This document shows, in pieces, positions 1 to 64,000 of a stretch of 64,000 bases of DNA. The translations under genes were made by a program, and so were the position numbers. Under the pieces are notes generated by a model that saw nothing but the letters and a program-made list of their open reading frames with translations, made no database searches and was not told the DNA's origin. The stretch covers positions 558,001 through 622,000 of the forward strand of contig NZ_QRGD01000002.1 in assembly GCF_003449015.1 (NCBI RefSeq), written 5' to 3'. The stretch comes from Aureibaculum luteum. Lineage in GTDB: Bacteria > Bacteroidota > Bacteroidia > Flavobacteriales > Flavobacteriaceae. How positions within the stretch are numbered: position 1 is the stretch's first letter; each line of letters starts with the position of its first letter.

Positions 1-38
1 TTTTTTGTGGTAAAAAACGAAACTTTAATTACGAAAAA

Positions 39-581
39 ATGAAAAATCATCCTATTTATCTTATTTTAGTAATGGCATTTTTTAGTAGTTGTGCAAGTAC
101 TAAAGTTTTAGATAGCAGTAAAATAAAAGAATTAGTAACACATCAAATGTTTACTATCGAATCAGATATAGCTCAACCTATGGCTACTATAGGTTTGTCT
201 AAATTACAAAATTCAGGTATATTAGGTGTGGGAAATTCATCAAGTAATATTAGCCTTATAGGTAACAATAACTTTTTAAATATAAAAGGAGACTCAATTT
301 CTTCATATTTACCATATTATGGTGAGCGACAGTCAAACGTTGGCTATGGTTCAAACAATGGGGGTATTGAATTTGAAGGCCTAATTAAAAATTACGATAC
401 GGAATGGAACGCTAAAAAGCAATATTACACAATAACCTTTAAAGCAAAAAGTAATAATGAGTGGTTTGATGTTAGAATGAATTTATATCCAAACCTTAAA
501 AGTTATGTTACACTAAATAGTGCATCGCGAACTGGTATAACATATATTGGTAAAGTGAGTGCTTTACCAGAGGACGAATAA
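39..581 (+). CDS. DUF4251-type lipoprotein
   Basis: A 180-residue exported protein of unknown function. The N-terminus is a short lipoprotein signal with a lipobox (FFSSC, Cys18). The rest matches the DUF4251 pattern common in Bacteroidota: a Gly/Ser/Asn-rich middle and a C-terminal half with conserved features around EFEGLIKNYDTEW and a Tyr-rich strand YYTITFKAK, suggesting a small beta-sandwich in the periplasm or at the outer membrane. It stands alone and is convergent with the next gene. Family recognition is from memory; no function is known. Confidence 0.75.
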   Translation: MKNHPIYLILVMAFFSSCASTKVLDSSKIKELVTHQMFTIESDIAQPMATIGLSKLQNSGILGVGNSSSNISLIGNNNFLNIKGDSISSYLPYYGERQSNVGYGSNNGGIEFEGLIKNYDTEWNAKKQYYTITFKAKSNNEWFDVRMNLYPNLKSYVTLNSASRTGITYIGKVSALPEDE

Positions 582-608
582 CCATTTAATAATAAATAAT
601 CTTAAAAT

Positions 609-1238
609 CTAAGAATCTTCTACTGATACTTTATTTGTATTTCGTTTATAATTTCTATTAATAAAAAATTGAAACACAAAAATGAGCACAAATATATAAC
701 GTGCTACATTTGGTAATATAAATGCTAAAATAGCTGCCAATATCCAAACACTAAGTGCATTTAAACCTGTTAACGTGTGCCATCTAATAGCTAATGGCGT
801 TAGTTCAGGGTTGTTTTTTTCCTTTTTCATGATATACCTTATCATTATAAAATTTAAAAGTCCAATTGCTGAAAGATTGAAACAATAAAAGACAAACGGA
901 ATTACATAACCGAAACCACTCACATAAAATCCAGTAGAAAAGGGCATTAAAACGATAAAAAGTAATAGGAAAATATTAATCCATAATAATTTATTATCGA
1001 CGGTTGATACTAACCGCATAGAGCGTAAATGTGCTACCCAATACAAGGCTGTTACCAAAAAACTTACGACCAAACCAATAAAATTAGGGATTCTATTTGT
1101 CAATATATCCCATGAATTAAAGGTTGCAATAGCTTTGCTTGAGGGAATTGCAACTTCTAATACTAGCAAGGTCATTGCTATAGAATATACAGCATCACTA
1201 AAACTAATAATCCGATTTTTATCATAGGTTTGGTTCAT
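609..1238 (-). CDS. TMEM175-like (DUF1211) potassium channel family protein
   Basis: A 209-residue multi-pass membrane protein. It begins with the family signature in TM1 (RIISFSDAVYSIAMTLL, about residues 9-25), the FSDxxxSIAxTLL motif that lines the pore in bacterial TMEM175 channels. Five further hydrophobic segments follow, giving the six-helix layout and roughly 200-residue length usual for bacterial members, which are tetrameric K+-conducting channels of the inner membrane. It is convergent with the upstream lipoprotein and divergent from the gene at 1400. The family is clear; selectivity in this organism is inference. Confidence 0.85.
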   Translation of the reverse strand: MNQTYDKNRIISFSDAVYSIAMTLLVLEVAIPSSKAIATFNSWDILTNRIPNFIGLVVSFLVTALYWVAHLRSMRLVSTVDNKLLWINIFLLLFIVLMPFSTGFYVSGFGYVIPFVFYCFNLSAIGLLNFIMIRYIMKKEKNNPELTPLAIRWHTLTGLNALSVWILAAILAFILPNVARYIFVLIFVFQFFINRNYKRNTNKVSVEDS

Positions 1239-1347
1239 TTTCTTTAAATTATAGTTTCTATAAAACGAAAATTACTACATTTTCTACAAATATGTCCTAA
1301 ATGTTCTCGAATATATTTTCGCACCTTATCACTATAGATAGTCAATA

Positions 1348-1355
1348 TATATTTG
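1348..1355 (+). promoter_or_regulatory. -7 element TATATTTG
   Basis: TATATTTG fits the Bacteroidota TAnnTTTG -7 consensus and lies 44 nt before the ATG at 1400. No good TTG-type -33 element is seen at the usual spacing, so this is a partial promoter call. Confidence 0.4.
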
Positions 1356-1399
1356 CGGTATTCAATAAATAAAAAAAACAATTATAAAAAACCAACAAA

Positions 1400-2014
1400 A
1401 TGAAGAATTTATTAAAAATCACAAGTATTTGCTTAGTATTTACTTTATTCTCTTGTGGAGGATCAGATGCTCCACAAATGAATACAAAGGACGGGTTAGA
1501 AAAAATTAAGACCATTGCCAATGAGAAATTTGGAAGTGATATGGAAGTTTATTCCATGACCATTTATTCACAAGAAGATTTAAATTCTAGTTTAGGATTA
1601 GTAACCATGAAATATATAAAAGATGGCAAACGCTATTCTAGGATGTATTCTGAAAAAACAGCACACACTGAGGCTAAACTTCAAGATGAAAAAGCAGATT
1701 CTGATTCTTTTCAAAAGAAAATGTTTTTAGACAAGGCACAAGGTAAAATGAAAATTAGTGATATTGATACTGATAAAATCATCGCTAATATTGATAAAGC
1801 ACTTACATTAATGGGCGAAGATGTAGATACACATCAATTAAGAAATTACACAATAAATGTTGATCCTAAAACGAATGCTATAACAAGTGATTTTGAATTG
1901 CATGTAACGCAAAAAGGTGAAGGTACATCAATTGAAGGTCGTAACATCGTTACCAATTTTTATGAAGCAAACTTTGAAGCAGACGCTGAAGGAAATGTTG
2001 TAATGACAGACTAA
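1400..2014 (+). CDS. hypothetical lipoprotein
   Basis: A 204-residue exported protein not recognised as a named family. A lipoprotein signal ends in TLFSC (Cys19), followed by a short Gly/Ser linker. The mature part is charged, with helical stretches (residues 30-125, many Lys/Asp) and a beta-rich C-terminus ending in acidic residues. It is monocistronic: a -7-like box lies upstream and a strong hairpin terminator follows 25 nt after the stop. Probably an outer-membrane or periplasmic lipoprotein; no activity can be inferred. Confidence 0.7.
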   Translation: MKNLLKITSICLVFTLFSCGGSDAPQMNTKDGLEKIKTIANEKFGSDMEVYSMTIYSQEDLNSSLGLVTMKYIKDGKRYSRMYSEKTAHTEAKLQDEKADSDSFQKKMFLDKAQGKMKISDIDTDKIIANIDKALTLMGEDVDTHQLRNYTINVDPKTNAITSDFELHVTQKGEGTSIEGRNIVTNFYEANFEADAEGNVVMTD

Positions 2015-2039
2015 ATTTGTGGAAAGTTGCTATGAAAAA

Positions 2040-2066
2040 AAGCCCCTTATTTTAGAGGGGCTTTTT
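2040..2066 (+). terminator. rho-independent terminator
   Basis: A 7-bp stem (AGCCCCT at 2041-2047 with AGGGGCT at 2056-2062), an 8-nt loop and a T run, 26 nt after the stop of the lipoprotein gene. Confidence 0.85.
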
Positions 2067-2099
2067 ATATTTTAAAATCTAATATTTTTATCGTAAAAA

Positions 2100-3350
2100 A
2101 TGTATATGAACAGGTTATTTATATTTATTATCATTTTAAGTACTTTGTTATTGAATTGTCAAAATGAAGAAAAGGAGAACCAATTACTCCCAATTAGTGT
2201 CAATGGTAATTTTGGTTTTATCAATTATTCAGGTGAGATGATTATAGAACCCATCTATGATGATTTTGAAGGCTATTCTAACCGTATTATTGGTGTCGGG
2301 TTTAATGGTAAAGATGGTTTTATTAATGAAAAAGGAGAAGAGATTACAGGATTTATTTATGATCGTGTTCGTTATTTTAACGATGGCTTAGCAAGTGTAC
2401 GCTTAAACCGAAAATACGGATTTGTTAATTTCGAAGGAGATGTCGTAATTCCAATTAAATATGATTTTGTTTTTCATTTCAGTAATGGTATGGCAGCTTT
2501 TAGCAATATAGGCCAGTCTAGAATTTATGGATACCTAAATACAAAAGGAGATGTAATTGTAGAGCCTATTTTTAACGTAGCTAATTCATTTTATGAAGGC
2601 TTTGCTGCTGTAAAGGTGGATGATAAATATGGTTTTATAAACAAGAAAGGAGAATATATTACGGAGCTTGTGTATGACGAAGTTGGTGATTTTTTTCAAG
2701 GCTATGCGGCAGTTAGTAAAGATGGGTATTGGGGATTTATAGATTCTGATGGAAATGAACAAATTCCTTTACAGTATAGTGAGGTAAATCCATTTATTGA
2801 TGAATATGCTGTGGTAAAGGCAAGTTATTTTAAAAATGGAATTATAAACACTTCCAATGACACCATTGTCCCATTAGATTTTGAAGAATTAGAGAATTTT
2901 CAAGAAGACATGGCGGTGGCAACGTATTATAACAAGAAAAAAGGGTTTGTTGATAAAAAAGGAAAATGGGCCATTTCTCCAGTATATGATTATGCTCAAG
3001 GTTTTAGGGAAGGTTTAGCTGCTGTTGCTATGAGAGAGGGTAAAGAAGGAGAAGATGGAGACGTTCATTGGGGGTACATTAATAAAAAAGGGGAACAGGT
3101 TATTTCGCCTAAATTTGCTGTGGCTCAACCCTTTATTGATGGTATTGCGGTTGTGGCTATAAAAACTGGAAAATATGATTACACCTATGGTTATATTGAT
3201 ACAAAAGGTAATTATATTATAGAACCACGCTTTTTTAACGCCACTCCATTTTTTGAAGGTGTAGCGTCTGTGTTTGATAAAAATGCCAATCCTAAAAAAA
3301 ACTATATCGATAAAAAAGGAAAATTACTTTATACAGCAGATAAAAAGTAA
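2100..3350 (+). CDS. WG-repeat lipoprotein
   Basis: A 416-residue lipoprotein (LLLNC, Cys20; the second Met at codon 3, position 2106, could equally be the start). The mature protein is almost entirely WG (KWG-type) repeats: units of about 45-50 residues built on the pattern K-Y/W-G-(F/Y)-I/V-N/D-x-x-G, for example DGFINEKGE, KYGFVNFEGD, YWGFIDSDGN, HWGYINKKGE. Roughly eight units are visible. The repeats form beta-structured scaffolds in many bacterial surface proteins; their ligand is generally unknown. It lies between a terminator and a separate promoter, so it is transcribed alone. Confidence 0.85.
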   Translation: MYMNRLFIFIIILSTLLLNCQNEEKENQLLPISVNGNFGFINYSGEMIIEPIYDDFEGYSNRIIGVGFNGKDGFINEKGEEITGFIYDRVRYFNDGLASVRLNRKYGFVNFEGDVVIPIKYDFVFHFSNGMAAFSNIGQSRIYGYLNTKGDVIVEPIFNVANSFYEGFAAVKVDDKYGFINKKGEYITELVYDEVGDFFQGYAAVSKDGYWGFIDSDGNEQIPLQYSEVNPFIDEYAVVKASYFKNGIINTSNDTIVPLDFEELENFQEDMAVATYYNKKKGFVDKKGKWAISPVYDYAQGFREGLAAVAMREGKEGEDGDVHWGYINKKGEQVISPKFAVAQPFIDGIAVVAIKTGKYDYTYGYIDTKGNYIIEPRFFNATPFFEGVASVFDKNANPKKNYIDKKGKLLYTADKK

Positions 3351-3365
3351 TTCAAAAGAATAATT

Positions 3366-3393
3366 TTGTAATATTTAATTTTTATTAACTTTG
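3366..3393 (+). promoter_or_regulatory. Bacteroidota-type promoter (TTG-N17-TAACTTTG)
   Basis: TTG at 3366-3368 and TAACTTTG at 3386-3393 are separated by 17 nt, matching the flavobacterial TTG / TAnnTTTG promoter. The ATG of the BNR-repeat protein is 27 nt downstream. Confidence 0.65.
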
Positions 3394-3419
3394 AAATCTA
3401 ATCAACTTTTTATTAAGAC

Positions 3420-6400
3420 ATGCAAAATAGATTTCATTTGCTATTTTTCCTATTATTTATTCTACCACTATCACTTACAGCACAAGATTTTAATTCTTTA
3501 GAATATCGTACTGTTGGTCCCGAAAGAGGTGGACGAGTTACTACGGTAACGGGAACTGCACATTTCCCAGGTACATTTTACTTAGGAGCATCTGGTGGTG
3601 GTGTATGGAAAACGGATGATTATGGTACATCATGGAATAATATTTCTGATGGGTTTTTTAATACGCCATCAATTGGAGCTATTGAAGTCGCAACAAATGA
3701 CCCTAATATAATTTATGTGGGTACTGGTTCTGATGGTTTACGTAGTAATGTAATTACCGGTAAAGGGGTTTACAAATCAATTGATGCAGGAAAAAACTGG
3801 GAACACATCGGTCTAAATAAAACAGGGCAAATAGGTGCTATAGAAATAGATCCTACAGATAATAATACCGTTTGGGTGGCTGCCATCGGAAATGCTTTTG
3901 GGGCCAATACTGAACGTGGTATTTATAAAACAACTAATGGTGGTAAAGATTGGGATAAGGTATTGTATATATCGGATAAAGTTGGTTTTTCTGATTTAGA
4001 ATTACTTCCAGGAAATCCGAATATTGTTTATGCTGCGGCTTGGAAAGCAGAACGGAAGCCTTGGACCATTATTTCTGGTGGTAAAGCCGATGAAGGTGGA
4101 ATATACAAATCTATAAATGGTGGTAAAGATTGGGTTAAGCTGGAAGATGGATTGCCAAAAGACTTAATTGGTAAAATTGATTTAGCAGTATCGCCGGTAG
4201 ACTCAAGCATTTTATACGCAATCATAGAAGCTCCAGGAAAGGAGGGAGGTTTATATAAATCGGTAAATCAAGGTAAATCATTTACACATATTTCTGATAA
4301 TAAGGGCTTAGTAAATCGCCCATTTTATTATATAAATGTTGAGTTAGACCCTACAAATCCAGATATCGTTTATTCAAATGCAAATCCACTATTAAAGTCA
4401 ATTGATGGTGGTAAATTATGGGAGAGAATGAGCGTTCCTCATGGTGATAATCATGATATTTGGATAAACCCTAACGATCCAAATTTACTAATCCAATGTA
4501 ATGATGGTGGAGCCAATGTTTCTCATAATGGAGGTAAAACATGGTCAACACAATTTAATCAACCAACAGCAGAGTTGTATCAAGTAGAAGTAGATGATCA
4601 ATATCCATATTGGTTATATGCAGGTATGCAAGATAATTCATCTACCATTGCGGTACCTAGTTTTCCGCCAAGTGGTATTCAAAATCCGGGTACGGGTTGG
4701 ATAATAAATACTGGTGGTTGTGAAACAGGGCCTGGTGTACCAAAACCAGGAAATCATAACATAATATACGCCAATTGCAAAGGACGCTTTAGTGTATTTG
4801 ATAAACGCACAGGTACTGAAAAAAGTTACTATGTGGGTGCATCAAATATTTATGGTCATAATCCCAAAGATTTAAAATATAGGTTTCAACGCGTAGCTCC
4901 AATTCATGTATCACCGCACAACCCTGATATAGTTTATCACGGATCTCAACATGTACATAAAACAAGCAATGACGGACTCAATTGGGAAACTATTTCTCCT
5001 GATTTAACTGCTTTTGAAGCCGATAAACAAGTTATTTCTGGAAGTCCGATTACTAGAGACATTACAGGTGAAGAATATTACAGTACGTTGTATTCGATAC
5101 GTGAATCGAAGGTAAAAGAAGGTGTGATATGGACAGGTTCTAATGACGGTGTAATTTCTGTTACTCAGGATGGTGGTAAAACATGGAAAAATGTTACCCC
5201 TAAAAAGATACCAAAAGGTGGACGCGTAGAATCCGTTGAACCTTCACAATTTAATCCTGCAAAGGCATATATAGCTGTAGATAGACATTTATTAGGTGAT
5301 GCTAAACCCTATTTGTATAAAACAGATAATTATGGAAAAAGTTGGGAATTACTATCTACTGAAACAAACGGTATTCCTACTGATTATACAACACGTGTTT
5401 TAAGAGAGGACCCTGTACGTGAAGGTTTGTTGTATGTAGGAACTGAATTTGGAGTTTTTATTTCTTTCAACGATGGCAAAACGTGGATTAAATTTCAACA
5501 GAATTTACCAGTTACACCGATTACCGATATAAAGATTTTTAGAGGTGATTTAATTCTAAGTACTATGGGGCGTGGCTTTTGGATTTTAGATAATATTACC
5601 ACCTTAAGAGAACAAGCTATCAATACTTTAGCATATACGCCACATGTATTCAAACCTGATAATATCATACGCTATCGTTATCCAAAAGTAAGTAGCAGAG
5701 TTTTTCCTAATTACCCAAGAACCAGTGTAATTATTGATTATTTTATCCCGAAAGGAAATAAAGACGGGGTTCAATTAGAGATTTTTAATGATAAAAATGA
5801 ATCTGTTGTTACTATTGTAAGTGATAAAAAACAACTCAAATCTGAGGTAAAGGTTGTGGAAGATATGAACTTAAGTCATACTTTTCGATATGTAGATGCC
5901 AAACTAGAAGATAAACCAGGTTTAAATCGTTTTCATTGGGATCTTTCATCAAAGGGACCCTGGACAAAAAACGAAAAGAGAAGATATAAAAATGGTCCAA
6001 TGGTTGCTCCTGGATCATATATGGTGAAACTAACGGTGGGAACGAAAACATTTACACAGCCTTTTGACATTGTAATGGATCCAAGAGTTGAAGAAGCGGG
6101 TTTAACTAAAAATGATATTCAGACACAAATTAAAATGCAAAATAAAATAATTGACTTGTTATCTGAAGCAAATCAATTACAATCTAAATTAGAAAAAGAA
6201 GTTATAGCTGCGAAAGGAGAAAAATTAGATAAACTAAAGGCTATTTTGAAACAACTAAAGAATGATGAGGGTGCTTACCCTCAACAAATGTTAGTCTCTC
6301 AAATTTCGTATGTATTATACATGATAAGTGGTGCTGACCAATTACCTGGGCAAGAGGCTACAGATCGATACGAGGAGTTGAAGAAAAAATTTAATGCAAT

Positions 6401-6422
6401 TAAAATAGAAGCTGGACACTAA
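3420..6422 (+). CDS. secreted VPS10/BNR-repeat (sortilin-like beta-propeller) protein
   Basis: A 1000-residue exported protein with a Sec signal peptide (residues 1-22, cleavage after LSLTA). The body carries many Asp-box/BNR units (S/T-x-D-G-G-K-x-W), for example SIDAGKNW, TTNGGKDW, SINGGKDW, SHNGGKTW, TQDGGKTW and SFNDGKTW, so it folds as beta-propellers of the sortilin/VPS10 or glycosyl-hydrolase-like BNR class. The last 250 residues are a non-propeller region with a C-terminal coiled-coil-like segment (LLSEANQLQSKLEKE). Its stop overlaps the start of the aminotransferase gene by one base, so the pair is probably translationally coupled. Enzymatic activity is not evident. Confidence 0.85.
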   Translation: MQNRFHLLFFLLFILPLSLTAQDFNSLEYRTVGPERGGRVTTVTGTAHFPGTFYLGASGGGVWKTDDYGTSWNNISDGFFNTPSIGAIEVATNDPNIIYVGTGSDGLRSNVITGKGVYKSIDAGKNWEHIGLNKTGQIGAIEIDPTDNNTVWVAAIGNAFGANTERGIYKTTNGGKDWDKVLYISDKVGFSDLELLPGNPNIVYAAAWKAERKPWTIISGGKADEGGIYKSINGGKDWVKLEDGLPKDLIGKIDLAVSPVDSSILYAIIEAPGKEGGLYKSVNQGKSFTHISDNKGLVNRPFYYINVELDPTNPDIVYSNANPLLKSIDGGKLWERMSVPHGDNHDIWINPNDPNLLIQCNDGGANVSHNGGKTWSTQFNQPTAELYQVEVDDQYPYWLYAGMQDNSSTIAVPSFPPSGIQNPGTGWIINTGGCETGPGVPKPGNHNIIYANCKGRFSVFDKRTGTEKSYYVGASNIYGHNPKDLKYRFQRVAPIHVSPHNPDIVYHGSQHVHKTSNDGLNWETISPDLTAFEADKQVISGSPITRDITGEEYYSTLYSIRESKVKEGVIWTGSNDGVISVTQDGGKTWKNVTPKKIPKGGRVESVEPSQFNPAKAYIAVDRHLLGDAKPYLYKTDNYGKSWELLSTETNGIPTDYTTRVLREDPVREGLLYVGTEFGVFISFNDGKTWIKFQQNLPVTPITDIKIFRGDLILSTMGRGFWILDNITTLREQAINTLAYTPHVFKPDNIIRYRYPKVSSRVFPNYPRTSVIIDYFIPKGNKDGVQLEIFNDKNESVVTIVSDKKQLKSEVKVVEDMNLSHTFRYVDAKLEDKPGLNRFHWDLSSKGPWTKNEKRRYKNGPMVAPGSYMVKLTVGTKTFTQPFDIVMDPRVEEAGLTKNDIQTQIKMQNKIIDLLSEANQLQSKLEKEVIAAKGEKLDKLKAILKQLKNDEGAYPQQMLVSQISYVLYMISGADQLPGQEATDRYEELKKKFNAIKIEAGH

Positions 6423-7702
6423 TGAACGATCATAATAACCATCGTAGAAAATTCATAAAAACGATTTCTACAGCTATGGCTGGCTTTGCAGTTGCTCCTG
6501 CTTTTACCTCCACGAACTTTGATAAAGTTAATAATAGTACAAGTGATCTATCTCTTGTAAATGATAATTCAGAAGCCTATTGGGAAAAAGTAAAACAAGA
6601 ATTTCTTTTTGTTGATGGGCTTAAATATTTTAATAATGCTTCCTTGGGTTCTTCACCCGTTTTAGTACAACGAGCCACAAGAAATTTTAGAGAAACTTTA
6701 GATAGTTTTCCCTCTAAATATATGTGGGGTGGATGGGACGAAGAAAAGGAAAAAACGCGTCAAACCGTGGCTGACTTTTTTTCGGTATCTAATGAGGAAA
6801 TTGCCCTTATACATAATACCACAGAAGGCATGAATCTTATTGCCCGAAGTATGGACTTAAAAAAAGGAGATGAAGTTATTCTTATTGATCATGAACATAC
6901 GAGTGGTACCATACCTTGGGAAGTATGGCAAGAAACAAAAGGTGTGAAATTAGTAAGGCCTAAAGTACCTATTCTTCCAAAAAATAAAGAAGAACTCATT
7001 GCTATTTATAAAAAAGCCATTACGTCAAAAACTAAAGTGATTTCAATGTGTCACATGGTTAATACGAATGGTATGATATTACCAGTAAAAGAAGTTTCTG
7101 AAATGGCTCATAAAAAGGGCATTCTAGTAGCTGTTGATGGGGCTCAAGCAGCGGGTATGTTTAGTATTGATTTACATGATTTGGGTTGTGATTTTTATAC
7201 TGTAAGTTCTCATAAATGGTTGTTCTCACCAAAAGGTGTTGGTATTTTTTATTCAAAAAAAGAAAGCCAACAGTATCTAAAACCTTTAATGGTCTGTAAA
7301 GGACATAAAGATGAGACTATAAGACGTTTAGAGAATTACAACACACGTAACTTACCTGAAGTTTTAGGTTTAGGTGCGAGCATCAATTTTTTAAATGCCA
7401 TTGGTTTAGAGAAAATCCATAACAGGACGTATGAGTTAAAAAAGTACTTTAGAAACAAAATAGCAGTGAATGCTAGTTTAAAATTAAAAACACCAGCGGC
7501 TGATAACCTGTCCGCTGCCATTCAAGTAGTAGAAGTTATTGGCAAGCCAGTTTCTCGTGTAAAAACGAGATTAATTGACCAATATGGTATCGATTGCCGC
7601 CCTATGAGCTCCTTTGGTTTAAATGCGGTACGTCTATCTTTTGCTATTTACATCACCAAAAAAGATATTGATTATTTGGTAAATGCTTTAGAAAGTATAT
7701 AG
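6422..7702 (+). CDS. Tat-exported class V aminotransferase (isopenicillin-N epimerase-like)
   Basis: A 426-residue PLP enzyme of the cysteine desulfurase/epimerase fold. The PLP lysine is K265 in SSHKW, preceded by the conserved VDGAQAAG segment; N-terminal NTTEGMN binds the cofactor phosphate. The N-terminus has a twin-arginine signal (HNNHRRKFIKTISTAMAG), so the folded holoenzyme is probably moved by the Tat system to the periplasm. The ATG overlaps the TAA of the BNR protein (TAATG), implying coupled translation and a shared substrate or process. The substrate is unknown; free-standing secreted relatives are usually annotated only as aminotransferase class V. Confidence 0.85.
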   Translation: MNDHNNHRRKFIKTISTAMAGFAVAPAFTSTNFDKVNNSTSDLSLVNDNSEAYWEKVKQEFLFVDGLKYFNNASLGSSPVLVQRATRNFRETLDSFPSKYMWGGWDEEKEKTRQTVADFFSVSNEEIALIHNTTEGMNLIARSMDLKKGDEVILIDHEHTSGTIPWEVWQETKGVKLVRPKVPILPKNKEELIAIYKKAITSKTKVISMCHMVNTNGMILPVKEVSEMAHKKGILVAVDGAQAAGMFSIDLHDLGCDFYTVSSHKWLFSPKGVGIFYSKKESQQYLKPLMVCKGHKDETIRRLENYNTRNLPEVLGLGASINFLNAIGLEKIHNRTYELKKYFRNKIAVNASLKLKTPAADNLSAAIQVVEVIGKPVSRVKTRLIDQYGIDCRPMSSFGLNAVRLSFAIYITKKDIDYLVNALESI

Positions 7703-7808
7703 AAATGAACTTAATAACATACTTATTTTTTTGATTTATGATAAGTAGCTACATTTCTGTCCTAGATATTCTAAAAACAAAATACAATTTGAACCAACTT
7801 CTTTAATT

Positions 7809-9146
7809 TTATTTGGCAACATATTTTGGAATATTACACCCCATTCCTTGCCAAGGAAATATTCCAGCGGGCAATGCTTCATCAATGGTTATTAATGGGA
7901 GAAAAATTTCAGCATCCATAGCTACTGCACCACCTTGTACATTTAACCCTAGCATGCTTCTTAATTGATTGGCTCCAGAATTTGATACAGTTACCGCAGC
8001 ATCAACATCTGCTCTACTAATTTCTTTTCTATTTCCATAGATGTTTGCCCATCGTTCTGCCACTGAAATTTTAATCATCATACTCTGGTTGCCATCACTA
8101 TTCGGATCAATATGCATGGCTTCATCCAAAATATCGGCTACTGCCATTTTATCATTTATCTCTTTATAATCATATTTCCCATTTCCTGTAAATAGATTAT
8201 TTATCATAGTAAGTTTTGCCCCTTTATTATAAATACCACCCATATGTCCAAAACCTAGAGCATTATTTTCAACGGTTGCTATTAAATTTTGATCAAAAGC
8301 AAGAGCGTCTCCTCCGTAAGAGGCTACTGCATCATGTTTCCAAGAAAAAAGACTAGTGTTATGTTTAATTTTGAAAACCGGAAGTTTTGTAGCATCTGTT
8401 CCCATGTATCCCGTTCTAGCATGAATACCATATCCTGTATTATTGATCGTAAAATTGTTTTGAATAACTCCTTTACCACCTTCAAAAACTCTTACAGATA
8501 TAGCACCTTCAGTAGGTGCAGTATTCATTACAACACAATTTAAAACAGCAATATTTGTGTATTTACTTCCAACGATTACAATGCCTCCTGATTCTGGTGA
8601 TGGATTTTTTCCAGTTTTCGGATTCGCCATTCTACGTATTGCTAAATTTTTATCGGTATGATATCTATTTCTCGGGCCATTATCTATGATAATACCATCT
8701 ACAATAATTTCTGACCCCATTGATTTTTGACCATTACTCTCTCGTTGTTGGTCTGTTCTTATATAAATTCTAGGAGTAGTCAGTTTCATATACTCGTTGG
8801 TGCCCGTAAAAATGCTTTTATGTTCACCCCAAGGATCTCTTTTAGAGAATGTAGCATCATAACCTCCATAGATTTTCACAGGAACATTTATTTCGTCAGA
8901 GCCTCTGGCACCTTTACTCAAGTAAACGCCTTCAGCAACATGAATGCGATCGTTAGCTTTTAAATGATGTAAAATATTTCCTAAATCTTTTGCCGGACGT
9001 TCTTTTGTTCCTAATTGACCTGAGCCTGTATTTTTACTTACGTACCAGTCTCTTCCTTCATTAGAGAAAATTTGAGATGTATTTTGCGAAAAGGCAACGT
9101 TAAACACAGTGAATAGCGTAATAATTAATAAAATTTGATTTTTCAT
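7809..9146 (-). CDS. secreted right-handed beta-helix protein
   Basis: A 445-residue exported protein, taking the start at Met9 of the longest frame (position 9146), which begins a clean Sec signal (MKNQILLIITLFTVFNVAFS); an upstream ATG at 9170 would add eight residues before it. The mature region opens with a DUF1565-like start (WYVSKNTGSG, ERPAKDLGNIL, IHVAEGVYL) and continues with short beta-helix rungs rich in N-x-I/V turns. This is the parallel beta-helix fold of pectate-lyase-like surface proteins; no catalytic triad was identified. Its promoter carries the dyad operator and TANWTTGCA core shared with the two other operons of the locus, so it is probably controlled by the adjacent two-component system. 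Confidence 0.75.
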   Translation of the reverse strand: MKNQILLIITLFTVFNVAFSQNTSQIFSNEGRDWYVSKNTGSGQLGTKERPAKDLGNILHHLKANDRIHVAEGVYLSKGARGSDEINVPVKIYGGYDATFSKRDPWGEHKSIFTGTNEYMKLTTPRIYIRTDQQRESNGQKSMGSEIIVDGIIIDNGPRNRYHTDKNLAIRRMANPKTGKNPSPESGGIVIVGSKYTNIAVLNCVVMNTAPTEGAISVRVFEGGKGVIQNNFTINNTGYGIHARTGYMGTDATKLPVFKIKHNTSLFSWKHDAVASYGGDALAFDQNLIATVENNALGFGHMGGIYNKGAKLTMINNLFTGNGKYDYKEINDKMAVADILDEAMHIDPNSDGNQSMMIKISVAERWANIYGNRKEISRADVDAAVTVSNSGANQLRSMLGLNVQGGAVAMDAEIFLPLITIDEALPAGIFPWQGMGCNIPKYVAK

Positions 9147-9252
9147 TTGTATAAGTTTATATGTTAACAAGAGTAACTAACAACGACAACCAAAAGATGG
9201 CTCAACCATATTCTAGATTTATAAAAGTATTGTGATGTTGTCTATTTATAAT

Positions 9253-9321
9253 TGCAATATACCCTACAATTATGTTGGTAGTATCCAAGAATTCAGTGAC
9301 AATAAAAAAGTCTATGAATTC
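9253..9321 (-). promoter_or_regulatory. shared operator-promoter, copy 1
   Basis: Reading the minus strand toward the beta-helix gene: dyad AATTCA-N19-TGAATT (9290-9320), A/T-rich spacer with GTCTAT next to the right arm on the plus strand, then core TATATTGCA (9253-9261). The G of plus-strand GAATTC (9316) is 62 bp from the G of plus-strand TGCA (9254). The same spacing occurs at 11194-11262 and 16112-16180. It probably binds the NarL-type regulator encoded next door. Confidence 0.65.
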
Positions 9322-9349
9322 ATATAGGTTTTAGATATTGGTTGAAAAG

Positions 9350-9994
9350 TTATTTGTTGAGTTCATATTCAAGAGCAACACGTACTAAACCGGCAGTATT
9401 TCTAGTTCCTGTTTTAATCAACATATTTCTACGATGGGTTTCAACAGTACCAAAACCTATAAAGAGTTTTTCAGCAATTTCGTTTGTAGTATGCTCATCA
9501 AGAATCAGTTTTAATACATCTTTTTCGCGATTTGATAGTTTTGGAAAAAGACTACAGGTACTCAATTTCTTTTTTGATTTTCCTAATTTGTTTATCACAA
9601 TTTGATTTGAAGCCTCATCTAAGTACATTTTGCCCTGAGAAACGGTCTTAATGGACTCGACAAGTTCCACCTTTCCTGCATTTTTTAAAACATAACCTTT
9701 TGCACCATTACCTAGCATCATTTTTATCAAACTACTTTCTTTGTGCATCGTAATTGCAATAATATTGACTGATGGAAGAATTTTTACAATTTCCTTACAG
9801 GCATCTATCCCGTTCATACCTGGCATATTTATATCTAAAAGTATTACATCAGGATGTATACTAGGAAGTTTTTCAATAGCATCTTCCGCATTAAGTGCAT
9901 GTCCAATAACTTCTATTTCAGATTCATTTTGTAACAATAAATTAAAACCCTCAATAACCATTTGGTGATCGTCAATAATAAAAACCTTAATCAT
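9350..9994 (-). CDS. NarL/LuxR-family response regulator
   Basis: A 214-residue regulator: receiver domain (residues 1-120) with acidic pair D8/D9, phospho-acceptor D54 in LLDINMPG and a TxHKE switch region, then a LuxR-type helix-turn-helix (about 150-210) with LSNREKDVLKLI and the recognition helix around GTVETHRRNMLIKTG. The domain order matches NarL-type regulators that pair with HPK7 kinases such as the TPR kinase 1.4 kb away. The three dyad operators in this locus are its most likely targets (inference). It is transcribed alone between two minus-strand units. Confidence 0.92.
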   Translation of the reverse strand: MIKVFIIDDHQMVIEGFNLLLQNESEIEVIGHALNAEDAIEKLPSIHPDVILLDINMPGMNGIDACKEIVKILPSVNIIAITMHKESSLIKMMLGNGAKGYVLKNAGKVELVESIKTVSQGKMYLDEASNQIVINKLGKSKKKLSTCSLFPKLSNREKDVLKLILDEHTTNEIAEKLFIGFGTVETHRRNMLIKTGTRNTAGLVRVALEYELNK

Positions 9995-10068
9995 AAAGCA
10001 GTTTAATTTAAAAATATAGTGGTTAACTCAATGTGCAATCATATTTTGTTTAAAAATACTATTTATTT

Positions 10069-10758
10069 TTAATAAAGATCTAATTGATATCCTGCAATAT
10101 AATCTATATCAACTTCTTTTGAAGTAGTTATAAAATAATTTCGGTAATAATCGTCTTCAAAAGTTAAAAACCCCTTGTATTTATATTGTTGCTCTTGTTT
10201 GGCAGTAAACACTCCAACTTCTGTAGCTTTATAACTAACTAAACGTCCATGTTGGTCTGTTAAGTTTTTCATAAATTGCTTTAAACCATCTGCTAAAGTT
10301 TCTGTTCTATATTTAGGTTTTACATTTTCGGATATAAGTTGATAATTTTCTTTTTTAAGGTTTTCTGAAAATTCAATAAATATTTCATTTTGATCCAAAA
10401 GATTAATTAAAGTTTTGGAATTATACTTAAAGATAGATGATTTGTTGGAGCTAGAATTTTCTAATTCTACATTAATTTGATTATAATCATCTTTTTCTTC
10501 TTGTGAAAAACTATCATACAATAGCATTGCTATTTTAGCAGTTGACAAATCTTGTCGCAAAGTGTCTAACATAAAGCTATTGGAAATTTTTATATCAAAA
10601 GATTTTATGGTCTCTTGACCTATAGTTGAATTGAAACTTTTTGAAAAAGATGCATTTCCACCAAAATGAGAGACCACTTTGTCCAGTCCTTTTTGTTGAT
10701 TTTCAGAAGCACAAGAAAAACAAATTACTATTCCTATTAGGTATACATATTTTTTCAT
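10069..10758 (-). CDS. hypothetical lipoprotein, locus of the NarL-type system
   Basis: A 229-residue lipoprotein, start chosen at 10758 (MKKYVYLIGIVICFSC, Cys16). The longest frame starts at 10833, but its first 25 residues are not signal-like and it would overlap the upstream gene. The mature part is mainly helical and charged, with one Asn/Ser-rich patch (ENSSSNKSS) and an aromatic C-terminus. No family recognised. It lies 58 nt behind the small membrane protein and is probably cotranscribed with it from the operator-bearing promoter. As part of the regulon it could be an immunity, sensing or accessory lipoprotein; this is inference from position only. Confidence 0.7.
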   Translation of the reverse strand: MKKYVYLIGIVICFSCASENQQKGLDKVVSHFGGNASFSKSFNSTIGQETIKSFDIKISNSFMLDTLRQDLSTAKIAMLLYDSFSQEEKDDYNQINVELENSSSNKSSIFKYNSKTLINLLDQNEIFIEFSENLKKENYQLISENVKPKYRTETLADGLKQFMKNLTDQHGRLVSYKATEVGVFTAKQEQQYKYKGFLTFEDDYYRNYFITTSKEVDIDYIAGYQLDLY

Positions 10759-10816
10759 GATTTTAAAGTATTTTTTTAGATTGTAAGCATTAGTAATGAA
10801 AGTATTTACGAATAGA

Positions 10817-11170
10817 TTAATTACCTTCTCCATAAGTTTCCCTTAAGAAATCTGCAACTTCTTTTTCTAATGCTCTAAATTCTTTCTTTTTTTTGTGCCA
10901 AATAATTCCGTAAAAAATAAAACCACCAATAAAAGTTAAAAATAACAGTAGTACAAAAACTATAAACATCCAAGACTTCATAATGTTTAAATTACTCATA
11001 ACTTTGAGTTCATTTTTTTTATGAAAAATGATGACCATAGATGAACCATTAATTACATTCAGGGCTTTTTTGTTTAAGAATGCATACTTTACCTTGTAAT
11101 TTGGGAATTTAGTACTTAGGCTTTCTTTAATTTCTGAAATGTTGGTTTGAGTTGTTATTGCCAGTTCCAT
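10817..11170 (-). CDS. small single-TM membrane protein
   Basis: A 117-residue protein with a soluble mixed alpha/beta N-terminal part (1-60), one long or double hydrophobic segment (about 65-90, MFIVFVLLLFLTF then GGFIFYGIIW) and a Lys/Glu-rich tail (HKKKKEFRALEKEVADFL). No family recognised. It is the first gene behind the second shared operator-promoter (core 24 nt upstream) and precedes the lipoprotein gene. It is a candidate membrane partner or self-protection protein for the exported-factor operon 3 kb away (inference). Confidence 0.65.
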   Translation of the reverse strand: MELAITTQTNISEIKESLSTKFPNYKVKYAFLNKKALNVINGSSMVIIFHKKNELKVMSNLNIMKSWMFIVFVLLLFLTFIGGFIFYGIIWHKKKKEFRALEKEVADFLRETYGEGN

Positions 11171-11193
11171 AATTTTGATTATTTAAATTCAAT

Positions 11194-11262
11194 TGCAAAT
11201 TAGATGGATTGTACACCATAACTATCATTTAAATCATATAGACAAAAAAAATCTATGAATTC
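11194..11262 (-). promoter_or_regulatory. shared operator-promoter, copy 2
   Basis: Dyad AAATCA-N19-TGAATT (11231-11261), one mismatch to the other copies, with an uninterrupted A tract in the centre and ATCTAT beside the right arm; core TAATTTGCA on the minus strand (11194-11202). The GAATTC to TGCA spacing is again 62 bp. It sits between the divergent membrane-protein gene (start 11170) and the kinase gene (start 11350), so it could affect both. Confidence 0.65.
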
Positions 11263-11349
11263 ATGGATTTTTTGGTTCTAATTTTAAAATAGAGGATATT
11301 TTATTTAAAAAGCAGTATTTTTCATATCGATTCAAAATAATCATTCATT

Positions 11350-13350
11350 ATGTCTTTTAAAAAAAGCCTCCCATCTATTGCTAAAGTTGTAGTAACTATT
11401 ATGTTGTATTTATTCTCAATATCCAACATTATTGCCCAAAACAAAATAGATAAAGCTTTTGATTCTATTATAAATAGTGAAATATTGACCAAGGAAAAGG
11501 TCATGAACTTACTCACTTTCGCAGGTAGAAATAGATATGTTCCTGCTACCAAAAAATTTATCATTAAAGCTTTAGAAATAGCATCGCTAGAAGGTGAGAA
11601 TAAAAAGTTATTGTTAGCAAATTCTTATTATGCTTTAGGAAATTATCACTTTTTTCATTCTCAAATTGATTCTAGCCTTGTAGCCCTTGATTTTGCAGAT
11701 GAAAACCTAAGTGAAAATGATCTGGTTTTAAAAGCTACAATCATGACAACCAGAGGTGGTATATACAATAAAGTGGGGGATGTTTCATTAGCAATTACCA
11801 CACAATTAAAAGCGAAGGAAATTTTAGAAAAAGTAGACACACTAACTTTAGATTTTAAAGAAAGAGTTAAAAGAAGAGGAAATATTTCTACCATAACCAA
11901 TAGTTTAGCGAATTTATACCTTAAGATAGATGATTTTGATAATGCATTGATTAATTATGAAAATGCTTTTAAACTTACAAAAGCTCTTAAAAACAAGCCC
12001 AACGCGGCAATTATTCTAAGCAATAAAGGAGAGCTTTTAAATAAAATGAAAAAATTCGAAGAGGCGTTAAAGGTTTCTAAACAAGCAAAACAATTAAAAT
12101 TGGAAGCGAAATTACCTGAAAGGTTTATAGCAATTTCTAACTTTCATATTGGCGTGGCATATAAAAACTTAGATAGTACGGCTCTTGCCTTAACCTATTT
12201 TAACCAAGTTCTAACTCAAAGCAGAAAAAAAAACTACAAACGAGGTGAAATGATGGCATTGTCTGAAAGGGGTTTAATAAATTTTGAATTAAATAAAATA
12301 AAAGAAGCTAAAGAAGATTGTACTATAGCCTTAGAAATTGCAGAAAAAACAAATGATAGTGATATTAAAATAAAATCGTGCGACTGTTTATATAAAGTAG
12401 AAAATAGTTTAGGTAATCATGAGGCTGCATTGCAAAAATATGAACGCTTTACCCAACTCAAAGACTCAGTTTATAACGAAAAGAATATTCGGAATATTAC
12501 CAAAATAGGGATGCAGTACGAGTTTGATAAAAAAGAGGCTCAACAAAAATTAATTATCGAAAAAAAGAATAGGCTAAGAAATAGATTAATATCAAGTTTC
12601 ATTGTTCTTACAATCATTGCCTTATTGATTGTGATTTTTTATAGAAAAAGGCATAAATATCAGCGTAAAATTACTGAACAGGAGCAAACTCTAAAGAATC
12701 AGGAAATAGTAAAACTACAACAAGAGAACCGTTTAACTGCCATAAATAGTATGATCGATGGTCAAGAAAAAGAAAGAGCAAGAATATCCAATGATTTACA
12801 TGATGGGTTAGGAGGCCTTCTGAGTTCTGTAAAGTCCCATTTTTTAGCAACACAAGAAGACAAAACTGAAAACCAGTCAACAGCAAAGAAAACTGAACTT
12901 TTAATTGATCAAGCATGTAATGAAGTTAGAAGAATATCTCATAATATGATGCCGCATGCATTAGTAATTTCAGGATTGAAAGATGGAATAAAAGATATTA
13001 CTGAACGATTAGAAATTGATAATTATGACGTAACCTTAGAAATAAACCAATTGCCAAAACTAGATGCTACACAAGAAATCATGGTATATAGATTAATTCA
13101 AGAAATTGTAGCCAATATAAAAAAACATGCTAACGCTAAATCTATATTTATTCAGCTTTATGCACATTTTACTACTGTGCATTTAATGGTTGAAGATGAT
13201 GGTAAAGGTTTTGACCTTTCAAAAATTAATGACAAAAAAGGACTCGGATTACAAAGTATTGAAAGTAGGGTAGCCTATTTAAATGGCATGATTGACTGGG
13301 ATACAGGTGAAGGTAAAGGCACCACTATAAATATTAACTTTCCCACTTAA
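11350..13350 (+). CDS. TPR-containing sensor histidine kinase (HPK7/NarX-type)
   Basis: A 666-residue membrane kinase: Sec signal (residues 1-29), about 370 residues of tetratricopeptide repeats in the periplasm (for example NAAIILSNKGELLNKMKKFEEAL), one TM helix (about 413-432), a coiled coil, a HisKA_3 dimerisation domain with phospho-acceptor H484 in ARISNDLHDGLGG, and a HATPase_c domain with N box EIVANIKKHA, G1 DDGKGFD and G2 KGLGLQSI. Such kinases signal to NarL-type regulators; the regulator at 9350-9994 is the obvious partner. Its stop lies 6 nt from the convergent stop of the SdpB-like gene. The signal is unknown; TPRs suggest peptide or protein sensing. Confidence 0.9.
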   Translation: MSFKKSLPSIAKVVVTIMLYLFSISNIIAQNKIDKAFDSIINSEILTKEKVMNLLTFAGRNRYVPATKKFIIKALEIASLEGENKKLLLANSYYALGNYHFFHSQIDSSLVALDFADENLSENDLVLKATIMTTRGGIYNKVGDVSLAITTQLKAKEILEKVDTLTLDFKERVKRRGNISTITNSLANLYLKIDDFDNALINYENAFKLTKALKNKPNAAIILSNKGELLNKMKKFEEALKVSKQAKQLKLEAKLPERFIAISNFHIGVAYKNLDSTALALTYFNQVLTQSRKKNYKRGEMMALSERGLINFELNKIKEAKEDCTIALEIAEKTNDSDIKIKSCDCLYKVENSLGNHEAALQKYERFTQLKDSVYNEKNIRNITKIGMQYEFDKKEAQQKLIIEKKNRLRNRLISSFIVLTIIALLIVIFYRKRHKYQRKITEQEQTLKNQEIVKLQQENRLTAINSMIDGQEKERARISNDLHDGLGGLLSSVKSHFLATQEDKTENQSTAKKTELLIDQACNEVRRISHNMMPHALVISGLKDGIKDITERLEIDNYDVTLEINQLPKLDATQEIMVYRLIQEIVANIKKHANAKSIFIQLYAHFTTVHLMVEDDGKGFDLSKINDKKGLGLQSIESRVAYLNGMIDWDTGEGKGTTININFPT

Positions 13351-13356
13351 AAAGTG

Positions 13357-14283
13357 TTAGTTTAAAGCTTTAGTAAGTAATTTAGGATATTTAATTGGGC
13401 TATGTTTAGCTGCCTCAAAATTATAATAAGCCGTTAGGTTTAGAATAATCATAATAGTGGAAAAGAAATACAAGTTTAAAACTAATGCAATTCCAAAATG
13501 CATAGCTATAATGGCAATTAACCAATACTTTTTAAGTGTCTCTATATTTATTAGAAAGTAACACATTTCTACTATAATAACAGACCAGCCCATACCGATC
13601 ATAATCCATTGGTAATTAACCAACCATTCTAAATTGATATTAAAATCTAAATTAGAATATGGCAAGGTCAAGGTTTTCCAGATCGACTCACCATTTCTCC
13701 AATTATGCCCTAATAATTTATCAAATCCAGAAAAAAAATAAGAAATAACCATAAATACTTGTAGATAAACACGGATTCGTTGAAAATTAAGCTTATTTCT
13801 TACTTTTTTCATGAGTGTCTTAAAAATTAATGAATCTATTGACATACTAACATTAGATGGTAGAAAACAAAGGAAAAACAAACAAATACTTGTAAAGTAA
13901 TCAACACCATAATTAAAAAACACATTGGTCTTAACTAATAATAAATGTAGCAAAAGAAGTAAAATGGCACTTGGTTGTGTTAAAAAACCAAGTAATAAAA
14001 ATAGCACTGCCATTCCGAACAAAAAGGTCAATATAGACCAGGCAAAAGCAGGGTCCAAATTTGTAATTTTTAAAAATCTATAGAGACTAATGTCATAATT
14101 TGGCACATATATGTCAGTTACCTTATTTGGAATTAATGCTTCTTCACCAAACAAGTATGGAAGATCTTGATAAATAGAAATAAAATGTATCCCAACAAAT
14201 AATGCAATTGCCATTCTAAAAAACACCAAATAATCATCTTTGTGTTCTAAATTAACTTTATTACTTAAGGTGTTTCCAAGCAT
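13357..14283 (-). CDS. SdpB/HTTM-like integral membrane protein
   Basis: A 308-residue polytopic protein with about seven to eight hydrophobic segments. It shows the landmarks of the HTTM (gamma-carboxylase-like) family: FFRMAIALFVGIHF near the N-terminus, GVDYFTSICLFFLCFLP in the middle, and YLQVFMVISYFFSGFDKL followed by W-x-x-G-x-S-x-W. In the Bacillus SDP system the HTTM protein SdpB, with SdpA, matures a secreted pro-peptide into a toxin. The start overlaps the upstream SdpA-like gene by 23 nt, so they are coupled. The family call is firm; participation in peptide maturation is inference from gene order. Confidence 0.8.
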   Translation of the reverse strand: MLGNTLSNKVNLEHKDDYLVFFRMAIALFVGIHFISIYQDLPYLFGEEALIPNKVTDIYVPNYDISLYRFLKITNLDPAFAWSILTFLFGMAVLFLLLGFLTQPSAILLLLLHLLLVKTNVFFNYGVDYFTSICLFFLCFLPSNVSMSIDSLIFKTLMKKVRNKLNFQRIRVYLQVFMVISYFFSGFDKLLGHNWRNGESIWKTLTLPYSNLDFNINLEWLVNYQWIMIGMGWSVIIVEMCYFLINIETLKKYWLIAIIAMHFGIALVLNLYFFSTIMIILNLTAYYNFEAAKHSPIKYPKLLTKALN

Positions 14284-14872
14284 TATCTTTGGTGTATTTT
14301 TGAGATTTTATTAAAGTATAGATTGGTATCATTTCTGGCTCATCTTCTAATTGACCCAATAATGGATGGTGATAGAGGTAAACTTTGGAGTGCACATATT
14401 TCCCTTTTTCTTCGTCAAGTAATACTCGAAGAGCCAACCCTTTTAAAAAAATATTACATTTTTTTAACCTCAAAGAATCTTTGTCGTCATTAAAATATTC
14501 TTCAAACATAAGATATGCACTTTTAATCCTTGTAATACTCTCTTTTCTTTTAAGGTGTGGAAAATTACTCGTTTTTATTAGGGTACTGTCTTCTGAATAT
14601 ACTTTAAACTCTGTAATATATTCGCTGGCTACGTTTGGTGCAAAAAAGCCAAAACCTGTTTCTAAACCAGTATAAGACAAGAATATTGAAATAGGTTCTT
14701 TTTCAATAAATAGCGTCGCATTAAATAAATTATTTTTGGATAAAATTGAATCAGCCTTATCAGCTTTGTAAAATTGAGTATACGATTTTATTGTACCTCT
14801 TGTATTAACGGATATGGTTAAGATAAAAATAACAAAAAAAACAAAAGTATAGAAAGTATTTATGTACCTCAT
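14261..14872 (-). CDS. SdpA-like membrane-anchored protein
   Basis: A 203-residue protein with one N-terminal membrane anchor (about residues 7-24) and an extracytoplasmic domain containing TGFGFFAPNV, a C-terminal amphipathic part and YLYHHPLLGQ. Its place directly before and overlapping an HTTM gene, its size and its single anchor match the SdpA partner of SdpB-like proteins. I cannot confirm homology without a profile search, so SdpA-like rests mostly on context. It is preceded by a hairpin that separates it from the small secreted protein gene. Confidence 0.5.
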   Translation of the reverse strand: MRYINTFYTFVFFVIFILTISVNTRGTIKSYTQFYKADKADSILSKNNLFNATLFIEKEPISIFLSYTGLETGFGFFAPNVASEYITEFKVYSEDSTLIKTSNFPHLKRKESITRIKSAYLMFEEYFNDDKDSLRLKKCNIFLKGLALRVLLDEEKGKYVHSKVYLYHHPLLGQLEDEPEMIPIYTLIKSQKYTKDNAWKHLK

Positions 14873-14884
14873 AATAAAACTTTA

Positions 14885-14924
14885 AAAGGCATTATTAAAT
14901 AATAATAATAATAATAATGCCTTT
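14885..14924 (-). terminator. hairpin with (AAT)7 loop, possible attenuator
   Basis: Perfect 13-bp arms (14885-14897 and 14912-14924, AAAGGCATTATTA and its complement) enclose a loop made of the AAT microsatellite. On the minus strand it begins 4 nt after the stop of the 142-residue secreted protein and is followed by a short TTTT, 13 nt before the SdpA-like start. It could partly terminate or protect the mRNA 3' end, giving more of the secreted product than of the membrane proteins. Confidence 0.55.
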
Positions 14925-14928
14925 AGGT

Positions 14929-15357
14929 TTAATTAAATTCATTCATCACTTTATCGATGTGGTTTTGAGCATTACTTACCCCCTCCATTTTAAACTCTTT
15001 ATCACGCCATATCGTTTTGGAAACTAAATCTTTATGTATATTATCATGTATAGCTGCAGTTTTAGTCGATTTATGTACTACCGCAGTCTCTTTCCAGCCC
15101 TTAACTCCTTTAAGCCTAGAAAGATCAATCACTTTACCATTTAGGTCAATTTCATTTACCTTATTTGCAAGTACGGTACTTTCTTTCCAGCCTTTAAACT
15201 CGCCTAACTGAGATATTAAATCTTTTAGGTTAGTTTCAAGGTTTTTGACCTGATAATTTCCATCTCTGAGTTTTACTACTGTACCTTTCTGTGTTTCACT
15301 AAAAGAAACTAGGGTTAATGATAAGACAGCTCCTATCATAAAAATAACATTTTTCAT
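14929..15357 (-). CDS. small secreted protein with duplicated GWKE motif
   Basis: A 142-residue exported protein, signal peptide about residues 1-21 (MKNVIFMIGAVLSLTLVSFS). The mature 120 residues contain an imperfect internal repeat: EFKGWKESTVLANKV and GVKGWKETAVVHKST, about 36 residues apart, each followed by a short I-D-L / D-L-V element. No family recognised. It lies between another secreted protein and the SdpA/SdpB-like pair, the place where an SdpC-type precursor would be expected, so it is a candidate substrate. That is inference; there is no visible processing site. Confidence 0.6.
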   Translation of the reverse strand: MKNVIFMIGAVLSLTLVSFSETQKGTVVKLRDGNYQVKNLETNLKDLISQLGEFKGWKESTVLANKVNEIDLNGKVIDLSRLKGVKGWKETAVVHKSTKTAAIHDNIHKDLVSKTIWRDKEFKMEGVSNAQNHIDKVMNEFN

Positions 15358-15540
15358 ATTAATCTATTTAATATTTAACGCATCAGATTTTTTATAAGGG
15401 GTCTCTGATACTTGCAATATGCCATGCAATTCCCTAATGTAATTTCATAAATTATCTAATTTTAATAGTATAAAAGTGGCAAGTCCTAATAATATGAATT
15501 ACCTGGATTTACGAGTTCGAGGAAGTCCGAACAATAAAAC

Positions 15541-16086
15541 TTATTTAGCGTTTATACGGTACTTAAACTTATTAGCCACAGATTTATTAAGCATGGCTAC
15601 AGTGATTACTTTACCTTTAACTCCTGTTAATGTAAACACTTTGTTTTTTCCATTTCTACTATTTGGAAATGTGTAGGTTTTTATAGTTCTAGTAACCCCG
15701 TCTTTTCCATGTGAACAGATTACGACACCAGTTTCAGCCCTACCATCATACTTATTTATGGTTATTTTCATCGTATTATTAAATGAAGGAGGTGTTACAA
15801 ACGTTCTTTTCGTTTGGCCAGTTATACTCCCCGTTTCATTACCACCATCAACTTCCAAGTAACGAGGGCCAACTGTAGATGAGCGATTACCAGCAATATA
15901 GTTCCATGCTCTTTTGACTTTATCAACTTTACTTTTAAACGGTATTAAAGAAATGTTTGGCTTCCAAGTGCCAAATTTTTCCCATGTTCTTTTCGCCATC
16001 TTCGTTCCTTGAGTACAACTTTGAGCTTCTGCATTAAATGCTAAAACAAGACTAAACACTAAACTTAAAATAATAGATTTTTTCAT
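15541..16086 (-). CDS. basic secreted protein, first gene of SdpAB-like operon
   Basis: A 181-residue exported protein with a Sec signal (cleavage probably after NAEA, about residue 21). The mature protein is strongly basic (many Lys/Arg) and beta-rich, with two Cys (near the mature N-terminus and in VVICSHGKDG) that could form a disulfide. No family recognised. It is the first gene behind the third shared operator-promoter and precedes, after 183 nt, the GWKE-repeat protein. It may be an exported effector or partner of the system; no activity can be claimed. Confidence 0.6.
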   Translation of the reverse strand: MKKSIILSLVFSLVLAFNAEAQSCTQGTKMAKRTWEKFGTWKPNISLIPFKSKVDKVKRAWNYIAGNRSSTVGPRYLEVDGGNETGSITGQTKRTFVTPPSFNNTMKITINKYDGRAETGVVICSHGKDGVTRTIKTYTFPNSRNGKNKVFTLTGVKGKVITVAMLNKSVANKFKYRINAK

Positions 16087-16111
16087 TTTTAATATATTTT
16101 TAAATTAGAAC

Positions 16112-16180
16112 TGCAAAGTATAAACAGTCTAACTTTAAAACATCTATCAATTCAAATAGTCAAAAAAAATCTATGAATTC
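16112..16180 (-). promoter_or_regulatory. shared operator-promoter, copy 3
   Basis: Dyad AATTCA-N19-TGAATT (16149-16179) with an A tract in the centre and ATCTAT beside the right arm; minus-strand core TACTTTGCA (16112-16120). GAATTC to TGCA spacing is 62 bp, identical to the other two copies, and dyad centre to start codon is 78 nt, against 76 nt at copy 2. Confidence 0.65.
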
Positions 16181-16239
16181 TGTTGGTATTAATTTACGAT
16201 ATCAATATAGAATACAAACCTTTTAATTAAAACATAGTT

Positions 16240-17058
16240 TTAACTCCACCAAACCACAAAAAACTTTTCAAAAGTACCATTTGGTCTTTTCAACCAACAA
16301 AGAGGTGCCTTTTTCTCATGGACAAGTGTATTTATTTGTCTGGAAAAAGAATCGAAATTTAGCCAAGTTACCTGTGTTTGAATCGCCATAAGCCAATTCA
16401 ATTTTGCGGGTATATAAAATTTACAGTCCGTAAACTTATCTATTTCAGGGAGGTGAATGTAAAACCCGGTTAAACATTGCTTATTCAAAAGTTTAAATTT
16501 TGGAATTTCTGAAGTATAGGGAACAAACAATTGGGCTTTAAAGAAAACACATTGTTTTATTTCTTCTGCATTGAGTTTTAAACCTTGCAAAATAGGTTTT
16601 GTGTGCTCAGAATAGAGTAGTGGTAGTTGTTTTTCCTTTAACTTAGTTAGTTTTTTAACCAAGGTGTCATTTCTGTTAGGACCTATCCAGTGTTCAATTT
16701 CAGTTGTACCTACTCGTTCATCAAATAAATAGAATTTGTAAATTATTTCCAAATGGATGGGTGTATTATTTTTCTTTAAGATACAATCCAATTCGCCAAC
16801 GGTTCTTTTCCCATCTTGAATTTGCATATTTTCTAATAGAATTTCAATCGCATCATCTTGCCTCAATTCATAGCTCACAAAACGTTCTACACGTTTACCT
16901 AATCTTAAATTTGACGGAAGTACTTCGTTAAAAATGGTGTCATCCTTTTTAGAAAATACAAATTGTTCCAATCCCAAAACAGTATCCTTCAACCACAGTA
17001 GTGGCGTATGTATACTACCTTGATATTGATTATGGACGTCTTTTGTTTTAATATTCAT
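16240..17058 (-). CDS. DUF1853 family protein
   Basis: A 272-residue cytoplasmic protein of the DUF1853 family: an N-terminal LRLGKRVERFVSYEL segment, then VGELDCILKKNNTPIHLEIIYKFYL (quoted in two parts: VGELDCIL and HLEIIYKFYL), and a C-terminal Trp-rich region (KLNWLMAIQTQVTWL, WLKRP). The ELD...HxE...K arrangement resembles a PD-(D/E)XK nuclease core, so a DNA-related role is possible but unproven. It is a single gene divergent from the ATP-grasp operon. Confidence 0.75.
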   Translation of the reverse strand: MNIKTKDVHNQYQGSIHTPLLWLKDTVLGLEQFVFSKKDDTIFNEVLPSNLRLGKRVERFVSYELRQDDAIEILLENMQIQDGKRTVGELDCILKKNNTPIHLEIIYKFYLFDERVGTTEIEHWIGPNRNDTLVKKLTKLKEKQLPLLYSEHTKPILQGLKLNAEEIKQCVFFKAQLFVPYTSEIPKFKLLNKQCLTGFYIHLPEIDKFTDCKFYIPAKLNWLMAIQTQVTWLNFDSFSRQINTLVHEKKAPLCWLKRPNGTFEKFFVVWWS

Positions 17059-17288
17059 TACACAACAATTCTTTTACAACTTCATAGAGCCAAAATACTA
17101 ATTATAATAAGTAGCCAAACTAAAATTTTGTTGAATTTTCAAAATAAAAACCTTTTTTGTGTGAAAAACTCAAATACACTTCGATTTACAGATAATTAAA
17201 CAAAATACCAGTATTAATGAATATATTTTAAATAATAATATTTATTGTTGAAAATATAATATTATATTTACCATACTAGTTATAGATT

Positions 17289-18731
17289 ATGAAAAACGAT
17301 AAGCTTTTTTCGTCCTACGACGGAGTTCCCAATACATATGATGAAATGTATAAGAACAACACTGAAATAAGAACACAATATGATATAATTAATACCTATT
17401 TAAAAAGTGTTACTACAGAAATATTAGATAAAAAGGAAGAGCTTTCAAAGCAATTGTTTATGAGTCAAGGGGTAACCTTTACCGTGTATAGTGATAATGA
17501 AGGTATTGAAAAAATATTCCCTTTCGATATTGTACCACGAATTATCACAGCATCAGAATGGGATAAAATAGATAAAGGCATTAAACAACGTTTAAAAGCA
17601 CTTAATTTATTTATAAAAGACATTTATCACGACCAATTTATCATTAAAGATGGAATTATTCCTGCTGGATTAATCTTTGATTGTCCTAATTTTTTACGTG
17701 AAATGATGGGTGTTAATGTGCCGCATGATATATATGTTCATATTGCCGGAGTAGATTTAATACGAAATAATGATGGTGAATTTTATGTGTTAGAAGATAA
17801 TTTAAGAACCCCTTCTGGGGTTAGTTATATGCTTGAGAATAGAGAAATTTCAAAACGAATTTATCCTGGAATTTTACCTAGAAACAATATTCGATCAGTA
17901 GCTAATTATCCTGATTTGTTGTATAAAAAATTAAAGGAACTTTCAGATCAGAATGAACCTAATATTGTGCTGTTAACACCTGGTATTTATAATTCAGCTT
18001 ATTACGAGCATACCACATTAGCAAGGTTAATGGGAATAGAATTGGTAGAAGGAAGAGATTTATTGGTAAAAGACCATCATGTCTATATGAAAACAACCAA
18101 TGGTTTACAGCGAGTTGATGTTATTTATAGACGTGTTGATGATGAGTTTTTAGATCCATTAGAGTTTAATGCAAGCAGTACTTTAGGGGTAGCTGGTATT
18201 ATGGCCGTCTATAGAAAAGGAAATGTTGCCATAGTAAATGCTCCTGGTACCGGTGTTGCTGACGATAAAGCTATTTATGTCTATGTTCCTGACATGATAA
18301 AGTACTATTTGAATGAAGAACCTCTCTTAAAAAATATAGAAACTTATCAATTGGCTAATCCTGAGGAATATAAACACGTAAAGAATAATATTAAAACCAT
18401 GGTCATTAAAAAAACAGATGGTAGTGGTGGTTATGGAATGCTAATGGGTCATGAAGCAGATGATGAAGAAATAAAAGATTATTTTAATACCGTTGATAAA
18501 AATCCTGCCGGTTTTATTGCACAACCTATTCTAAGACTTTCAACGGCACCTTGCAGTATTGATGGGCAACTGACACCTCGTTGTGTTGACTTAAGGCCTT
18601 TTGCCCTTAACGGAGTAGATGGAGTTGATATAACACCTGGAGGACTGACGAGAGTAGCCTTAAAAAAAGGATCTTTAGTAGTAAATAGTTCTCAAGGAGG
18701 AGGTAGTAAAGACACTTGGGTAATTGAATAA
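17289..18731 (+). CDS. circularly permuted ATP-grasp type 2 protein
   Basis: A 480-residue cytoplasmic enzyme of the DUF404/DUF407 (CP_ATPgrasp_2) family. Visible family segments are GVTFTVYSD, PFDIVPRII, ADLIR-like AGVDLIRNNDG with VLEDNLRTPSGVSYM, LTPGIYNSAYYEH, and KKTDGSGGYGML near the C-terminus, the permuted nucleotide-binding loop. Such proteins are predicted ligases that make amide bonds with ATP. The gene leads a tight cluster with an alpha-E protein, a transglutaminase-like protein and a metallopeptidase, a conserved association thought to build or trim a peptide or modify proteins. The substrate is unknown. Confidence 0.9.
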   Translation: MKNDKLFSSYDGVPNTYDEMYKNNTEIRTQYDIINTYLKSVTTEILDKKEELSKQLFMSQGVTFTVYSDNEGIEKIFPFDIVPRIITASEWDKIDKGIKQRLKALNLFIKDIYHDQFIIKDGIIPAGLIFDCPNFLREMMGVNVPHDIYVHIAGVDLIRNNDGEFYVLEDNLRTPSGVSYMLENREISKRIYPGILPRNNIRSVANYPDLLYKKLKELSDQNEPNIVLLTPGIYNSAYYEHTTLARLMGIELVEGRDLLVKDHHVYMKTTNGLQRVDVIYRRVDDEFLDPLEFNASSTLGVAGIMAVYRKGNVAIVNAPGTGVADDKAIYVYVPDMIKYYLNEEPLLKNIETYQLANPEEYKHVKNNIKTMVIKKTDGSGGYGMLMGHEADDEEIKDYFNTVDKNPAGFIAQPILRLSTAPCSIDGQLTPRCVDLRPFALNGVDGVDITPGGLTRVALKKGSLVVNSSQGGGSKDTWVIE

Positions 18732-18746
18732 ATTAAATAGAAAAAC

Positions 18747-19673
18747 ATGTTAAGTAGAGTAGCAAATAACCTGATATGGTTAGATCGATATATGGAAAGA
18801 GGGTATGGTATTTTAAGTTTACTTAAAGTAAATTACTATGCCAATCAAGATTCTCCAGAATTATTTTCATGGACGCCAATCATTAAAAATTATGATTTAG
18901 ATGGCAATGATTTTAGTACAGAAGATGCTATTGAGTGTATTGAATATATGGTCTTTAATACAAATAATAGTAATTCTATTTTAAATATAGTTACCAAGGC
19001 TAGAGAAAATGCTAGGAGTGTACAGGAGCATATTTCACGAGAGATGTGGTTAAGTATAAATAATTATTATCTGTACCTTATTGATAAGGATTTACCTCAA
19101 CAATTACATGAAAGAGATCCATTAGATTTTTTAGACGATCTAAAAGCCTTTCATTTAATTTATTATGGTAATATGGAAATTACCCAAGGAAGAGGGGCGT
19201 CTTATTATTTTTTGACTGTAGGACGTTATTTAGAACGTGTTATTTTAATTTCAGAATTTACGGCTCTTAAACTTATGGAAATTAGTAAAACAACTGATAA
19301 ATTGGAGCAAAGTTTCTATTGGAAAAATCTTTTATTAAGTATAGGTGGCTACAGACATTATTTAAAAACTCATAAATCATCATTTGAGCAAGAAAATATC
19401 ATCACCATGATTTTTCAGGATGAATTATTTCCTAGATCCGTGTATTATTGCATTAATAAATTAAGTAAGCATATTGACTATTTAATCCAAAGTAACGAAT
19501 TGGAAAAAAATAATTTAGAATTTTTACTTGGTAAGCTTGAAAGTACAATAAAATACACTACTATTGAGAGTATTAACGATCAAGGTCTTGATAATTTTAT
19601 CAAAAATATTAAGGAGGATATTAAAAATATCTCTTTAACCGTAAATACTGTTTATTTTTCACAAGTTAACTAA
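18747..19673 (+). CDS. alpha-E (DUF403) domain protein
   Basis: A 308-residue all-helical cytoplasmic protein of the alpha-E/DUF403 family, recognised by its N-terminus MLSRVANNLIWLDRYMERG, by ARENARSVQEHISREMW, and by YYFLTVGRYLERVILISE. It almost always accompanies the circularly permuted ATP-grasp enzyme, as here (15-nt gap), and is sometimes fused to it. Its repeated E-R pairs suggest a substrate- or partner-binding helical bundle. No catalytic role is established. Confidence 0.9.
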   Translation: MLSRVANNLIWLDRYMERGYGILSLLKVNYYANQDSPELFSWTPIIKNYDLDGNDFSTEDAIECIEYMVFNTNNSNSILNIVTKARENARSVQEHISREMWLSINNYYLYLIDKDLPQQLHERDPLDFLDDLKAFHLIYYGNMEITQGRGASYYFLTVGRYLERVILISEFTALKLMEISKTTDKLEQSFYWKNLLLSIGGYRHYLKTHKSSFEQENIITMIFQDELFPRSVYYCINKLSKHIDYLIQSNELEKNNLEFLLGKLESTIKYTTIESINDQGLDNFIKNIKEDIKNISLTVNTVYFSQVN

Positions 19674-19681
19674 GTAAAGTT

Positions 19682-20635
19682 ATGCCAACGTTTTATATTA
19701 AGCACCTTACTAAATATAGTTATAGCCATCCTGTAATTGATGGTGCTAACCAAATTATGCTTTATCCAGTTGCTAATGAATTTCAAGAAATAATATCTCA
19801 AAAACTTACCATAAGTAATAAACCAATTATAGCTACTTATTTAGATTTTTACAATAATTTAGTGGGTACATTTATGGTTACAGAACCCCATAATTTTCTT
19901 TCTATAGTTTCTGAAATTGAGGTTAAAAAAACACCAAAATTATTTCCTGATGAAAATGTAGATGTAAAATTGCAATGGGAAGCCTTAAAAGATTTGAAAA
20001 ACAAACCAGAATTTATAGATTTCTTAAAGTACATTACTTTTGATGGTACGCCTGAAATTTATGAAATGATAAAATCTAAGGATTTATCAAATAGTTCTCC
20101 TTATAAAATGGTCATGGATTTTTGTGAATATATTTATTCCAATTTCAAATATATTCAAGGAATTACGCATGTAAATTCTAAATTAGATGAAGTTTGGCAA
20201 ATGAAAGCTGGAGTCTGTCAAGATTTTACTTATATCTTACTACAAATGGTACGAATGTTAGGAATACCAGCCCGATATGTTAGTGGTTATATTTGCCCTA
20301 GTGATGAAGCCTCAAGAGGTGAAGGAGCTACACATGCTTGGATAGAAGCTTATATTCCCAATTATGGATGGCTAGGTGTCGATCCAACAAATAATTTAAT
20401 AGCTAATCTTTACCATGTAAAACTAGCAGTAGGTCGTAGCTATAAAGATTGTGCACCTGTAAAAGGTGTTTTTAAAGGTAACGTAGAAGAAGATTTGTTT
20501 GTAAAAGTAAAAGTGAGTACCGTAAAAAGTAATATTGATACTATTGAATTTCCATATAGTGATGCTCCTATTATTGACAAAAACAGCTATCGTCATAATT
20601 TAGCATTAATACAGCAAGAACAGCAACAGCAATAA
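19682..20635 (+). CDS. transglutaminase-like cysteine protease family protein
   Basis: A 317-residue protein: bacterial transglutaminase-like N-terminal beta domain (residues 1-90, YIKHLTKYSYSHPV) and a transglutaminase core with a complete triad C179 (AGVCQDF), H218 (THAWIEAY) and D234 (GVDPT). No signal peptide is seen, so it acts in the cytoplasm, consistent with a protease or amidase that acts on the product of the ATP-grasp enzyme upstream (8-nt gap). The C-terminal Gln-rich tail is low complexity. The specific substrate is unknown. Confidence 0.9.
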   Translation: MPTFYIKHLTKYSYSHPVIDGANQIMLYPVANEFQEIISQKLTISNKPIIATYLDFYNNLVGTFMVTEPHNFLSIVSEIEVKKTPKLFPDENVDVKLQWEALKDLKNKPEFIDFLKYITFDGTPEIYEMIKSKDLSNSSPYKMVMDFCEYIYSNFKYIQGITHVNSKLDEVWQMKAGVCQDFTYILLQMVRMLGIPARYVSGYICPSDEASRGEGATHAWIEAYIPNYGWLGVDPTNNLIANLYHVKLAVGRSYKDCAPVKGVFKGNVEEDLFVKVKVSTVKSNIDTIEFPYSDAPIIDKNSYRHNLALIQQEQQQQ

Positions 20636-20787
20636 CACTTTATATTATCTATTTATTATAAAACTTCTTCAAATGCAGAATCTTTCTGTATAAATTCATT
20701 ATTGAGTGCAATCTAAGTAATGAAATGACTTAATTATATAAATCAATTATCAATTGAAATGGTATAAGTCAATATCAATCATTTACT

Positions 20788-20795
20788 TACTTTTG
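20788..20795 (+). promoter_or_regulatory. -7 element TACTTTTG
   Basis: TACTTTTG fits TAnnTTTG and lies 16 nt before the ATG of the metallopeptidase, suggesting the gene has its own start site despite following the ATP-grasp operon. No clear -33 element. Confidence 0.4.
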
Positions 20796-20811
20796 CAATT
20801 ATTATAACACT

Positions 20812-21855
20812 ATGAAACTATTTCAATGTGGTCATTGCGATCACGCATTATATTTCGAAAACTATACTTGTGAAAATTGTGGACATTTATCAGGTTTTAG
20901 AAATACAGATCGTAAGATGCTTACCTTTAATCCTCATGGAGATGTCCTTATTTCAGATAGAGAACAAATAGAATATAAATATTGTAAGAATAACGAATAT
21001 GAGGTTTGTAATTGGTTAATTGAAAAGAATGATCCAAATGACTATTGCAGTGCTTGTCAATTAAACAGAACCATACCCAATCTTTCCGACAAAGAAAATT
21101 TTGAAAAATGGCAACATTTAGAAGTCGCTAAGCATCGTTTGATTTATCAACTTCAGAAAATTGGGTTAACCTTAATTAGCAAAGAAGATAATGAAGCGGG
21201 ATTTTGTTTTGATTTTATAGCACAACAAAACAATCCAAATCTCATGACAGGCCATGCCAATGGTGTAATCACTATCCTTTTACGGGAAGCAGACTCTGTA
21301 TTAAGAGAGCAAATGCGAAAGCAATTATTTGAACCATATCGAACCTTACTTGGACATCTTAGACATGAAGTTGGACACTATTTTTGGGACAGATTGGTAC
21401 ATAGTAACGAGAAAGTATTGACAGGTTTTAGAGCCATTTTCGGAAGTGAAAAACTTGACTATGGAGAGGCTTTACAGAATTATTATAAAGACGGTGCTCC
21501 TAAAAATTGGCAAAAGACATTTATAAGTAAATATGCTACATCGCATCCTTGGGAAGATTGGGCAGAAACTTGGGCACATTATTTACATGTTATGGATATG
21601 GTAGAAACTGCTTATTTTTTTGGAATTAATGTGAAGCCAATTGGTAAGAAGAAGAGCTTAAAGGCTAAGGTTTCTTTCGATCCCTATTCCATTGAAGATT
21701 TTGATATCATCATTCGTACTTGTATTCCGTTATCGTTTGCGGTCAACAGTATTAACAGAGCTATGGGCGTTCCAGATATGTATCCTTTTGTAATTTCACC
21801 TGGAGTGGTTGATAAAATGAAATTCATTCACCAATTATTGTTACCCAAACGATAA
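20812..21855 (+). CDS. zinc-ribbon putative zinc-binding metallopeptidase (DUF2248-like)
   Basis: A 347-residue cytoplasmic protein. The N-terminus is a four-Cys zinc ribbon (CGHCDHALYF and CENCGH) with two more Cys pairs (C.W, CSACQ). The peptidase motif is H185-E186-V-G-H189 in LRHEVGHYFW, with the downstream acidic segment HPWEDWAETWAHY supplying the likely third ligand. This family is often found beside ATP-grasp/alpha-E/transglutaminase genes, as here, 176 nt downstream on the same strand, and probably belongs to the same pathway although it seems to have its own promoter. Confidence 0.85.
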   Translation: MKLFQCGHCDHALYFENYTCENCGHLSGFRNTDRKMLTFNPHGDVLISDREQIEYKYCKNNEYEVCNWLIEKNDPNDYCSACQLNRTIPNLSDKENFEKWQHLEVAKHRLIYQLQKIGLTLISKEDNEAGFCFDFIAQQNNPNLMTGHANGVITILLREADSVLREQMRKQLFEPYRTLLGHLRHEVGHYFWDRLVHSNEKVLTGFRAIFGSEKLDYGEALQNYYKDGAPKNWQKTFISKYATSHPWEDWAETWAHYLHVMDMVETAYFFGINVKPIGKKKSLKAKVSFDPYSIEDFDIIIRTCIPLSFAVNSINRAMGVPDMYPFVISPGVVDKMKFIHQLLLPKR

Positions 21856-22129
21856 GAACATTCTTCTAAGTATTTAATGATTGAATTGAGTTCAATTGAG
21901 GAAACCGTCAATTCGAAAGCCATACTTTTTTACGTGATGTATCTAGCTTAGTTTCAGCACAAAGCACTTGATTAGTAATTTTATTTACTCCTGTATAAGC
22001 ACTTCCCTTATGCAAAGAGGGGCGAACGCTAAATACAGGTCTTGTAGGCCTATATTAGTGAGGAGCCAGATGTTGCATTGGCAGATGTAATTATTCTCAA
22101 ATTCGTTTCCATAGGAAAAACATAGCCCA

Positions 22130-23050
22130 TTAAAATATACTCATTTCCGAGTGAGTTGTAACTTCTTCGAGCAATTTCATTCCTCTAAATGAGTTTCCAT
22201 TTGGGTTTAATTTTGGACTCCAAACGGCGATAGAATAGTTATGAGGATATAATGCCACAATTCCGCCACCAACACCACTTTTACCAGGTAACCCCACTTT
22301 AAAGGCAAACTCTCCGGACTCGTCATAAAAACCACAAGTAAGCATAAGGGCATTAATACGTTTGGACTGACTATTGGTTATAATTTTTTCTCCATTTGAT
22401 AATTTACGACCACCATTAGCTAAAAACGAAAAAGTATAAGAAAGTTGCTGGCAATTCATTTCTAGAGAACACATATCAAAATAAAAATCAAGTACTTCAG
22501 CGGGGTCATTTTTAATATTTCCAAATGATTTTATAAAATTACAGAGTGCTACGTTTCTATAACCCGTTGCTTTTTCTGAATCTGCAATCTTGTCAGAATA
22601 GGTGAGTGTGGGTAAATCACTTAAATTTCTTACAAATGATAAAAAATCTTTAGGTGCATTATCTAGATGTGTGATCAATATGTCGCAAATAACAATAGCT
22701 CCTGAATTAATAAAAGGATTACGAGGAATTCCCTTGTAGCTTTCTAATAATAATAGGGAGTCAAATTTGGTTCCAGATGGTTCTACGTCTATACGGTTCC
22801 AAATTTTTTCGCCAATTGTTTTAATAGCCAATGTAAGTGATAATACTTTGGCAATACTCTGGATTGAAAATTTCTCTTTATAATTTCCAATTCCAAAATC
22901 AGTACCATCAATTTTGGTCATATGAACGCCAAACATTGATGGATCTACATTAGCTAACTCTGGTATATAGGTCGCTAATTTACCTTGGTCTTTAAGAGAT
23001 TTTGCAAGGTTATAGCCATTTTCAATAATGCTTTTATAATTTGATGCCAT
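22130..23050 (-). CDS. glsA: glutaminase A
   Basis: A 306-residue serine-dependent glutaminase of the beta-lactamase-like fold, converting L-glutamine to glutamate and ammonia in the cytoplasm. The catalytic S65-x-x-K68 lies in FSIQSIAKV; other landmarks are PRNPFINSGAI, ATGYRNVALCNFIKSFGN and LPGKSGVGGGIVA. The length matches the family (about 305-310). It is a single gene, divergent from marC. Confidence 0.93.
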   Translation of the reverse strand: MASNYKSIIENGYNLAKSLKDQGKLATYIPELANVDPSMFGVHMTKIDGTDFGIGNYKEKFSIQSIAKVLSLTLAIKTIGEKIWNRIDVEPSGTKFDSLLLLESYKGIPRNPFINSGAIVICDILITHLDNAPKDFLSFVRNLSDLPTLTYSDKIADSEKATGYRNVALCNFIKSFGNIKNDPAEVLDFYFDMCSLEMNCQQLSYTFSFLANGGRKLSNGEKIITNSQSKRINALMLTCGFYDESGEFAFKVGLPGKSGVGGGIVALYPHNYSIAVWSPKLNPNGNSFRGMKLLEEVTTHSEMSIF

Positions 23051-23202
23051 TTTTATTATAATTGAAATATATTTGAGCCAAGATAACTTTTATTTACGGT
23101 CAAAAAGAGAAACTCAAATGTTATAACTTCAATAACTAATTAATAGTATACTTTAATTTTGGACCAATATTGTCTTTCACCATCCATATCATAGAAAATA
23201 GC

Positions 23203-23210
23203 TAAATTTG
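23203..23210 (+). promoter_or_regulatory. -7 element TAAATTTG
   Basis: TAAATTTG fits TAnnTTTG, 59 nt upstream of the MarC-family start. The nearest TTG (23170-23172) is 30 nt upstream, longer than usual, so only the -7 box is supported. Confidence 0.4.
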
Positions 23211-23268
23211 CTTTTTTAAAAACTGTTTCTTTACATCAGCTGATTATTAAAAATTAATAAATCTATCA

Positions 23269-23889
23269 ATGGATAACATGCTTACTTTCGCAATAACGGT
23301 ATTTACTGGTTTTTTTGCTATTGCAAATCCGATTACAAATATGACGATTTTTTTAACATTGACTGAAGGTGCTGATAAACAAACAAAGCGTAGTATAAAT
23401 AAAAGAGCGACTTTTATTGCCTTTATTATTGTTACTATTTTTGTGCTGTTGGGAACTTTTATTTTTGAAATGTTTCAAATCAGTATACCCGCATTTAAAA
23501 TTGCTGGGGGTATTTTAGTGTTTTTTGTAGGATTTGAGATGTTACAGTCCAAAAAATCTAATGTTAAACACATTAAGGATGTTGATATTGATGAAAATAT
23601 TGCCGTTTCCCCTTTAGCTATACCTATTATCTCTGGGCCAGGTACTATTGTAACCGCAATGAATTTTAGTTCAAATGCAAGTAATATTAAAATTGTAATA
23701 GTTATTTTAATGTTCGGTTTACTTTGCTTCTTAACCTTTTTAACTTTTCGAATAAGCGACCTCGTAGTCAAAAAAATTGGCAATAATGTGATTTCAGTTA
23801 TTGGTAAGATAATGGGATTGATTATATCTATAATAGGAACTGGTATGGTGATACAAGGAATAAAGATTTCCTTTAATTTAGCAGCATAA
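23269..23889 (+). CDS. MarC family integral membrane protein
   Basis: A 206-residue protein with six hydrophobic helices and the MarC landmarks IANPITNMTIFLTLT in the first helix and SPLAIPIISGPGTIVTAM in the middle. The family (UPF0056) is widespread and of unsettled function; the original link to multiple antibiotic resistance has not held up. Single gene, inner membrane. Confidence 0.9.
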   Translation: MDNMLTFAITVFTGFFAIANPITNMTIFLTLTEGADKQTKRSINKRATFIAFIIVTIFVLLGTFIFEMFQISIPAFKIAGGILVFFVGFEMLQSKKSNVKHIKDVDIDENIAVSPLAIPIISGPGTIVTAMNFSSNASNIKIVIVILMFGLLCFLTFLTFRISDLVVKKIGNNVISVIGKIMGLIISIIGTGMVIQGIKISFNLAA

Positions 23890-23998
23890 ATAAGCAGATA
23901 CTTATAGTTATTTGCTGTCCTTTAGATCTATTTGATGGAATGTAATATCCGAATGAATAAACTTTTATTATTCTGAATATAGATATAACTTTTTAAGA

Positions 23999-25432
23999 CT
24001 ACCAGCCATCTAGCACACATTGCATGGTATAAGGATCCGTTTCACTTAAAGGAAGTTCTTCCAAATCATCTCCTAAAGAATTACCACTTGCAAAACCTCT
24101 AGCATTTTTAAAACGATAAGACCAACAGTATCTAAGATTTGTATGTTCTTCAGAATAGGTAACGAGGTTATCGACTAAGATGACATTGTCAAAATCAGAA
24201 AACGCTAAAAAGTATCCTAGAAATTGGTTGCGTCTTACATCGGCATCAGAACTCTTATACATATACATTCCACAATTATTCATTACATTATCATGTACAA
24301 ATGTTGCTCTATTATGACCTTTATCGCCTCCACTTGAGTATTGAATATAACCTAAACGACCGTTAGCAGAACCATTTATCATGGTAACTGTATTTCTTGC
24401 AATAATGTTATGTGTTTTATGCCAACTAACAATAGGACCATCCGTATATTTACTATCCTCACCTTGTTCCATTATATTATCTAGAATATAGACATTTTCA
24501 CCAGTTGCATTGACAATATCTCCACCGGCATTATGGTGGAAATAATTATCTTGTATCAATATATCTTCATCGATACGACCTGGCCCTTCAATATCAATAC
24601 CAAATTGTGGAGAAGTACCATTGATATGATGGATTTCATTATCTCTAATTTCAACACGAACACCTCCAACAATTGAAATACCTTGACGTCTATTATTATA
24701 AATAGTATTATCAATAAAAGTAACATCATTTGAGTCTAATAATAAAGAGCCATCGCCTGTTAGACTATGCAGTTCCATATTTTGTATGAGCACATTATTA
24801 TTGCCCTTCAGACAAATACCATGTCCTTCATCATGAGCTGTTTTACCATCTTCTCGAGCGGTAAAAACATGTGTGTCACGTTCCCCTTTTATTACACCAT
24901 CACGTACAATAATATTATCACCATTTAAACTTAAAACACAGTAATTCCATTTATCATTTGCATGTATTGATAATACAGCACCTTCACTAAAAACGAATTC
25001 AGTATTACCATGAACTTCAATACCACCATAATAAATATCATTTACATCTTCACCTACTAAATATTCTCCAGATGGTAATATAACGCGACTATAACCTTCG
25101 TCATGTGCCCAATCAATAGCTGCTTGCAAATTGGTTGTGGTTTTGGAAAAATCAGTATTTGTATTCGGAATATCCCATCGTTCTAACTCTATAATATACT
25201 CTCTGTTTCCTGTTATTATGGGCAATTGTGCACTAAAAAGTCGAACAGGTAAACCGTCATCATCTAAATTTTCAACATCTGCTCCATACACAGCATCAGT
25301 ATCGGTAGTAATTTCAGTGTCAGAATCACCGAGCCCCTCAATATCAACATCATCACCAGGGAAATTGGTTTCACTACAAGAAGTATTGAAAATACAAATT
25401 AAAAATAAAACGGCATACGAAAGGCTTTTCAT
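23999..25432 (-). CDS. right-handed beta-helix lipoprotein
   Basis: A 477-residue lipoprotein (IFNTSC, Cys19) with an Asp-rich linker (DVDIEGLGDSDTEITTDTD) followed by a pectate-lyase-like fold. DLQAAIDWAHDEGYSRVILPSGEYLV-type start (seen as NLQAAIDWAHDEG and VILPSGEYLV) is the opening of glycosyl-hydrolase-28-like beta-helices; many rungs follow (NDVTFIDNTIYNNRRQGI, RDNEIHHINGT, LIQDNYFHHNAGG). The acidic stretch may bind calcium. Possibly a surface polysaccharide-binding or lyase protein; catalytic residues not assigned. It lacks the shared operator of the other beta-helix gene. Confidence 0.8.
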   Translation of the reverse strand: MKSLSYAVLFLICIFNTSCSETNFPGDDVDIEGLGDSDTEITTDTDAVYGADVENLDDDGLPVRLFSAQLPIITGNREYIIELERWDIPNTNTDFSKTTTNLQAAIDWAHDEGYSRVILPSGEYLVGEDVNDIYYGGIEVHGNTEFVFSEGAVLSIHANDKWNYCVLSLNGDNIIVRDGVIKGERDTHVFTAREDGKTAHDEGHGICLKGNNNVLIQNMELHSLTGDGSLLLDSNDVTFIDNTIYNNRRQGISIVGGVRVEIRDNEIHHINGTSPQFGIDIEGPGRIDEDILIQDNYFHHNAGGDIVNATGENVYILDNIMEQGEDSKYTDGPIVSWHKTHNIIARNTVTMINGSANGRLGYIQYSSGGDKGHNRATFVHDNVMNNCGMYMYKSSDADVRRNQFLGYFLAFSDFDNVILVDNLVTYSEEHTNLRYCWSYRFKNARGFASGNSLGDDLEELPLSETDPYTMQCVLDGW

Positions 25433-25636
25433 GAGTAGTTTTTAAAATCAAGTTTAGTAGAAAATAAGCGTCTTTAATCATGATTTAAATGTAGTGATCT
25501 CCAACGTTTACTGCGATATCAAAACGATTATAAGGATGTTATCGTATAACGTATTCCATTTTTTTCGAGATTTTAAATGGTTTCCATTGGGATTATAAAT
25601 CAAAGTAATTAACAACTATAACAAAATACAGCTCAT

Positions 25637-25671
25637 AAAAAAAAGGCTGCCTAAATTGAGACAACCTTTTT
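25637..25671 (-). terminator. rho-independent terminator of the oxidoreductase operon
   Basis: On the minus strand AAAGGTTGTCT pairs with AGGCAGCCTTT (two G-U pairs) around a short loop, followed by a T run; it lies 22 nt after the stop of the PfpI gene, ending the six-gene operon. Confidence 0.75.
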
Positions 25672-25692
25672 AATAGTATGAAATGATTCTAT

Positions 25693-26370
25693 TTATTTCA
25701 AGCTTGCTAATAACTTTTCAGCCACTAACTCAGATGAAGCAGGGTTTTGACCTGTAATTAAATTCCCATCTTGTATTGCATAAGGAGCCCAATCTTCTAC
25801 GTTTGAATAAAACGCACCATTTTCGATAAGCATATCTTCTACTAAAACAGGTACTACTGCTGATAAGCCAACTGCAGTTTCCTCTGAATTTGAAAATCCA
25901 GTAACCTTTTTACCTTCAACCAACGGATAACCTTCTGAATTTTTAACTTTCATTAGGGCTACGGGAGCATGACATACAAAAGCAATAGGTTTGTGTTGAC
26001 TATTAAACTTTTCTATTAATGCTACTGAATTAGCGTCATTCGCTAAATCCCATAAAGGACCATGACCACCAGGATAAAATACAGCATCAAAATCATCAGC
26101 ATTCATATCTGCCAATACTTTTGTATTTGCAATTTTATTTTTGGCTACATCATCATTATTAAAACGTTCTGTATCTTTTGTTGCAGCATCTGGTGAATCA
26201 CTACTAGGATCTATAGGAGCGGCACCACCTTTTGGAGTAGCAATAGTAATTTTAGCTCCTTTATCTAATAATGTGTAATATGGATTTGCAAATTCTTCAA
26301 CCCAAAATCCTGTTTTTTTTCCTGTGTCTCCCAATTTATCATGAGAAGTTAATACAAATAATATTTTCAT
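25693..26370 (-). CDS. DJ-1/PfpI superfamily (Hsp31-like) protein
   Basis: A 225-residue cytoplasmic protein of the class I glutamine-amidotransferase-like fold. The nucleophile elbow is FVCHAP with C133; E26 in GFWVEEF is the supporting acidic residue; FYPGGHGPLWDL is the typical substrate-loop motif of the Hsp31/YhbO-like glyoxalase III and chaperone group. As the last gene of a TetR-controlled operon with aldehyde- and enone-reducing enzymes, a role in detoxifying methylglyoxal-type carbonyls is the most likely (inference). Confidence 0.87.
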   Translation of the reverse strand: MKILFVLTSHDKLGDTGKKTGFWVEEFANPYYTLLDKGAKITIATPKGGAAPIDPSSDSPDAATKDTERFNNDDVAKNKIANTKVLADMNADDFDAVFYPGGHGPLWDLANDANSVALIEKFNSQHKPIAFVCHAPVALMKVKNSEGYPLVEGKKVTGFSNSEETAVGLSAVVPVLVEDMLIENGAFYSNVEDWAPYAIQDGNLITGQNPASSELVAEKLLASLK

Positions 26371-26401
26371 TTTTTTAATTTTTTATGTGTTATACTTAAA
26401 A

Positions 26402-27562
26402 TTAGTACGCCATTTTTACAATTTTTTCAACCTTGTCAGGTGATAACGTTTTATACTCACCTAAACCTAACCAACCACGATCTGTAAAACGTTGTGCTAT
26501 TTTTTCAGCAGTACCTTCATAATCTTTAGTGTAGTCAGATAATTTCGTATCAATACCTAATTGATGAAAAAAGTCAACTGTTTTTTCAATTGCAGCATAC
26601 GCTTTATCATCGATACTTCCTTCCGTTATATTCCAAACACGTTCACCATATTGTGCTAATTTTTCTTTTTTAGCCTCAAAATTATACTTGTAATGACTAG
26701 GTGCAATTACCGCCAAAGTACGTGCATGATCTATACCAAACAAAGCTGTAAGTTCGTGCCCCATAGCATGAACGGCCCAATCGCTTGGTACTCCTTGTTG
26801 TATTAATCCGTTTAAGGCCATCGTACAACTCCACATAAAATTAGAAGCGGCGTCATAGTCCGTTGGATCTTTCATTACTTTAGGTGCCACTTCTACTAAT
26901 GTTTGTAAAATACTTTCAGCAAAACGATCTTGAAGTAATGCACCTACCGAATAGGTTAAGTATTGTTCTAACACATGTGTAAACGAATCTGCTAAACCAT
27001 TTGCCAATTGACGTGTTGGAATTGAAGCAATAACTTGAGGGTCTAATATTGAAAATATAGGAAATAAGCCTGGACCGCCCATTGCCAATTTCTCTTTGGT
27101 TTCAGATCTCGTAATAACAGAACCAGAGTTCATTTCAGAACCTGTTGCAGGTAATGTTAACACTGTACCAAAAGGCATTCCTTTTTCTGTTCTGATACTT
27201 TTAGATAAAATATCCCAAGGGGTATCACCTTCATATAAAGCAGCCGCAGATAAAAATTTGGTACCATCAATAACAGAACCACCACCAACGGCTAATAAAT
27301 AAGTGATTTTCTCCTCTTTTATTACTTTCAATGCCTTCAATAATACAGCATATTCTGGATTGGCAGGTATACCACCAAACTCAATCATATCTACATCTGC
27401 TAATGCCGATGTTACTTGTTCGTAAATACCATTTTTCTTTATACTTCCTCCACCATAGAGTAATAATACTTTGGCATCTTGAGGAATTTCATTTTTTAGT
27501 TTTTCTATTGAACCTTTCCCAAAAATAATTTTGGTAGGATTTCTAAATTCAAAATTGTTCAT
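26402..27562 (-). CDS. iron-containing alcohol dehydrogenase (YqhD-like aldehyde reductase)
   Basis: A 386-residue group III alcohol dehydrogenase, length as in YqhD (387). NAD(P)-binding features are YGGGSIKKNG and AVGGGSVIDGTK; metal ligands lie in GLADSFTHVLEQYL and HAMGHELTALFGIDHARTLA. YqhD-type enzymes reduce short and lipid-derived aldehydes with NADPH. It is the fifth gene of the operon (12-nt gap from the enone reductase, 31 nt to the PfpI gene), consistent with a reactive-aldehyde response. Confidence 0.92.
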   Translation of the reverse strand: MNNFEFRNPTKIIFGKGSIEKLKNEIPQDAKVLLLYGGGSIKKNGIYEQVTSALADVDMIEFGGIPANPEYAVLLKALKVIKEEKITYLLAVGGGSVIDGTKFLSAAALYEGDTPWDILSKSIRTEKGMPFGTVLTLPATGSEMNSGSVITRSETKEKLAMGGPGLFPIFSILDPQVIASIPTRQLANGLADSFTHVLEQYLTYSVGALLQDRFAESILQTLVEVAPKVMKDPTDYDAASNFMWSCTMALNGLIQQGVPSDWAVHAMGHELTALFGIDHARTLAVIAPSHYKYNFEAKKEKLAQYGERVWNITEGSIDDKAYAAIEKTVDFFHQLGIDTKLSDYTKDYEGTAEKIAQRFTDRGWLGLGEYKTLSPDKVEKIVKMAY

Positions 27563-27574
27563 CTTCTTATTTTT

Positions 27575-28573
27575 TTAAATTTTTACAATCATTTTTCCTT
27601 TGTTTTTACCTTCAAATAAATCGATAAAAGCTTGGGGTATATTATCAAAACCATCTACAATAGTTTCTGTATATGTCAACTTACCATCAGCTAACCATGT
27701 TGACAATTGTTTCATGGCTTCTGGAAATTTATCCGCATAGTTAGAAACAATAAAGCCTTGCATTAACGCACTGTTTTTCACTAAGAAAGGTTGTACACTA
27801 ATACTTTTAGGCAATTCTTTGTTATTATAAACAGAAATCGCTCCACAAATAATCATTCGTGCAAAGCGGTTAATGTTGAAAAGAACGGCATCTGAAATAG
27901 GACCGCCAACATTATCGAAATAGATATCTACACCGTTTGGTGCTGCTTTTGCAATGTCTGCTTTCATATCTTTACTGGTGTTGTAATTGATACCCGCATC
28001 AAAACCAAATTTGTTTTTCAGCATTTCTATTTTTTCATCTGTACCTGCAATACCGATTACCGTTAGACCTAGAATTTTTCCTATTTGTCCTACCACACTA
28101 CCTACAGCACCAGCAGCACCTGAAACGACTAATGTTTCTCCTGCTTTAGGTTTACCAATTTGTTCTAAACCTAAATAGGCAGTTAAACCGGTCATTCCTA
28201 AAACACCTAGATACGTACTTAAAGGAGCTTTTGAACCATCAACTTTTAATAAGCCATCACCATTAGAAACTTGTTTGGTTTTCCATGCTAACATTCCTGA
28301 AACAAAATCACCTACTGCAAAATTTTTATTCTTAGATGCAATTACTTTAGCAATAACACCTGATTGTATGGGTTTGTTTAATTCAAAAGATGGAACGTAT
28401 GATTTAGCAGCACTCATTCTTCCTCGTAAATAAGGATCTACAGAAACGTATGTTGTTTCTAAAAGTAGTTCGCCTTCTTTTATATTTAAATCAGATTCCT
28501 CTGTAATAAATTCAAAATCTGACATTGAAGGTGTTCCTTCTGGTCTGTTTTTTAATAAAATTGTTTTTATCAT
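27575..28573 (-). CDS. NADP-dependent medium-chain reductase (CurA/leukotriene-B4-dehydrogenase type)
   Basis: A 332-residue zinc-independent MDR enzyme. Family landmarks: YVSVDPYLRGRMS near the N-terminus, VLGMTGLTAYLGL, the Rossmann loop SGAAGAVGSVVGQIGK and DVYFDNVGG-like DIYFDNVGG. These enzymes reduce alpha,beta-unsaturated carbonyls. Fourth gene of the operon (12-nt gap after the nitroreductase). Confidence 0.9.
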   Translation of the reverse strand: MIKTILLKNRPEGTPSMSDFEFITEESDLNIKEGELLLETTYVSVDPYLRGRMSAAKSYVPSFELNKPIQSGVIAKVIASKNKNFAVGDFVSGMLAWKTKQVSNGDGLLKVDGSKAPLSTYLGVLGMTGLTAYLGLEQIGKPKAGETLVVSGAAGAVGSVVGQIGKILGLTVIGIAGTDEKIEMLKNKFGFDAGINYNTSKDMKADIAKAAPNGVDIYFDNVGGPISDAVLFNINRFARMIICGAISVYNNKELPKSISVQPFLVKNSALMQGFIVSNYADKFPEAMKQLSTWLADGKLTYTETIVDGFDNIPQAFIDLFEGKNKGKMIVKI

Positions 28574-28585
28574 GATCGTTTTTTT

Positions 28586-29218
28586 TTATTCTATTACAGT
28601 CACTAAATCTCCCATAGGTTTTCTAACCTTTTCAAGATTTACCAACCAATCTTCATCTTGTTTTCTGTACCCTAATGGTAACATTACAGCACTACGTAAT
28701 CCTTTTTCTCTTAAGCCTAAAATCTCATCTACAGCAGCAGGATCAAAACCTTCTAATGGTGTCGCATCAACACCTTCAAATGCCGCAGCAATAATAGCTT
28801 GTGAAAATGCGATATATGCTTGTTTGGCAGCGTGGTTAAAGTTTTCTTCCGCATCTTTTTGTGGATAGGTACTTAGTAGCATTTTACGATAATTTTCCCA
28901 TCCTTCATTTTTAAATCCACGAATATCATTTGTAAGATCGAACATATAGTTGATTCTACCTTCTGTATAAGTATCCCAAGCAGCAAAAATAAGTAGGTGA
29001 GAGCAGTCTGTTATCACAGATTGATTCCATGCTACAGGTCTTATTTTTTCTTTAAGAGCCTGATTTTTAATAACAATTATTTCGAAAGGTTGTAAACCAC
29101 TAGAGGTCGGTGCTAAACGAGCTGCTTCTAATATTCGTTCTATTTTGTCTTCTGCTACTTTCTCACCATTCATTGCTTTTGCAGCATATCTCCAATTTAA
29201 TTTGTCTAATAATTCCAT
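28586..29218 (-). CDS. nitroreductase / NAD(P)H-dependent FMN oxidoreductase
   Basis: A 210-residue flavoprotein of the NfsB-type nitroreductase fold. Visible: NWRYAAKAMNG (FMN phosphate contact), LEAARLAPTSSGLQPFEIIVI, and near the C-terminus LGLREKGLRSAVMLPLGYR. Typical substrates are quinones and nitroaromatics. Third gene of the TetR-controlled operon with 18-nt and 12-nt gaps on either side. Confidence 0.9.
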   Translation of the reverse strand: MELLDKLNWRYAAKAMNGEKVAEDKIERILEAARLAPTSSGLQPFEIIVIKNQALKEKIRPVAWNQSVITDCSHLLIFAAWDTYTEGRINYMFDLTNDIRGFKNEGWENYRKMLLSTYPQKDAEENFNHAAKQAYIAFSQAIIAAAFEGVDATPLEGFDPAAVDEILGLREKGLRSAVMLPLGYRKQDEDWLVNLEKVRKPMGDLVTVIE

Positions 29219-29236
29219 TTAATTAATTTTTATTTA

Positions 29237-29899
29237 CTATTTTTTTGCTAATTTTTTAATATCGTCTGAAGTAATTATTACTTCTGCATTACTTGTTCTA
29301 TTTGCTAAATTCAACATTGCCTGTGCAATGCTTTCTGGATTTATAATTTTATATTGTTTAAATTTCCCAATAAATAAAGGTTGTATAATTTTAAAAACAA
29401 CCAAACTCACTTTTTCTAATATTCTTCTTTCTTTTCGTTCTCCACCAATTAAGGAAGGGCGTAAAATATAGGTATGTATTATATTTTGCTCTAACACATC
29501 ATGTTCCATTTCGCCTTTTGTTCTATTATAAAACACACTACTTTCTTTATTTGCTCCCATAGCTGATATCACTAAAAAAGTAGTAATATTATTCTCTTTT
29601 GAAAGCTTTGCCGCTGCCACCGGAATTCCATAATCTATTTGTTTATATAATTCTTTGTCAGGTGTTTTTTTAGCCGTTGTACCAATACAACAATACACTT
29701 CATCTCCTTTAAAGTCTTCTTTAAACTGTTCTAAGTTTAAAAGGTCTCCTACAAATTGGGTTACTTTATTAGGTAAACCTTCGATCTTAGTACGAGAAAA
29801 CAATTTGATAGTATTATACCTAGTATCCTCCATTAATTTATGAAGTAAAATGTTACCAGTTAAACCGGTAGCTCCTATTAGTATCGCTGTTTTTTTCAT
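29237..29899 (-). CDS. NAD(P)H-binding SDR-like protein (HTATIP2/NmrA type)
   Basis: A 220-residue atypical short-chain dehydrogenase: Rossmann motif IGATGLTGNILL at the N-terminus, VYCCIGTT, FLVISAMGANKES and a YNRTKGEME segment with the Y-x-x-x-K pair, then YILRPSLIGGERKE. Related proteins sense or reduce redox cofactors. Second gene of the operon, 12 nt behind tetR. Confidence 0.85.
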   Translation of the reverse strand: MKKTAILIGATGLTGNILLHKLMEDTRYNTIKLFSRTKIEGLPNKVTQFVGDLLNLEQFKEDFKGDEVYCCIGTTAKKTPDKELYKQIDYGIPVAAAKLSKENNITTFLVISAMGANKESSVFYNRTKGEMEHDVLEQNIIHTYILRPSLIGGERKERRILEKVSLVVFKIIQPLFIGKFKQYKIINPESIAQAMLNLANRTSNAEVIITSDDIKKLAKK

Positions 29900-29911
29900 T
29901 TGATCATTTTA

Positions 29912-30493
29912 TTAACACTCTTTTATGCTACTCCACGCTGATTGATAGGCTTCTTCAATATGTGTTTTATCCAATTGAAATGCTCCTCGCTTTTGAATCA
30001 TCATTAAAAAGGATAATGGATTTATCGAATAGGCATATAAAAGGTAATCAGAAATGTTTTTAATAATTCCTTCTTTTTTTCCTTTCTCCCATAGGTCGAG
30101 TAGGGGTTGCAAATGTTTAATTCCTTCTTGTCTACTCGGTTCATCAATCATTGGAGTATTATCACACTGTGCTAAAAACATGGCGTTTTCACATTCTTTA
30201 AGCTTGAAATCTGCAATCCGCTTCCAGATCAATTCAAAACCTTCTTCCACAGACATATCTTCTTTGTAAGTTGCAAATGCATAATCCGTGTATTCAGATT
30301 TTACTTTTAAATAGGTTTGATTTACAAGATCTTGCTTGTTTTCAAAATAAATATAAATGGTAGCCGGTGATACATTTGCCATTTTAGCAATTTTACTCAT
30401 AGGTGTTGCGTGAAAACCATTATTATTCACCAACTCAATAGTTGCCTTAATGAGAGCATTTTGCTTATCTATACTTTTCTGAAGTTTAGCCAT
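29912..30493 (-). CDS. TetR/AcrR-family repressor
   Basis: A 193-residue regulator with an N-terminal TetR helix-turn-helix (residues 8-55: ALIKATIELVNNNGFHATPMSKIAK, read as ATIELVNNNGFHATPMSKIA, then VSPATIYIYFENKQDLV) and a ligand-binding helical C-terminus. It is the first gene of the operon it probably represses. A perfect dyad AATGAA-CA-TTCATT overlaps the promoter 37 nt upstream of its start, in the position for autorepression. The ligand is likely an electrophile or aldehyde, judging from the genes behind it. Confidence 0.92.
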   Translation of the reverse strand: MAKLQKSIDKQNALIKATIELVNNNGFHATPMSKIAKMANVSPATIYIYFENKQDLVNQTYLKVKSEYTDYAFATYKEDMSVEEGFELIWKRIADFKLKECENAMFLAQCDNTPMIDEPSRQEGIKHLQPLLDLWEKGKKEGIIKNISDYLLYAYSINPLSFLMMIQKRGAFQLDKTHIEEAYQSAWSSIKEC

Positions 30494-30512
30494 GATATAT
30501 TTAATTATGGGA

Positions 30513-30543
30513 CAAAGCTATGAAAAAAGAATGAACATTCATT
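30513..30543 (-). promoter_or_regulatory. tetR operon promoter with TetR operator
   Basis: Minus-strand -7 element TAGCTTTG (30513-30520), and 9 bp upstream of it the dyad AATGAA-CA-TTCATT (30530-30543). A repressor bound there would cover the -33 region. The leader to the tetR ATG is short. Confidence 0.65.
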
Positions 30544-30659
30544 TTTATTAATAAATATTTAACATTATAGAACATTATTGCGTCATCATACAAATAGGCT
30601 ATTGTCTATATCTCATAATTTAACAGTAAAACTTCAATTCAAACTTATTTTAATATTCC

Positions 30660-30667
30660 TATATTTG
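30660..30667 (+). promoter_or_regulatory. -7 element TATATTTG
   Basis: TATATTTG, exact match to TAnnTTTG, 18 nt before the AraC-type regulator start; no -33 element identified. Confidence 0.45.
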
Positions 30668-30685
30668 GTTTTTTAATTATTTACG

Positions 30686-31735
30686 ATGGCTTTTGACAAC
30701 CCAATACTGTTTTTTATCTGTTCTATTGGGGTCTTTAATGGATTTTTAGCCAGTTTCTATTTCCTTTTCTTTAGTAATCAGAAACGTGTACAGAATTTCT
30801 TTTTTGGACTCTTGCTTTCAATGCTTAGTCTTAGAATAGGAAAGTCTGTTTATATTCTTTTTACAGAACGCATTGAGCGTGATTTACTAATTTCTCAAAT
30901 TGGTTTATCCGCATGTTTTTTAATTGGAATATCTTTGTTTTACTATTTAAAGTCGTCCGTAGAAAACAGAAAAACCATACCACAAACTTGGAAAATACAC
31001 TATTTAATTCTTGCCATTGTTGTTATTTTAATAGGTATAATATTGCCTTATAGAACCAATGTAGATTTTTGGCATCAGTATTTTATTCATTTTATTTATG
31101 GGGTTTGGGGTATTTATATCTTATTATCTGCTTTTATTTTAAGAGACATCTTTCAAAAGCTATTACAAAAGAATGAAAAATGTACTACTTCAGAATTGTG
31201 GTTAGTAGCTGTTTTTATTGGAAATGTATTGATCTTTTCAGCCTATATTATAGGTTATTTCTATCTCTATTTAATAGGAACCATTACCTTCTCTGTAGTC
31301 TTTTATGGATTACTCATCTTTTTATTATTTAAAAACAATCGTGAAAATGTATTTCAAGATATTCCAGAAAAATATGCTGCTAAAAAAATAGAAGATGATA
31401 AAGCCAAATCTTTAACAGTTGCTTTGCATCAGATTATGCTAAAAGAACAATTTCATAAAAATACCAATGTAAAATTAAAAGACATTGCTGACGCATTAGA
31501 CATTTCTTCACATAAATTATCGCAATTATTAAATGATAATTTAGGTAAAAGCTTCGCTTTATTTATAAATGAATATAGAATCGAAGAAGCCAAACAACTA
31601 CTCCTAGAAAACAAACAATACACGTTAGAAGCCATTGGTTTTGAGGCGGGTTTCTCGTCGAAATCCACATTTTACGCCACCTTTAAGAAGATTAATGGTC
31701 AAACACCTTCCGAATTTAAAAAGCAATTTTCTTAG
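30686..31735 (+). CDS. membrane-bound AraC-family transcriptional regulator
   Basis: A 349-residue protein with about seven N-terminal transmembrane helices (residues 5-220) and a C-terminal AraC/XylS DNA-binding domain (about 250-349): NVKLKDIADALDISSHKLSQLLND and the second helix-turn-helix AGFSSKSTFYATFKKINGQTPSEFKK (cited as GFSSKSTFYATFKK). This membrane-plus-HTH layout is common in Bacteroidota. It is divergent from the TetR operon and may regulate it or the NTF2/Nudix-DUF5916 pair downstream. Confidence 0.9.
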   Translation: MAFDNPILFFICSIGVFNGFLASFYFLFFSNQKRVQNFFFGLLLSMLSLRIGKSVYILFTERIERDLLISQIGLSACFLIGISLFYYLKSSVENRKTIPQTWKIHYLILAIVVILIGIILPYRTNVDFWHQYFIHFIYGVWGIYILLSAFILRDIFQKLLQKNEKCTTSELWLVAVFIGNVLIFSAYIIGYFYLYLIGTITFSVVFYGLLIFLLFKNNRENVFQDIPEKYAAKKIEDDKAKSLTVALHQIMLKEQFHKNTNVKLKDIADALDISSHKLSQLLNDNLGKSFALFINEYRIEEAKQLLLENKQYTLEAIGFEAGFSSKSTFYATFKKINGQTPSEFKKQFS

Positions 31736-31835
31736 TTTTTTATCCGAATTTATAATTCTGGACACCTCATTTATAATCCCTCACTACTTTTTTCTACTGA
31801 TTATAGAGATTTGACAAAATCTTCAAAAATCTATT

Positions 31836-32762
31836 ATGAAAATTAACATTTTACTATTTACCGTCTTCATTACATTTCAATTTGCCCCTGCACAATCAGA
31901 ATTAGCCGCTGTTGAAAAACCACTTCAAAATTATATGGAAGGTAGTTCCTATAATAAACCAGAATTATTAGAAAGTGCATTTACAGAAAATGCCACCTTG
32001 TATTTAACAGGTAGAGATGGTGAATTTAAATTGTATAGCCCTAAAGAATATGTAAGTTTTTTTAAGAATGCAGCAAAAGGAACATTTAATGGTCGTTATG
32101 CTAAAGTTTTGGGAATAGAAGTTTCAAAGGATATTGCAACCGCTAAAGTTGAAATATCCTTTCCTGAAAAAAACATGCTTTATATCGACTTGTTCTTACT
32201 AAAGAAATTTGATGCCGGTTGGAAAATAATTAGTAAAACGGCTACAAGAACAGATGATAACGATCAGAAAGAAGAAAAAACAGAAATTAATAGTCCTGTT
32301 ATAAGATTAACAATTTTAAATGATAAAAATGAAATTTTAATTAGAAAAACCAAGTATGGATGGATGACACCAGCACACCGTTTTTACAGTAAACAGAATA
32401 TTAATCGAGTTTTAGACAGTATGGCTACTAATTATGGTGTCACTATCAAGGATATAGAGCTTGCAGGCATGTTTACCTATAAATACACATTTAAAGATAA
32501 GGCGGACACACGTCAATTTTATGTTGCTAAATACAAATCTGGCACCATTAAATCTATAAAAGATGAAGATCTCTTCTGGTTACCAAAAGATGAAGCTATA
32601 AAAAAACTTGATTCTACAGTTTCTTCATTGGGATTAATGACAAATCAAATTTTAGAATACCCAAATACACTTTGGGGTGGTTCATTTATTCTAGATAAGG
32701 TAGATGGAAAACTTCAATCAAAGGTTGAGGAAAAGTTTTATCCATTAAGAAAGGAGTTATAG
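31836..32762 (+). CDS. secreted NTF2-like / degenerate Nudix-like fusion
   Basis: A 308-residue exported protein: Sec signal (1-19), an NTF2-like (nuclear transport factor 2, lumazine-binding type) domain at about 25-140 (KPLQNYMEGSSYNKPELLESAF, cited as NYMEGSSYNKPELLESAF), a linker rich in D/E/K, then a C-terminal region (about 155-300) with the strand pattern of a Nudix fold (VIRLTILNDKNEILIRK, GWMTPAHRF, AGMFTYKYTF, FWLPKDEAIKKL) but without the REUxEE catalytic signature. It is thus probably a non-catalytic binding domain. It is followed after 1 nt by the DUF5916 gene. Confidence 0.65.
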   Translation: MKINILLFTVFITFQFAPAQSELAAVEKPLQNYMEGSSYNKPELLESAFTENATLYLTGRDGEFKLYSPKEYVSFFKNAAKGTFNGRYAKVLGIEVSKDIATAKVEISFPEKNMLYIDLFLLKKFDAGWKIISKTATRTDDNDQKEEKTEINSPVIRLTILNDKNEILIRKTKYGWMTPAHRFYSKQNINRVLDSMATNYGVTIKDIELAGMFTYKYTFKDKADTRQFYVAKYKSGTIKSIKDEDLFWLPKDEAIKKLDSTVSSLGLMTNQILEYPNTLWGGSFILDKVDGKLQSKVEEKFYPLRKEL

Positions 32763-32763
32763 G

Positions 32764-34923
32764 ATGAAGTATTTTTTAACAGCTTTTGTTTCGTTATTAT
32801 GTTTTAGTGCATTTGCACAAATATCAACCATTAAATTTATAGATACTATTATTAAAGTTGACGGACAGTTTAACGAAGGTGTTTGGCAACAATTACCAGA
32901 ACATACGGGATTTTATAATTATTTACCTACAGATGTTGGTTTGGCAAAAAATCAAACAGTGGTAAAGCTATTTCATAATGGTGAGTTTTTATATGTGAGT
33001 GCTATTTATAAAGATTCAACAGAAGTAACACAAGTTAGCACATTAAAAAGAGATGTATCTATTTTTAATAGTGATTCCTTTATCATGATATTAGATACAC
33101 AAAATCAAGAACAAAACGGATATTTCTTTGCGGTCAATTCGCTAGGTAATCAAACAGACGGTTTGGTAGGGCGTGTAAATGGTGGTTATGATCTAAGCTT
33201 TAGTTGGAATGCCATTTGGCAGTCGAAAGCTCTTTTAAATGGAAAGCATAAGCAATATGAAATCGCCATTCCTTTAAAATCTTTAAATTTTAATAGTGAC
33301 AATTCAACTTTTGGGATTCAATTTTATGTTAGAGATGTTAAAAATAATTCTTGGACCATTCTAAAAAATGTAAAAAGGAATTATGCCAATTTTGACTTGC
33401 GTTTTACGGAAAAATTCCGAGTAGATAATCTTCCTAAAAAATCGGCTTCACGTTTTGCCGTAACACCTTCAATAACGGTAAATTATCAAAATAAAGTTAC
33501 TGACAATACAGAAGAAACCAATTTTAAACCCAGTTTAGACGTACAATACAATCTCACTTCATCATTAAAGTTAGATGCTACTGTAAATCCTGATTTTTCA
33601 CAGATTGATGTAGATCAACAAGTGACCAACCTAACCAGATTTGAAGTCAACTTTCCAGAACAACGTAACTTTTTTCTAGAAAACTCTGATTTATTTTCAA
33701 ATTTAGGGGTTGATGGCGTAAATCCGTTTTATTCCAGAAGGGTAGGAGCTAATAATCCCATTCAGTTCGGATTAAAACTATCAGGAAACATATCTCCAAA
33801 AACCAGAATTGGGGTATTAGATGTGCAAACAGATTCAGAAAATGACAATCCCTCACAAAATTTTGGGGCATTGGTGGCAGAATATCAATTATCTAGAAAT
33901 TTCACAACTACGGGCTTTCTCATTAACCGACAAGAAACGGATGGTTTTGAATTTATAAATGATTATAACCGTGTTACGGGGCTCAATCTAAACTACAAAT
34001 CAGACAATAATAAATGGTTGGGTTTGGCCAATGTGGGTAAAAGTTTTAATGATGATTTTGCTAATGATAATAGTTTCTACAACGCCGGAATCTGGTTTAA
34101 TAAACGAGGTTTAAGTGCCAATGCCAGCATAAAAAATGTAGGTAAAAACTATATTACAGATATTGGTTTTACGCCTAGATTGTATCATTATGATGCTATC
34201 AATGACTTAATAATCAGAACAGGCTATACTGAAGCAAGCACAGGCATAGAATATGAAAAGTTTTATAAAAGTTCTAGCAAGATAAATTCTATACGTGTCG
34301 TTAACTTTAGCAACAATACCTATTTTGATGAAAATGGCAATTTAGATCAATCTTCATTTTTTTTAAACTCTGCGGTATTTTTTAAAAACCTTTCTGCCAT
34401 TTACTATGTGTTTAATTACGATTATATCGATTTAAATTATGGTTTTGACCCTTTAGGAAATGGAAATTCCTTAACTCCGGGTGAATACCGTTTCGGAATA
34501 TTAAAAATAGGTTACAACTCCGCTAACAACCAAAAATTAAGATATCGCATTAATATACAACGAGGAACTTATTATAGCGGAAAAAGAACCGTTGCAGGGG
34601 CGTATTTAAACTACCAGTTATTGCCATTTGCCAATTTAGAATTTTCTTATGATATTAACAACATAGATTTGAATGACTTAGGCAAAGAAACGTTTCATTT
34701 AACCCGTTTTACAGGAGAAGTATTTTTTAACAACAGACTCAATTGGACTACCTATTTACAATACAATACCCAACGCGATAATTTTAATATTAACAGCCGT
34801 TTACAATGGGAATACAAACCTCTTTCTTATATTTATTTGGTAGTTTCTGATAATTATAACCAAGACATTACCCGTAAAAATTTGGGCATTGCCTTTAAAA
34901 TGAACTATCGATTTGATTTTTAG
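32764..34923 (+). CDS. DUF5916 outer-membrane protein with CBM9-like domain
   Basis: A 719-residue exported protein: signal peptide (1-19, FSAFA), a carbohydrate-binding CBM9-like beta-sandwich (about 25-215; IIKVDGQFNEGVWQQLPE, FIMILDTQNQEQNGYFF), then a DUF5916 region starting at FPEQRNFFLENSDLF and running to a terminal aromatic beta-strand ending in F (MNYRFDF), typical of an outer-membrane beta-barrel recognised by BAM. Probably a surface protein for glycan or particle handling. Coupled to the NTF2/Nudix-like gene. Confidence 0.88.
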   Translation: MKYFLTAFVSLLCFSAFAQISTIKFIDTIIKVDGQFNEGVWQQLPEHTGFYNYLPTDVGLAKNQTVVKLFHNGEFLYVSAIYKDSTEVTQVSTLKRDVSIFNSDSFIMILDTQNQEQNGYFFAVNSLGNQTDGLVGRVNGGYDLSFSWNAIWQSKALLNGKHKQYEIAIPLKSLNFNSDNSTFGIQFYVRDVKNNSWTILKNVKRNYANFDLRFTEKFRVDNLPKKSASRFAVTPSITVNYQNKVTDNTEETNFKPSLDVQYNLTSSLKLDATVNPDFSQIDVDQQVTNLTRFEVNFPEQRNFFLENSDLFSNLGVDGVNPFYSRRVGANNPIQFGLKLSGNISPKTRIGVLDVQTDSENDNPSQNFGALVAEYQLSRNFTTTGFLINRQETDGFEFINDYNRVTGLNLNYKSDNNKWLGLANVGKSFNDDFANDNSFYNAGIWFNKRGLSANASIKNVGKNYITDIGFTPRLYHYDAINDLIIRTGYTEASTGIEYEKFYKSSSKINSIRVVNFSNNTYFDENGNLDQSSFFLNSAVFFKNLSAIYYVFNYDYIDLNYGFDPLGNGNSLTPGEYRFGILKIGYNSANNQKLRYRINIQRGTYYSGKRTVAGAYLNYQLLPFANLEFSYDINNIDLNDLGKETFHLTRFTGEVFFNNRLNWTTYLQYNTQRDNFNINSRLQWEYKPLSYIYLVVSDNYNQDITRKNLGIAFKMNYRFDF

Positions 34924-35278
34924 ATTCTCCGGAACCTTAGACTTCGAATATAAAAAACAGTATAAAAACCAACAGGGTTTTCCTACTATAATTTAGTTTT
35001 TTTTCTTTTTTAAATTTCTTTTGAAATACTTATTTAGTAACTTCATGAAACAGGTAAAGCATTTATAAAAAAAACATTCAAAGGAGAATAGTGATATGAG
35101 TTTTTAATAAAAAAAAATTAAATTTACAACGATTAATAGATTAACTATTTTTATTGAGTCTATTCAAATTAGACTATAAATTACCAATTGAACAGAGGCA
35201 ATAGAAAATGGTTTACATGTTATTATAAGTTTTATAAACAGTAACTTTGAACGTCAGATAAAACAAACTAAAGTTTAA
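34924..35278. other. 355-nt intergenic region
   Basis: Holds no open frame that looks coding. A weak hairpin AAAACC/GGTTTT (34965-34981) after the DUF5916 stop may help termination, and a -7 element for the DUF2130 gene lies near its end. Nothing else recognised. Confidence 0.5.
35242..35249 (+). promoter_or_regulatory. -7 element TAACTTTG
   Basis: TAACTTTG is an exact TAnnTTTG match, 31 nt before the ATG of the DUF2130 gene; no TTG at usual -33 spacing. Confidence 0.45.
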
Positions 35279-36541
35279 ATGAAAAACGAAACTCAAATAA
35301 AATGCCCTAATTGTGGCACCACAATAGATGTTCAAGATATTCTTTCACATCAATTAGAAGAAGAAATAAAACAAAAATACCAGTCGCAAATTGCGGAAGA
35401 AAAGAAGAAGTATGAGCGTGAACAAGATAAATTAAAACAAGAAAAGCTAGACTTTGAACAAAAGAAAAAGAAAGAAAATCAACTATTTCAAGAACGCTTA
35501 GAAAATCAACTTAAGGCAGATAAGAAAGAAATAGAAGCGAAATTAAAACTAAAATTAAAAGAGGAACAATCCGAACAATTTGATGCTTTGCAAAAAGAAT
35601 TAAATGAGAAGTCTGAGCAGGTAAAAGAACTAAATCGGTCTAAAGCTGAGATTGAAAAACTAAAGCGTGAAAAAGGAGAATTAAAAGAGGCTGTTGAAGC
35701 TGAAGCTCAAAAAAAACTTAATGAAATTCTTATAAGTGAAAAGGAGAAAATTAAGAAACTTGAAGAGGACAAAAATGAATTGCGTTTTAAAGAAATGCAA
35801 AAGCAATTAGAAGACCAGAAAAAGCTTACTGAAGAAATGAAACGGAAGCAGGAGCAAGGTTCCATGCAATTACAAGGAGAAGTTCAAGAATTAGCAATAG
35901 AGGAGTGGCTGGAATCAAAATTTCCTTTAGACACCATTGAAGAAATAAAAAAAGGAGCAAGAGGAGGAGATTGTATTCAAATTGTTCACTCTAGAACTGA
36001 ACAAAACTGTGGTACCATTTATTACGAAAGTAAAAGAACTAAAGATTTTCAACCTAGTTGGATTGAAAAGTTTAAAGCAGATATACGAGACCGTGGTGCA
36101 AACATAGGTGTTCTTGTAACTGAAGTTATGCCCTCTGATATGGATAGAATGGGCTTAAAAGATGGTATTTGGATCTGTAATTATGATGAGTTTAAAGGTC
36201 TTTGTACCGTTTTAAGAGAAGGTATTTTACAAGTAAATAATGCCATTATTTCGCAAGAAAATAAAGGTGATAAAATGGATTTACTTTATGATTATCTTAC
36301 CAGTAGTACCTTTAGAATGCAGATAGAAGCTATTGTAGAAGGCTTTACTCAAATGAAATCTGATTTAGATAGTGAAAAGCGTTCCATGCAAAGAATTTGG
36401 AAGCAAAGAGAAAAACAAATTGAAAAAGTAGTTACCAATACCATAGATATGTATGGTTCTATTAAAGGTATTGCGGGTAATGCCATACAATCTGTAAAAG
36501 CTTTAGAATTACCAGATGGTGACGAAGAATTGGACTTATAA
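35279..36541 (+). CDS. DUF2130 protein (zinc finger, coiled coil, nuclease-like domain)
   Basis: A 420-residue cytoplasmic protein: N-terminal CPNCGTTI zinc-knuckle-like motif (about residues 9-17), a long highly charged coiled coil (about 25-195, K/E-rich), and the DUF2130 domain (about 200-400) with GGDCIQIVHSRTEQNCGTIYYESKRT (cited as GDCIQIV and GTIYYESKRTKDF). The D...ESK arrangement resembles a PD-(D/E)XK nuclease active site, so DNA binding or cleavage is possible. The function of the family is not established. Single gene. Confidence 0.85.
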   Translation: MKNETQIKCPNCGTTIDVQDILSHQLEEEIKQKYQSQIAEEKKKYEREQDKLKQEKLDFEQKKKKENQLFQERLENQLKADKKEIEAKLKLKLKEEQSEQFDALQKELNEKSEQVKELNRSKAEIEKLKREKGELKEAVEAEAQKKLNEILISEKEKIKKLEEDKNELRFKEMQKQLEDQKKLTEEMKRKQEQGSMQLQGEVQELAIEEWLESKFPLDTIEEIKKGARGGDCIQIVHSRTEQNCGTIYYESKRTKDFQPSWIEKFKADIRDRGANIGVLVTEVMPSDMDRMGLKDGIWICNYDEFKGLCTVLREGILQVNNAIISQENKGDKMDLLYDYLTSSTFRMQIEAIVEGFTQMKSDLDSEKRSMQRIWKQREKQIEKVVTNTIDMYGSIKGIAGNAIQSVKALELPDGDEELDL

Positions 36542-36797
36542 TCTAATTAAAAATTGAATTTCATTATTTTAAAATTGTGCTAAAAAAACAAAGCCAAAAA
36601 GAACTAGAATATTAGAGTAAGTCCATTAATATCTTGTTGTAAATCCACTCTTTTTTCTAACAAATTACCACCTACCAAAAAATCCCATCGATAAAAACAA
36701 GCCTTTTGTATAGACAATAAGGTTAAACTTCTATTACCTTTTTATTAAAATAGATATAGTATCACATTTGTAGTGTTAAATAAAAATACACACAAAA

Positions 36798-38126
36798 ATG
36801 AAATACTATTTTATTATATCAAGCCTGCTATTTAGCCTATTTAGTTTTGGACAAGAAGCGACGAGTAATTCAACGAAAGTATGGACCTTAGATGAGTGTA
36901 TAACCTATGCGTTGGAACATAATATTACTATAAAGGACGCCACCCTAAACACTTCTATTGCCAAGGTAGATTATAACAAAGCTAAATCGTCACGTCTACC
37001 TAATTTATTTGGAAGTGCTTCGCAAAACTATTCTAGTGGTACCAGCATAGACCCCATTACAAGCGATTATGTTTCTGATCAAATTAACAGCACCAATATT
37101 GGTATCAATAGCTCTATGACCTTATTTCAAGGAAATCAATTAAACAATCAGATTAAGCAAAATAAATTGTTCCTAGATCAACGGATGTATTTAGAAGAAG
37201 TTGAAAAGAACAACATTCAGTTGAATATCTTAGAAACGTATTTACAAGCTTTATTTAGTAAAGAAAGCATAACTATTGCTGAGAATAATTTAAAAGCATC
37301 AGAACAAGAGGTTATTCGTGCAAAAACACGTTTAGATGCTGGTACCATTGCCTTAAACGATTATACCGATGCTCAAAGTCAAGCCGCAACTAACAAATAC
37401 AATGTTATTGCAGCAAAAAATGACTACCAACAATATATCATCGCCTTAAAACAATTACTAGAATTAACACCTTCAGATGAATTAGAAATTGAAACAATTA
37501 ATGAGAATATAGAATTAGTAAATCTTGAACTTAATCAGGTTGAAATTTACAATAAGGCCTTAAAAACCTTACCAGAAATTAATGCAAGCAACTTAAATAT
37601 TGCTGCTAATGAAAAAGAATTAGAAATCGCAAAAGGTGGTTTCTTACCGTCATTATACCTGTCAGGAAGTTTAGGGTCTGGCTATACAAGTATTAATGAC
37701 AATACTTTTGCAGATCAATTTGATGTCAATTTTAACCAAAAACTGGGGCTCTCATTAACGATACCAATATTTAATAAAAATCAAACCAAAGCTGCGGTAC
37801 AGACTGCAAAAATAAATATTGAAAAAGCTGAAATACAAAAGCAAAGTACGCAAAAGGAAGTCTATCAAAAAATAGAAACGGCGTATCAAAACACATTATC
37901 TGCCCAAGAGCAGTTAGTGGCGGCTGATGCCTCTAAAGTAGCTGCTGAACAATCATATAAACTAGCCTTAAAAAAATATGAACTAGGAGATTTAAGTACT
38001 ACTGATTTGGTAATTAACCAAAATACATTCACCAATGCACAACAAAATTATTTACAAGCAAAATACTTAAACATTTTATACCATCAATTATTACAATTTT
38101 ATCAAGGAAACGATATTAAACTTTAA
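36798..38126 (+). CDS. TolC-family outer-membrane efflux protein
   Basis: A 442-residue exported protein (signal 1-19, LFSFG) of the outer membrane efflux family: two copies of the long-helix/strand repeat, with ALEHNITIKDATLNTSIAKV at the start and AEQSYKLALKKYELGDLSTTDLV near the C-terminus. It forms the trimeric outer-membrane duct for the adaptor and ABC exporter encoded next. First gene of a likely eight-gene operon extending to the LytTR regulator. Confidence 0.92.
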   Translation: MKYYFIISSLLFSLFSFGQEATSNSTKVWTLDECITYALEHNITIKDATLNTSIAKVDYNKAKSSRLPNLFGSASQNYSSGTSIDPITSDYVSDQINSTNIGINSSMTLFQGNQLNNQIKQNKLFLDQRMYLEEVEKNNIQLNILETYLQALFSKESITIAENNLKASEQEVIRAKTRLDAGTIALNDYTDAQSQAATNKYNVIAAKNDYQQYIIALKQLLELTPSDELEIETINENIELVNLELNQVEIYNKALKTLPEINASNLNIAANEKELEIAKGGFLPSLYLSGSLGSGYTSINDNTFADQFDVNFNQKLGLSLTIPIFNKNQTKAAVQTAKINIEKAEIQKQSTQKEVYQKIETAYQNTLSAQEQLVAADASKVAAEQSYKLALKKYELGDLSTTDLVINQNTFTNAQQNYLQAKYLNILYHQLLQFYQGNDIKL

Positions 38127-38199
38127 TCAACCACTAGAACGGTTAATAGCAAACAGTACCGAAGTCTCGGGATTCATTAAAAAAATTAAATATAAACAC

Positions 38200-39396
38200 A
38201 TGAAAACAAAAAGAAAATTAATTATAGCTAGCATAGCCACAGTAGTTTTAGCTATTGTAGTCTATAGTTTTATAAGTAGTGACGATGCTATCGTAATAGA
38301 AGCCAAAACGGTTGTTGCAAAAACTGCAAATGTAACAACTATGGTAACTGCTACTGGAACCATTGAGCCTATTACGCAAGTAGAAGTAGGTACACAAGTA
38401 TCTGGTGTTGTAGAAAAGATATATGTAGATTATAATAGTGTGGTAAAAGAAGGGCAGTTGATTGCAGAATTAGATAAAACGAACCTACAAGCTACCTATA
38501 CACAAAACAAGGCAGCGTATGATAATGCCGTTACCCAAAGAAATTACTTGCAAACCATTTACAATAGACAAAAAACCTTGTATGATAATCAAGTAATTAG
38601 TAAATCTGATTATGATGATGCCACCTATAATTTACAAACAGCAAAAGGTACTGTTACCGAACGTCTATCAGATTTACAGAAGGCACAAACCAATTTAAGC
38701 TATGCCAATATTTATTCCCCTATTGATGGAGTAGTTTTATCTAGAGCAATTGATGAAGGTCAAACAGTAGCCGCCAGTTTTAGTACACCTACCTTATTTA
38801 CCATAGCACAAGATTTAAGAGAAATGCAGGTAGAAGCAGATGTAGATGAAGCAGATATAGGCGGTGTAAAGGAAGGACAACGAGTTGAATTTACGGTAGA
38901 TGCTTATGTAGGTGAAACGTTTAATGGAGTTGTAACGCAAGTACGATTAGATCCAACAGTAACGTCAAACGTTGTGACATATACTGTCGTTATTAAAGCC
39001 GAAAATGAAGATTTAAAACTGAAACCAGGCTTAACAGCAACCATTTCAATTTTCACATTGGAGTTGAATGATGTATTAACTGCAGAGGCTAAAGCCATCA
39101 ACTTTAAACCAGAAAGAGAGGTGTTTGCTACATATAATCAACAACATGGCTTAGAAACAAAAAATAGCGAAAGATCTAGAGAAGCAACTGCAATTTGGGT
39201 GTTAGGTACTGATGGATCAATTACACCGAAGATGGTAACACTTGGTGCTAGTGATGGTGTTAATGTGCAAATTTTAAGTGGCATTTCCGAAGATGAAAAA
39301 TTAGTCTATAGTTTAAAAGGTGTTGCTAAATCTGAAGCTAGTGGTGCAAACGAAAGTCCATTTATGCCGCAGAGACCAGGAAGCAAAAAAAAGTAA
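38200..39396 (+). CDS. MacA-like periplasmic adaptor
   Basis: A 398-residue membrane-fusion protein with one N-terminal anchor (about 8-26). Lipoyl halves (GTIEPITQVEVGTQVSGVV and NLSYANIYSPIDGVVLSRAIDEGQ, cited as YANIYSPIDGVVLS) flank an alpha-hairpin (about 90-160), followed by beta-barrel (VDEADIGGVKEGQRVEF) and membrane-proximal domains, ending in Lys-rich PGSKKK. It links the TolC-like channel to the MacB-like pump; 73 nt behind tolC and 6 nt before the ATPase gene. Confidence 0.9.
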   Translation: MKTKRKLIIASIATVVLAIVVYSFISSDDAIVIEAKTVVAKTANVTTMVTATGTIEPITQVEVGTQVSGVVEKIYVDYNSVVKEGQLIAELDKTNLQATYTQNKAAYDNAVTQRNYLQTIYNRQKTLYDNQVISKSDYDDATYNLQTAKGTVTERLSDLQKAQTNLSYANIYSPIDGVVLSRAIDEGQTVAASFSTPTLFTIAQDLREMQVEADVDEADIGGVKEGQRVEFTVDAYVGETFNGVVTQVRLDPTVTSNVVTYTVVIKAENEDLKLKPGLTATISIFTLELNDVLTAEAKAINFKPEREVFATYNQQHGLETKNSERSREATAIWVLGTDGSITPKMVTLGASDGVNVQILSGISEDEKLVYSLKGVAKSEASGANESPFMPQRPGSKKK

Positions 39397-39402
39397 GCAA
39401 TC

Positions 39403-40146
39403 ATGAGTAAAGAAATTATTAAAATAGAAGACTTAAAACGTGAATTTACCATGGGAACCGAAACGGTTCACGCGTTAAGAGGTATTTCATTTTCCATAAA
39501 AGAAGGTGAATTCGTTACCATCATGGGATCAAGTGGATCTGGAAAAAGTACCTTATTAAATATCTTAGGATGCTTAGATCAACCCACTGCAGGCATCTAT
39601 GAAATTGATAATGTATGCGTAAAAGAGCTTAGCAGAAACGAATTGGCAACGATTAGAAATGAAAAAATAGGATTTATTTTTCAATCGTATAACTTATTAG
39701 CCAGAACATCTGCTTTAGAAAATGTTGAACTACCGCTATTATATAATAGTAAAGTATCAACTGGAGAACGCAGAGAAAGAGCGATTAAAGCATTAGAAAT
39801 GGTTGGTTTGGGTGATCGGATGGATCATACACCATCACAACTTTCTGGTGGTCAGCAACAACGTGTAGCCATTGCCAGATCGTTGGTAAATAACCCTGTT
39901 ATGATTTTGGCAGATGAGGCTACAGGAAACCTAGACACACGTACCTCTTATGAAATTATGTCTTTATTTCAAGACCTAAATAAAAAAGGAATTACAATTA
40001 CTTTCGTAACCCATGAACCCGATATAGCTACATTCAGCAATAGAACCATTGTTTTAAAAGATGGAAATATAATTCAAGATTACAAAAACCATAAGGTACA
40101 ATCTGCCGCAGACGAATTAGCAAAATTACCTAAAGAAGACCATTAA
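39403..40146 (+). CDS. MacB-type ABC exporter ATPase
   Basis: A 247-residue ATPase with Walker A GSSGSGKST, Q-loop IFQSYNLL, signature LSGGQQQR, Walker B MILADEAT and the H-loop THEPD. The subgroup (MacB/LolD/YbbA) is indicated by the sequence RNEKIGFIFQSYNLLARTSALENV (cited as KIGFIFQSYNLL). In E. coli MacB the ATPase and permease are fused; here they are separate genes 2 nt apart. Confidence 0.93.
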   Translation: MSKEIIKIEDLKREFTMGTETVHALRGISFSIKEGEFVTIMGSSGSGKSTLLNILGCLDQPTAGIYEIDNVCVKELSRNELATIRNEKIGFIFQSYNLLARTSALENVELPLLYNSKVSTGERRERAIKALEMVGLGDRMDHTPSQLSGGQQQRVAIARSLVNNPVMILADEATGNLDTRTSYEIMSLFQDLNKKGITITFVTHEPDIATFSNRTIVLKDGNIIQDYKNHKVQSAADELAKLPKEDH

Positions 40147-40148
40147 TT

Positions 40149-41369
40149 ATGAGACTTTTAAATTTAATAAAAATAGCTTTTAAAGCGATAGTTCTTAATA
40201 AAATGAGAACATTATTGACCATGTTAGGAATTATTATTGGTGTAGCATCAGTAATTGCAATGCTTGCTATTGGTGAAGGTTCTAAAGAAAGTATTCGAAC
40301 TACGATTTCTGCTATGGGTTCTAATATGATAACCATACAACCGGGTGCAGACAATAGAGGTCCAGCAAGAGGCAGTGGTGGTGATGTGCAAACATTGACG
40401 CTTAAAAATTATGAAGCGATTAAAGAGAAAGCTACATTACTAAGTTACGTTACTCCAGTTGTAAATGGAGGTGGACAAGTAATTAATGGCTCTAATAACT
40501 GGCCAAGTACTTTGTATGGTGTTAATCCAGATTATCTTAAAATTAAAGTTGTTGATTTACAAAGTGGAAGTATGTTTACAGATGCCGAAGTGCAATCGGC
40601 TTCAAAAGTCGCTCTAATTGGTCAAACGGTTGTTGACAATATTTTTCCAGACGGTCAAGATCCTGTTGGTCAAATGATTCGTTTTAACAATATTCCGTTT
40701 AAAGTGATTGGCGTTTTAGAAGAAAAAGGAGAAAACACCTTTGGGCAAGATCAAGACGATGTGGTTATTGCACCTTATACTACAGTTCAGAAACGAATTT
40801 TAGCCATAGACTATTTAAACCAAGTTATGGCATCAGCAATTAGCGAAGACGATGCTCCTGCTGCTGTAACACAAGTTACTGAAATTTTACGTTCACAACA
40901 CAAATTAACAGAATATGAAGATGATGATTTTACAGTACGTTCTATGGAAGAGTTAATTTCTACTTTTAGTTCTACCAGTGAAATGCTTACTATTCTGTTA
41001 GTTGCAGTGGCTAGTATTTCATTATTAATTGGTGGTATTGGTATTATGAATATTATGTATGTATCAGTTAAAGAACGAACAAAAGAAATTGGACTCCGTA
41101 TGGCTGTTGGTGCAAAAGGAGCGGATATTTTAATGCAATTTTTAATTGAAGCCATATTAATAAGTATAACAGGTGGACTCTTAGGAGTAATGTTAGGGCT
41201 TGGAGCGACAGTATTTATTGAAAAATTCTTAAACTGGCCAACAAGTGTCGCATTGTATTCCATTGTCATTTCGTTTGCAGTATGTGCGGTTACCGGTATC
41301 TTTTTCGGGTGGTATCCTGCAAAAAAAGCAGCTGCTTTAGACCCTATTACAGCATTACGTTATGAATAA
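40149..41369 (+). CDS. MacB-type ABC exporter permease
   Basis: A 406-residue permease with a first TM helix at about 20-40 (LTMLGIIIGVASVIAMLAIG), a large periplasmic MacB_PCD domain (about 45-265), and three C-terminal TM helices with the FtsX core (GGIGIMNIMYVSVKERTKEIGLRMAVGA, cited as NIMYVSVKERTKEIGLRMA). It uses the mechanotransmission layout of MacB. Its substrate could be a toxin, peptide or lipid; the operon adds no direct clue. Confidence 0.93.
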   Translation: MRLLNLIKIAFKAIVLNKMRTLLTMLGIIIGVASVIAMLAIGEGSKESIRTTISAMGSNMITIQPGADNRGPARGSGGDVQTLTLKNYEAIKEKATLLSYVTPVVNGGGQVINGSNNWPSTLYGVNPDYLKIKVVDLQSGSMFTDAEVQSASKVALIGQTVVDNIFPDGQDPVGQMIRFNNIPFKVIGVLEEKGENTFGQDQDDVVIAPYTTVQKRILAIDYLNQVMASAISEDDAPAAVTQVTEILRSQHKLTEYEDDDFTVRSMEELISTFSSTSEMLTILLVAVASISLLIGGIGIMNIMYVSVKERTKEIGLRMAVGAKGADILMQFLIEAILISITGGLLGVMLGLGATVFIEKFLNWPTSVALYSIVISFAVCAVTGIFFGWYPAKKAAALDPITALRYE

Positions 41370-41387
41370 TAAATTAATAATATTATA

Positions 41388-42692
41388 ATGAAAATTTTTA
41401 AAAACAACTCTCTTTTAGCTATTATTATAAGTTTGCTTTTTGCCACAAGCCTACAATATTGCTCTGATAAGAAAAAGGAATTGAAAACGGTTAAAACTGA
41501 AGTAAACAACTATGTACAAATAGCAACTGGTCAAATTTCCTCATATGGAGAAGATGGACAAGTAATTGCAACGTTGCAACAAGGTGATTCACTTTATGGT
41601 CAAGATGCCAATTATTTAAAGGGCAAGAAGATGTCTTATCAAAAAAGTGAAGATGGTATAACAAACGATGTAAACACGGGGTTGATGTGGCAAGAAATTC
41701 CAACATCAGAAGGATTCGATTGGCAAGGTGCTAAAGATTATGCAGAAAATTTAGAATTGGGTGGTTATGATGATTGGAGACTACCAACAGCTAAAGAATT
41801 GTACTCTATTAGTAATTTCAGTGAAGGATGGCCCTATTTAGACACCACCTATTTTTCGTTAGTAAATAATGATTTTGTTGATAAAAGTGAACAATATTGG
41901 ACGAGTAATAAATATGTTGGTCATACCGAAGAAGGACAGTATACTGCTGTATTTGGTGTAAATCATGCTACTGGCCATATTAAAGCGTATGCAGGAGAAG
42001 AACCAAAAGACATGAAAGATCGAAAAGGACCACCTCCAAGTGGTGAAAATCTACAAGGACAAGAAAGACTAGAAGGTAAAGATACAGAAGGTAACCGACC
42101 GCCACCGCCAGGAAATGGAGAACGTCCAACTGGAAACCCGATGTTGAAACACGTTCGAGCAGTTCGTGGTGCTGTATATGGTAGTAATGATTTTAAAGAT
42201 AATGGAAATGAAACCATTACAGATAAAGCAACTGGCTTAATGTGGTCTAAAAATGATAGTGGAACAGGTTTAGATTGGAAGAATGCATTAGTTTATGCAG
42301 AAGATTCTAAATTGGCTGGGCATTCAGATTGGTGTTTGCCAAACATTAAAGAGTTACAAGGAATTGTAGATTATGATTACGCTCCAGGAGCACAAGATAC
42401 TTCAAAAGAAGGTCCAGCTATAAATCCTATTTTTAATAGTTCTGAAATTACCAATGAAAACGGTGATATAGATTATCCTTACTTTTGGTCAAGTACATCT
42501 GCAAGGTTCCAAAAAGGAAAACCCTATTACTATGCTTGGTACGTCTCATTTGGAAGAGCTGTAAACAACCAAGGTTTAGATTTTCATGGTGCGGGGGCTG
42601 TACGGTTTGACACAAAACATGAAAATGGACCTGCGAGTGAAGGTGGAGAAAGATATTACAACTATATTCGATTGGTTCGAAATGTTGAGTAA
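41388..42692 (+). CDS. lipoprotein with two DUF1566 (Lcl C-terminal) domains
   Basis: A 434-residue lipoprotein (ATSLQYC, Cys25). Two DUF1566 modules are visible: residues about 90-210 (NTGLMWQEIPTSEGFDWQGAKDYAENL, cited as GLMWQEI and YDDWRLPTAKELYSI) and about 275-430 (ATGLMWSKNDSGTGLDW, SDWCLPNIKELQGIVDYDY). A Pro/Gly-rich insert (about 205-245, KGPPPSGENLQG, RPPPPGNGERP) separates them. The domain is lectin-like (C-type-lectin related) in surface proteins. It is within the exporter/LytTR operon (18-nt gap). Confidence 0.82.
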   Translation: MKIFKNNSLLAIIISLLFATSLQYCSDKKKELKTVKTEVNNYVQIATGQISSYGEDGQVIATLQQGDSLYGQDANYLKGKKMSYQKSEDGITNDVNTGLMWQEIPTSEGFDWQGAKDYAENLELGGYDDWRLPTAKELYSISNFSEGWPYLDTTYFSLVNNDFVDKSEQYWTSNKYVGHTEEGQYTAVFGVNHATGHIKAYAGEEPKDMKDRKGPPPSGENLQGQERLEGKDTEGNRPPPPGNGERPTGNPMLKHVRAVRGAVYGSNDFKDNGNETITDKATGLMWSKNDSGTGLDWKNALVYAEDSKLAGHSDWCLPNIKELQGIVDYDYAPGAQDTSKEGPAINPIFNSSEITNENGDIDYPYFWSSTSARFQKGKPYYYAWYVSFGRAVNNQGLDFHGAGAVRFDTKHENGPASEGGERYYNYIRLVRNVE

Positions 42693-42708
42693 TTATTCAA
42701 TTTAAAAT

Positions 42709-43107
42709 ATGAAAAAAGATATAGACTTTGGCTTGTTGCTATTAAGAGTAGTGATTGGAGGACTAATGCTATTTCACGGAGTGGCAAAATTGAGTAACCT
42801 CGATGGTATTAAAAATATGCTTACAGAAGCTGGTTTACCAACAATTATAGCATATGGTGTTTATATTACAGAATTAATAGCACCTGTACTTATTATTATG
42901 GGTTTTAAAACCAGATTAGCATCGTTAATATTCTTTTTTGGGATACTTGCAGCTCTAGCTTTGGCACATTCAGAACATCTTTTTGCTATTTCAAAAACGG
43001 GAGGACTTGAAATTGAATTACTTTTGTTATATGCATTTGGAGGAATGGTACTCTTTTTTACGGGTTCAGGACGATATGCAGTGACCAGTTCTAATAATTG
43101 GGATTAA
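42709..43107 (+). CDS. DoxX family membrane protein
   Basis: A 132-residue protein with four hydrophobic helices and the DoxX landmarks LLLRVVIGGLMLFHGVAKL, YITELIAPVLIIMGFKTRLAS and a C-terminal GGMVLFFTGSGRYA. DoxX proteins are inner-membrane redox-associated proteins (often with thiosulfate or quinone oxidation or oxidative stress). Sixth gene of the operon with 16-nt gaps on both sides. Confidence 0.88.
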   Translation: MKKDIDFGLLLLRVVIGGLMLFHGVAKLSNLDGIKNMLTEAGLPTIIAYGVYITELIAPVLIIMGFKTRLASLIFFFGILAALALAHSEHLFAISKTGGLEIELLLLYAFGGMVLFFTGSGRYAVTSSNNWD

Positions 43108-43123
43108 TAATAAATAATACAAA

Positions 43124-44158
43124 ATGCACAAAAATAAAAAAATAAGCGTCCTTTCACATCTACTAGTTTGGCTTGTTCTATTTAGTATGCCTTATCTTTT
43201 ATCTTATGGACAAGAACAAGATATTAATAGAGTTATTATTCATTTTTGGATTCCTTCCGTCTTATATGCTTTCATTTTTTATCTAAATTATTTTGTATTT
43301 ATTGATAATTTTTTATTTGTAAAAAAAACGATTCAGTTCATTTTAATTAATATTATTATAATTACTTTTTTGATATTTTTCAAAGAGCAAATTGAAGTTT
43401 TATTTTTTGATGAACTTATGAAAAGGCCTAATGATAAAAATAGAGATGGTCCTCCGTTTAAAATGTTTGTTTACATTCAAATGCTCACTTATATGGCTCC
43501 TTTACTTTTTTCGATTGCTATAAAAACAACCAAAAGATGGGTGAAAACAGAAGCGGAACGTAAAGAAGCTCTTAATTTTAAGTTACAGTCTGAATTACAG
43601 CATTTACACTACCAACTACAACCTCATTTCTTTTTTAATTCATTGAATAACATTTATTCCTTGGTGGATATTTCACCAGATCAAGCTAAAAAATCGATAC
43701 ATAGCTTAAGTAAATTAATGCGGTATATGCTCTATGAAACGAATATGGAATTGGTGCCTCTTTCAAAAGAGATTGACTTTTTGAAAAAATATATTGATTT
43801 AATGAAGTTACGTGTGTCTGATAAAACCGTAGTTAATTATAGTTTTCCATCAGAAGAAACAGGTATTAAAGTAGCTCCATTACTATTTATTTCATTAATA
43901 GAAAACGCTTTTAAACATGGTGTGTCTGCAAGTAAAGCGAGTGAAATTGAAATAAAAATGACAAAAAAAGATAGTACCGTATTATTTACCATTGAAAACG
44001 ATAATTTTCCTAAAAAGACAGACGATAAAAGTGGATCTGGCATTGGACTTCAAAATTTAGAGAAACGGTTACAATTATTGTATCCAAATAAACATAGCTT
44101 TAAATCAAGTGTCATAAACAATCGTTTTTTAGTACATTTAGAAATTGAAACCGCTTAA
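43124..44158 (+). CDS. LytS/YehU-type sensor histidine kinase
   Basis: A 344-residue membrane kinase: four TM helices (about 10-30, 40-60, 68-86, 115-133), then a His_kinase (PF06580) domain with phospho-acceptor H168 in QLQPHFFFNSLNNIYSL, and a HATPase domain with FISLIENAFKHG (N box) and GSGIGLQNLEKRL (G2). It pairs with the LytTR regulator 3 nt downstream. Confidence 0.93.
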   Translation: MHKNKKISVLSHLLVWLVLFSMPYLLSYGQEQDINRVIIHFWIPSVLYAFIFYLNYFVFIDNFLFVKKTIQFILINIIIITFLIFFKEQIEVLFFDELMKRPNDKNRDGPPFKMFVYIQMLTYMAPLLFSIAIKTTKRWVKTEAERKEALNFKLQSELQHLHYQLQPHFFFNSLNNIYSLVDISPDQAKKSIHSLSKLMRYMLYETNMELVPLSKEIDFLKKYIDLMKLRVSDKTVVNYSFPSEETGIKVAPLLFISLIENAFKHGVSASKASEIEIKMTKKDSTVLFTIENDNFPKKTDDKSGSGIGLQNLEKRLQLLYPNKHSFKSSVINNRFLVHLEIETA

Positions 44159-44161
44159 GTT

Positions 44162-44896
44162 ATGAGTAACCTAAAAATCACCTGTATTATTGTAGATGAT
44201 GAGCCTATGGCTTTGAACTTAGTAGAGAGTTATGTTAAAAAAACACCTTTTTTAAGCTTAAAGAAAAAGTGTAGCAGTGCTATTGAAGCTATGGAGTATA
44301 TCAAATCAGATCCGGTAGATTTACTTTTTTTAGATATTCAAATGCCAGATTTAACAGGTATTGAATTTTCTAAAATGTTACCCAAAACTACACGTGTAAT
44401 TTTTACAACGGCCTTTGACCAATATGCATTGGAAGGATTTAAGGTTGAAGCATTAGATTATCTCTTAAAACCCTTTGATTATGCTGAATTTTTAGCAGCA
44501 GCAAATAAAGCCAGTAATTGGTTTTCATTGATTAAAGGAAAACAACACACTGAAGTGTCTGAAGAAAAAGAATTTCTTTTCGTAAAATCAGAATACAAAC
44601 AATTGCGTATAAAATTAGCAGATGTTCTTTATTTTGAAGGTTTAAAAGATTACATAAAAATATGGCTGAAAGACAATCCGAAGCCAATTTTAACATTGAT
44701 GAGTTTAAAATCTTTACAGGAAGAATTACCAGAAACTCATTTTATGCGTGTACACCGTTCATTTATTGTTTCTTTAAAAAATATTGAAGTCATTGAACGT
44801 AGCCAAATTATTATAAATAAACAGAGAATAACAATTTCAGATCAATATAAAGCTAAATTTCTAGCTTTTATAAATAACAATTCACTTAATTTTTAA
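44162..44896 (+). CDS. LytTR-family response regulator
   Basis: A 244-residue regulator: receiver domain with D12/D13 and phospho-acceptor D58 (LFLDIQMP), conserved T/K switch residues (FTTAFDQYALEGF, DYLLKPFD), then a LytTR DNA-binding domain (about 140-240; FVKSEYKQLRIKLADVLYFEGLKDY, cited as LADVLYFEGLKDYIKI, and MRVHRSFIVSLKNIE). Last gene of the exporter operon; probable target genes include its own operon and perhaps the EF-hand/DUF6515 genes that follow (inference). Confidence 0.94.
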   Translation: MSNLKITCIIVDDEPMALNLVESYVKKTPFLSLKKKCSSAIEAMEYIKSDPVDLLFLDIQMPDLTGIEFSKMLPKTTRVIFTTAFDQYALEGFKVEALDYLLKPFDYAEFLAAANKASNWFSLIKGKQHTEVSEEKEFLFVKSEYKQLRIKLADVLYFEGLKDYIKIWLKDNPKPILTLMSLKSLQEELPETHFMRVHRSFIVSLKNIEVIERSQIIINKQRITISDQYKAKFLAFINNNSLNF

Positions 44897-44972
44897 TCTA
44901 TAAATATCTCATATTAATAGATGAATTATGATATTTGGTCTATTTCACTTTTCGGTGGAAGTTCATTCTCGT

Positions 44973-44987
44973 AATTTCGCCGAAATT
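44973..44987 (+). promoter_or_regulatory. perfect 15-bp palindrome upstream of EF-hand lipoprotein
   Basis: AATTTCG-C-CGAAATT, 15 nt before the ATG at 45003. The related copy at about 47690 (ACTTTCGAGGAAATT) keeps the spacing but loses two symmetric bases. It could be an operator or an mRNA leader hairpin. Confidence 0.4.
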
Positions 44988-45002
44988 TAAAAACAATACA
45001 TT

Positions 45003-45302
45003 ATGAAGAAATTAACATTATCATTAGTAGTTCTAGTTACAATGGCAAGTTGTAATAGTCTAAAGAGTACAAATACATCGAGTATTGCTGATGCAGCAAC
45101 ATTGTTAGGTTCATTGAGTTCTAACTCAACTTTACAACAAATATCTAGTCTTTTCAGTTTATTAGATACTGATAAAAGTGAATCAATTAGTTCGACAGAA
45201 GCTATTGGCTCAGTTGCTGACAATTTTAACGTTTTAGATACAGATAATAATTCAAGCTTAAACCTAACTGAATTACAAGGTTTACTTGGTTTATTAAAAT
45301 AA
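45003..45302 (+). CDS. small EF-hand lipoprotein, intact copy
   Basis: A 99-residue lipoprotein (VTMASC, Cys17). The mature protein has a Ser/Leu-rich linker and two EF-hand-like loops: DTDKSESISSTE and DTDNNSSLNLTE, both with Asp at positions 1 and 3 and Glu at 12, so it may bind calcium outside the cell. A nearly identical, broken copy lies at 47716-48015. It is followed by its own terminator. Confidence 0.8.
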   Translation: MKKLTLSLVVLVTMASCNSLKSTNTSSIADAATLLGSLSSNSTLQQISSLFSLLDTDKSESISSTEAIGSVADNFNVLDTDNNSSLNLTELQGLLGLLK

Positions 45303-45320
45303 TAAAGCATTTTGTAATAG

Positions 45321-45358
45321 AAAAGGGAAATACTTATTGGTATTTCTCTTTTTTTTTT
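45321..45358 (+). terminator. terminator after EF-hand lipoprotein
   Basis: 13-bp stem (45321-45333 with 45340-45352, one G-U) and a T run. The second duplication copy has an equivalent terminator with a perfect 14-bp stem. Confidence 0.85.
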
Positions 45359-45406
45359 AAATCTTTAAACTAAAAAAAACATACGAAGTATATAATATTA
45401 GCACAA

Positions 45407-45530
45407 GCGTCGATAAAAAATATCAATCTATCGATTATCGTATTTTTTGGCTTAAAAGTTGAAATACATTTAAACGATTAATACAATGAATAGTCTAAGT
45501 ATTAAATAAGTTAAATTAAAAACATTAATT
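45407..45530 (+). repeat. conserved leader of DUF6515 genes, copy A
   Basis: This leader aligns over its full length with 48121-48246: shared blocks CGTCGATAAAAA, ATCGAT, ATTTTTTGGCTTA, TTGAAAT, AAACGATTAATACA, TAGTCTAAGTATTAA and AAACAT before ATTATG. Non-coding conservation higher than expected between paralogues points to a promoter and regulatory leader. Confidence 0.6.
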
Positions 45531-46181
45531 ATGAACTTTTCAAAGAAAAATCACAAACACAAAAAAACAAATAAATATTTGGTGAGTAAATCAATTATTA
45601 AAACATCAGTATTAGCTTCATTATTTTTAATGGCGTTTGCAACCGAGGTGTCCGGACAATCAAAAAGAAGTAGTACAACAACTACAATAGTTAAAAAAAA
45701 GACACCAGTTAAAAAAACAATACCTACAAAAAAAGTATCTCGTACTAAAGTAACATACAAAAAACCTACTAAAAAGGTTGTATCTGTACGAAGTGTACCA
45801 AATAAAAAAGTGATAAGCCATAATGGACAAAAATATTTTTATGGTAACAATAAGTTCTATACATATTCTAGTGGTCGTTATATAGCTATAGCTCCAAAAA
45901 TTGGTTTTAGAATAATTACTTTACCATCTAATTATAAAACAATTCGTTACAATAATTTTAATTATTATAATGTTGGAGGTATATTTTATACCCGAATAAA
46001 TAATCAATATGAAGTTGTAGATCCAGAAGTAGGTACAATTGTTTATGAACTTCCAGATGATTATGAAAAAGTAGAAATAGATAATCAAACCTATTATGAA
46101 TATGCTAACATTCTGTATGAAAAAGTTCAGGTAGATGGTACAAGAGCTTATGAGGTTGTAGGTATTATTGATATGGACTAA
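45531..46181 (+). CDS. DUF6515 family protein, copy A, with N-terminal extension
   Basis: A 216-residue exported protein. Signal peptide SIIKTSVLASLFLMAFATEVSG is preceded by an 18-residue basic insert (NFSKKNHKHKKTNKYLVS) directly after Met1 that copy B lacks. A Lys/Thr/Arg-rich linker (about 40-85) leads to a repeated Tyr/Asn-rich module: NGQKYFYGNNKFYTYSSGRY, YYNVGGIFYTRINNQYEVVDPEVG and YYEYANILYEKVQVDGTRAYEVV. The family is DUF6515, of unknown role, probably periplasmic or cell-surface. Confidence 0.8.
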   Translation: MNFSKKNHKHKKTNKYLVSKSIIKTSVLASLFLMAFATEVSGQSKRSSTTTTIVKKKTPVKKTIPTKKVSRTKVTYKKPTKKVVSVRSVPNKKVISHNGQKYFYGNNKFYTYSSGRYIAIAPKIGFRIITLPSNYKTIRYNNFNYYNVGGIFYTRINNQYEVVDPEVGTIVYELPDDYEKVEIDNQTYYEYANILYEKVQVDGTRAYEVVGIIDMD

Positions 46182-46224
46182 AGCGTTGGGTTTTTAGTAA
46201 ATAATAACATTAAAATTTATAAAT

Positions 46225-46515
46225 ATGAAAAGTAGCACAATTAAAGTAGGATTATTAGTTTTAGGATTAACGGCATTTGTTTCGAACAGTTCTTTTGGAC
46301 AAGAAGGAAAACAAGACAGAAAAAAACCAACTTACAGTGAATTATTAAAAAAGATGGATGCTAATGAAGACGGCAAACTTGCTAAAGCTGAGGTCAAAGG
46401 TAGATTAGAAGAAAATTTTGATAAAATCGACACTGATAAAGATGGTTTTATTTCTGAAAAAGAATTTGAAAATGCACCAAAGCCCGAAAGAAAAGGGAAA
46501 AGGAAACAAAATTAA
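46225..46515 (+). CDS. secreted two-EF-hand protein
   Basis: A 96-residue exported protein (signal to SNSSFG, about residue 25) with two canonical EF-hand loops: DANEDGKLAKAE and DTDKDGFISEKE. The C-terminus is Lys/Arg-rich (ERKGKRKQN). It is 43 nt behind the DUF6515 gene and before a terminator, so it may be cotranscribed with it. Likely an extracytoplasmic calcium-binding protein. Confidence 0.85.
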   Translation: MKSSTIKVGLLVLGLTAFVSNSSFGQEGKQDRKKPTYSELLKKMDANEDGKLAKAEVKGRLEENFDKIDTDKDGFISEKEFENAPKPERKGKRKQN

Positions 46516-46556
46516 AATTAAGTAAAAGTAAGTTGAATTAGCTGAGTCGTTTTGTT

Positions 46557-46589
46557 AAAAGTTTCGTAAGCAATTGCGAAGCTTTTTTT
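46557..46589 (+). terminator. rho-independent terminator
   Basis: AAAAGTTTCG (46557-46566) pairs with CGAAGCTTTT (46577-46586) with one U-G pair plus further inner pairing, then a T run. Confidence 0.75.
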
Positions 46590-46648
46590 AAACTAGCACA
46601 AGTTTTTTTAAATAATACATCTAAACTTATAACAGAAAAAATAATATC

Positions 46649-47155
46649 ATGAAGAATTACAATTTAAAAATCACACTTGCCATTTTATTTACACTTTTCT
46701 ATGTCTCCATTTATGCACAAAGACGCGGTGGACAACGTGGAGGGAATAGAGGAGGGCAACAAGATGCTACCCAAATCTTTAAAAGGCTAGACACTAATAA
46801 CGATGCTAAAATTGACGTTGACGAAGCCTCAAAAGCAAAAAGTGGTAATATTTCTCAAAATTTTGACAACATAGATACCAATGATGACAAATTTATTGAT
46901 CTAGCAGAATTAGAAGCATCTTTAAATGGTAGAGCCAGGAAAAAAGAATCTGCAGAAAATATAATGAAAGCAGCAGATGATAATAAAGATGGAAAATTAA
47001 ATAAATTGGAAATAGCCGCAAAAGAACAACTTTTTCTAACCAATAATTTTGATGCTATTGATACCAATCGAGATAACGAAATCGATTTGGAAGAATTAAA
47101 AGCATACATGGAAAAATCAGACACAAAAAAAACCAAAAAACGTAAAAAAAATTAA
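46649..47155 (+). CDS. secreted four-EF-hand protein
   Basis: A 168-residue exported protein (signal to about residue 23, YVSIYA) with a basic Gly/Arg patch (QRRGGQRGGNRGGQQ) and four EF-hand loops: DTNNDAKIDVDE, DTNDDKFIDLAE, DDNKDGKLNKLE, DTNRDNEIDLEE. It ends in a Lys-rich tail. A calmodulin-like secreted calcium binder, unusual in combining a basic RGG-like stretch with acidic loops. It stands after a terminator and before a decayed region. Confidence 0.85.
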   Translation: MKNYNLKITLAILFTLFYVSIYAQRRGGQRGGNRGGQQDATQIFKRLDTNNDAKIDVDEASKAKSGNISQNFDNIDTNDDKFIDLAELEASLNGRARKKESAENIMKAADDNKDGKLNKLEIAAKEQLFLTNNFDAIDTNRDNEIDLEELKAYMEKSDTKKTKKRKKN

Positions 47156-47182
47156 TGAAATAAAATACTGCCACCATATTAA

Positions 47183-47488
47183 AAGCATTATAAATATCAG
47201 TATCTAGTAGGTATAACGGTTAAAAAAGTCTTGCCACAATCTATTTTATAACTGGAGGTAAAGACAAAATCTAAAATTTGGCACGAACATGTTATTTTGC
47301 TAGGAAGACTTCAAGAAAACATGGATGATAACGATTGTAAAAATTTTAATGCTAAAGGTGTGGTAAAATTATGAAAAAGGTTATGTAAAAGAAAAGTAAA
47401 AGGTTATTCACAACTATTAGATTTACAATCAAATAACACATTTAGGTTTAAGATAAAACGTACGGCTACTTTCCAATACAATATATAA
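47183..47488 (+). pseudogene. possible decayed gene, unrecognised
   Basis: The 560-nt gap 47156-47715 has coding-like residues in pieces: frame open from 47183 to TAA at 47249 and, same frame, on to TGA at 47372 (LEVKTKSKIWHEHVILL, LQENMDDNDCKNFNAKG); then YEKGYVKEK in a second frame (47370-47396), and VKGYSQLLDLQSNNTFRF to TAA at 47486 in a third. The pieces join sensibly if one stop and two frameshifts are read through. Product not recognised. The rest of the gap (47489-47715) shows only the leader of the next gene. Confidence 0.3.
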
Positions 47489-47715
47489 TAATCCTAATAA
47501 ACTAAAGGATTGAGGAGTTTAGGTGTTAGAAAGATGTACTCTTTCGTTATCATCTGATTTGGCTAATCTTGCTTATAAAACTAGAAGTTGTTCTCTATAA
47601 TTCGCTTTATCTATGGAAATATTTTTTTCATCGATAAATTTAGTGAATTGTTATATTTTTATTTGAAATACAAAGAGGTAGCAGTACTTTCGAGGAAATT
47701 TAAAAATATAATAGT

Positions 47716-48015
47716 ATGAAGAAAATCACATTATCATTAGTAGTGATGGTTACAATGGCAAGTTGTAATAGTCTTAAGAGTACAAATACATCAACAATCT
47801 CTGATGCGGCAACACTATTAAGCTCATTGAGTTCAAAAGCTACTATACAACAAATATCAAGTCTCTTCAGTTTATTAGATGTAGACAAAAACGAAGCCAT
47901 AAGCTAAACAGAGGCTATTGGATCAGTTGCAGATAATTTTAACGTACTAGATACTGATAATAATTCAAGTCTAAACCTTACCGAATTACAAGGTTTAATT
48001 GGTTTATTAAAATAA
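47716..48015 (+). pseudogene. EF-hand lipoprotein, copy B, broken by an in-frame TAA
   Basis: Same 99-codon frame as 45003-45302 (lipobox VTMASC, Cys17), but codon 64 is TAA (47905-47907) where copy A has TCG (Ser, in SISSTE); the serine-to-stop change sits inside the first EF-hand loop. The frame stays open after the stop to a natural TAA at 48013-48015 with the second loop DTDNNSSLNLTE intact, so the break is recent. It may make a 63-residue truncated lipoprotein. Confidence 0.8.
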
Positions 48016-48034
48016 TAGAGCATTTTGTATTCAC

Positions 48035-48072
48035 AAAGGAGAAATGCTTAATAGCATTTCTCCTTTTTTTTT
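48035..48072 (+). terminator. terminator after EF-hand lipoprotein copy B
   Basis: Perfect 14-bp stem (48035-48048 with 48053-48066), 4-nt loop, followed by a T run. Confidence 0.9.
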
Positions 48073-48120
48073 ATTAAACGAAAGAAAAGAGAATTAATGA
48101 AGTATAGAAAATCAACGTAA

Positions 48121-48246
48121 ACGTCGATAAAAAGTGACAATTCATCGATAATCACATTTTTTGGCTTAGAAATTGAAATGGATTAAACGATTAATACATT
48201 TTATAGTCTAAGTATTAAGAAGAAGTTAAATCAAAAAACATATATT
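48121..48246 (+). repeat. conserved leader of DUF6515 genes, copy B
   Basis: Counterpart of 45407-45530; same ordered blocks, ending in AAACATATATT before the ATG at 48247. The inverted CGATAA/TTATCG pair of copy A is not kept here. Confidence 0.6.
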
Positions 48247-48858
48247 ATGAAATCAATTATTAAAACGTCGGTATTAGCTTCATTATTTTTAATGGCTTTT
48301 GCAACAGATATTTCAGGACAATCTCGTAGAAGTAGTACTACAACTGCAACAAGAACAACAACAGTTAAGAAAAATACGCCAGTTAAAAAAACGACACCAA
48401 GTAGAAGGATTTCTAGCACTAAGGTAACCTATAAAAGACCCACACGAAAAGTGGTGTCTGTACGGAATGTACCCAATAGAAAAGTGATTAATCATAACGG
48501 CCAACGATATTATTATAACAATAACAGGTATTATACCTATTCAAGAGGACGTTATATTGCTATTGCTCCTAAAGTAGGATTTAGAGTTAGTACGTTACCA
48601 ACTAACTACAAAAGAGTTCGTTACAACACTTATAATTATTATAATGTAGGAGGTATATTTTACACACAACTAAATAATGAATATGAGGTGGTAGATCCAG
48701 AAGTAGGTACAATTGTTTATGAACTTCCAGATGATTATGAAAAAGTAGTCATTGATGGACAAACTTACTATGAATACGCTAACATTCTTTACGAAAAAGT
48801 TCAGGTAGATGGTACAAGAGCGTACGAAGTGGTTGGGATTATAGAATTAGATAATTAA
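48247..48858 (+). CDS. DUF6515 family protein, copy B
   Basis: A 203-residue exported protein, paralogue of 45531-46181 with most of the C-terminal half identical (VDPEVGTIVYELPDDYEKV, YYEYANILYEKVQVDGTRA). Signal peptide KSIIKTSVLASLFLMAFATD starts right after Met1, without the 18-residue extension of copy A. The linker is richer in Arg/Thr (RRSSTTTATRTTTVKK). Followed by a strong terminator shared with the convergent topB gene. Confidence 0.82.
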   Translation: MKSIIKTSVLASLFLMAFATDISGQSRRSSTTTATRTTTVKKNTPVKKTTPSRRISSTKVTYKRPTRKVVSVRNVPNRKVINHNGQRYYYNNNRYYTYSRGRYIAIAPKVGFRVSTLPTNYKRVRYNTYNYYNVGGIFYTQLNNEYEVVDPEVGTIVYELPDDYEKVVIDGQTYYEYANILYEKVQVDGTRAYEVVGIIELDN

Positions 48859-48891
48859 AAAAGATACATTAATATTTTGAGTTCGTTTTAT

Positions 48892-48929
48892 AAGGCTTCA
48901 TGTGTAACACATGGAGCCTTTTATTTTTT
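48892..48929 (+). terminator. terminator after DUF6515 copy B
   Basis: 13-bp stem AAGGCTTCATGTG (48892-48904) with CACATGGAGCCTT (48908-48920), one U-G pair, then a T-rich run overlapping the stop codon of the convergent topB. Confidence 0.85.
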
Positions 48930-51218
48930 GCCGCTTAATATAGCATATACCAATTCCTTCGTCAATGCTTGTTCACCCGCTTTTTCTCTAATTTCTTTAA
49001 ATGAGAATCTAAAATCACAGCCAGATTTATAAGCACTACAACCATAACTTTCCTTGCCTTTTAGAATAGTTCCTTTTTTACATTTAGGACAAATTAACGC
49101 ATCAGAAGTTGGTTTTTTAGTCGTTTTCTTTTCTTCTAAAACCAAATTAAATTGGTCATCAAAACGCACGAGACCTTCAACAGTTCCATGATCAGATGTA
49201 AACCCTTTTAAGTTTACAGTAGATTCTTTTTGAAGTAACCGAATCAATTGCTTTTCTGATATTTTCTTCTCCATAAAGGAAAACGGAAGTACAAAATTAC
49301 AGCCATTTTTGTAATTGCTACATCCATAAGCACTCTTACCTTTTAAGAGTGTTCCTTTTTTACATTTGGGACAAGTTTCTGCTGTAATTCCCGATACCTT
49401 TTTCACCTTTTTCTCTTTTTCGCGATTTTGAAGTACTGTATTTTGAGAAATGTTAGCACGTTTAGTTTCACTTCGTACTTCATAAACCAATTGATCTACC
49501 ATACGTTTCATATTCTTTATAAAAGTACCCGCACTAAATTCTCCTTTTTCAATATCTTTTAATTGCTTTTCCCATTTACCGGTTAACTCTGCTGATTTTA
49601 ACAATTCATTTTGAATGGTTTCAATCAATCGAATTCCCGTAACTGTTGGAATCAACTGCTTTTTATTTCGTTTAATATACTGTCTTCTAAACAGTGTTTC
49701 AATAATATTCGCTCTTGTTGATGGTCTTCCAATACCATTGTCTTTCATTAGGTCTCTCAACTCTTCATCATCTACTTGTTTTCCGGCTGTTTCCATAGCA
49801 CGTAGGAGGGAAGCCTCCGTAAATTGATTCGGTGCTTTGGTTTGTTTTTCCAAAAAAGATGGTTCATGTGGCCCTTTTTCACCCTTAACAAAATTAGGAA
49901 GCATACCACTTTCATTGTTTGTTGTTTCTGCATTTTTATTTTCAAAAACAACTCGCCATCCTTTTTTTAAAATTTCTTTTCCAGTGGTTTTAAAATTAAC
50001 TTCTGCAGCTTTACCAATTACAGTTGTATTTGAAACAGAACAATCTTCATAAAAGACAGCAATAAAACGCCTCGTAATAATGTCATAGACTTGTTGTTGA
50101 TTGTATTGCAAAGGAATTTGTACACCAGTTGGAATTATTGCATGGTGATCGGTTACTTTTTTATCATTAAAAACCCGTGTCGATTTCTTTATCTTTTTAC
50201 CTAATAAAGGTTGCGTTAATTCTGCATATTTAGTCAGATTTTTAAGAATTCCAGCTACTTTTGGATATACATCATTGGGTAGAAAAGTAGTATCTACACG
50301 AGGATAAGTAACTACTTTTTGTTCATATAATTTTTGGACTATTTTTAAGGTTTCATCTGCTGAAAAGCTGAATTTTTTATTGCAATACACCTGCAATCCT
50401 GTTAAGTCGAACAGTTTTGGTGCATAATCTTTTCCTTTCTTTTTCGTGGCCGAAACAATTTCAAACTCATCTTCCTTAACTTTATCTGCCAATACTTGAC
50501 CATCTTCCATTTTAAGAAAACGACCTTCCTCATAACTAAATAAGGTATCACGATATAGGGTTTGTAACTCCCAATAAGGTTGAGGTTTAAAGTTTTCAAT
50601 TTCTAAGAATCGATTGACCACCATAGCCAAGGTTGGTGTTTGTACTCGTCCTACAGAAAGCACTTGCTTATAACCTCCGTGTTTTACAGTGTATAAACGT
50701 GTAGCATTCATTCCTAAGAGCCAATCACCAATGGCTCTAGAAAACCCTGCATAATAAAGATTATCATAATCTTCTGAAGGTTTCAGTTTTTGGAACCCCT
50801 CTTTTATCGCTTCGGTAGTTAAGGAAGAAATCCACAATCGCTCCACTTTCCCCTTATAACCTGCTTGATCTAAAACCCATCGCTGAATCAATTCTCCTTC
50901 TTGACCCGCATCTCCACAATTGATAACAACATCCGCCTTATCAAATAGACTCTTAATAATATTAAATTGTTTTTGAATACCCGTGTTGTCAACTACTTTC
51001 GTCTTAAACTTTTCGGGGAGCATGGGTAGATTATTCAAATCCCAACTCTTCCAATGGGGTTTATAATCATTAGGTTCCATCAATGTACATAAATGTCCAA
51101 ATGTGTACGTAACTGCATATCCATTACCTTCATAATAACCATCGTGTCTAGTTTTTGCACCTAACACTTCGGCAATTTCTCTGGCTACACTTGGTTTTTC
51201 GGCAATACAAACCTTCAT
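48921..51218 (-). CDS. topB: DNA topoisomerase III
   Basis: A 765-residue type IA topoisomerase. Toprim domain with IAEKPS at the N-terminus and INCGDAGQEGELIQ (acidic metal ligands), active-site tyrosine Y305 in VVTYPRVDT, and a GRPSTRANIIETL motif. Two C-terminal zinc ribbons (CPKCKKGTLLKGKSAYGC and CPKCKKGTILKGKESYGC, about 130 nt-level similar units) complete the protein. The arrangement and length match TopB of Bacteroidota. It relaxes and decatenates DNA. Monocistronic, convergent with DUF6515 copy B. Confidence 0.93.
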   Translation of the reverse strand: MKVCIAEKPSVAREIAEVLGAKTRHDGYYEGNGYAVTYTFGHLCTLMEPNDYKPHWKSWDLNNLPMLPEKFKTKVVDNTGIQKQFNIIKSLFDKADVVINCGDAGQEGELIQRWVLDQAGYKGKVERLWISSLTTEAIKEGFQKLKPSEDYDNLYYAGFSRAIGDWLLGMNATRLYTVKHGGYKQVLSVGRVQTPTLAMVVNRFLEIENFKPQPYWELQTLYRDTLFSYEEGRFLKMEDGQVLADKVKEDEFEIVSATKKKGKDYAPKLFDLTGLQVYCNKKFSFSADETLKIVQKLYEQKVVTYPRVDTTFLPNDVYPKVAGILKNLTKYAELTQPLLGKKIKKSTRVFNDKKVTDHHAIIPTGVQIPLQYNQQQVYDIITRRFIAVFYEDCSVSNTTVIGKAAEVNFKTTGKEILKKGWRVVFENKNAETTNNESGMLPNFVKGEKGPHEPSFLEKQTKAPNQFTEASLLRAMETAGKQVDDEELRDLMKDNGIGRPSTRANIIETLFRRQYIKRNKKQLIPTVTGIRLIETIQNELLKSAELTGKWEKQLKDIEKGEFSAGTFIKNMKRMVDQLVYEVRSETKRANISQNTVLQNREKEKKVKKVSGITAETCPKCKKGTLLKGKSAYGCSNYKNGCNFVLPFSFMEKKISEKQLIRLLQKESTVNLKGFTSDHGTVEGLVRFDDQFNLVLEEKKTTKKPTSDALICPKCKKGTILKGKESYGCSAYKSGCDFRFSFKEIREKAGEQALTKELVYAILSGKK

Positions 51219-51432
51219 TTAAATAGTTGTTTTAAGTCATGCAAAATAATGATAAAATATAGTAGCGGCAAGAATAATTAAAATTAAGGTCTACGATAAG
51301 AATTCAAAACTGAAATCATTTTTTTTGTAACTGATATAAATCATTGTGCTACAAATATTAAGATTATAAATTGTAGTTAAATTATATTAAATAGTAAACC
51401 ATAATAGCAACAACAATGTAAAATATATCAAC

Positions 51433-52548
51433 ATGAAAACCTCAAATCATATATCCCGTTTTTTTCAAATAACTATTAGTTTTTTAGTCCTTTTTGTTTT
51501 ATTTGTGCTCGTAAGTTTTAAAGATAACGGAAAATTAGCTGCTGTTAATGATAAAGTACAACCCACTCAAGAGACAAAAGGTATAATTGAGTCTGTATGG
51601 CATGTTAAAGGTATTTACCCTGATGGTCGGCTATTAAATATTATTGCGGTAGATGCTTACGGAGAATCTTATAAAGTAAAAGCTCTTCAAAAAGGAGATC
51701 AAAGAACGCTTATGAGTATTAAGGCTTTGGTTAATGATAAAATTATTCCTGTTAAATTATTGGTTAATGAAGGGAAACAGACCCTGCTTGTAGCAATAGC
51801 TAAAGACAGCACAGTGTATCAAATTAAAGCTGTGGCACCAAATGGGGAGCGTTTAAGCGTAAGAGGCGTATTACGTTCTGGAAATATTATTCATATAAAA
51901 GTAATAGCCAAAAATGGTGAATTTTATGGTCTAAAAGCAATTTCTCCTGAAGGACAACTACACGATATAAAAGGAGTAAAAACCAAGAAAGAAGATTTAG
52001 AATATACCCTTTTTGGAGCCAATGTTTACGCTCATGTTAAAGCGATACCACAAGCTGCGGCTGCTGATGACAATTTTCTTTGGCATATTGTAGGGGTACA
52101 TCCTGAAGGATACTTCTTAGAAGTCAAAGCTTTAGATGATAAAGGAAATACATTTGATGTCAATGCCATTTTAGATTCAGACCAACGTAGTTTAATAAAT
52201 ATAAAAGCTTTTAAAAGTGATACCGAAATATTGCCTGTTAAAATATTGTCAAGTATTGATAATTATAAAACAGTAGCGGCCATAGGTGAAAAAGGAGCTA
52301 TTTACAAACTTGTTGCCATTGATAAAAATGGAGATCAATTGGAAGTAAAGGGAGTACGTGAATTTGAGAATATAATTGATATAAAAGTAATAAATAAAGA
52401 AGGTGAATTTTATGGTGTTAAAGCCGTTTCTCAAGCAGGTCAAATGAATGATGTAAAAGGAATGAAAATGTTAAACGAACCTATTGAAATGAAAATAGAC
52501 ACCGTAGCCATTTATGCTCATGTAAAAGCTTTTCAACAAGTATATTAA
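51433..52548 (+). CDS. exported protein with two tandem copies of a beta-rich domain
   Basis: A 371-residue protein with an N-terminal membrane or signal segment (about residues 11-30). The remainder is two homologous modules of about 155 residues, 53-210 and 212-370: each starts W-H-(V/I)-x-G-(I/V)-x-P-(D/E)-G, contains DQR(T/S)L(M/I)(S/N)IKA and (I/V)IxIKVI.KxGEFYG(L/V)KA(I/V)S, and ends YAHVKA(I/F). Short repeated KA/GV strands suggest a beta-solenoid or propeller. Recognised only as a Bacteroidota family of unknown function. Confidence 0.7.
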   Translation: MKTSNHISRFFQITISFLVLFVLFVLVSFKDNGKLAAVNDKVQPTQETKGIIESVWHVKGIYPDGRLLNIIAVDAYGESYKVKALQKGDQRTLMSIKALVNDKIIPVKLLVNEGKQTLLVAIAKDSTVYQIKAVAPNGERLSVRGVLRSGNIIHIKVIAKNGEFYGLKAISPEGQLHDIKGVKTKKEDLEYTLFGANVYAHVKAIPQAAAADDNFLWHIVGVHPEGYFLEVKALDDKGNTFDVNAILDSDQRSLINIKAFKSDTEILPVKILSSIDNYKTVAAIGEKGAIYKLVAIDKNGDQLEVKGVREFENIIDIKVINKEGEFYGVKAVSQAGQMNDVKGMKMLNEPIEMKIDTVAIYAHVKAFQQVY

Positions 52549-52644
52549 TTAGATCGTTAAGTGATACTATTTTAACATTTATACCTACTTGTTAATATAA
52601 ATAATTCTTTTTCGAAAAGTTCATTACTATTCTAAAATGATTAT

Positions 52645-52652
52645 TAGTTTTG
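52645..52652 (+). promoter_or_regulatory. -7 element TAGTTTTG
   Basis: Exact TAnnTTTG match 25 nt before the start of the beta-barrel receptor gene; no clear -33 element. Confidence 0.4.
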
Positions 52653-52677
52653 TCGGCAATTAAAAATTCAAAACTAA

Positions 52678-55188
52678 ATGTCATTTAAAGAAAAGTTAAC
52701 AGTGCTATCGTTACTATTTGTTATACAATTGTCATTTGGACAAATTAAAGGTGAAATTGTAGATGCATCTGATAATTCTCCATTAGAATTTGCAACCGTA
52801 GCACTTTTTAATTCTGAAGATGGAACTGCTATAAATGGTGTAATTACGGAAGCTGATGGTGCTTTTTCATTTGCAAATATAAAAACAGGAACCTATTCTA
52901 TTGAAGCTTCATTTTTAGGCTATACCACACGTAAAATTAAAAGCATTGTGGTTTCTAAAAAAGGAGTATTGGTAGATTTAGCTTCTGTCAAATTAACCAT
53001 GGGAAATGAATTGAATGAAGTAATTGTTAAAGGTGAAAAAGCTACCGTGGTTCATAAAATTGACCGACAAGTATTTGATACTAAAAAATATCAAAGTAGT
53101 GAAGGTGGTAATGCTGTTGATATTATAAAAAATTTACCCTCTGTTAGTGTAGATGGTCAAGGAGCTATTAGTGTTAGAGGAAGCCAAGGATTTGCTGTTC
53201 TAGTTAATGGTAAGCCTACGCAAGGTGATGCAAGTGCTATATTAGCACAATTACCAGCAAATGCCTTACAAAGTGTTGAATTGATTACTGCTCCTTCCGC
53301 AAAGTATGATCCTGAAGGAAAAGGTGGTATTTTAAATATTATTACCAAAAAAGGTGCTACTGATGGTGTTTATGCTCAAGTTAATGTACGTGGCGGATTC
53401 CCTTCTATAGAATCTTATGATGCAAAAGTTGATGCCCAACGTTATGGCATAGATGCTACTGTCAATAAAAGAAATGACCATTGGAATCTTTCTTTTGGAG
53501 CCAGCTATCAACGTAACGATAAATCGGGTAGGCGAGAAGGCGATATGTTCATTATTAACGATGCAGAAAATAAAACTACTTTTCTGCCTTCGGATGGAGA
53601 GCGTAGCTTTGATGAAATTACTTATAATGGTCGCTTTAATGTTGATTTTACACCTAATGATGCTGACACCTATTCTCTAGGTTTATTTGCAGGAAAACAC
53701 ACGAAAGATAGATTAGCTGATATTGTTTATTACGATAATCATGCTGTTTCACCTATAGGAAGTGAAAACAGAATCTATACATTGCAATATTATAATCACA
53801 ATTTAAGAATTAGAAAAGGAGACTTTGCCTTAGGTAGTTTTGACTATACTCATATATTTAAAAACGAATCTAAAATAGCTACGTCTATATTATATGAATA
53901 CACTTTTTTAGGCGGTCCAACGGTTAATGACAATTTAGGATACCCTGACAACAATATTATTTATCAACAAGAGTATAATACCAATGACAATCCACTCTAC
54001 GGTACGCGTATTAATTTAGATTACCAATGGAAACCGTTTGTTTTTGGAATTATAGAAACAGGATATCAATTTCGTAATTTAGATCACTCTGGAGAGTTTG
54101 TATACGAAGGGAACGGAAATTTGGTGTCTGAATTTTCTTCAGATATTAAAATGAAAAGAACCATTCATTCTGGTTATGTACAATTAACAGGAGCAAAAAG
54201 TAAATGGGATTATGCTGCGGGTGTACGCTTAGAATCAATGAATAGGACCTATGAAGAATCATTGAAAAGTGAAATTACGCCAAACCGTTACAATTACGAT
54301 TTCTTTAAAATATTTCCGTCGACATCTGTTCAATATAAAGTAAATGACAAAACCAATGTTAAGGCGGCATATAGCAAAAGGTTAGAACGCACTACAACTT
54401 TTAAAATGAACAGTTTTGCAGAACGTGAACATTCAGAGGTTTTTGAACAAGGTGATAACACATTATTACCAGAATTTATTGACTTGGTAGAGTTGGGTAT
54501 CACAAAAAATATGGGGAAAGGTAATTCCGTATATGCCACAGCCTATTATAGGCATGTAGATAATGTTATCAATCGTGTCAACACCTTGGCTTATGAACCG
54601 AATGGTGCTGTAATTGATAGTATTATTAACAGAGTATACTCTAATGTAGGTAAGAGTAATGCCATAGGATTAGAAATTGGAGCAACCATAAAGCCCACTA
54701 AGAATTGGACAAATTTTGTAGGTTTTAACATCTACAATTATGCAATAGCTGGAGCTTTAAGTTTTAAACATAGAGATGGAATCGAGCGAACCTATGCCAT
54801 TGATTCTGAATCAACTATTTATTCGGTCAATCTAAATTCTACCTATTCTTTTTGGCAAAATGCATCGGTTCAGTTCTCTTTTAATTATTTATCGGATAGA
54901 AATACAGCAATGGGTGAAGATTCTAGATTTTATGCTCCAAACTTAGCCCTTAAAAAATCATTTTTAGATAATAAGTTAACAGCAACGTTACAATGGCAAA
55001 ACATAGATATGGGCTTATTAAACACCAATGAACAACGTATTACAACGTCAAGACCAGGTCAATTTTATACAACCACCAATTATGTTTATGAAGTAGATAT
55101 GGTATCGTTAAACCTATCGTATACATTTAATGCAGCTAAGAACAAAGCTAAATTTATTGATAGTGAATTTGGTAAACGTGAATTTTAA
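52678..55188 (+). CDS. TonB-dependent-receptor-like outer membrane beta-barrel protein
   Basis: An 836-residue outer-membrane protein: signal (1-21, LSFG), a carboxypeptidase-regulatory-like domain (about 23-105; GEIVDASDNSPLEFATVALFN, cited as IVDASDNSPLEFATV, and GTYSIEASFLGYTTRKIKSI), a plug domain (about 110-215; AVDIIKNLPSVSVDGQGAISVRG, cited as DIIKNLPSVSVDGQG, then GGILNIITKKG) and a large OMP_b-brl_3-type barrel. The C-terminus ends with a Phe after RE (GKREF). This group of receptors often lacks a TonB box; the ligand is unknown. Confidence 0.88.
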   Translation: MSFKEKLTVLSLLFVIQLSFGQIKGEIVDASDNSPLEFATVALFNSEDGTAINGVITEADGAFSFANIKTGTYSIEASFLGYTTRKIKSIVVSKKGVLVDLASVKLTMGNELNEVIVKGEKATVVHKIDRQVFDTKKYQSSEGGNAVDIIKNLPSVSVDGQGAISVRGSQGFAVLVNGKPTQGDASAILAQLPANALQSVELITAPSAKYDPEGKGGILNIITKKGATDGVYAQVNVRGGFPSIESYDAKVDAQRYGIDATVNKRNDHWNLSFGASYQRNDKSGRREGDMFIINDAENKTTFLPSDGERSFDEITYNGRFNVDFTPNDADTYSLGLFAGKHTKDRLADIVYYDNHAVSPIGSENRIYTLQYYNHNLRIRKGDFALGSFDYTHIFKNESKIATSILYEYTFLGGPTVNDNLGYPDNNIIYQQEYNTNDNPLYGTRINLDYQWKPFVFGIIETGYQFRNLDHSGEFVYEGNGNLVSEFSSDIKMKRTIHSGYVQLTGAKSKWDYAAGVRLESMNRTYEESLKSEITPNRYNYDFFKIFPSTSVQYKVNDKTNVKAAYSKRLERTTTFKMNSFAEREHSEVFEQGDNTLLPEFIDLVELGITKNMGKGNSVYATAYYRHVDNVINRVNTLAYEPNGAVIDSIINRVYSNVGKSNAIGLEIGATIKPTKNWTNFVGFNIYNYAIAGALSFKHRDGIERTYAIDSESTIYSVNLNSTYSFWQNASVQFSFNYLSDRNTAMGEDSRFYAPNLALKKSFLDNKLTATLQWQNIDMGLLNTNEQRITTSRPGQFYTTTNYVYEVDMVSLNLSYTFNAAKNKAKFIDSEFGKREF

Positions 55189-55388
55189 AACTTAATTTCC
55201 ACCTGTTTAGAAACATAAGAAGTAATTTAAAAATAATAAAATTGATATAATATACCAGTATGCTTGGTGGTAAATAAAGTCCAATCATTCATCTACTATT
55301 TATGTACTTTTTAGAGTGTTTTAGTAGTCTATCATTCTGATTTTACTCCTAAAATAAATTCAAAAAACATAACAAATGTAAATATTCA

Positions 55389-55396
55389 TATCTTTG
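55389..55396 (+). promoter_or_regulatory. -7 element TATCTTTG
   Basis: Exact TAnnTTTG match, 22 nt before the M13 peptidase ATG; -33 element not evident. Confidence 0.45.
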
Positions 55397-55418
55397 AGAA
55401 AACTAAACCTCATAATTT

Positions 55419-57440
55419 ATGAAAAACATTTACTATTTATCATTGTGTTTACTGATCTTGTTTTCATGTAAAAATGAAAGTAATACGCTAAATGATCCTG
55501 AAATTAAACCTGTTGTTTTTAATGGGATTGATAGTACTATTAAACCTGGTGACGATTTCTTTAACCATGTAAATAAAACTTGGTTTAAAAATGCAGTAAT
55601 TGCTGATGACCAGATAGGCGTAGGGTCATATCGATTTTTAAATATTCCACAGCAAGAACTACTTAAAAACATTTTAGAAGAAGTTTCTCAAAAAGAACAT
55701 TCAAAAGGAAGTGTTGAACAATTGGTAGGTGACTTTTTTACCTCGGGTATGGATACCGTTAGTATTAACGAACGTGGTAGTAAACCTATTCAACCTATAT
55801 TAGATAGAATTAATGCGATTACTGATGTTTCCTCGATAACAGAATTCGCAGCTACACAAATAAAGTCCGGAGATTATTCAATGTTTAGCCCTTACATTTC
55901 TCCAGATCAAAAAAACAGTACACTAAATATTTTACACTTCTCGCAAACGGGATTAGGATTACCAGATCGTGATTACTATTTTAAGGACGATCCATCAGTA
56001 AAAAGTATTCAAGAAGCGTATAAAACCTATTTAACGACCTTATTTGAATTGGTAGGAGAATCAGATGCTAAAGCTAAAGCTGACATTGTTTACAGCATTG
56101 AAAAGCAAATGGCAACATCTCATAAAACACGTATCGAACGCAGAGTTGTTAAAGAAAATTACCACAAGCTTGCTGTCGCTGATTTGAACACAAAACATCC
56201 TAATATTGGTTGGTCTGCTTTATTGAAAAACTTAGGTACAGCAGTAGATTCAGTAGATGTACGACAAACTGCTTATTATGATGCTTTAGATACGATGCTA
56301 ACTTCTGTTCCTTTAGAAAATTGGAAACTGTATCTAAAAGCAAATTCCATTGGAAGTCATGATAATATATTAAGTAAACCTTTTCAAGATGCTTCTTTTG
56401 AATATTCTAAAGTTATTTCTGGTCAATCAGTACAACAACCACGAACAAAACTAATGGTGCGACGTGTAGATCAGCAAATAGGTTTTGCCTTAGGTCAATT
56501 ATATGTAAAGCGTTATTTTAATGAAGATGCGAAAAAGCGAGCTTTAGATTTGGTAAATAATTTTCAAACAACATTAGAAAAGCGAATTGACAAGTTGGAT
56601 TGGATGAGTGATAGTACCAAGGTAAAAGCAAAAGAGAAACTCTTTGCCATTAGCAAAAAAATTGGCTATCCAGATGTATGGAGAACCTATGATGCTAACA
56701 TTGACAGGACACAATTCTTTGAAAACGTAGTTGCCTTAAATAAAGATGATTATCAATACCAACTAAAACAATTAAATAAAGCTCCAAATAGAGATGAATG
56801 GCATACCACACCCTCTACAGTAACGGCCTATTACAATCCCTCATTAAACGAAATTGTGTTTCCAGCAGGTATTTTACAAGCCCCATATTTTGATTTATAT
56901 GCTGATGATGCAGTAAATTACGGTGGTATTGGTATGGTTATCGGTCACGAGTTTACACATGCCTTTGACGATCAAGGAGCACAATATGATAAAGATGGAA
57001 ATGTAACCGATTGGTGGACGGAAAGTGATTACACCAAGTTCAAAGCTAAAACACAACAAATTATTGATCAATACAGTGCCTTTACGGTATTAGATAGTGT
57101 TCATTTAAAAGGTGGATTAACAGTTGGTGAAAACACTGCAGATAATGGTGGAATCTCTATTGCCTTTGATGCCTTTAAAATGACAGGTCAAGGAAAAGAC
57201 ACAATTAAGATTGGTGGCTATACACCCAACCAACGTTTCTTTTTATCAGTGGCAAACATATGGCGTGTAAAAACACGTGATGCCTATTTACGTAATTATG
57301 TAGCAACAGATCCGCATTCACCACCAATTTGGCGTGTAAATGGTCCGTTAATGAACTTTACACCTTTTTATGAGGCTTTTAACGTTCAATCTGGTGAAGC
57401 CAATTACAAAACGGAAGAGGAGCGTATAAAAATTTGGTAA
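55419..57440 (+). CDS. M13 family zinc endopeptidase lipoprotein (PepO/neprilysin-like)
   Basis: A 673-residue lipoprotein (LILFSC, Cys17). N-terminal M13 domain starts at DSTIKPGDDFFNHVNKTW; the catalytic domain has the zinc site H510-E511-F-T-H514 (VIGHEFTHAFDDQG), third ligand E571 in GENTADNGG with D575, and PNQRFFLSVANIWR plus DPHSPPIWRVNGPLMNF (substrate-binding R). NPSLNEIVFPAGILQAP (from YYNPSLNEIVFPAG) is the family motif. It degrades oligopeptides outside the inner membrane. A bidirectional terminator separates it from the convergent transporter gene. Confidence 0.94.
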   Translation: MKNIYYLSLCLLILFSCKNESNTLNDPEIKPVVFNGIDSTIKPGDDFFNHVNKTWFKNAVIADDQIGVGSYRFLNIPQQELLKNILEEVSQKEHSKGSVEQLVGDFFTSGMDTVSINERGSKPIQPILDRINAITDVSSITEFAATQIKSGDYSMFSPYISPDQKNSTLNILHFSQTGLGLPDRDYYFKDDPSVKSIQEAYKTYLTTLFELVGESDAKAKADIVYSIEKQMATSHKTRIERRVVKENYHKLAVADLNTKHPNIGWSALLKNLGTAVDSVDVRQTAYYDALDTMLTSVPLENWKLYLKANSIGSHDNILSKPFQDASFEYSKVISGQSVQQPRTKLMVRRVDQQIGFALGQLYVKRYFNEDAKKRALDLVNNFQTTLEKRIDKLDWMSDSTKVKAKEKLFAISKKIGYPDVWRTYDANIDRTQFFENVVALNKDDYQYQLKQLNKAPNRDEWHTTPSTVTAYYNPSLNEIVFPAGILQAPYFDLYADDAVNYGGIGMVIGHEFTHAFDDQGAQYDKDGNVTDWWTESDYTKFKAKTQQIIDQYSAFTVLDSVHLKGGLTVGENTADNGGISIAFDAFKMTGQGKDTIKIGGYTPNQRFFLSVANIWRVKTRDAYLRNYVATDPHSPPIWRVNGPLMNFTPFYEAFNVQSGEANYKTEEERIKIW

Positions 57441-57470
57441 ACCTATCTATTGAAATCATTTAAAAAAAAT

Positions 57471-57507
57471 AAAAAACCAGAGAATATAACTTCTCTGGTT
57501 TTTTTAT
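57471..57507 (+). terminator. bidirectional terminator
   Basis: AACCAGAGAA (57475-57484) pairs with TTCTCTGGTT (57491-57500), flanked by A run and T run, so it can end both the M13 gene and the convergent transporter gene. Confidence 0.88.
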
Positions 57508-57533
57508 GATCTAATGCTTTACAATAATTAACA

Positions 57534-59720
57534 TCACGATTTAGTATTAATAAAATCGAGATCTAATACATTAAAATTATTAGCTGCTTTTACCAACAAA
57601 GCTGAACCAATAGTTTCAAATAACTGATTAGCACTTACAATATAAGACGCCTGTTGTTCTATTTTATAATTTGGTATACCAATAATAGTTAAGTTTGTTT
57701 TTGCAGAATAGTTTTTTATAATCTCAAAAAATGGAATTTGTTCTTTTACATTTTCTATTATTTTTATTTCAACAATAACTCTTAAGTCATCAACTAGTTT
57801 AGCTATTTTGTTGTGAATGATTATAGGATTTATATCCGTATTATTTATGAATAAAACACGTATAGAGGTGTGATCCCATTTTGGAGATGATAAAATGAAA
57901 CGTGCAATATTCAGCATCATTTCAGCATTTTTACTATCCGTTTCTCTCCACCATAAATCTACCGTTTTATAATTGCCAAACTTTTTCTTAATATCAAAAT
58001 CTAAGTACAACAAATTATAATCAAGGTGCAATAGGTTTTCTGTCATTGTTTCATACTCGACAGAATCTTCAAGACCTTTAGGCCATCCCATCATAATGGT
58101 ATTTGGCTCAACCCCTGAAAATCCAAAAGTCATGGCTATATTTGTAATACCACTATATAAGTTCTCAATTTTAATCCGTCTCGCAAAAATTCCTAAATTT
58201 TTATAGATTCCGTCCCTTACGGTTTGTTCTGATCTTTTTAAGGGTATTTTATTCTTATTGTCAATAATAAGGTCAAAATTGGTGACAATACCTGTACGAC
58301 CCGAAACAGCTTTACTCAATTCTAATAAATACGATTGATGATCACTTTCTCTACTAAATAAAATAACATTTGGGTTCCAACTGGCATTTACATTTTGCTT
58401 ATTATCAATTCTCTTTAAACCTTTATTTACTACATTTTCCCAAACACTTTTCCATATATCGGTAGATTTAATTTTCACTTCCTTTCGTTGTAACCAAAAA
58501 TATAAACCTCCAATTACTGCCAATGCTCCCATCATGGCTACCATATCTAGTTTAAACATTACTACAAAACAGGCTACAAATCCAAGTAAGCCAATCCATC
58601 TTTTTACTTTAAAAGAGGGTTGAAAATCAGGATTAGCCCAACTTTCTAAAAAAAACGTAATGTTTATAAACGCATAGGCAGCCAAATAAAACATAGACAC
58701 CACACGTGCAATTACGTCTAATTGACCAATTAATATTCCTGCTTCAGCAATTAAAAACACCAATAATAAAGCATTTACTGGCTCTCTATTTTCGCCTCGT
58801 CCTTTAGCAAATATTCTTGGAGTAACTCTATCTACAGACATGGCTTGTAACATTCTAGGACCACCTAAAATTCCGCCAAGAGCAGAAGATAAGGTAGCTC
58901 CCCAAATTCCCGCTACAACAGCAGGTGCAAAAATTGCTATTTTCATTAAAATATTATAATCCGATTTCAAGACTTCAGAGTCAACAGTATATGCCATAAA
59001 AATGGCGACACTTATATATACTACTAAGCCAACTCCTATGGCCCATAATGTACCATTTGGTATTGATCTTTTAGGGTTTTCTAAGTCGCCACTCATTGCA
59101 ATACCTGCCGTAAATCCAGTAACTGCTGGAAAAAAAATAGCAAATACAATTTCTAAGGATACAGCCCCTTCTGCAGGTAACAAAGAAACTGAATGTGGTG
59201 TAAAATCATGTGTTCCTAAAAATATAGAAACTAAAGAAACTGCGATAGCAGCCAATATAAAAAACTGAGATTTTAATGCTACAGAAGTACTAATTAGAGC
59301 TAGAGCAGTCAATGAAACCAATGCAATGGTTCCGGTAATTCTTAAATCGTTAATACCCATTCCAAAATTGAAATACCCATTAAAACTCTCTGCAAAACCT
59401 ACTAAATATAATGCAATAGAAAATGCGGTACCCACATACAACGCAATACCAATGGCCCCGCCAATGGGAATTCCCATACTACGTGAAAGTACATAATAAA
59501 TACCTCCAGCTCCAATTTTTTTGTCCGTGGCTACAGATGAAATACTCAATCCCGTAGATATAGAGATTACGTGTGCAATAAGTATGATTATAATAGCACC
59601 AAAAAGGCCAGCGTTACCAATAACCCACCCCAAACGCATATATAAAATAACACCTAAAATTGTAAGTAGAGAAGGTGTAAAAACACCTGCAAAAGTTCCG
59701 AATTTTTTAATGTCTGGCAT
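57534..59720 (-). CDS. SLC12-like amino acid/cation-chloride cotransporter family permease
   Basis: A 728-residue protein: twelve hydrophobic helices in residues about 10-430 (TILGVILYMRLGWVIGNAG in TM1, GAGGIYYVLSRSMGIPIGGA, FFPAVTGFTAGIAMSGDL, ATLSSALGGILGGPRMLQA) and a 280-residue C-terminal cytoplasmic domain with nucleotide-fold-like strands (FINNTDINPIIIH, LTIIGIPNYK). This layout is that of the SLC12 cation-chloride cotransporters and their bacterial relatives, larger than ordinary APC amino acid permeases. Substrate (K+, Cl- or amino acids) is not determined. Confidence 0.85.
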   Translation of the reverse strand: MPDIKKFGTFAGVFTPSLLTILGVILYMRLGWVIGNAGLFGAIIIILIAHVISISTGLSISSVATDKKIGAGGIYYVLSRSMGIPIGGAIGIALYVGTAFSIALYLVGFAESFNGYFNFGMGINDLRITGTIALVSLTALALISTSVALKSQFFILAAIAVSLVSIFLGTHDFTPHSVSLLPAEGAVSLEIVFAIFFPAVTGFTAGIAMSGDLENPKRSIPNGTLWAIGVGLVVYISVAIFMAYTVDSEVLKSDYNILMKIAIFAPAVVAGIWGATLSSALGGILGGPRMLQAMSVDRVTPRIFAKGRGENREPVNALLLVFLIAEAGILIGQLDVIARVVSMFYLAAYAFINITFFLESWANPDFQPSFKVKRWIGLLGFVACFVVMFKLDMVAMMGALAVIGGLYFWLQRKEVKIKSTDIWKSVWENVVNKGLKRIDNKQNVNASWNPNVILFSRESDHQSYLLELSKAVSGRTGIVTNFDLIIDNKNKIPLKRSEQTVRDGIYKNLGIFARRIKIENLYSGITNIAMTFGFSGVEPNTIMMGWPKGLEDSVEYETMTENLLHLDYNLLYLDFDIKKKFGNYKTVDLWWRETDSKNAEMMLNIARFILSSPKWDHTSIRVLFINNTDINPIIIHNKIAKLVDDLRVIVEIKIIENVKEQIPFFEIIKNYSAKTNLTIIGIPNYKIEQQASYIVSANQLFETIGSALLVKAANNFNVLDLDFINTKS

Positions 59721-59771
59721 GCTTTATAAATACAATTACAATCAATTAATTAGTACAAGAAAGTCTATAGC

Positions 59772-59779
59772 CAAATTTA
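59772..59779 (-). promoter_or_regulatory. -7 element TAAATTTG
   Basis: Minus-strand TAAATTTG fits TAnnTTTG, about 52 nt upstream of the SLC12-like start. A 19-bp dyad ATAAACTAA-A-TTAGTTTAT lies further upstream (59826-59844). Confidence 0.4.
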
Positions 59780-59856
59780 TAAAAAATAAAGCGGGGTTGC
59801 ATCATGCATTATAACTTCATTTGGTATAAACTAAATTAGTTTATGTAATAATACAT

Positions 59857-60570
59857 CTATTCCACCACTTTTACCAAAACGTCCCAAACAGTATTCGCCA
59901 CAATCTTATGTCCTTCAACCGTAGGATGAATACCATCTGCTTGATTTAATTCAACCACACCACCTACATCTTTTAAGATAAAAGGTATAAAGGGTAGCTT
60001 GTTTTCGGATGCTAAATCAGAAAAAACGGTTCGGAACTCAGAAGTATATTCCGGGCCCATATTAGGTGGGAGTTCCATGCCTGCTAAAATAATAGTAGCC
60101 TCTGGCAATTTTTCTTTTACGGTATCTATAATCGACTGGAGATTAGCTTTAGTTTCTTTTAAAGGAATACCTCGTAAGCCATCGTTAGCTCCTAATTCTA
60201 ATACAAACACATCAACCTTTTGTTTCAATACCCATCCAATACGGCTTTTACCTCCCGCACTGGTCTCTCCACTCACACCAGAATTTATAACAGTATAGTC
60301 GAGCCCTAAGGAATCTATGGTAGATTGAATCAGTGCAGGATACGCATCATTTATATCATCAAGACCATAACCTGCAGTTAGACTATCGCCAAAGAATAGA
60401 ATTTTCTTAGAATCTGTTTTATCCGTAACTACACCTTCGGTTGTTTTTACTTCCTCAGTGTTTTCTTTTTTAGCAACATCACCACGACAAGAGATCAATA
60501 CAGTAGCTATCATAAAATAACAAAACTTTAAGAAAATTGGATTGAAGGAGTCATATATTTTTGTAATCAT
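59857..60570 (-). CDS. GDSL-type esterase (TesA-like arylesterase)
   Basis: A 237-residue lipoprotein taking Met at 60570 as start (MITKIYDSFNP... with lipobox VLISC, Cys28). A longer frame from 60735 would run through the divergent ABC gene and is rejected. The SGNH hydrolase blocks are clear: FFGDSLTAGYGL (catalytic Ser), SGVSGETSAGG, ELGANDGLRG and DGIHPTVEGH (Asp/His pair). It hydrolyses acyl or aryl esters in the periplasm. It is divergent from an ABC ATPase-permease pair, the same layout as tesA-ybbA-ybbP in enterobacteria. Confidence 0.9.
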   Translation of the reverse strand: MITKIYDSFNPIFLKFCYFMIATVLISCRGDVAKKENTEEVKTTEGVVTDKTDSKKILFFGDSLTAGYGLDDINDAYPALIQSTIDSLGLDYTVINSGVSGETSAGGKSRIGWVLKQKVDVFVLELGANDGLRGIPLKETKANLQSIIDTVKEKLPEATIILAGMELPPNMGPEYTSEFRTVFSDLASENKLPFIPFILKDVGGVVELNQADGIHPTVEGHKIVANTVWDVLVKVVE

Positions 60571-60628
60571 TTGCTTATTTTGCGACTTATCCCTGAACAG
60601 GTTCATATAAAAGAATTTTATTAAAAGT

Positions 60629-61318
60629 ATGTCAAAGATATTAAAGATTAACGAGCTTGAGAAAACATATTCAAGTGGTTCAAAAAAAATAACAGTTTTA
60701 CAAAATATCTCATTTGAAATTGAAAAAGGAGACACCTTCTCTATTGTAGGACCCTCTGGTAGTGGAAAAACAACACTTCTCGGTCTCTGTGCTGGTTTAG
60801 ACGAACCAGGTTCAGGTAGTGTGGAACTGTGTGGGCAAAATTTAAATGACTTAAATGAAGATGAACGTGCTCAGTTAAGAAATAAAGAAGTGGGCTTTAT
60901 TTTTCAAAACTTTCAATTACTCCCCACATTAACAGCTATTGAAAATGTAATTGTTCCGTTAGAGTTGCAAGGAGCTAAGAATGCAAAAAAAATAGGCATG
61001 GAGTTACTTGAAAAAGTAGGGCTTTCTGACCGTTACGATCACTACCCATCACAATTGTCAGGTGGAGAGCAACAACGTGTAGCCTTAGCTAGAGCATTTT
61101 CAACAACACCATCCATTTTATTTGCTGATGAACCAACGGGTAATCTCGACGAAGAAACAGGAGAAAAGGTAATACAATTACTTTTTGAATTGAATAAGGA
61201 AGCTGGAACCACACTGGTAATTATTACACACGATTTAGAATTGGCCAATAGAACCCAGCAAATTTTAAGATTAAAAGGAGGAAAGATTATTGCTAACGAA
61301 AGAACAACCACCGTTTAA
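60629..61318 (+). CDS. ABC exporter ATPase (YbbA/LolD-like)
   Basis: A 229-residue ATPase: Walker A GPSGSGKTT, Q-loop IFQNFQLL, signature LSGGEQQR, Walker B ILFADEPT, H-loop ITHDLE. Divergent from the GDSL esterase and overlapping the next gene by one base (TAATG), so translationally coupled to the permease. Confidence 0.93.
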   Translation: MSKILKINELEKTYSSGSKKITVLQNISFEIEKGDTFSIVGPSGSGKTTLLGLCAGLDEPGSGSVELCGQNLNDLNEDERAQLRNKEVGFIFQNFQLLPTLTAIENVIVPLELQGAKNAKKIGMELLEKVGLSDRYDHYPSQLSGGEQQRVALARAFSTTPSILFADEPTGNLDEETGEKVIQLLFELNKEAGTTLVIITHDLELANRTQQILRLKGGKIIANERTTTV

Positions 61319-63858
61319 TGAAACAATCTAATTCAAAAGCAGGGGTACCATGGTTGTTTAAAATGGCGTGGCGAGATGGTAAGGCAAGTAGTTCAAGACT
61401 GTTACTGTTTATGGCAGCTATTATTTTGGGTATTGCCGCGGTAGTTTCCATTCAATTATTTAGCGAAAATCTAAAGCAAAATATTAAGTCACAGTCAAAG
61501 GCAATGATGGGGGCTGATTATATTATTGACAGCAGGCAAATCCCTAATGAAAAAGTACAAGCCATAATAGATTCACTTGGACCAGCAGCTTCAGAAGTGA
61601 ATTTTTCTTCGATGGCAGCCTTTCCAAAAAATGATGACAGTAAATTAGTAAAAGTAAGAGGCATTGAAGGTGGCTTTCCTTTTTACGGAACTTTAGAAAC
61701 GCTACCTGTTACTGCTGCAGTAACTTATCAAGAATTAGGCGGAGCTTTGGTTGATGCTACCTTAATGCTACAATATGATCTAAAACCTGGTGATACTATT
61801 AAATTAGGAAAACTAAGTTTACCAATTGTAGGATCCTTAAAATCCATTCCCGGAGGTACGGCAATTGCTACTTCTGTGGCACCAACTGTACTTATACCTT
61901 ATCGTTTTATAGAAAAAACCGAATTGTTGCAATTTGGAAGTCGCAAAGAATATCAATACTTTTTTATTGCTCCACCAACTATGGATTTAGAAGCATTGGA
62001 TAAAAAGTACGATCCTATTTTAGATGCCGAGGATGCTGATTTAGATACACATACTGGTACCAGTCAACGTGTAGGACGAAGTTCTGAAAATGTAAGTAAA
62101 TTTTTAAATCTGGCGGCCTTTATTGCTCTATTACTGGGTTGTATTGGTATTGCTAGTTCAGTACATATCTATATTAAAGAAAAATTAACCGATGTGGCCG
62201 TTCTCAAATGCTTAGGAGCCTCTAGAAAACAAACTTTTTTAATTTATTTGATCCAAATTGCTGGAATTGGTTTGTTAGGTGGAATACTCGGTACAGTGGT
62301 AGGTATTGGGTTACAACAAGCGTTTCCATTACTGTTACAGGAATTTTTACCTTTTGAAGTTGAAATTTCAATTACGCCACAACCTATTGTCATGGGGGTT
62401 TTATTAGGTGTGTTAATGTCCGTATTATTTGCATTATTACCCTTATTGAATACGTGGTATGTATCACCCTTAGAAGTATTACGAGTGAGTGAAGACAATA
62501 GTAAAAAACCTAGAAGAGCAAGAGCTTTAACCTTTATAGCCATCATTCTTTTTATCTATTTGTTTTCCTATTGGTTATTAAGAGACGTTCTTTTTGCCTT
62601 TGCATTTGTAGTAGGTGTATCCATCACTTTTGCTATTTTGGCAGGTATTGCCACTCTTTTTATGAAAGCCATAAAAAAATATTTTCCTGCTTCTTGGGGA
62701 TTTACAGCTCGACAAAGCTTATTAAATCTATTTCGCCCTAACAATCAAACCATGGTTTTGATATTGGCGATAGGTTTAGGTACATTTTTAATTAGTACAC
62801 TCTATTTTACAAAAGATATATTGTTGGCAAAAACCGCCTTAGAATCGAGTACTGAAAATGCCAATATCATTTTATTAGATGTGCAGCCTGACCAAAGACA
62901 AGCCGTTGCCAAAGAAGTTACAGATAAAGGATTACATGTTTTGGATAACATTTCCCTAATTACTATGCGAATGCACAGTATAAAAGGAGAATTGGCCAAT
63001 GATATTCGTAAAGACAGCACCTCAAAAGTTAATGAATGGGTATTGAATCATGAATTTAGAACTACTTATCGTGATTCCTTAATACCCTCAGAAGAATTGA
63101 TTGAAGGCACTTGGGTTACAACGTTAAAACCAGGAGACCCTATTGTGATTTCTATAGCCGAAGATCTTGCCAAAAGAGCCGCAGTTAGTGTTGGAGACCA
63201 AATTGTTTTTAATGTACAAGGTGTGTTAATGGAAACCACCGTAGGGAGTATCCGTAAAGTAGATTGGGCAAAAATGCAAATGAACTTTTCTATCGTTTTC
63301 CCAAAAGGCGTATTAGAAAGTGCACCACAATTTCATGTGTTAAGTACACATGTTCTTGACGATACTAGTGCCGCTTCGCTGCAACGCGATTTAGTGAAAA
63401 AATTTCCAACCATATCTGTGATCGATTTACGACAATTGTATTCTGTAGTTGAAAATATACTTGATAAAATTTCGTGGGTAATCAACTTTATGGCTTTCTT
63501 TAGTATCCTCACAGGTATTATTGTGTTGATTGGCTCTGTACGCACCAGTAAACGTCAGCGAATTAAGGAGAGTGTATTGTTACGAACCTTAGGTGCAAAA
63601 AGCAAGCAAATTTTACAAATTACCGCGTTAGAGTATTTGTATTTAGGTATCCTTGGTAGTTTGGTAGGAATTTTATTGTCTTTAATTGGCAGTCAAATCT
63701 TAGCAACGTTATTGTTTAAAGAACCTTTTATACCATCTATAATTCCGTTTTTAGTGTTCTTACCAGGTATTACTATCTTGGTTTTACTGATCGGACTTAG
63801 CAATATTAGAAGTGTATTGAAAAGTCCGCCATTAGAGGTATTGCGTAGAGAAGGGTAG
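61318..63858 (+). CDS. ABC permease with two FtsX domains (YbbP-like)
   Basis: An 846-residue permease with about ten TM helices: one near the N-terminus (RLLLFMAAIILGIAAVVSI), an extracytoplasmic domain (about 55-255), a first FtsX block (about 262-395; FIALLLGCIGIASSVHIYIKEKLTDVAVLKCLGAS, cited as KEKLTDVAVLKCLGAS), central TM helices, a second extracytoplasmic domain (about 495-715) and a second FtsX block (about 720-840; KRQRIKESVLLRTLGAKS). The size and two-domain layout are those of YbbP, which with YbbA and TesA is a conserved unit thought to handle lipids. Confidence 0.92.
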   Translation: MKQSNSKAGVPWLFKMAWRDGKASSSRLLLFMAAIILGIAAVVSIQLFSENLKQNIKSQSKAMMGADYIIDSRQIPNEKVQAIIDSLGPAASEVNFSSMAAFPKNDDSKLVKVRGIEGGFPFYGTLETLPVTAAVTYQELGGALVDATLMLQYDLKPGDTIKLGKLSLPIVGSLKSIPGGTAIATSVAPTVLIPYRFIEKTELLQFGSRKEYQYFFIAPPTMDLEALDKKYDPILDAEDADLDTHTGTSQRVGRSSENVSKFLNLAAFIALLLGCIGIASSVHIYIKEKLTDVAVLKCLGASRKQTFLIYLIQIAGIGLLGGILGTVVGIGLQQAFPLLLQEFLPFEVEISITPQPIVMGVLLGVLMSVLFALLPLLNTWYVSPLEVLRVSEDNSKKPRRARALTFIAIILFIYLFSYWLLRDVLFAFAFVVGVSITFAILAGIATLFMKAIKKYFPASWGFTARQSLLNLFRPNNQTMVLILAIGLGTFLISTLYFTKDILLAKTALESSTENANIILLDVQPDQRQAVAKEVTDKGLHVLDNISLITMRMHSIKGELANDIRKDSTSKVNEWVLNHEFRTTYRDSLIPSEELIEGTWVTTLKPGDPIVISIAEDLAKRAAVSVGDQIVFNVQGVLMETTVGSIRKVDWAKMQMNFSIVFPKGVLESAPQFHVLSTHVLDDTSAASLQRDLVKKFPTISVIDLRQLYSVVENILDKISWVINFMAFFSILTGIIVLIGSVRTSKRQRIKESVLLRTLGAKSKQILQITALEYLYLGILGSLVGILLSLIGSQILATLLFKEPFIPSIIPFLVFLPGITILVLLIGLSNIRSVLKSPPLEVLRREG

Positions 63859-63878
63859 GGAAGTGGAATTTATTACCA

Positions 63879-63905
63879 AATAATAATAATAATAATAATA
63901 ATAAT
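63879..63905. repeat. (AAT)9 microsatellite
   Basis: Nine uninterrupted AAT units 20 nt after the YbbP-like stop. A longer-range hairpin-like pair (CGTCAAGC / GCTTGATG, about 63907-63945) follows. No gene in 63859-64000. Confidence 0.75.
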
Positions 63906-64000
63906 TACGTCAAGCATTCCTATTAATGGATGAAAAAAGCTTGATGATTTTGTGTAAGTAATTCAACTTTTCACTATAAAACATACTCGAAAAAAAGATA

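Follow-up and report, generated by a model that had tools for sequence, protein, structure and literature searches.

A two-repeat promoter element associated with a NarL/LuxR-type two-component pair in Aureibaculum luteum and other Flavobacteriaceae

Background

Here we describe three promoters of Aureibaculum luteum that share a common element, a tandem direct repeat followed at a fixed distance by a -7 box. The promoters lie in a stretch of 64,000 nucleotides (contig NZ_QRGD01000002.1, positions 558,001 to 622,000; the window), and the three elements are probably, with a rough probability of 0.86, operators of a small regulon run by its own two-component pair. We judge the regulon to be new, well supported and of a known kind. 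Promoters of Bacteroidota differ from the textbook form and, to our knowledge, the phylum has few known operators for NarL/LuxR-type regulators. Literature searches, which gave a partial view of their matches, found no earlier report of the element or the regulon. The operator is now defined to the base level and its likely regulator named, providing a handle on a conserved predicted secreted family, p181 and its paralogs, that lacks a Pfam match. It also suggests when this family may be produced, namely in response to the signal that the TPR kinase detects.

Results and discussion

Architecture of the element

A sequence-only reading of the window had proposed that three promoters share one dyad operator at a constant distance from a core. 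The three sites exist with that spacing (Table 1). The window contains two exact copies of AATTCA-N19-TGAATT, at 9290-9320 and at 16149-16179 (shuffle mean 0.03), and the third copy at 11231-11261 has, as had been described, one mismatch. With one mismatch allowed, the 3 window matches are not rare by themselves (shuffle mean 1.15; 11/100 shuffles). Combined with the TGCA core at the given distance, the pattern fits all three sites without mismatch and at up to 3 mismatches has 5 window matches against a mean of 0.55. Within the window TCTATGAATT is confined to the three promoter sites (mean 0.47), again as claimed.

The dyad itself was not borne out. We rejected it because AATTCA and TGAATT belong to two direct repeats, each with a palindromic GAATTC core; among 45 aligned sites the exact N19 dyad is present in 2 (28 at up to 2 mismatches), and the direct register at 27 bp scores -1.3 bits versus -7.9 for the best inverted one. 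In these 45 sites the element consists of repeat A CTAnnnGAATTCATAGATTTTT, repeat B CTAnnnGAwTTCTTTGATA and a -7 box TAnnTTRS, in that order, with a step of 27 bp (26 in some) from A to B and 20 bp from B to the box. The site set was built after removal of six duplicate loci (L103, L108, L110, L114, L115 and L116), and a 46th site (L106:15891), having no box in register, was left out of the alignment. The mean majority base is 0.73-1.0 at the repeats and box versus 0.40-0.49 in the spacers, for sites that were themselves selected with the whole-element matrix. Outside the training set, 31 sites have a clear repeat B, which in 30 of them lies 27 or 26 bp after A, and the B-to-box distance is 20 bp in 16 cases, every other offset being found at most twice; a clear repeat B is missing in 37 of 68 repeat-A matches. 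The three window boxes all finish in TTGC, and many boxes of related elements have TAnnTTAG instead of TAnnTTGC.

Table 1. Promoter elements and genes of the cluster, in window coordinates
Feature	Position	Strand	Sequence	Remarks
Promoter 1 (beta-helix gene), outer repeat A	9309..9327	-	CTATATGAATTCATAGACT	model match 50.3 bits
Promoter 1, inner repeat B	9282..9300	-	GTCACTGAATTCTTGGATA	putative centre -42.5
Promoter 1, -7 box	9254..9261	-	TATATTGC	TAnnTTGY type; box position from available text of PMC9723704
Promoter 2 (TM117, lipoprotein, probably regulator), outer repeat A	11250..11268	-	ATCCATGAATTCATAGATT	46.6 bits
Promoter 2, inner repeat B	11223..11241	-	CTATATGATTTAAATGATA	degenerate
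Promoter 2, -7 box	11195..11202	-	TAATTTGC	
Promoter 3 (p181 operon), outer repeat A	16168..16186	-	CCAACAGAATTCATAGATT	45.7 bits
Promoter 3, inner repeat B	16141..16159	-	CTATTTGAATTGATAGATG	
Promoter 3, -7 box	16113..16120	-	TACTTTGC	
Weak opposite-strand copy toward kinase gene	11246..11324	+		18.0 bits, E 0.009 in genome
Beta-helix-like protein, behind promoter 1	7809..9143	-		N-terminal hydrophobic start; PF13229 match below cut-off
Response regulator, receiver + LuxR/GerE HTH	9350..9994	-		PF00072 1e-26, PF00196 5.9e-14
Lipoprotein-like gene	10069..10761	-		frequently adjoins regulator in related loci
TM117, small membrane protein, first gene behind promoter 2	10817..11170	-		hydrophobic segment
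Sensor kinase, HisKA_3 + HATPase_c	11350..13350	+		PF07730, PF02518 above cut-off
Membrane protein, HTTM-type via homologs (SdpB-like)	13357..14283	-		no direct match
Protein named SdpA-like in the sequence-only reading	14261..14872	-		label without profile support
p142, small predicted secreted protein	14929..15357	-		downstream of p181, same strand
p181, predicted secreted, first gene behind promoter 3	15541..16086	-		

Putative position relative to the polymerase

The SM5 promoters of Flavobacterium psychrophilum carry a TAnnTTGY box at -12 to -5, according to the available text of PMC9723704. If the start sites are placed from this box position, the inner repeat would centre at about -42.5, a class II activator position, and the whole element would lie upstream of the start site with conserved parts extending to about -78. 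On account of this location, a reading as an RNA or terminator element was set aside. The lux box, described in the accessible part of PMC7585371 as a 20-base imperfect dyad, likewise lies 42.5 nucleotides before its start site. The LuxR-type HTH is shared with that system, as the putative class II position would be, whereas the two tandem sites, the receiver-domain regulator and the Bacteroidota -7 box are not. A step of 27 bp is about 2.6 helical turns and would put two bound dimers on different faces of the DNA, a point against the proposed operator.

Repeat B stops 20 bp before the -7 box, where a bound protein would cover the -33 region, and the repeats might accordingly serve as repressor operators through which the regulator blocks the promoters in one signalling state. 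We regard this as unlikely because both the fixed 20-bp spacing and the centre at about -42.5, the lux-box position (PMC7585371, accessible part), fit activation better.

The element could also be mainly a sigma-factor promoter with an SM5 TAnnTTGY box, the upstream part being included in the recognition by an alternative or ECF sigma. The window boxes do fit SM5 (PMC9723704, available text), ECF sigma or anti-sigma-like genes are found near element clusters at several other loci, and the repeat B consensus finishes in TTTGATA, placing TTG near -37. We nonetheless consider it very unlikely, since the conservation out to about -78 goes beyond the expected sigma contact, no sigma gene was seen by eye among the ORFs around the window cluster or the Croceitalea stretch, and the strong element is missing from 373 family genomes that presumably have SM5-type promoters. 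The available text of PMC9723704 describes no upstream operator for SM5 promoters, and the genes concerned differ (gliding, LPS, peptidases).

Occurrence in the genome and across the family

A 92-position model built on the 45 sites, the three window sites among them, gives 45.7-50.3 bits at these three and 18.0 bits at the next match, the weak opposite-strand copy, which shares an intergenic region with promoter 2 and points to the kinase. The whole-genome search that the sequence-only reading had called for reveals no other strong match in 5.1 Mb; exact copies of AATTCATAGAYTTTTTT are found at the three promoters only, and all 3 strong sites lie within 7 kb of the regulator.

That the element is a chance resemblance or a dispersed repeat is hardly credible. 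Intergenic DNA is A/T-rich, and across 397 genomes a bare 17-base pattern occurs 13 times beyond the own genome, versus 6 for the reversed control; one of these 13 is in the same-genus genome G314, which has no model match above 15.8 bits. However, the reversed matrix does not exceed 10.9 bits in 754 kb, versus 46 distinct sites above 22.5, the spacers have diverged among the three strong own-genome copies, and both the genome-wide element count and the co-occurrence with the regulator in 397 genomes tell against this explanation. The exact 17-base pattern was matched in 14 of these genomes; by the reversed control such matches are partly chance, and the profile was therefore used instead.

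An ortholog of the regulator is present in 24 of the 397 family genomes (at least 355.9 bits; next 243.5). The strong element (E<1e-6) is found in 23 of these 24 and in 0 of the 373 others, or in 8 of 9 versus 0 of 373 when genomes that supplied model sites are excluded. The contingency p-values are descriptive because the genomes are related. Close relatives (e.g. L091, L121) were counted separately. The exception, G012, has the regulator and a weak site only, before the kinase gene. Apart from this weak case, ortholog loci with kinase and regulator retain the element and its spacing, and in related loci it is retained before orthologous genes. Among 7 further genomes, hand-picked from 23 loci, the element is present in 5/5 with the regulator and 0/2 without. 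Both genomes of the latter kind, in which no regulator was found, do have p181. By its distribution, the element goes with the response regulator and not with the target genes. Another 14 genomes with best E values of 6.2e-5 to 9.5e-4 were as a group taken to be noise, given the gap to E 6.6e-10. In a class sample, the other 192 genomes contain neither regulator nor element at the thresholds used. The joint distribution of element and regulator spans 17 genera. As the 397 genomes were scanned for the regulator, the kinase may co-occur with the element just as tightly.

Co-occurrence is unable to name the binding protein, and in some genomes elements are on separate contigs or far from the cluster (L190-L207). 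Another regulator, encoded elsewhere, might thus bind the element, the local pair being one member of its regulon. This is quite unlikely: a second factor with a matching distribution over 17 genera would be required, and the local regulator alone has a DNA-binding domain among the ten window cluster proteins scanned. The genome search and the ortholog loci support what had been proposed from the window, namely that a two-component regulon is encoded locally and has its activator sites immediately upstream of the polymerase.

Regulator, kinase and proposed mechanism

Pfam domains above cut-off agree with the earlier assignment of a NarL-type regulator and an HPK7 kinase to the cluster. The regulator is of the NarL/FixJ (LuxR-type) family, with PF00072 and PF00196 above cut-off and D54 as the phospho-acceptor Asp; D8, D9, D54, K104 and GTVETHRRNMLIKTG are invariant in 9 orthologs. 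Its best NCBIfam model, MctR, gives 169.7 bits, below the cut-off of 300. The kinase has an N-terminal hydrophobic segment, a TPR region and one TM segment predicted by hydropathy (about 409-433), and H484 within a DLHDG H box is of the HisKA_3 (HPK7-type) class. The domain make-up of both proteins is that of NarL/FixJ and HisKA_3 (HPK7-type) pairs, from which the present pair differs by its own putative operator, a direct repeat with a 27-bp period.

In the mechanism that we propose, the kinase, built of a TPR sensor region, a single internal membrane span and a HisKA_3 core, would phosphorylate the NarL/LuxR-type regulator. The regulator would then bind two tandem, loosely palindromic 18-19 bp sites, CTAnnnGAATTCwTwGAT, 27 bp apart, and, with the inner copy centred at about -42.5, act from a class II position to bring RNA polymerase to promoters that carry a non-standard -7 box, TAnnTTGC in the window. 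The output would comprise secreted proteins, the lipoprotein, the regulator and perhaps the kinase, resulting in a positive feedback loop. A wider reading, possible though doubtful, is that the cluster is a self-contained Bacteroidota signalling module, gained and lost as a unit, made of a TPR-sensor pair, its own two-repeat operator and a -7 box that is inactive unless the regulator is bound. Secreted or surface proteins (p181 paralogs, YadA-head/C1q-type proteins and very large secreted ones) would join it as new targets when the 70-bp element arises upstream of their genes.

FimS/FimR of Porphyromonas gingivalis is likewise a Bacteroidota two-component pair acting on surface-protein genes, and FimR binds the mfa1 promoter region in EMSA (PMC1974823, available text). 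Its targets are fimbriae, unlike the cluster here, and the NCBIfam FimS model gives a weak match to our kinase (26.2 bits; cut-off 600) over residues 177-343, the TPR region. Neither 'footprint' nor 'binding site' appears in the text of PMC1974823, which therefore offers no FimR operator for comparison.

Putative target genes

Genes downstream of the elements mostly encode predicted secreted proteins; the kinase is also among them and, judging by its place in the operon, so is the regulator. Of 106 site rows, 92 remained once duplicates (ten) and weak rows (four: two in L112, one each in L104 and L105) had been removed, and 6 of these 92 lack an ORF of at least 70 aa within reach. The first ORF is a kinase sequence in 9 of the 86 sites with an ORF (a fragment only in one case, L186), and the TM117 family lies behind 9 of the 86. 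Promoter 2 had been assigned to the membrane-protein/lipoprotein pair; this holds for the pair and is amended in that it probably also drives the regulator gene, given its place in the operon. The beta-helix-like protein has an 81% ortholog in Croceitalea with its own element site.

Searches of Pfam and NCBIfam gave no match for p181. Its predicted fold has a mean pLDDT of 73.6, with a good C-terminal beta-sandwich and a poor N-terminal part, and the 50 structural matches among those listed have query TM-scores of 0.25-0.43 at 6-21% identity. The toxin names among several of them are taken here as a shared common fold, and we draw no function from them. The earlier SdpAB label for this operon is weakly supported, on the SdpB side, where homologs of the 13357..14283 protein in L099 and L101 match PF05090 HTTM; the SdpA-like and SdpB-like window proteins themselves have no NCBIfam and no relevant Pfam match (E up to 10).

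Repeat A of promoter 2 (ATCCATGAATTCATAGATT) is nearly palindromic and is common to the weak opposite-strand site, which makes autoregulation of the kinase possible. Croceitalea has a like arrangement, with an opposite-strand copy at L087 9785-9869 (+) of 19.8 bits.

Three promoters share one tandem element

The sequence-only reading had described, at the minus-strand promoters of the beta-helix gene, of the small membrane protein TM117 with its lipoprotein and of the p181 operon, a dyad AATTCA-N19-TGAATT at one fixed distance from a TANWTTGCA core, interpreted as a local two-component regulon. All three sites were found in the window at the distances described, and the three-promoter finding is sound. 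The genome that holds the window (G000:C12:558001-622000) measures 5.1 Mb and shares its family with Croceitalea (G176); it has no further copy of the exact 17-base left part of the element, AATTCATAGAYTTTTTT. Genome-wide, a sequence-only model of 45 sites gives the three promoters 45.7 to 50.3 bits, with the next match at just 18.0 bits. This match is the opposite strand of the palindromic repeat A of promoter 2, directed at the kinase gene; opposite-strand copies toward the kinase also occur in loci L087 (19.8 bits) and L106 (25.1 bits) of other genomes, and as repeat A alone in L104 and L105 (17 bits each).

Alignment A2 of the 45 sites reveals conservation of CTAnnnGAATTCATAGATTTTT (repeat A), CTAnnnGAwTTCTTTGATA (repeat B) and a box TAnnTT, separated by unconserved spacers. 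Repeat B is a second copy of repeat A, equally oriented and 27 bp further on: under the A profile, the B columns score -1.3 bits in direct register versus -7.9 in the best inverted register; for the 35 sites outside the training of the first matrix the values are -0.6 and -6.9. The dyad reading is rejected in favour of a tandem direct repeat. Since GAATTC reads identically on both strands, two direct copies of it resemble a dyad; each unit is itself loosely palindromic. When repeat B alone is searched for, training sites included, 47 of 77 matches have the box 20 bp away, any other offset is seen at most three times and 25 matches have no box; among 77 repeat-B matches outside the training set, 16 show this 20-bp offset, other offsets occur at most twice each and most have no box. 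Outside the training set, 68 repeat-A matches are followed by repeat B at 27 bp (20), 26 bp (10) or 25 bp (1), and by no repeat B in 37.

The boxes TATATTGC, TAATTTGC and TACTTTGC match SM5 (TAnnTTGY), a variant of the F. psychrophilum sigma-A box TAnnTTTG, both placed at -12 to -5 in the excerpted transcriptome study (PMC9723704). This position would put +1 at the predicted sites listed in the table, with repeat B centred at about -42.5 and repeat A at about -69.5. Lux boxes likewise sit at -42.5, according to an excerpt of PMC7585371.

Features in and next to the window cluster, with predicted +1 positions and protein identity to Croceitalea dokdonensis (L087)
Feature	Position	Strand	Identity
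Promoter 1 (beta-helix gene)	+1 predicted at about 9249	-	
Promoter 2 (TM117/lipoprotein)	+1 predicted at about 11190	-	
Promoter 3 (p181 operon)	+1 predicted at about 16108	-	
Beta-helix protein			81%
Regulator (NarL/LuxR-type)	9350-9994	-	74%
Lipoprotein			40%
TM117			61%
Kinase (HisKA_3)	11350-13350	+	54%
SdpB-like	13357-14283	-	62%
SdpA-like	14261-14872	-	60%
p142	14929-15357	-	52%
p181	15541-16086	-	79%
DUF1853 gene	16240-17058	-	

The element follows the regulator

A profile of nine regulator orthologs, scanned over 397 genomes of the family, set 24 genomes, spanning 17 genera and scoring at least 355.9 bits, apart from every other match (243.5 at most). At E<1e-6 the element occurs in 23 genomes, all within these 24, and in none of the 373 genomes without a regulator ortholog, 14 of which hold weak matches (E 6.2e-5 to 9.5e-4). 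With the site-donor genomes of the model excluded, it is present in 8 of 9 genomes with the regulator versus 0 of 373 without; as the genomes are related, the associated p-values are descriptive only. The regulator-bearing genome without a strong element (G012) has a 17.4-bit site that ranks third in that genome and lies 113 nt ahead of the kinase gene. Two genomes of the same genus, G119 and G314, lack both the regulator ortholog and the element, G314 holding one bare 17-base match. Across 193 genomes sampled from the whole class, regulator or element was found only in the own genome at thresholds of E 1e-72 and 1e-4, respectively.

Seven genomes were reached via p181 loci, and the element is present in all five with the regulator, including Algoriphagus faecimaris. 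Two MAGs, one from Bacteroidia and one from Lutibacter, which may be incomplete, have p181 with no regulator match at 1e-55 and no element; the opposite case is seen in G041, G233, G243 and G302, where both regulator and element are present and the stretches examined gave no p181 match at 1e-8. The element thus goes with the regulator rather than with the p181 target. The regulon interpretation is supported by this distribution, which is out of reach of one window; the regulator is predicted to bind the element and would thereby activate the regulon. A literature search of limited depth found no earlier report of this element or regulon; the nearest studied pair found, in excerpted sources, is FimS/FimR of P. 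gingivalis.

Conservation of the cluster

The entire cluster is present in Croceitalea dokdonensis (L087, on the contig that also carries L103), and p181, kinase, regulator and lipoprotein stay together in seven further family genomes (L088, L089, L091-L095). A p181 profile scan of 84,980 species, one genome each, found 23 loci, including Flagellimonas, Muricauda, Allomuricauda, Ulvibacter, Marinirhabdus, Altibacter, Aureitalea and Algoriphagus. Upstream of many orthologous genes the element is recognisable by eye. A 70-position matrix built from 10 sites picked out 46 distinct sites above 22.5 bits, 36 of them outside training; the reversed matrix reached at most 10.9 bits across 754,200 bases. 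The element is absent before p181 in L091, L092 and L094 and stands there ahead of an upstream paralog or an adjacent gene instead.

Between genera (L103-L125), p181 is conserved at 51-79%; it is predicted to be secreted and has no match in Pfam or NCBIfam, and its paralogs adjoin it in several genomes. Its structure model, with an N-terminal helix, two further helices and eight strands in the C-terminal part, has generic structural matches only. The SdpAB label is tentative: it draws on an HTTM-type membrane protein recognised through its homologs, and the SdpA-like partner has no relevant profile match. Immediately ahead of promoter 3, on the same strand, lies a DUF1853 gene (PF08907, 1.3e-44). 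In L089, L091, L093, L094 and L095, visual inspection shows a large TonB/receptor-like gene, together with ECF sigma and/or anti-sigma-like genes, close to the p181-kinase-regulator cluster; none of these was seen around the window cluster.

Genes downstream of the element

An ORF of at least 70 aa follows 86 of 92 sites examined, some of them weak, mostly about 90-150 nt from the site start. By similarity, these first ORFs comprise p181 and paralogs (38), TM117 (9), the kinase (9, one a fragment in L186), a group of seven, most of them large and with VGINNT-like starts, and small groups. Two VGINNT-group proteins were scanned, one with YadA-head and C1q above cut-off, the other with sub-cut-off C1q/BclA_C. 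One of 16 checked sites, in L087, lies within a long open frame that may extend the kinase at its N-terminus. As TM117, lipoprotein and regulator share one strand, with 74 bases ahead of the regulator, the regulator is probably also transcribed from promoter 2, which would amount to positive feedback.

Part of the sites (L190-L207) are distant from the cluster. Six of these (L195, L199, L202, L205, L206, L207) give model matches on both strands simultaneously, five with a VGINNT-group protein on one side, and are possible bidirectional operators. Weak elements (21.2 bits) in L203 and L204 precede proteins of 1314 and 1339 aa, with C-terminal ends that we take to resemble type IX secretion signals. 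In G302 (L186, about 6700-7007), a strong element precedes a short broken reading frame and the kinase fragment, a layout that suggests loss of the target and of the N-terminal part of the kinase.
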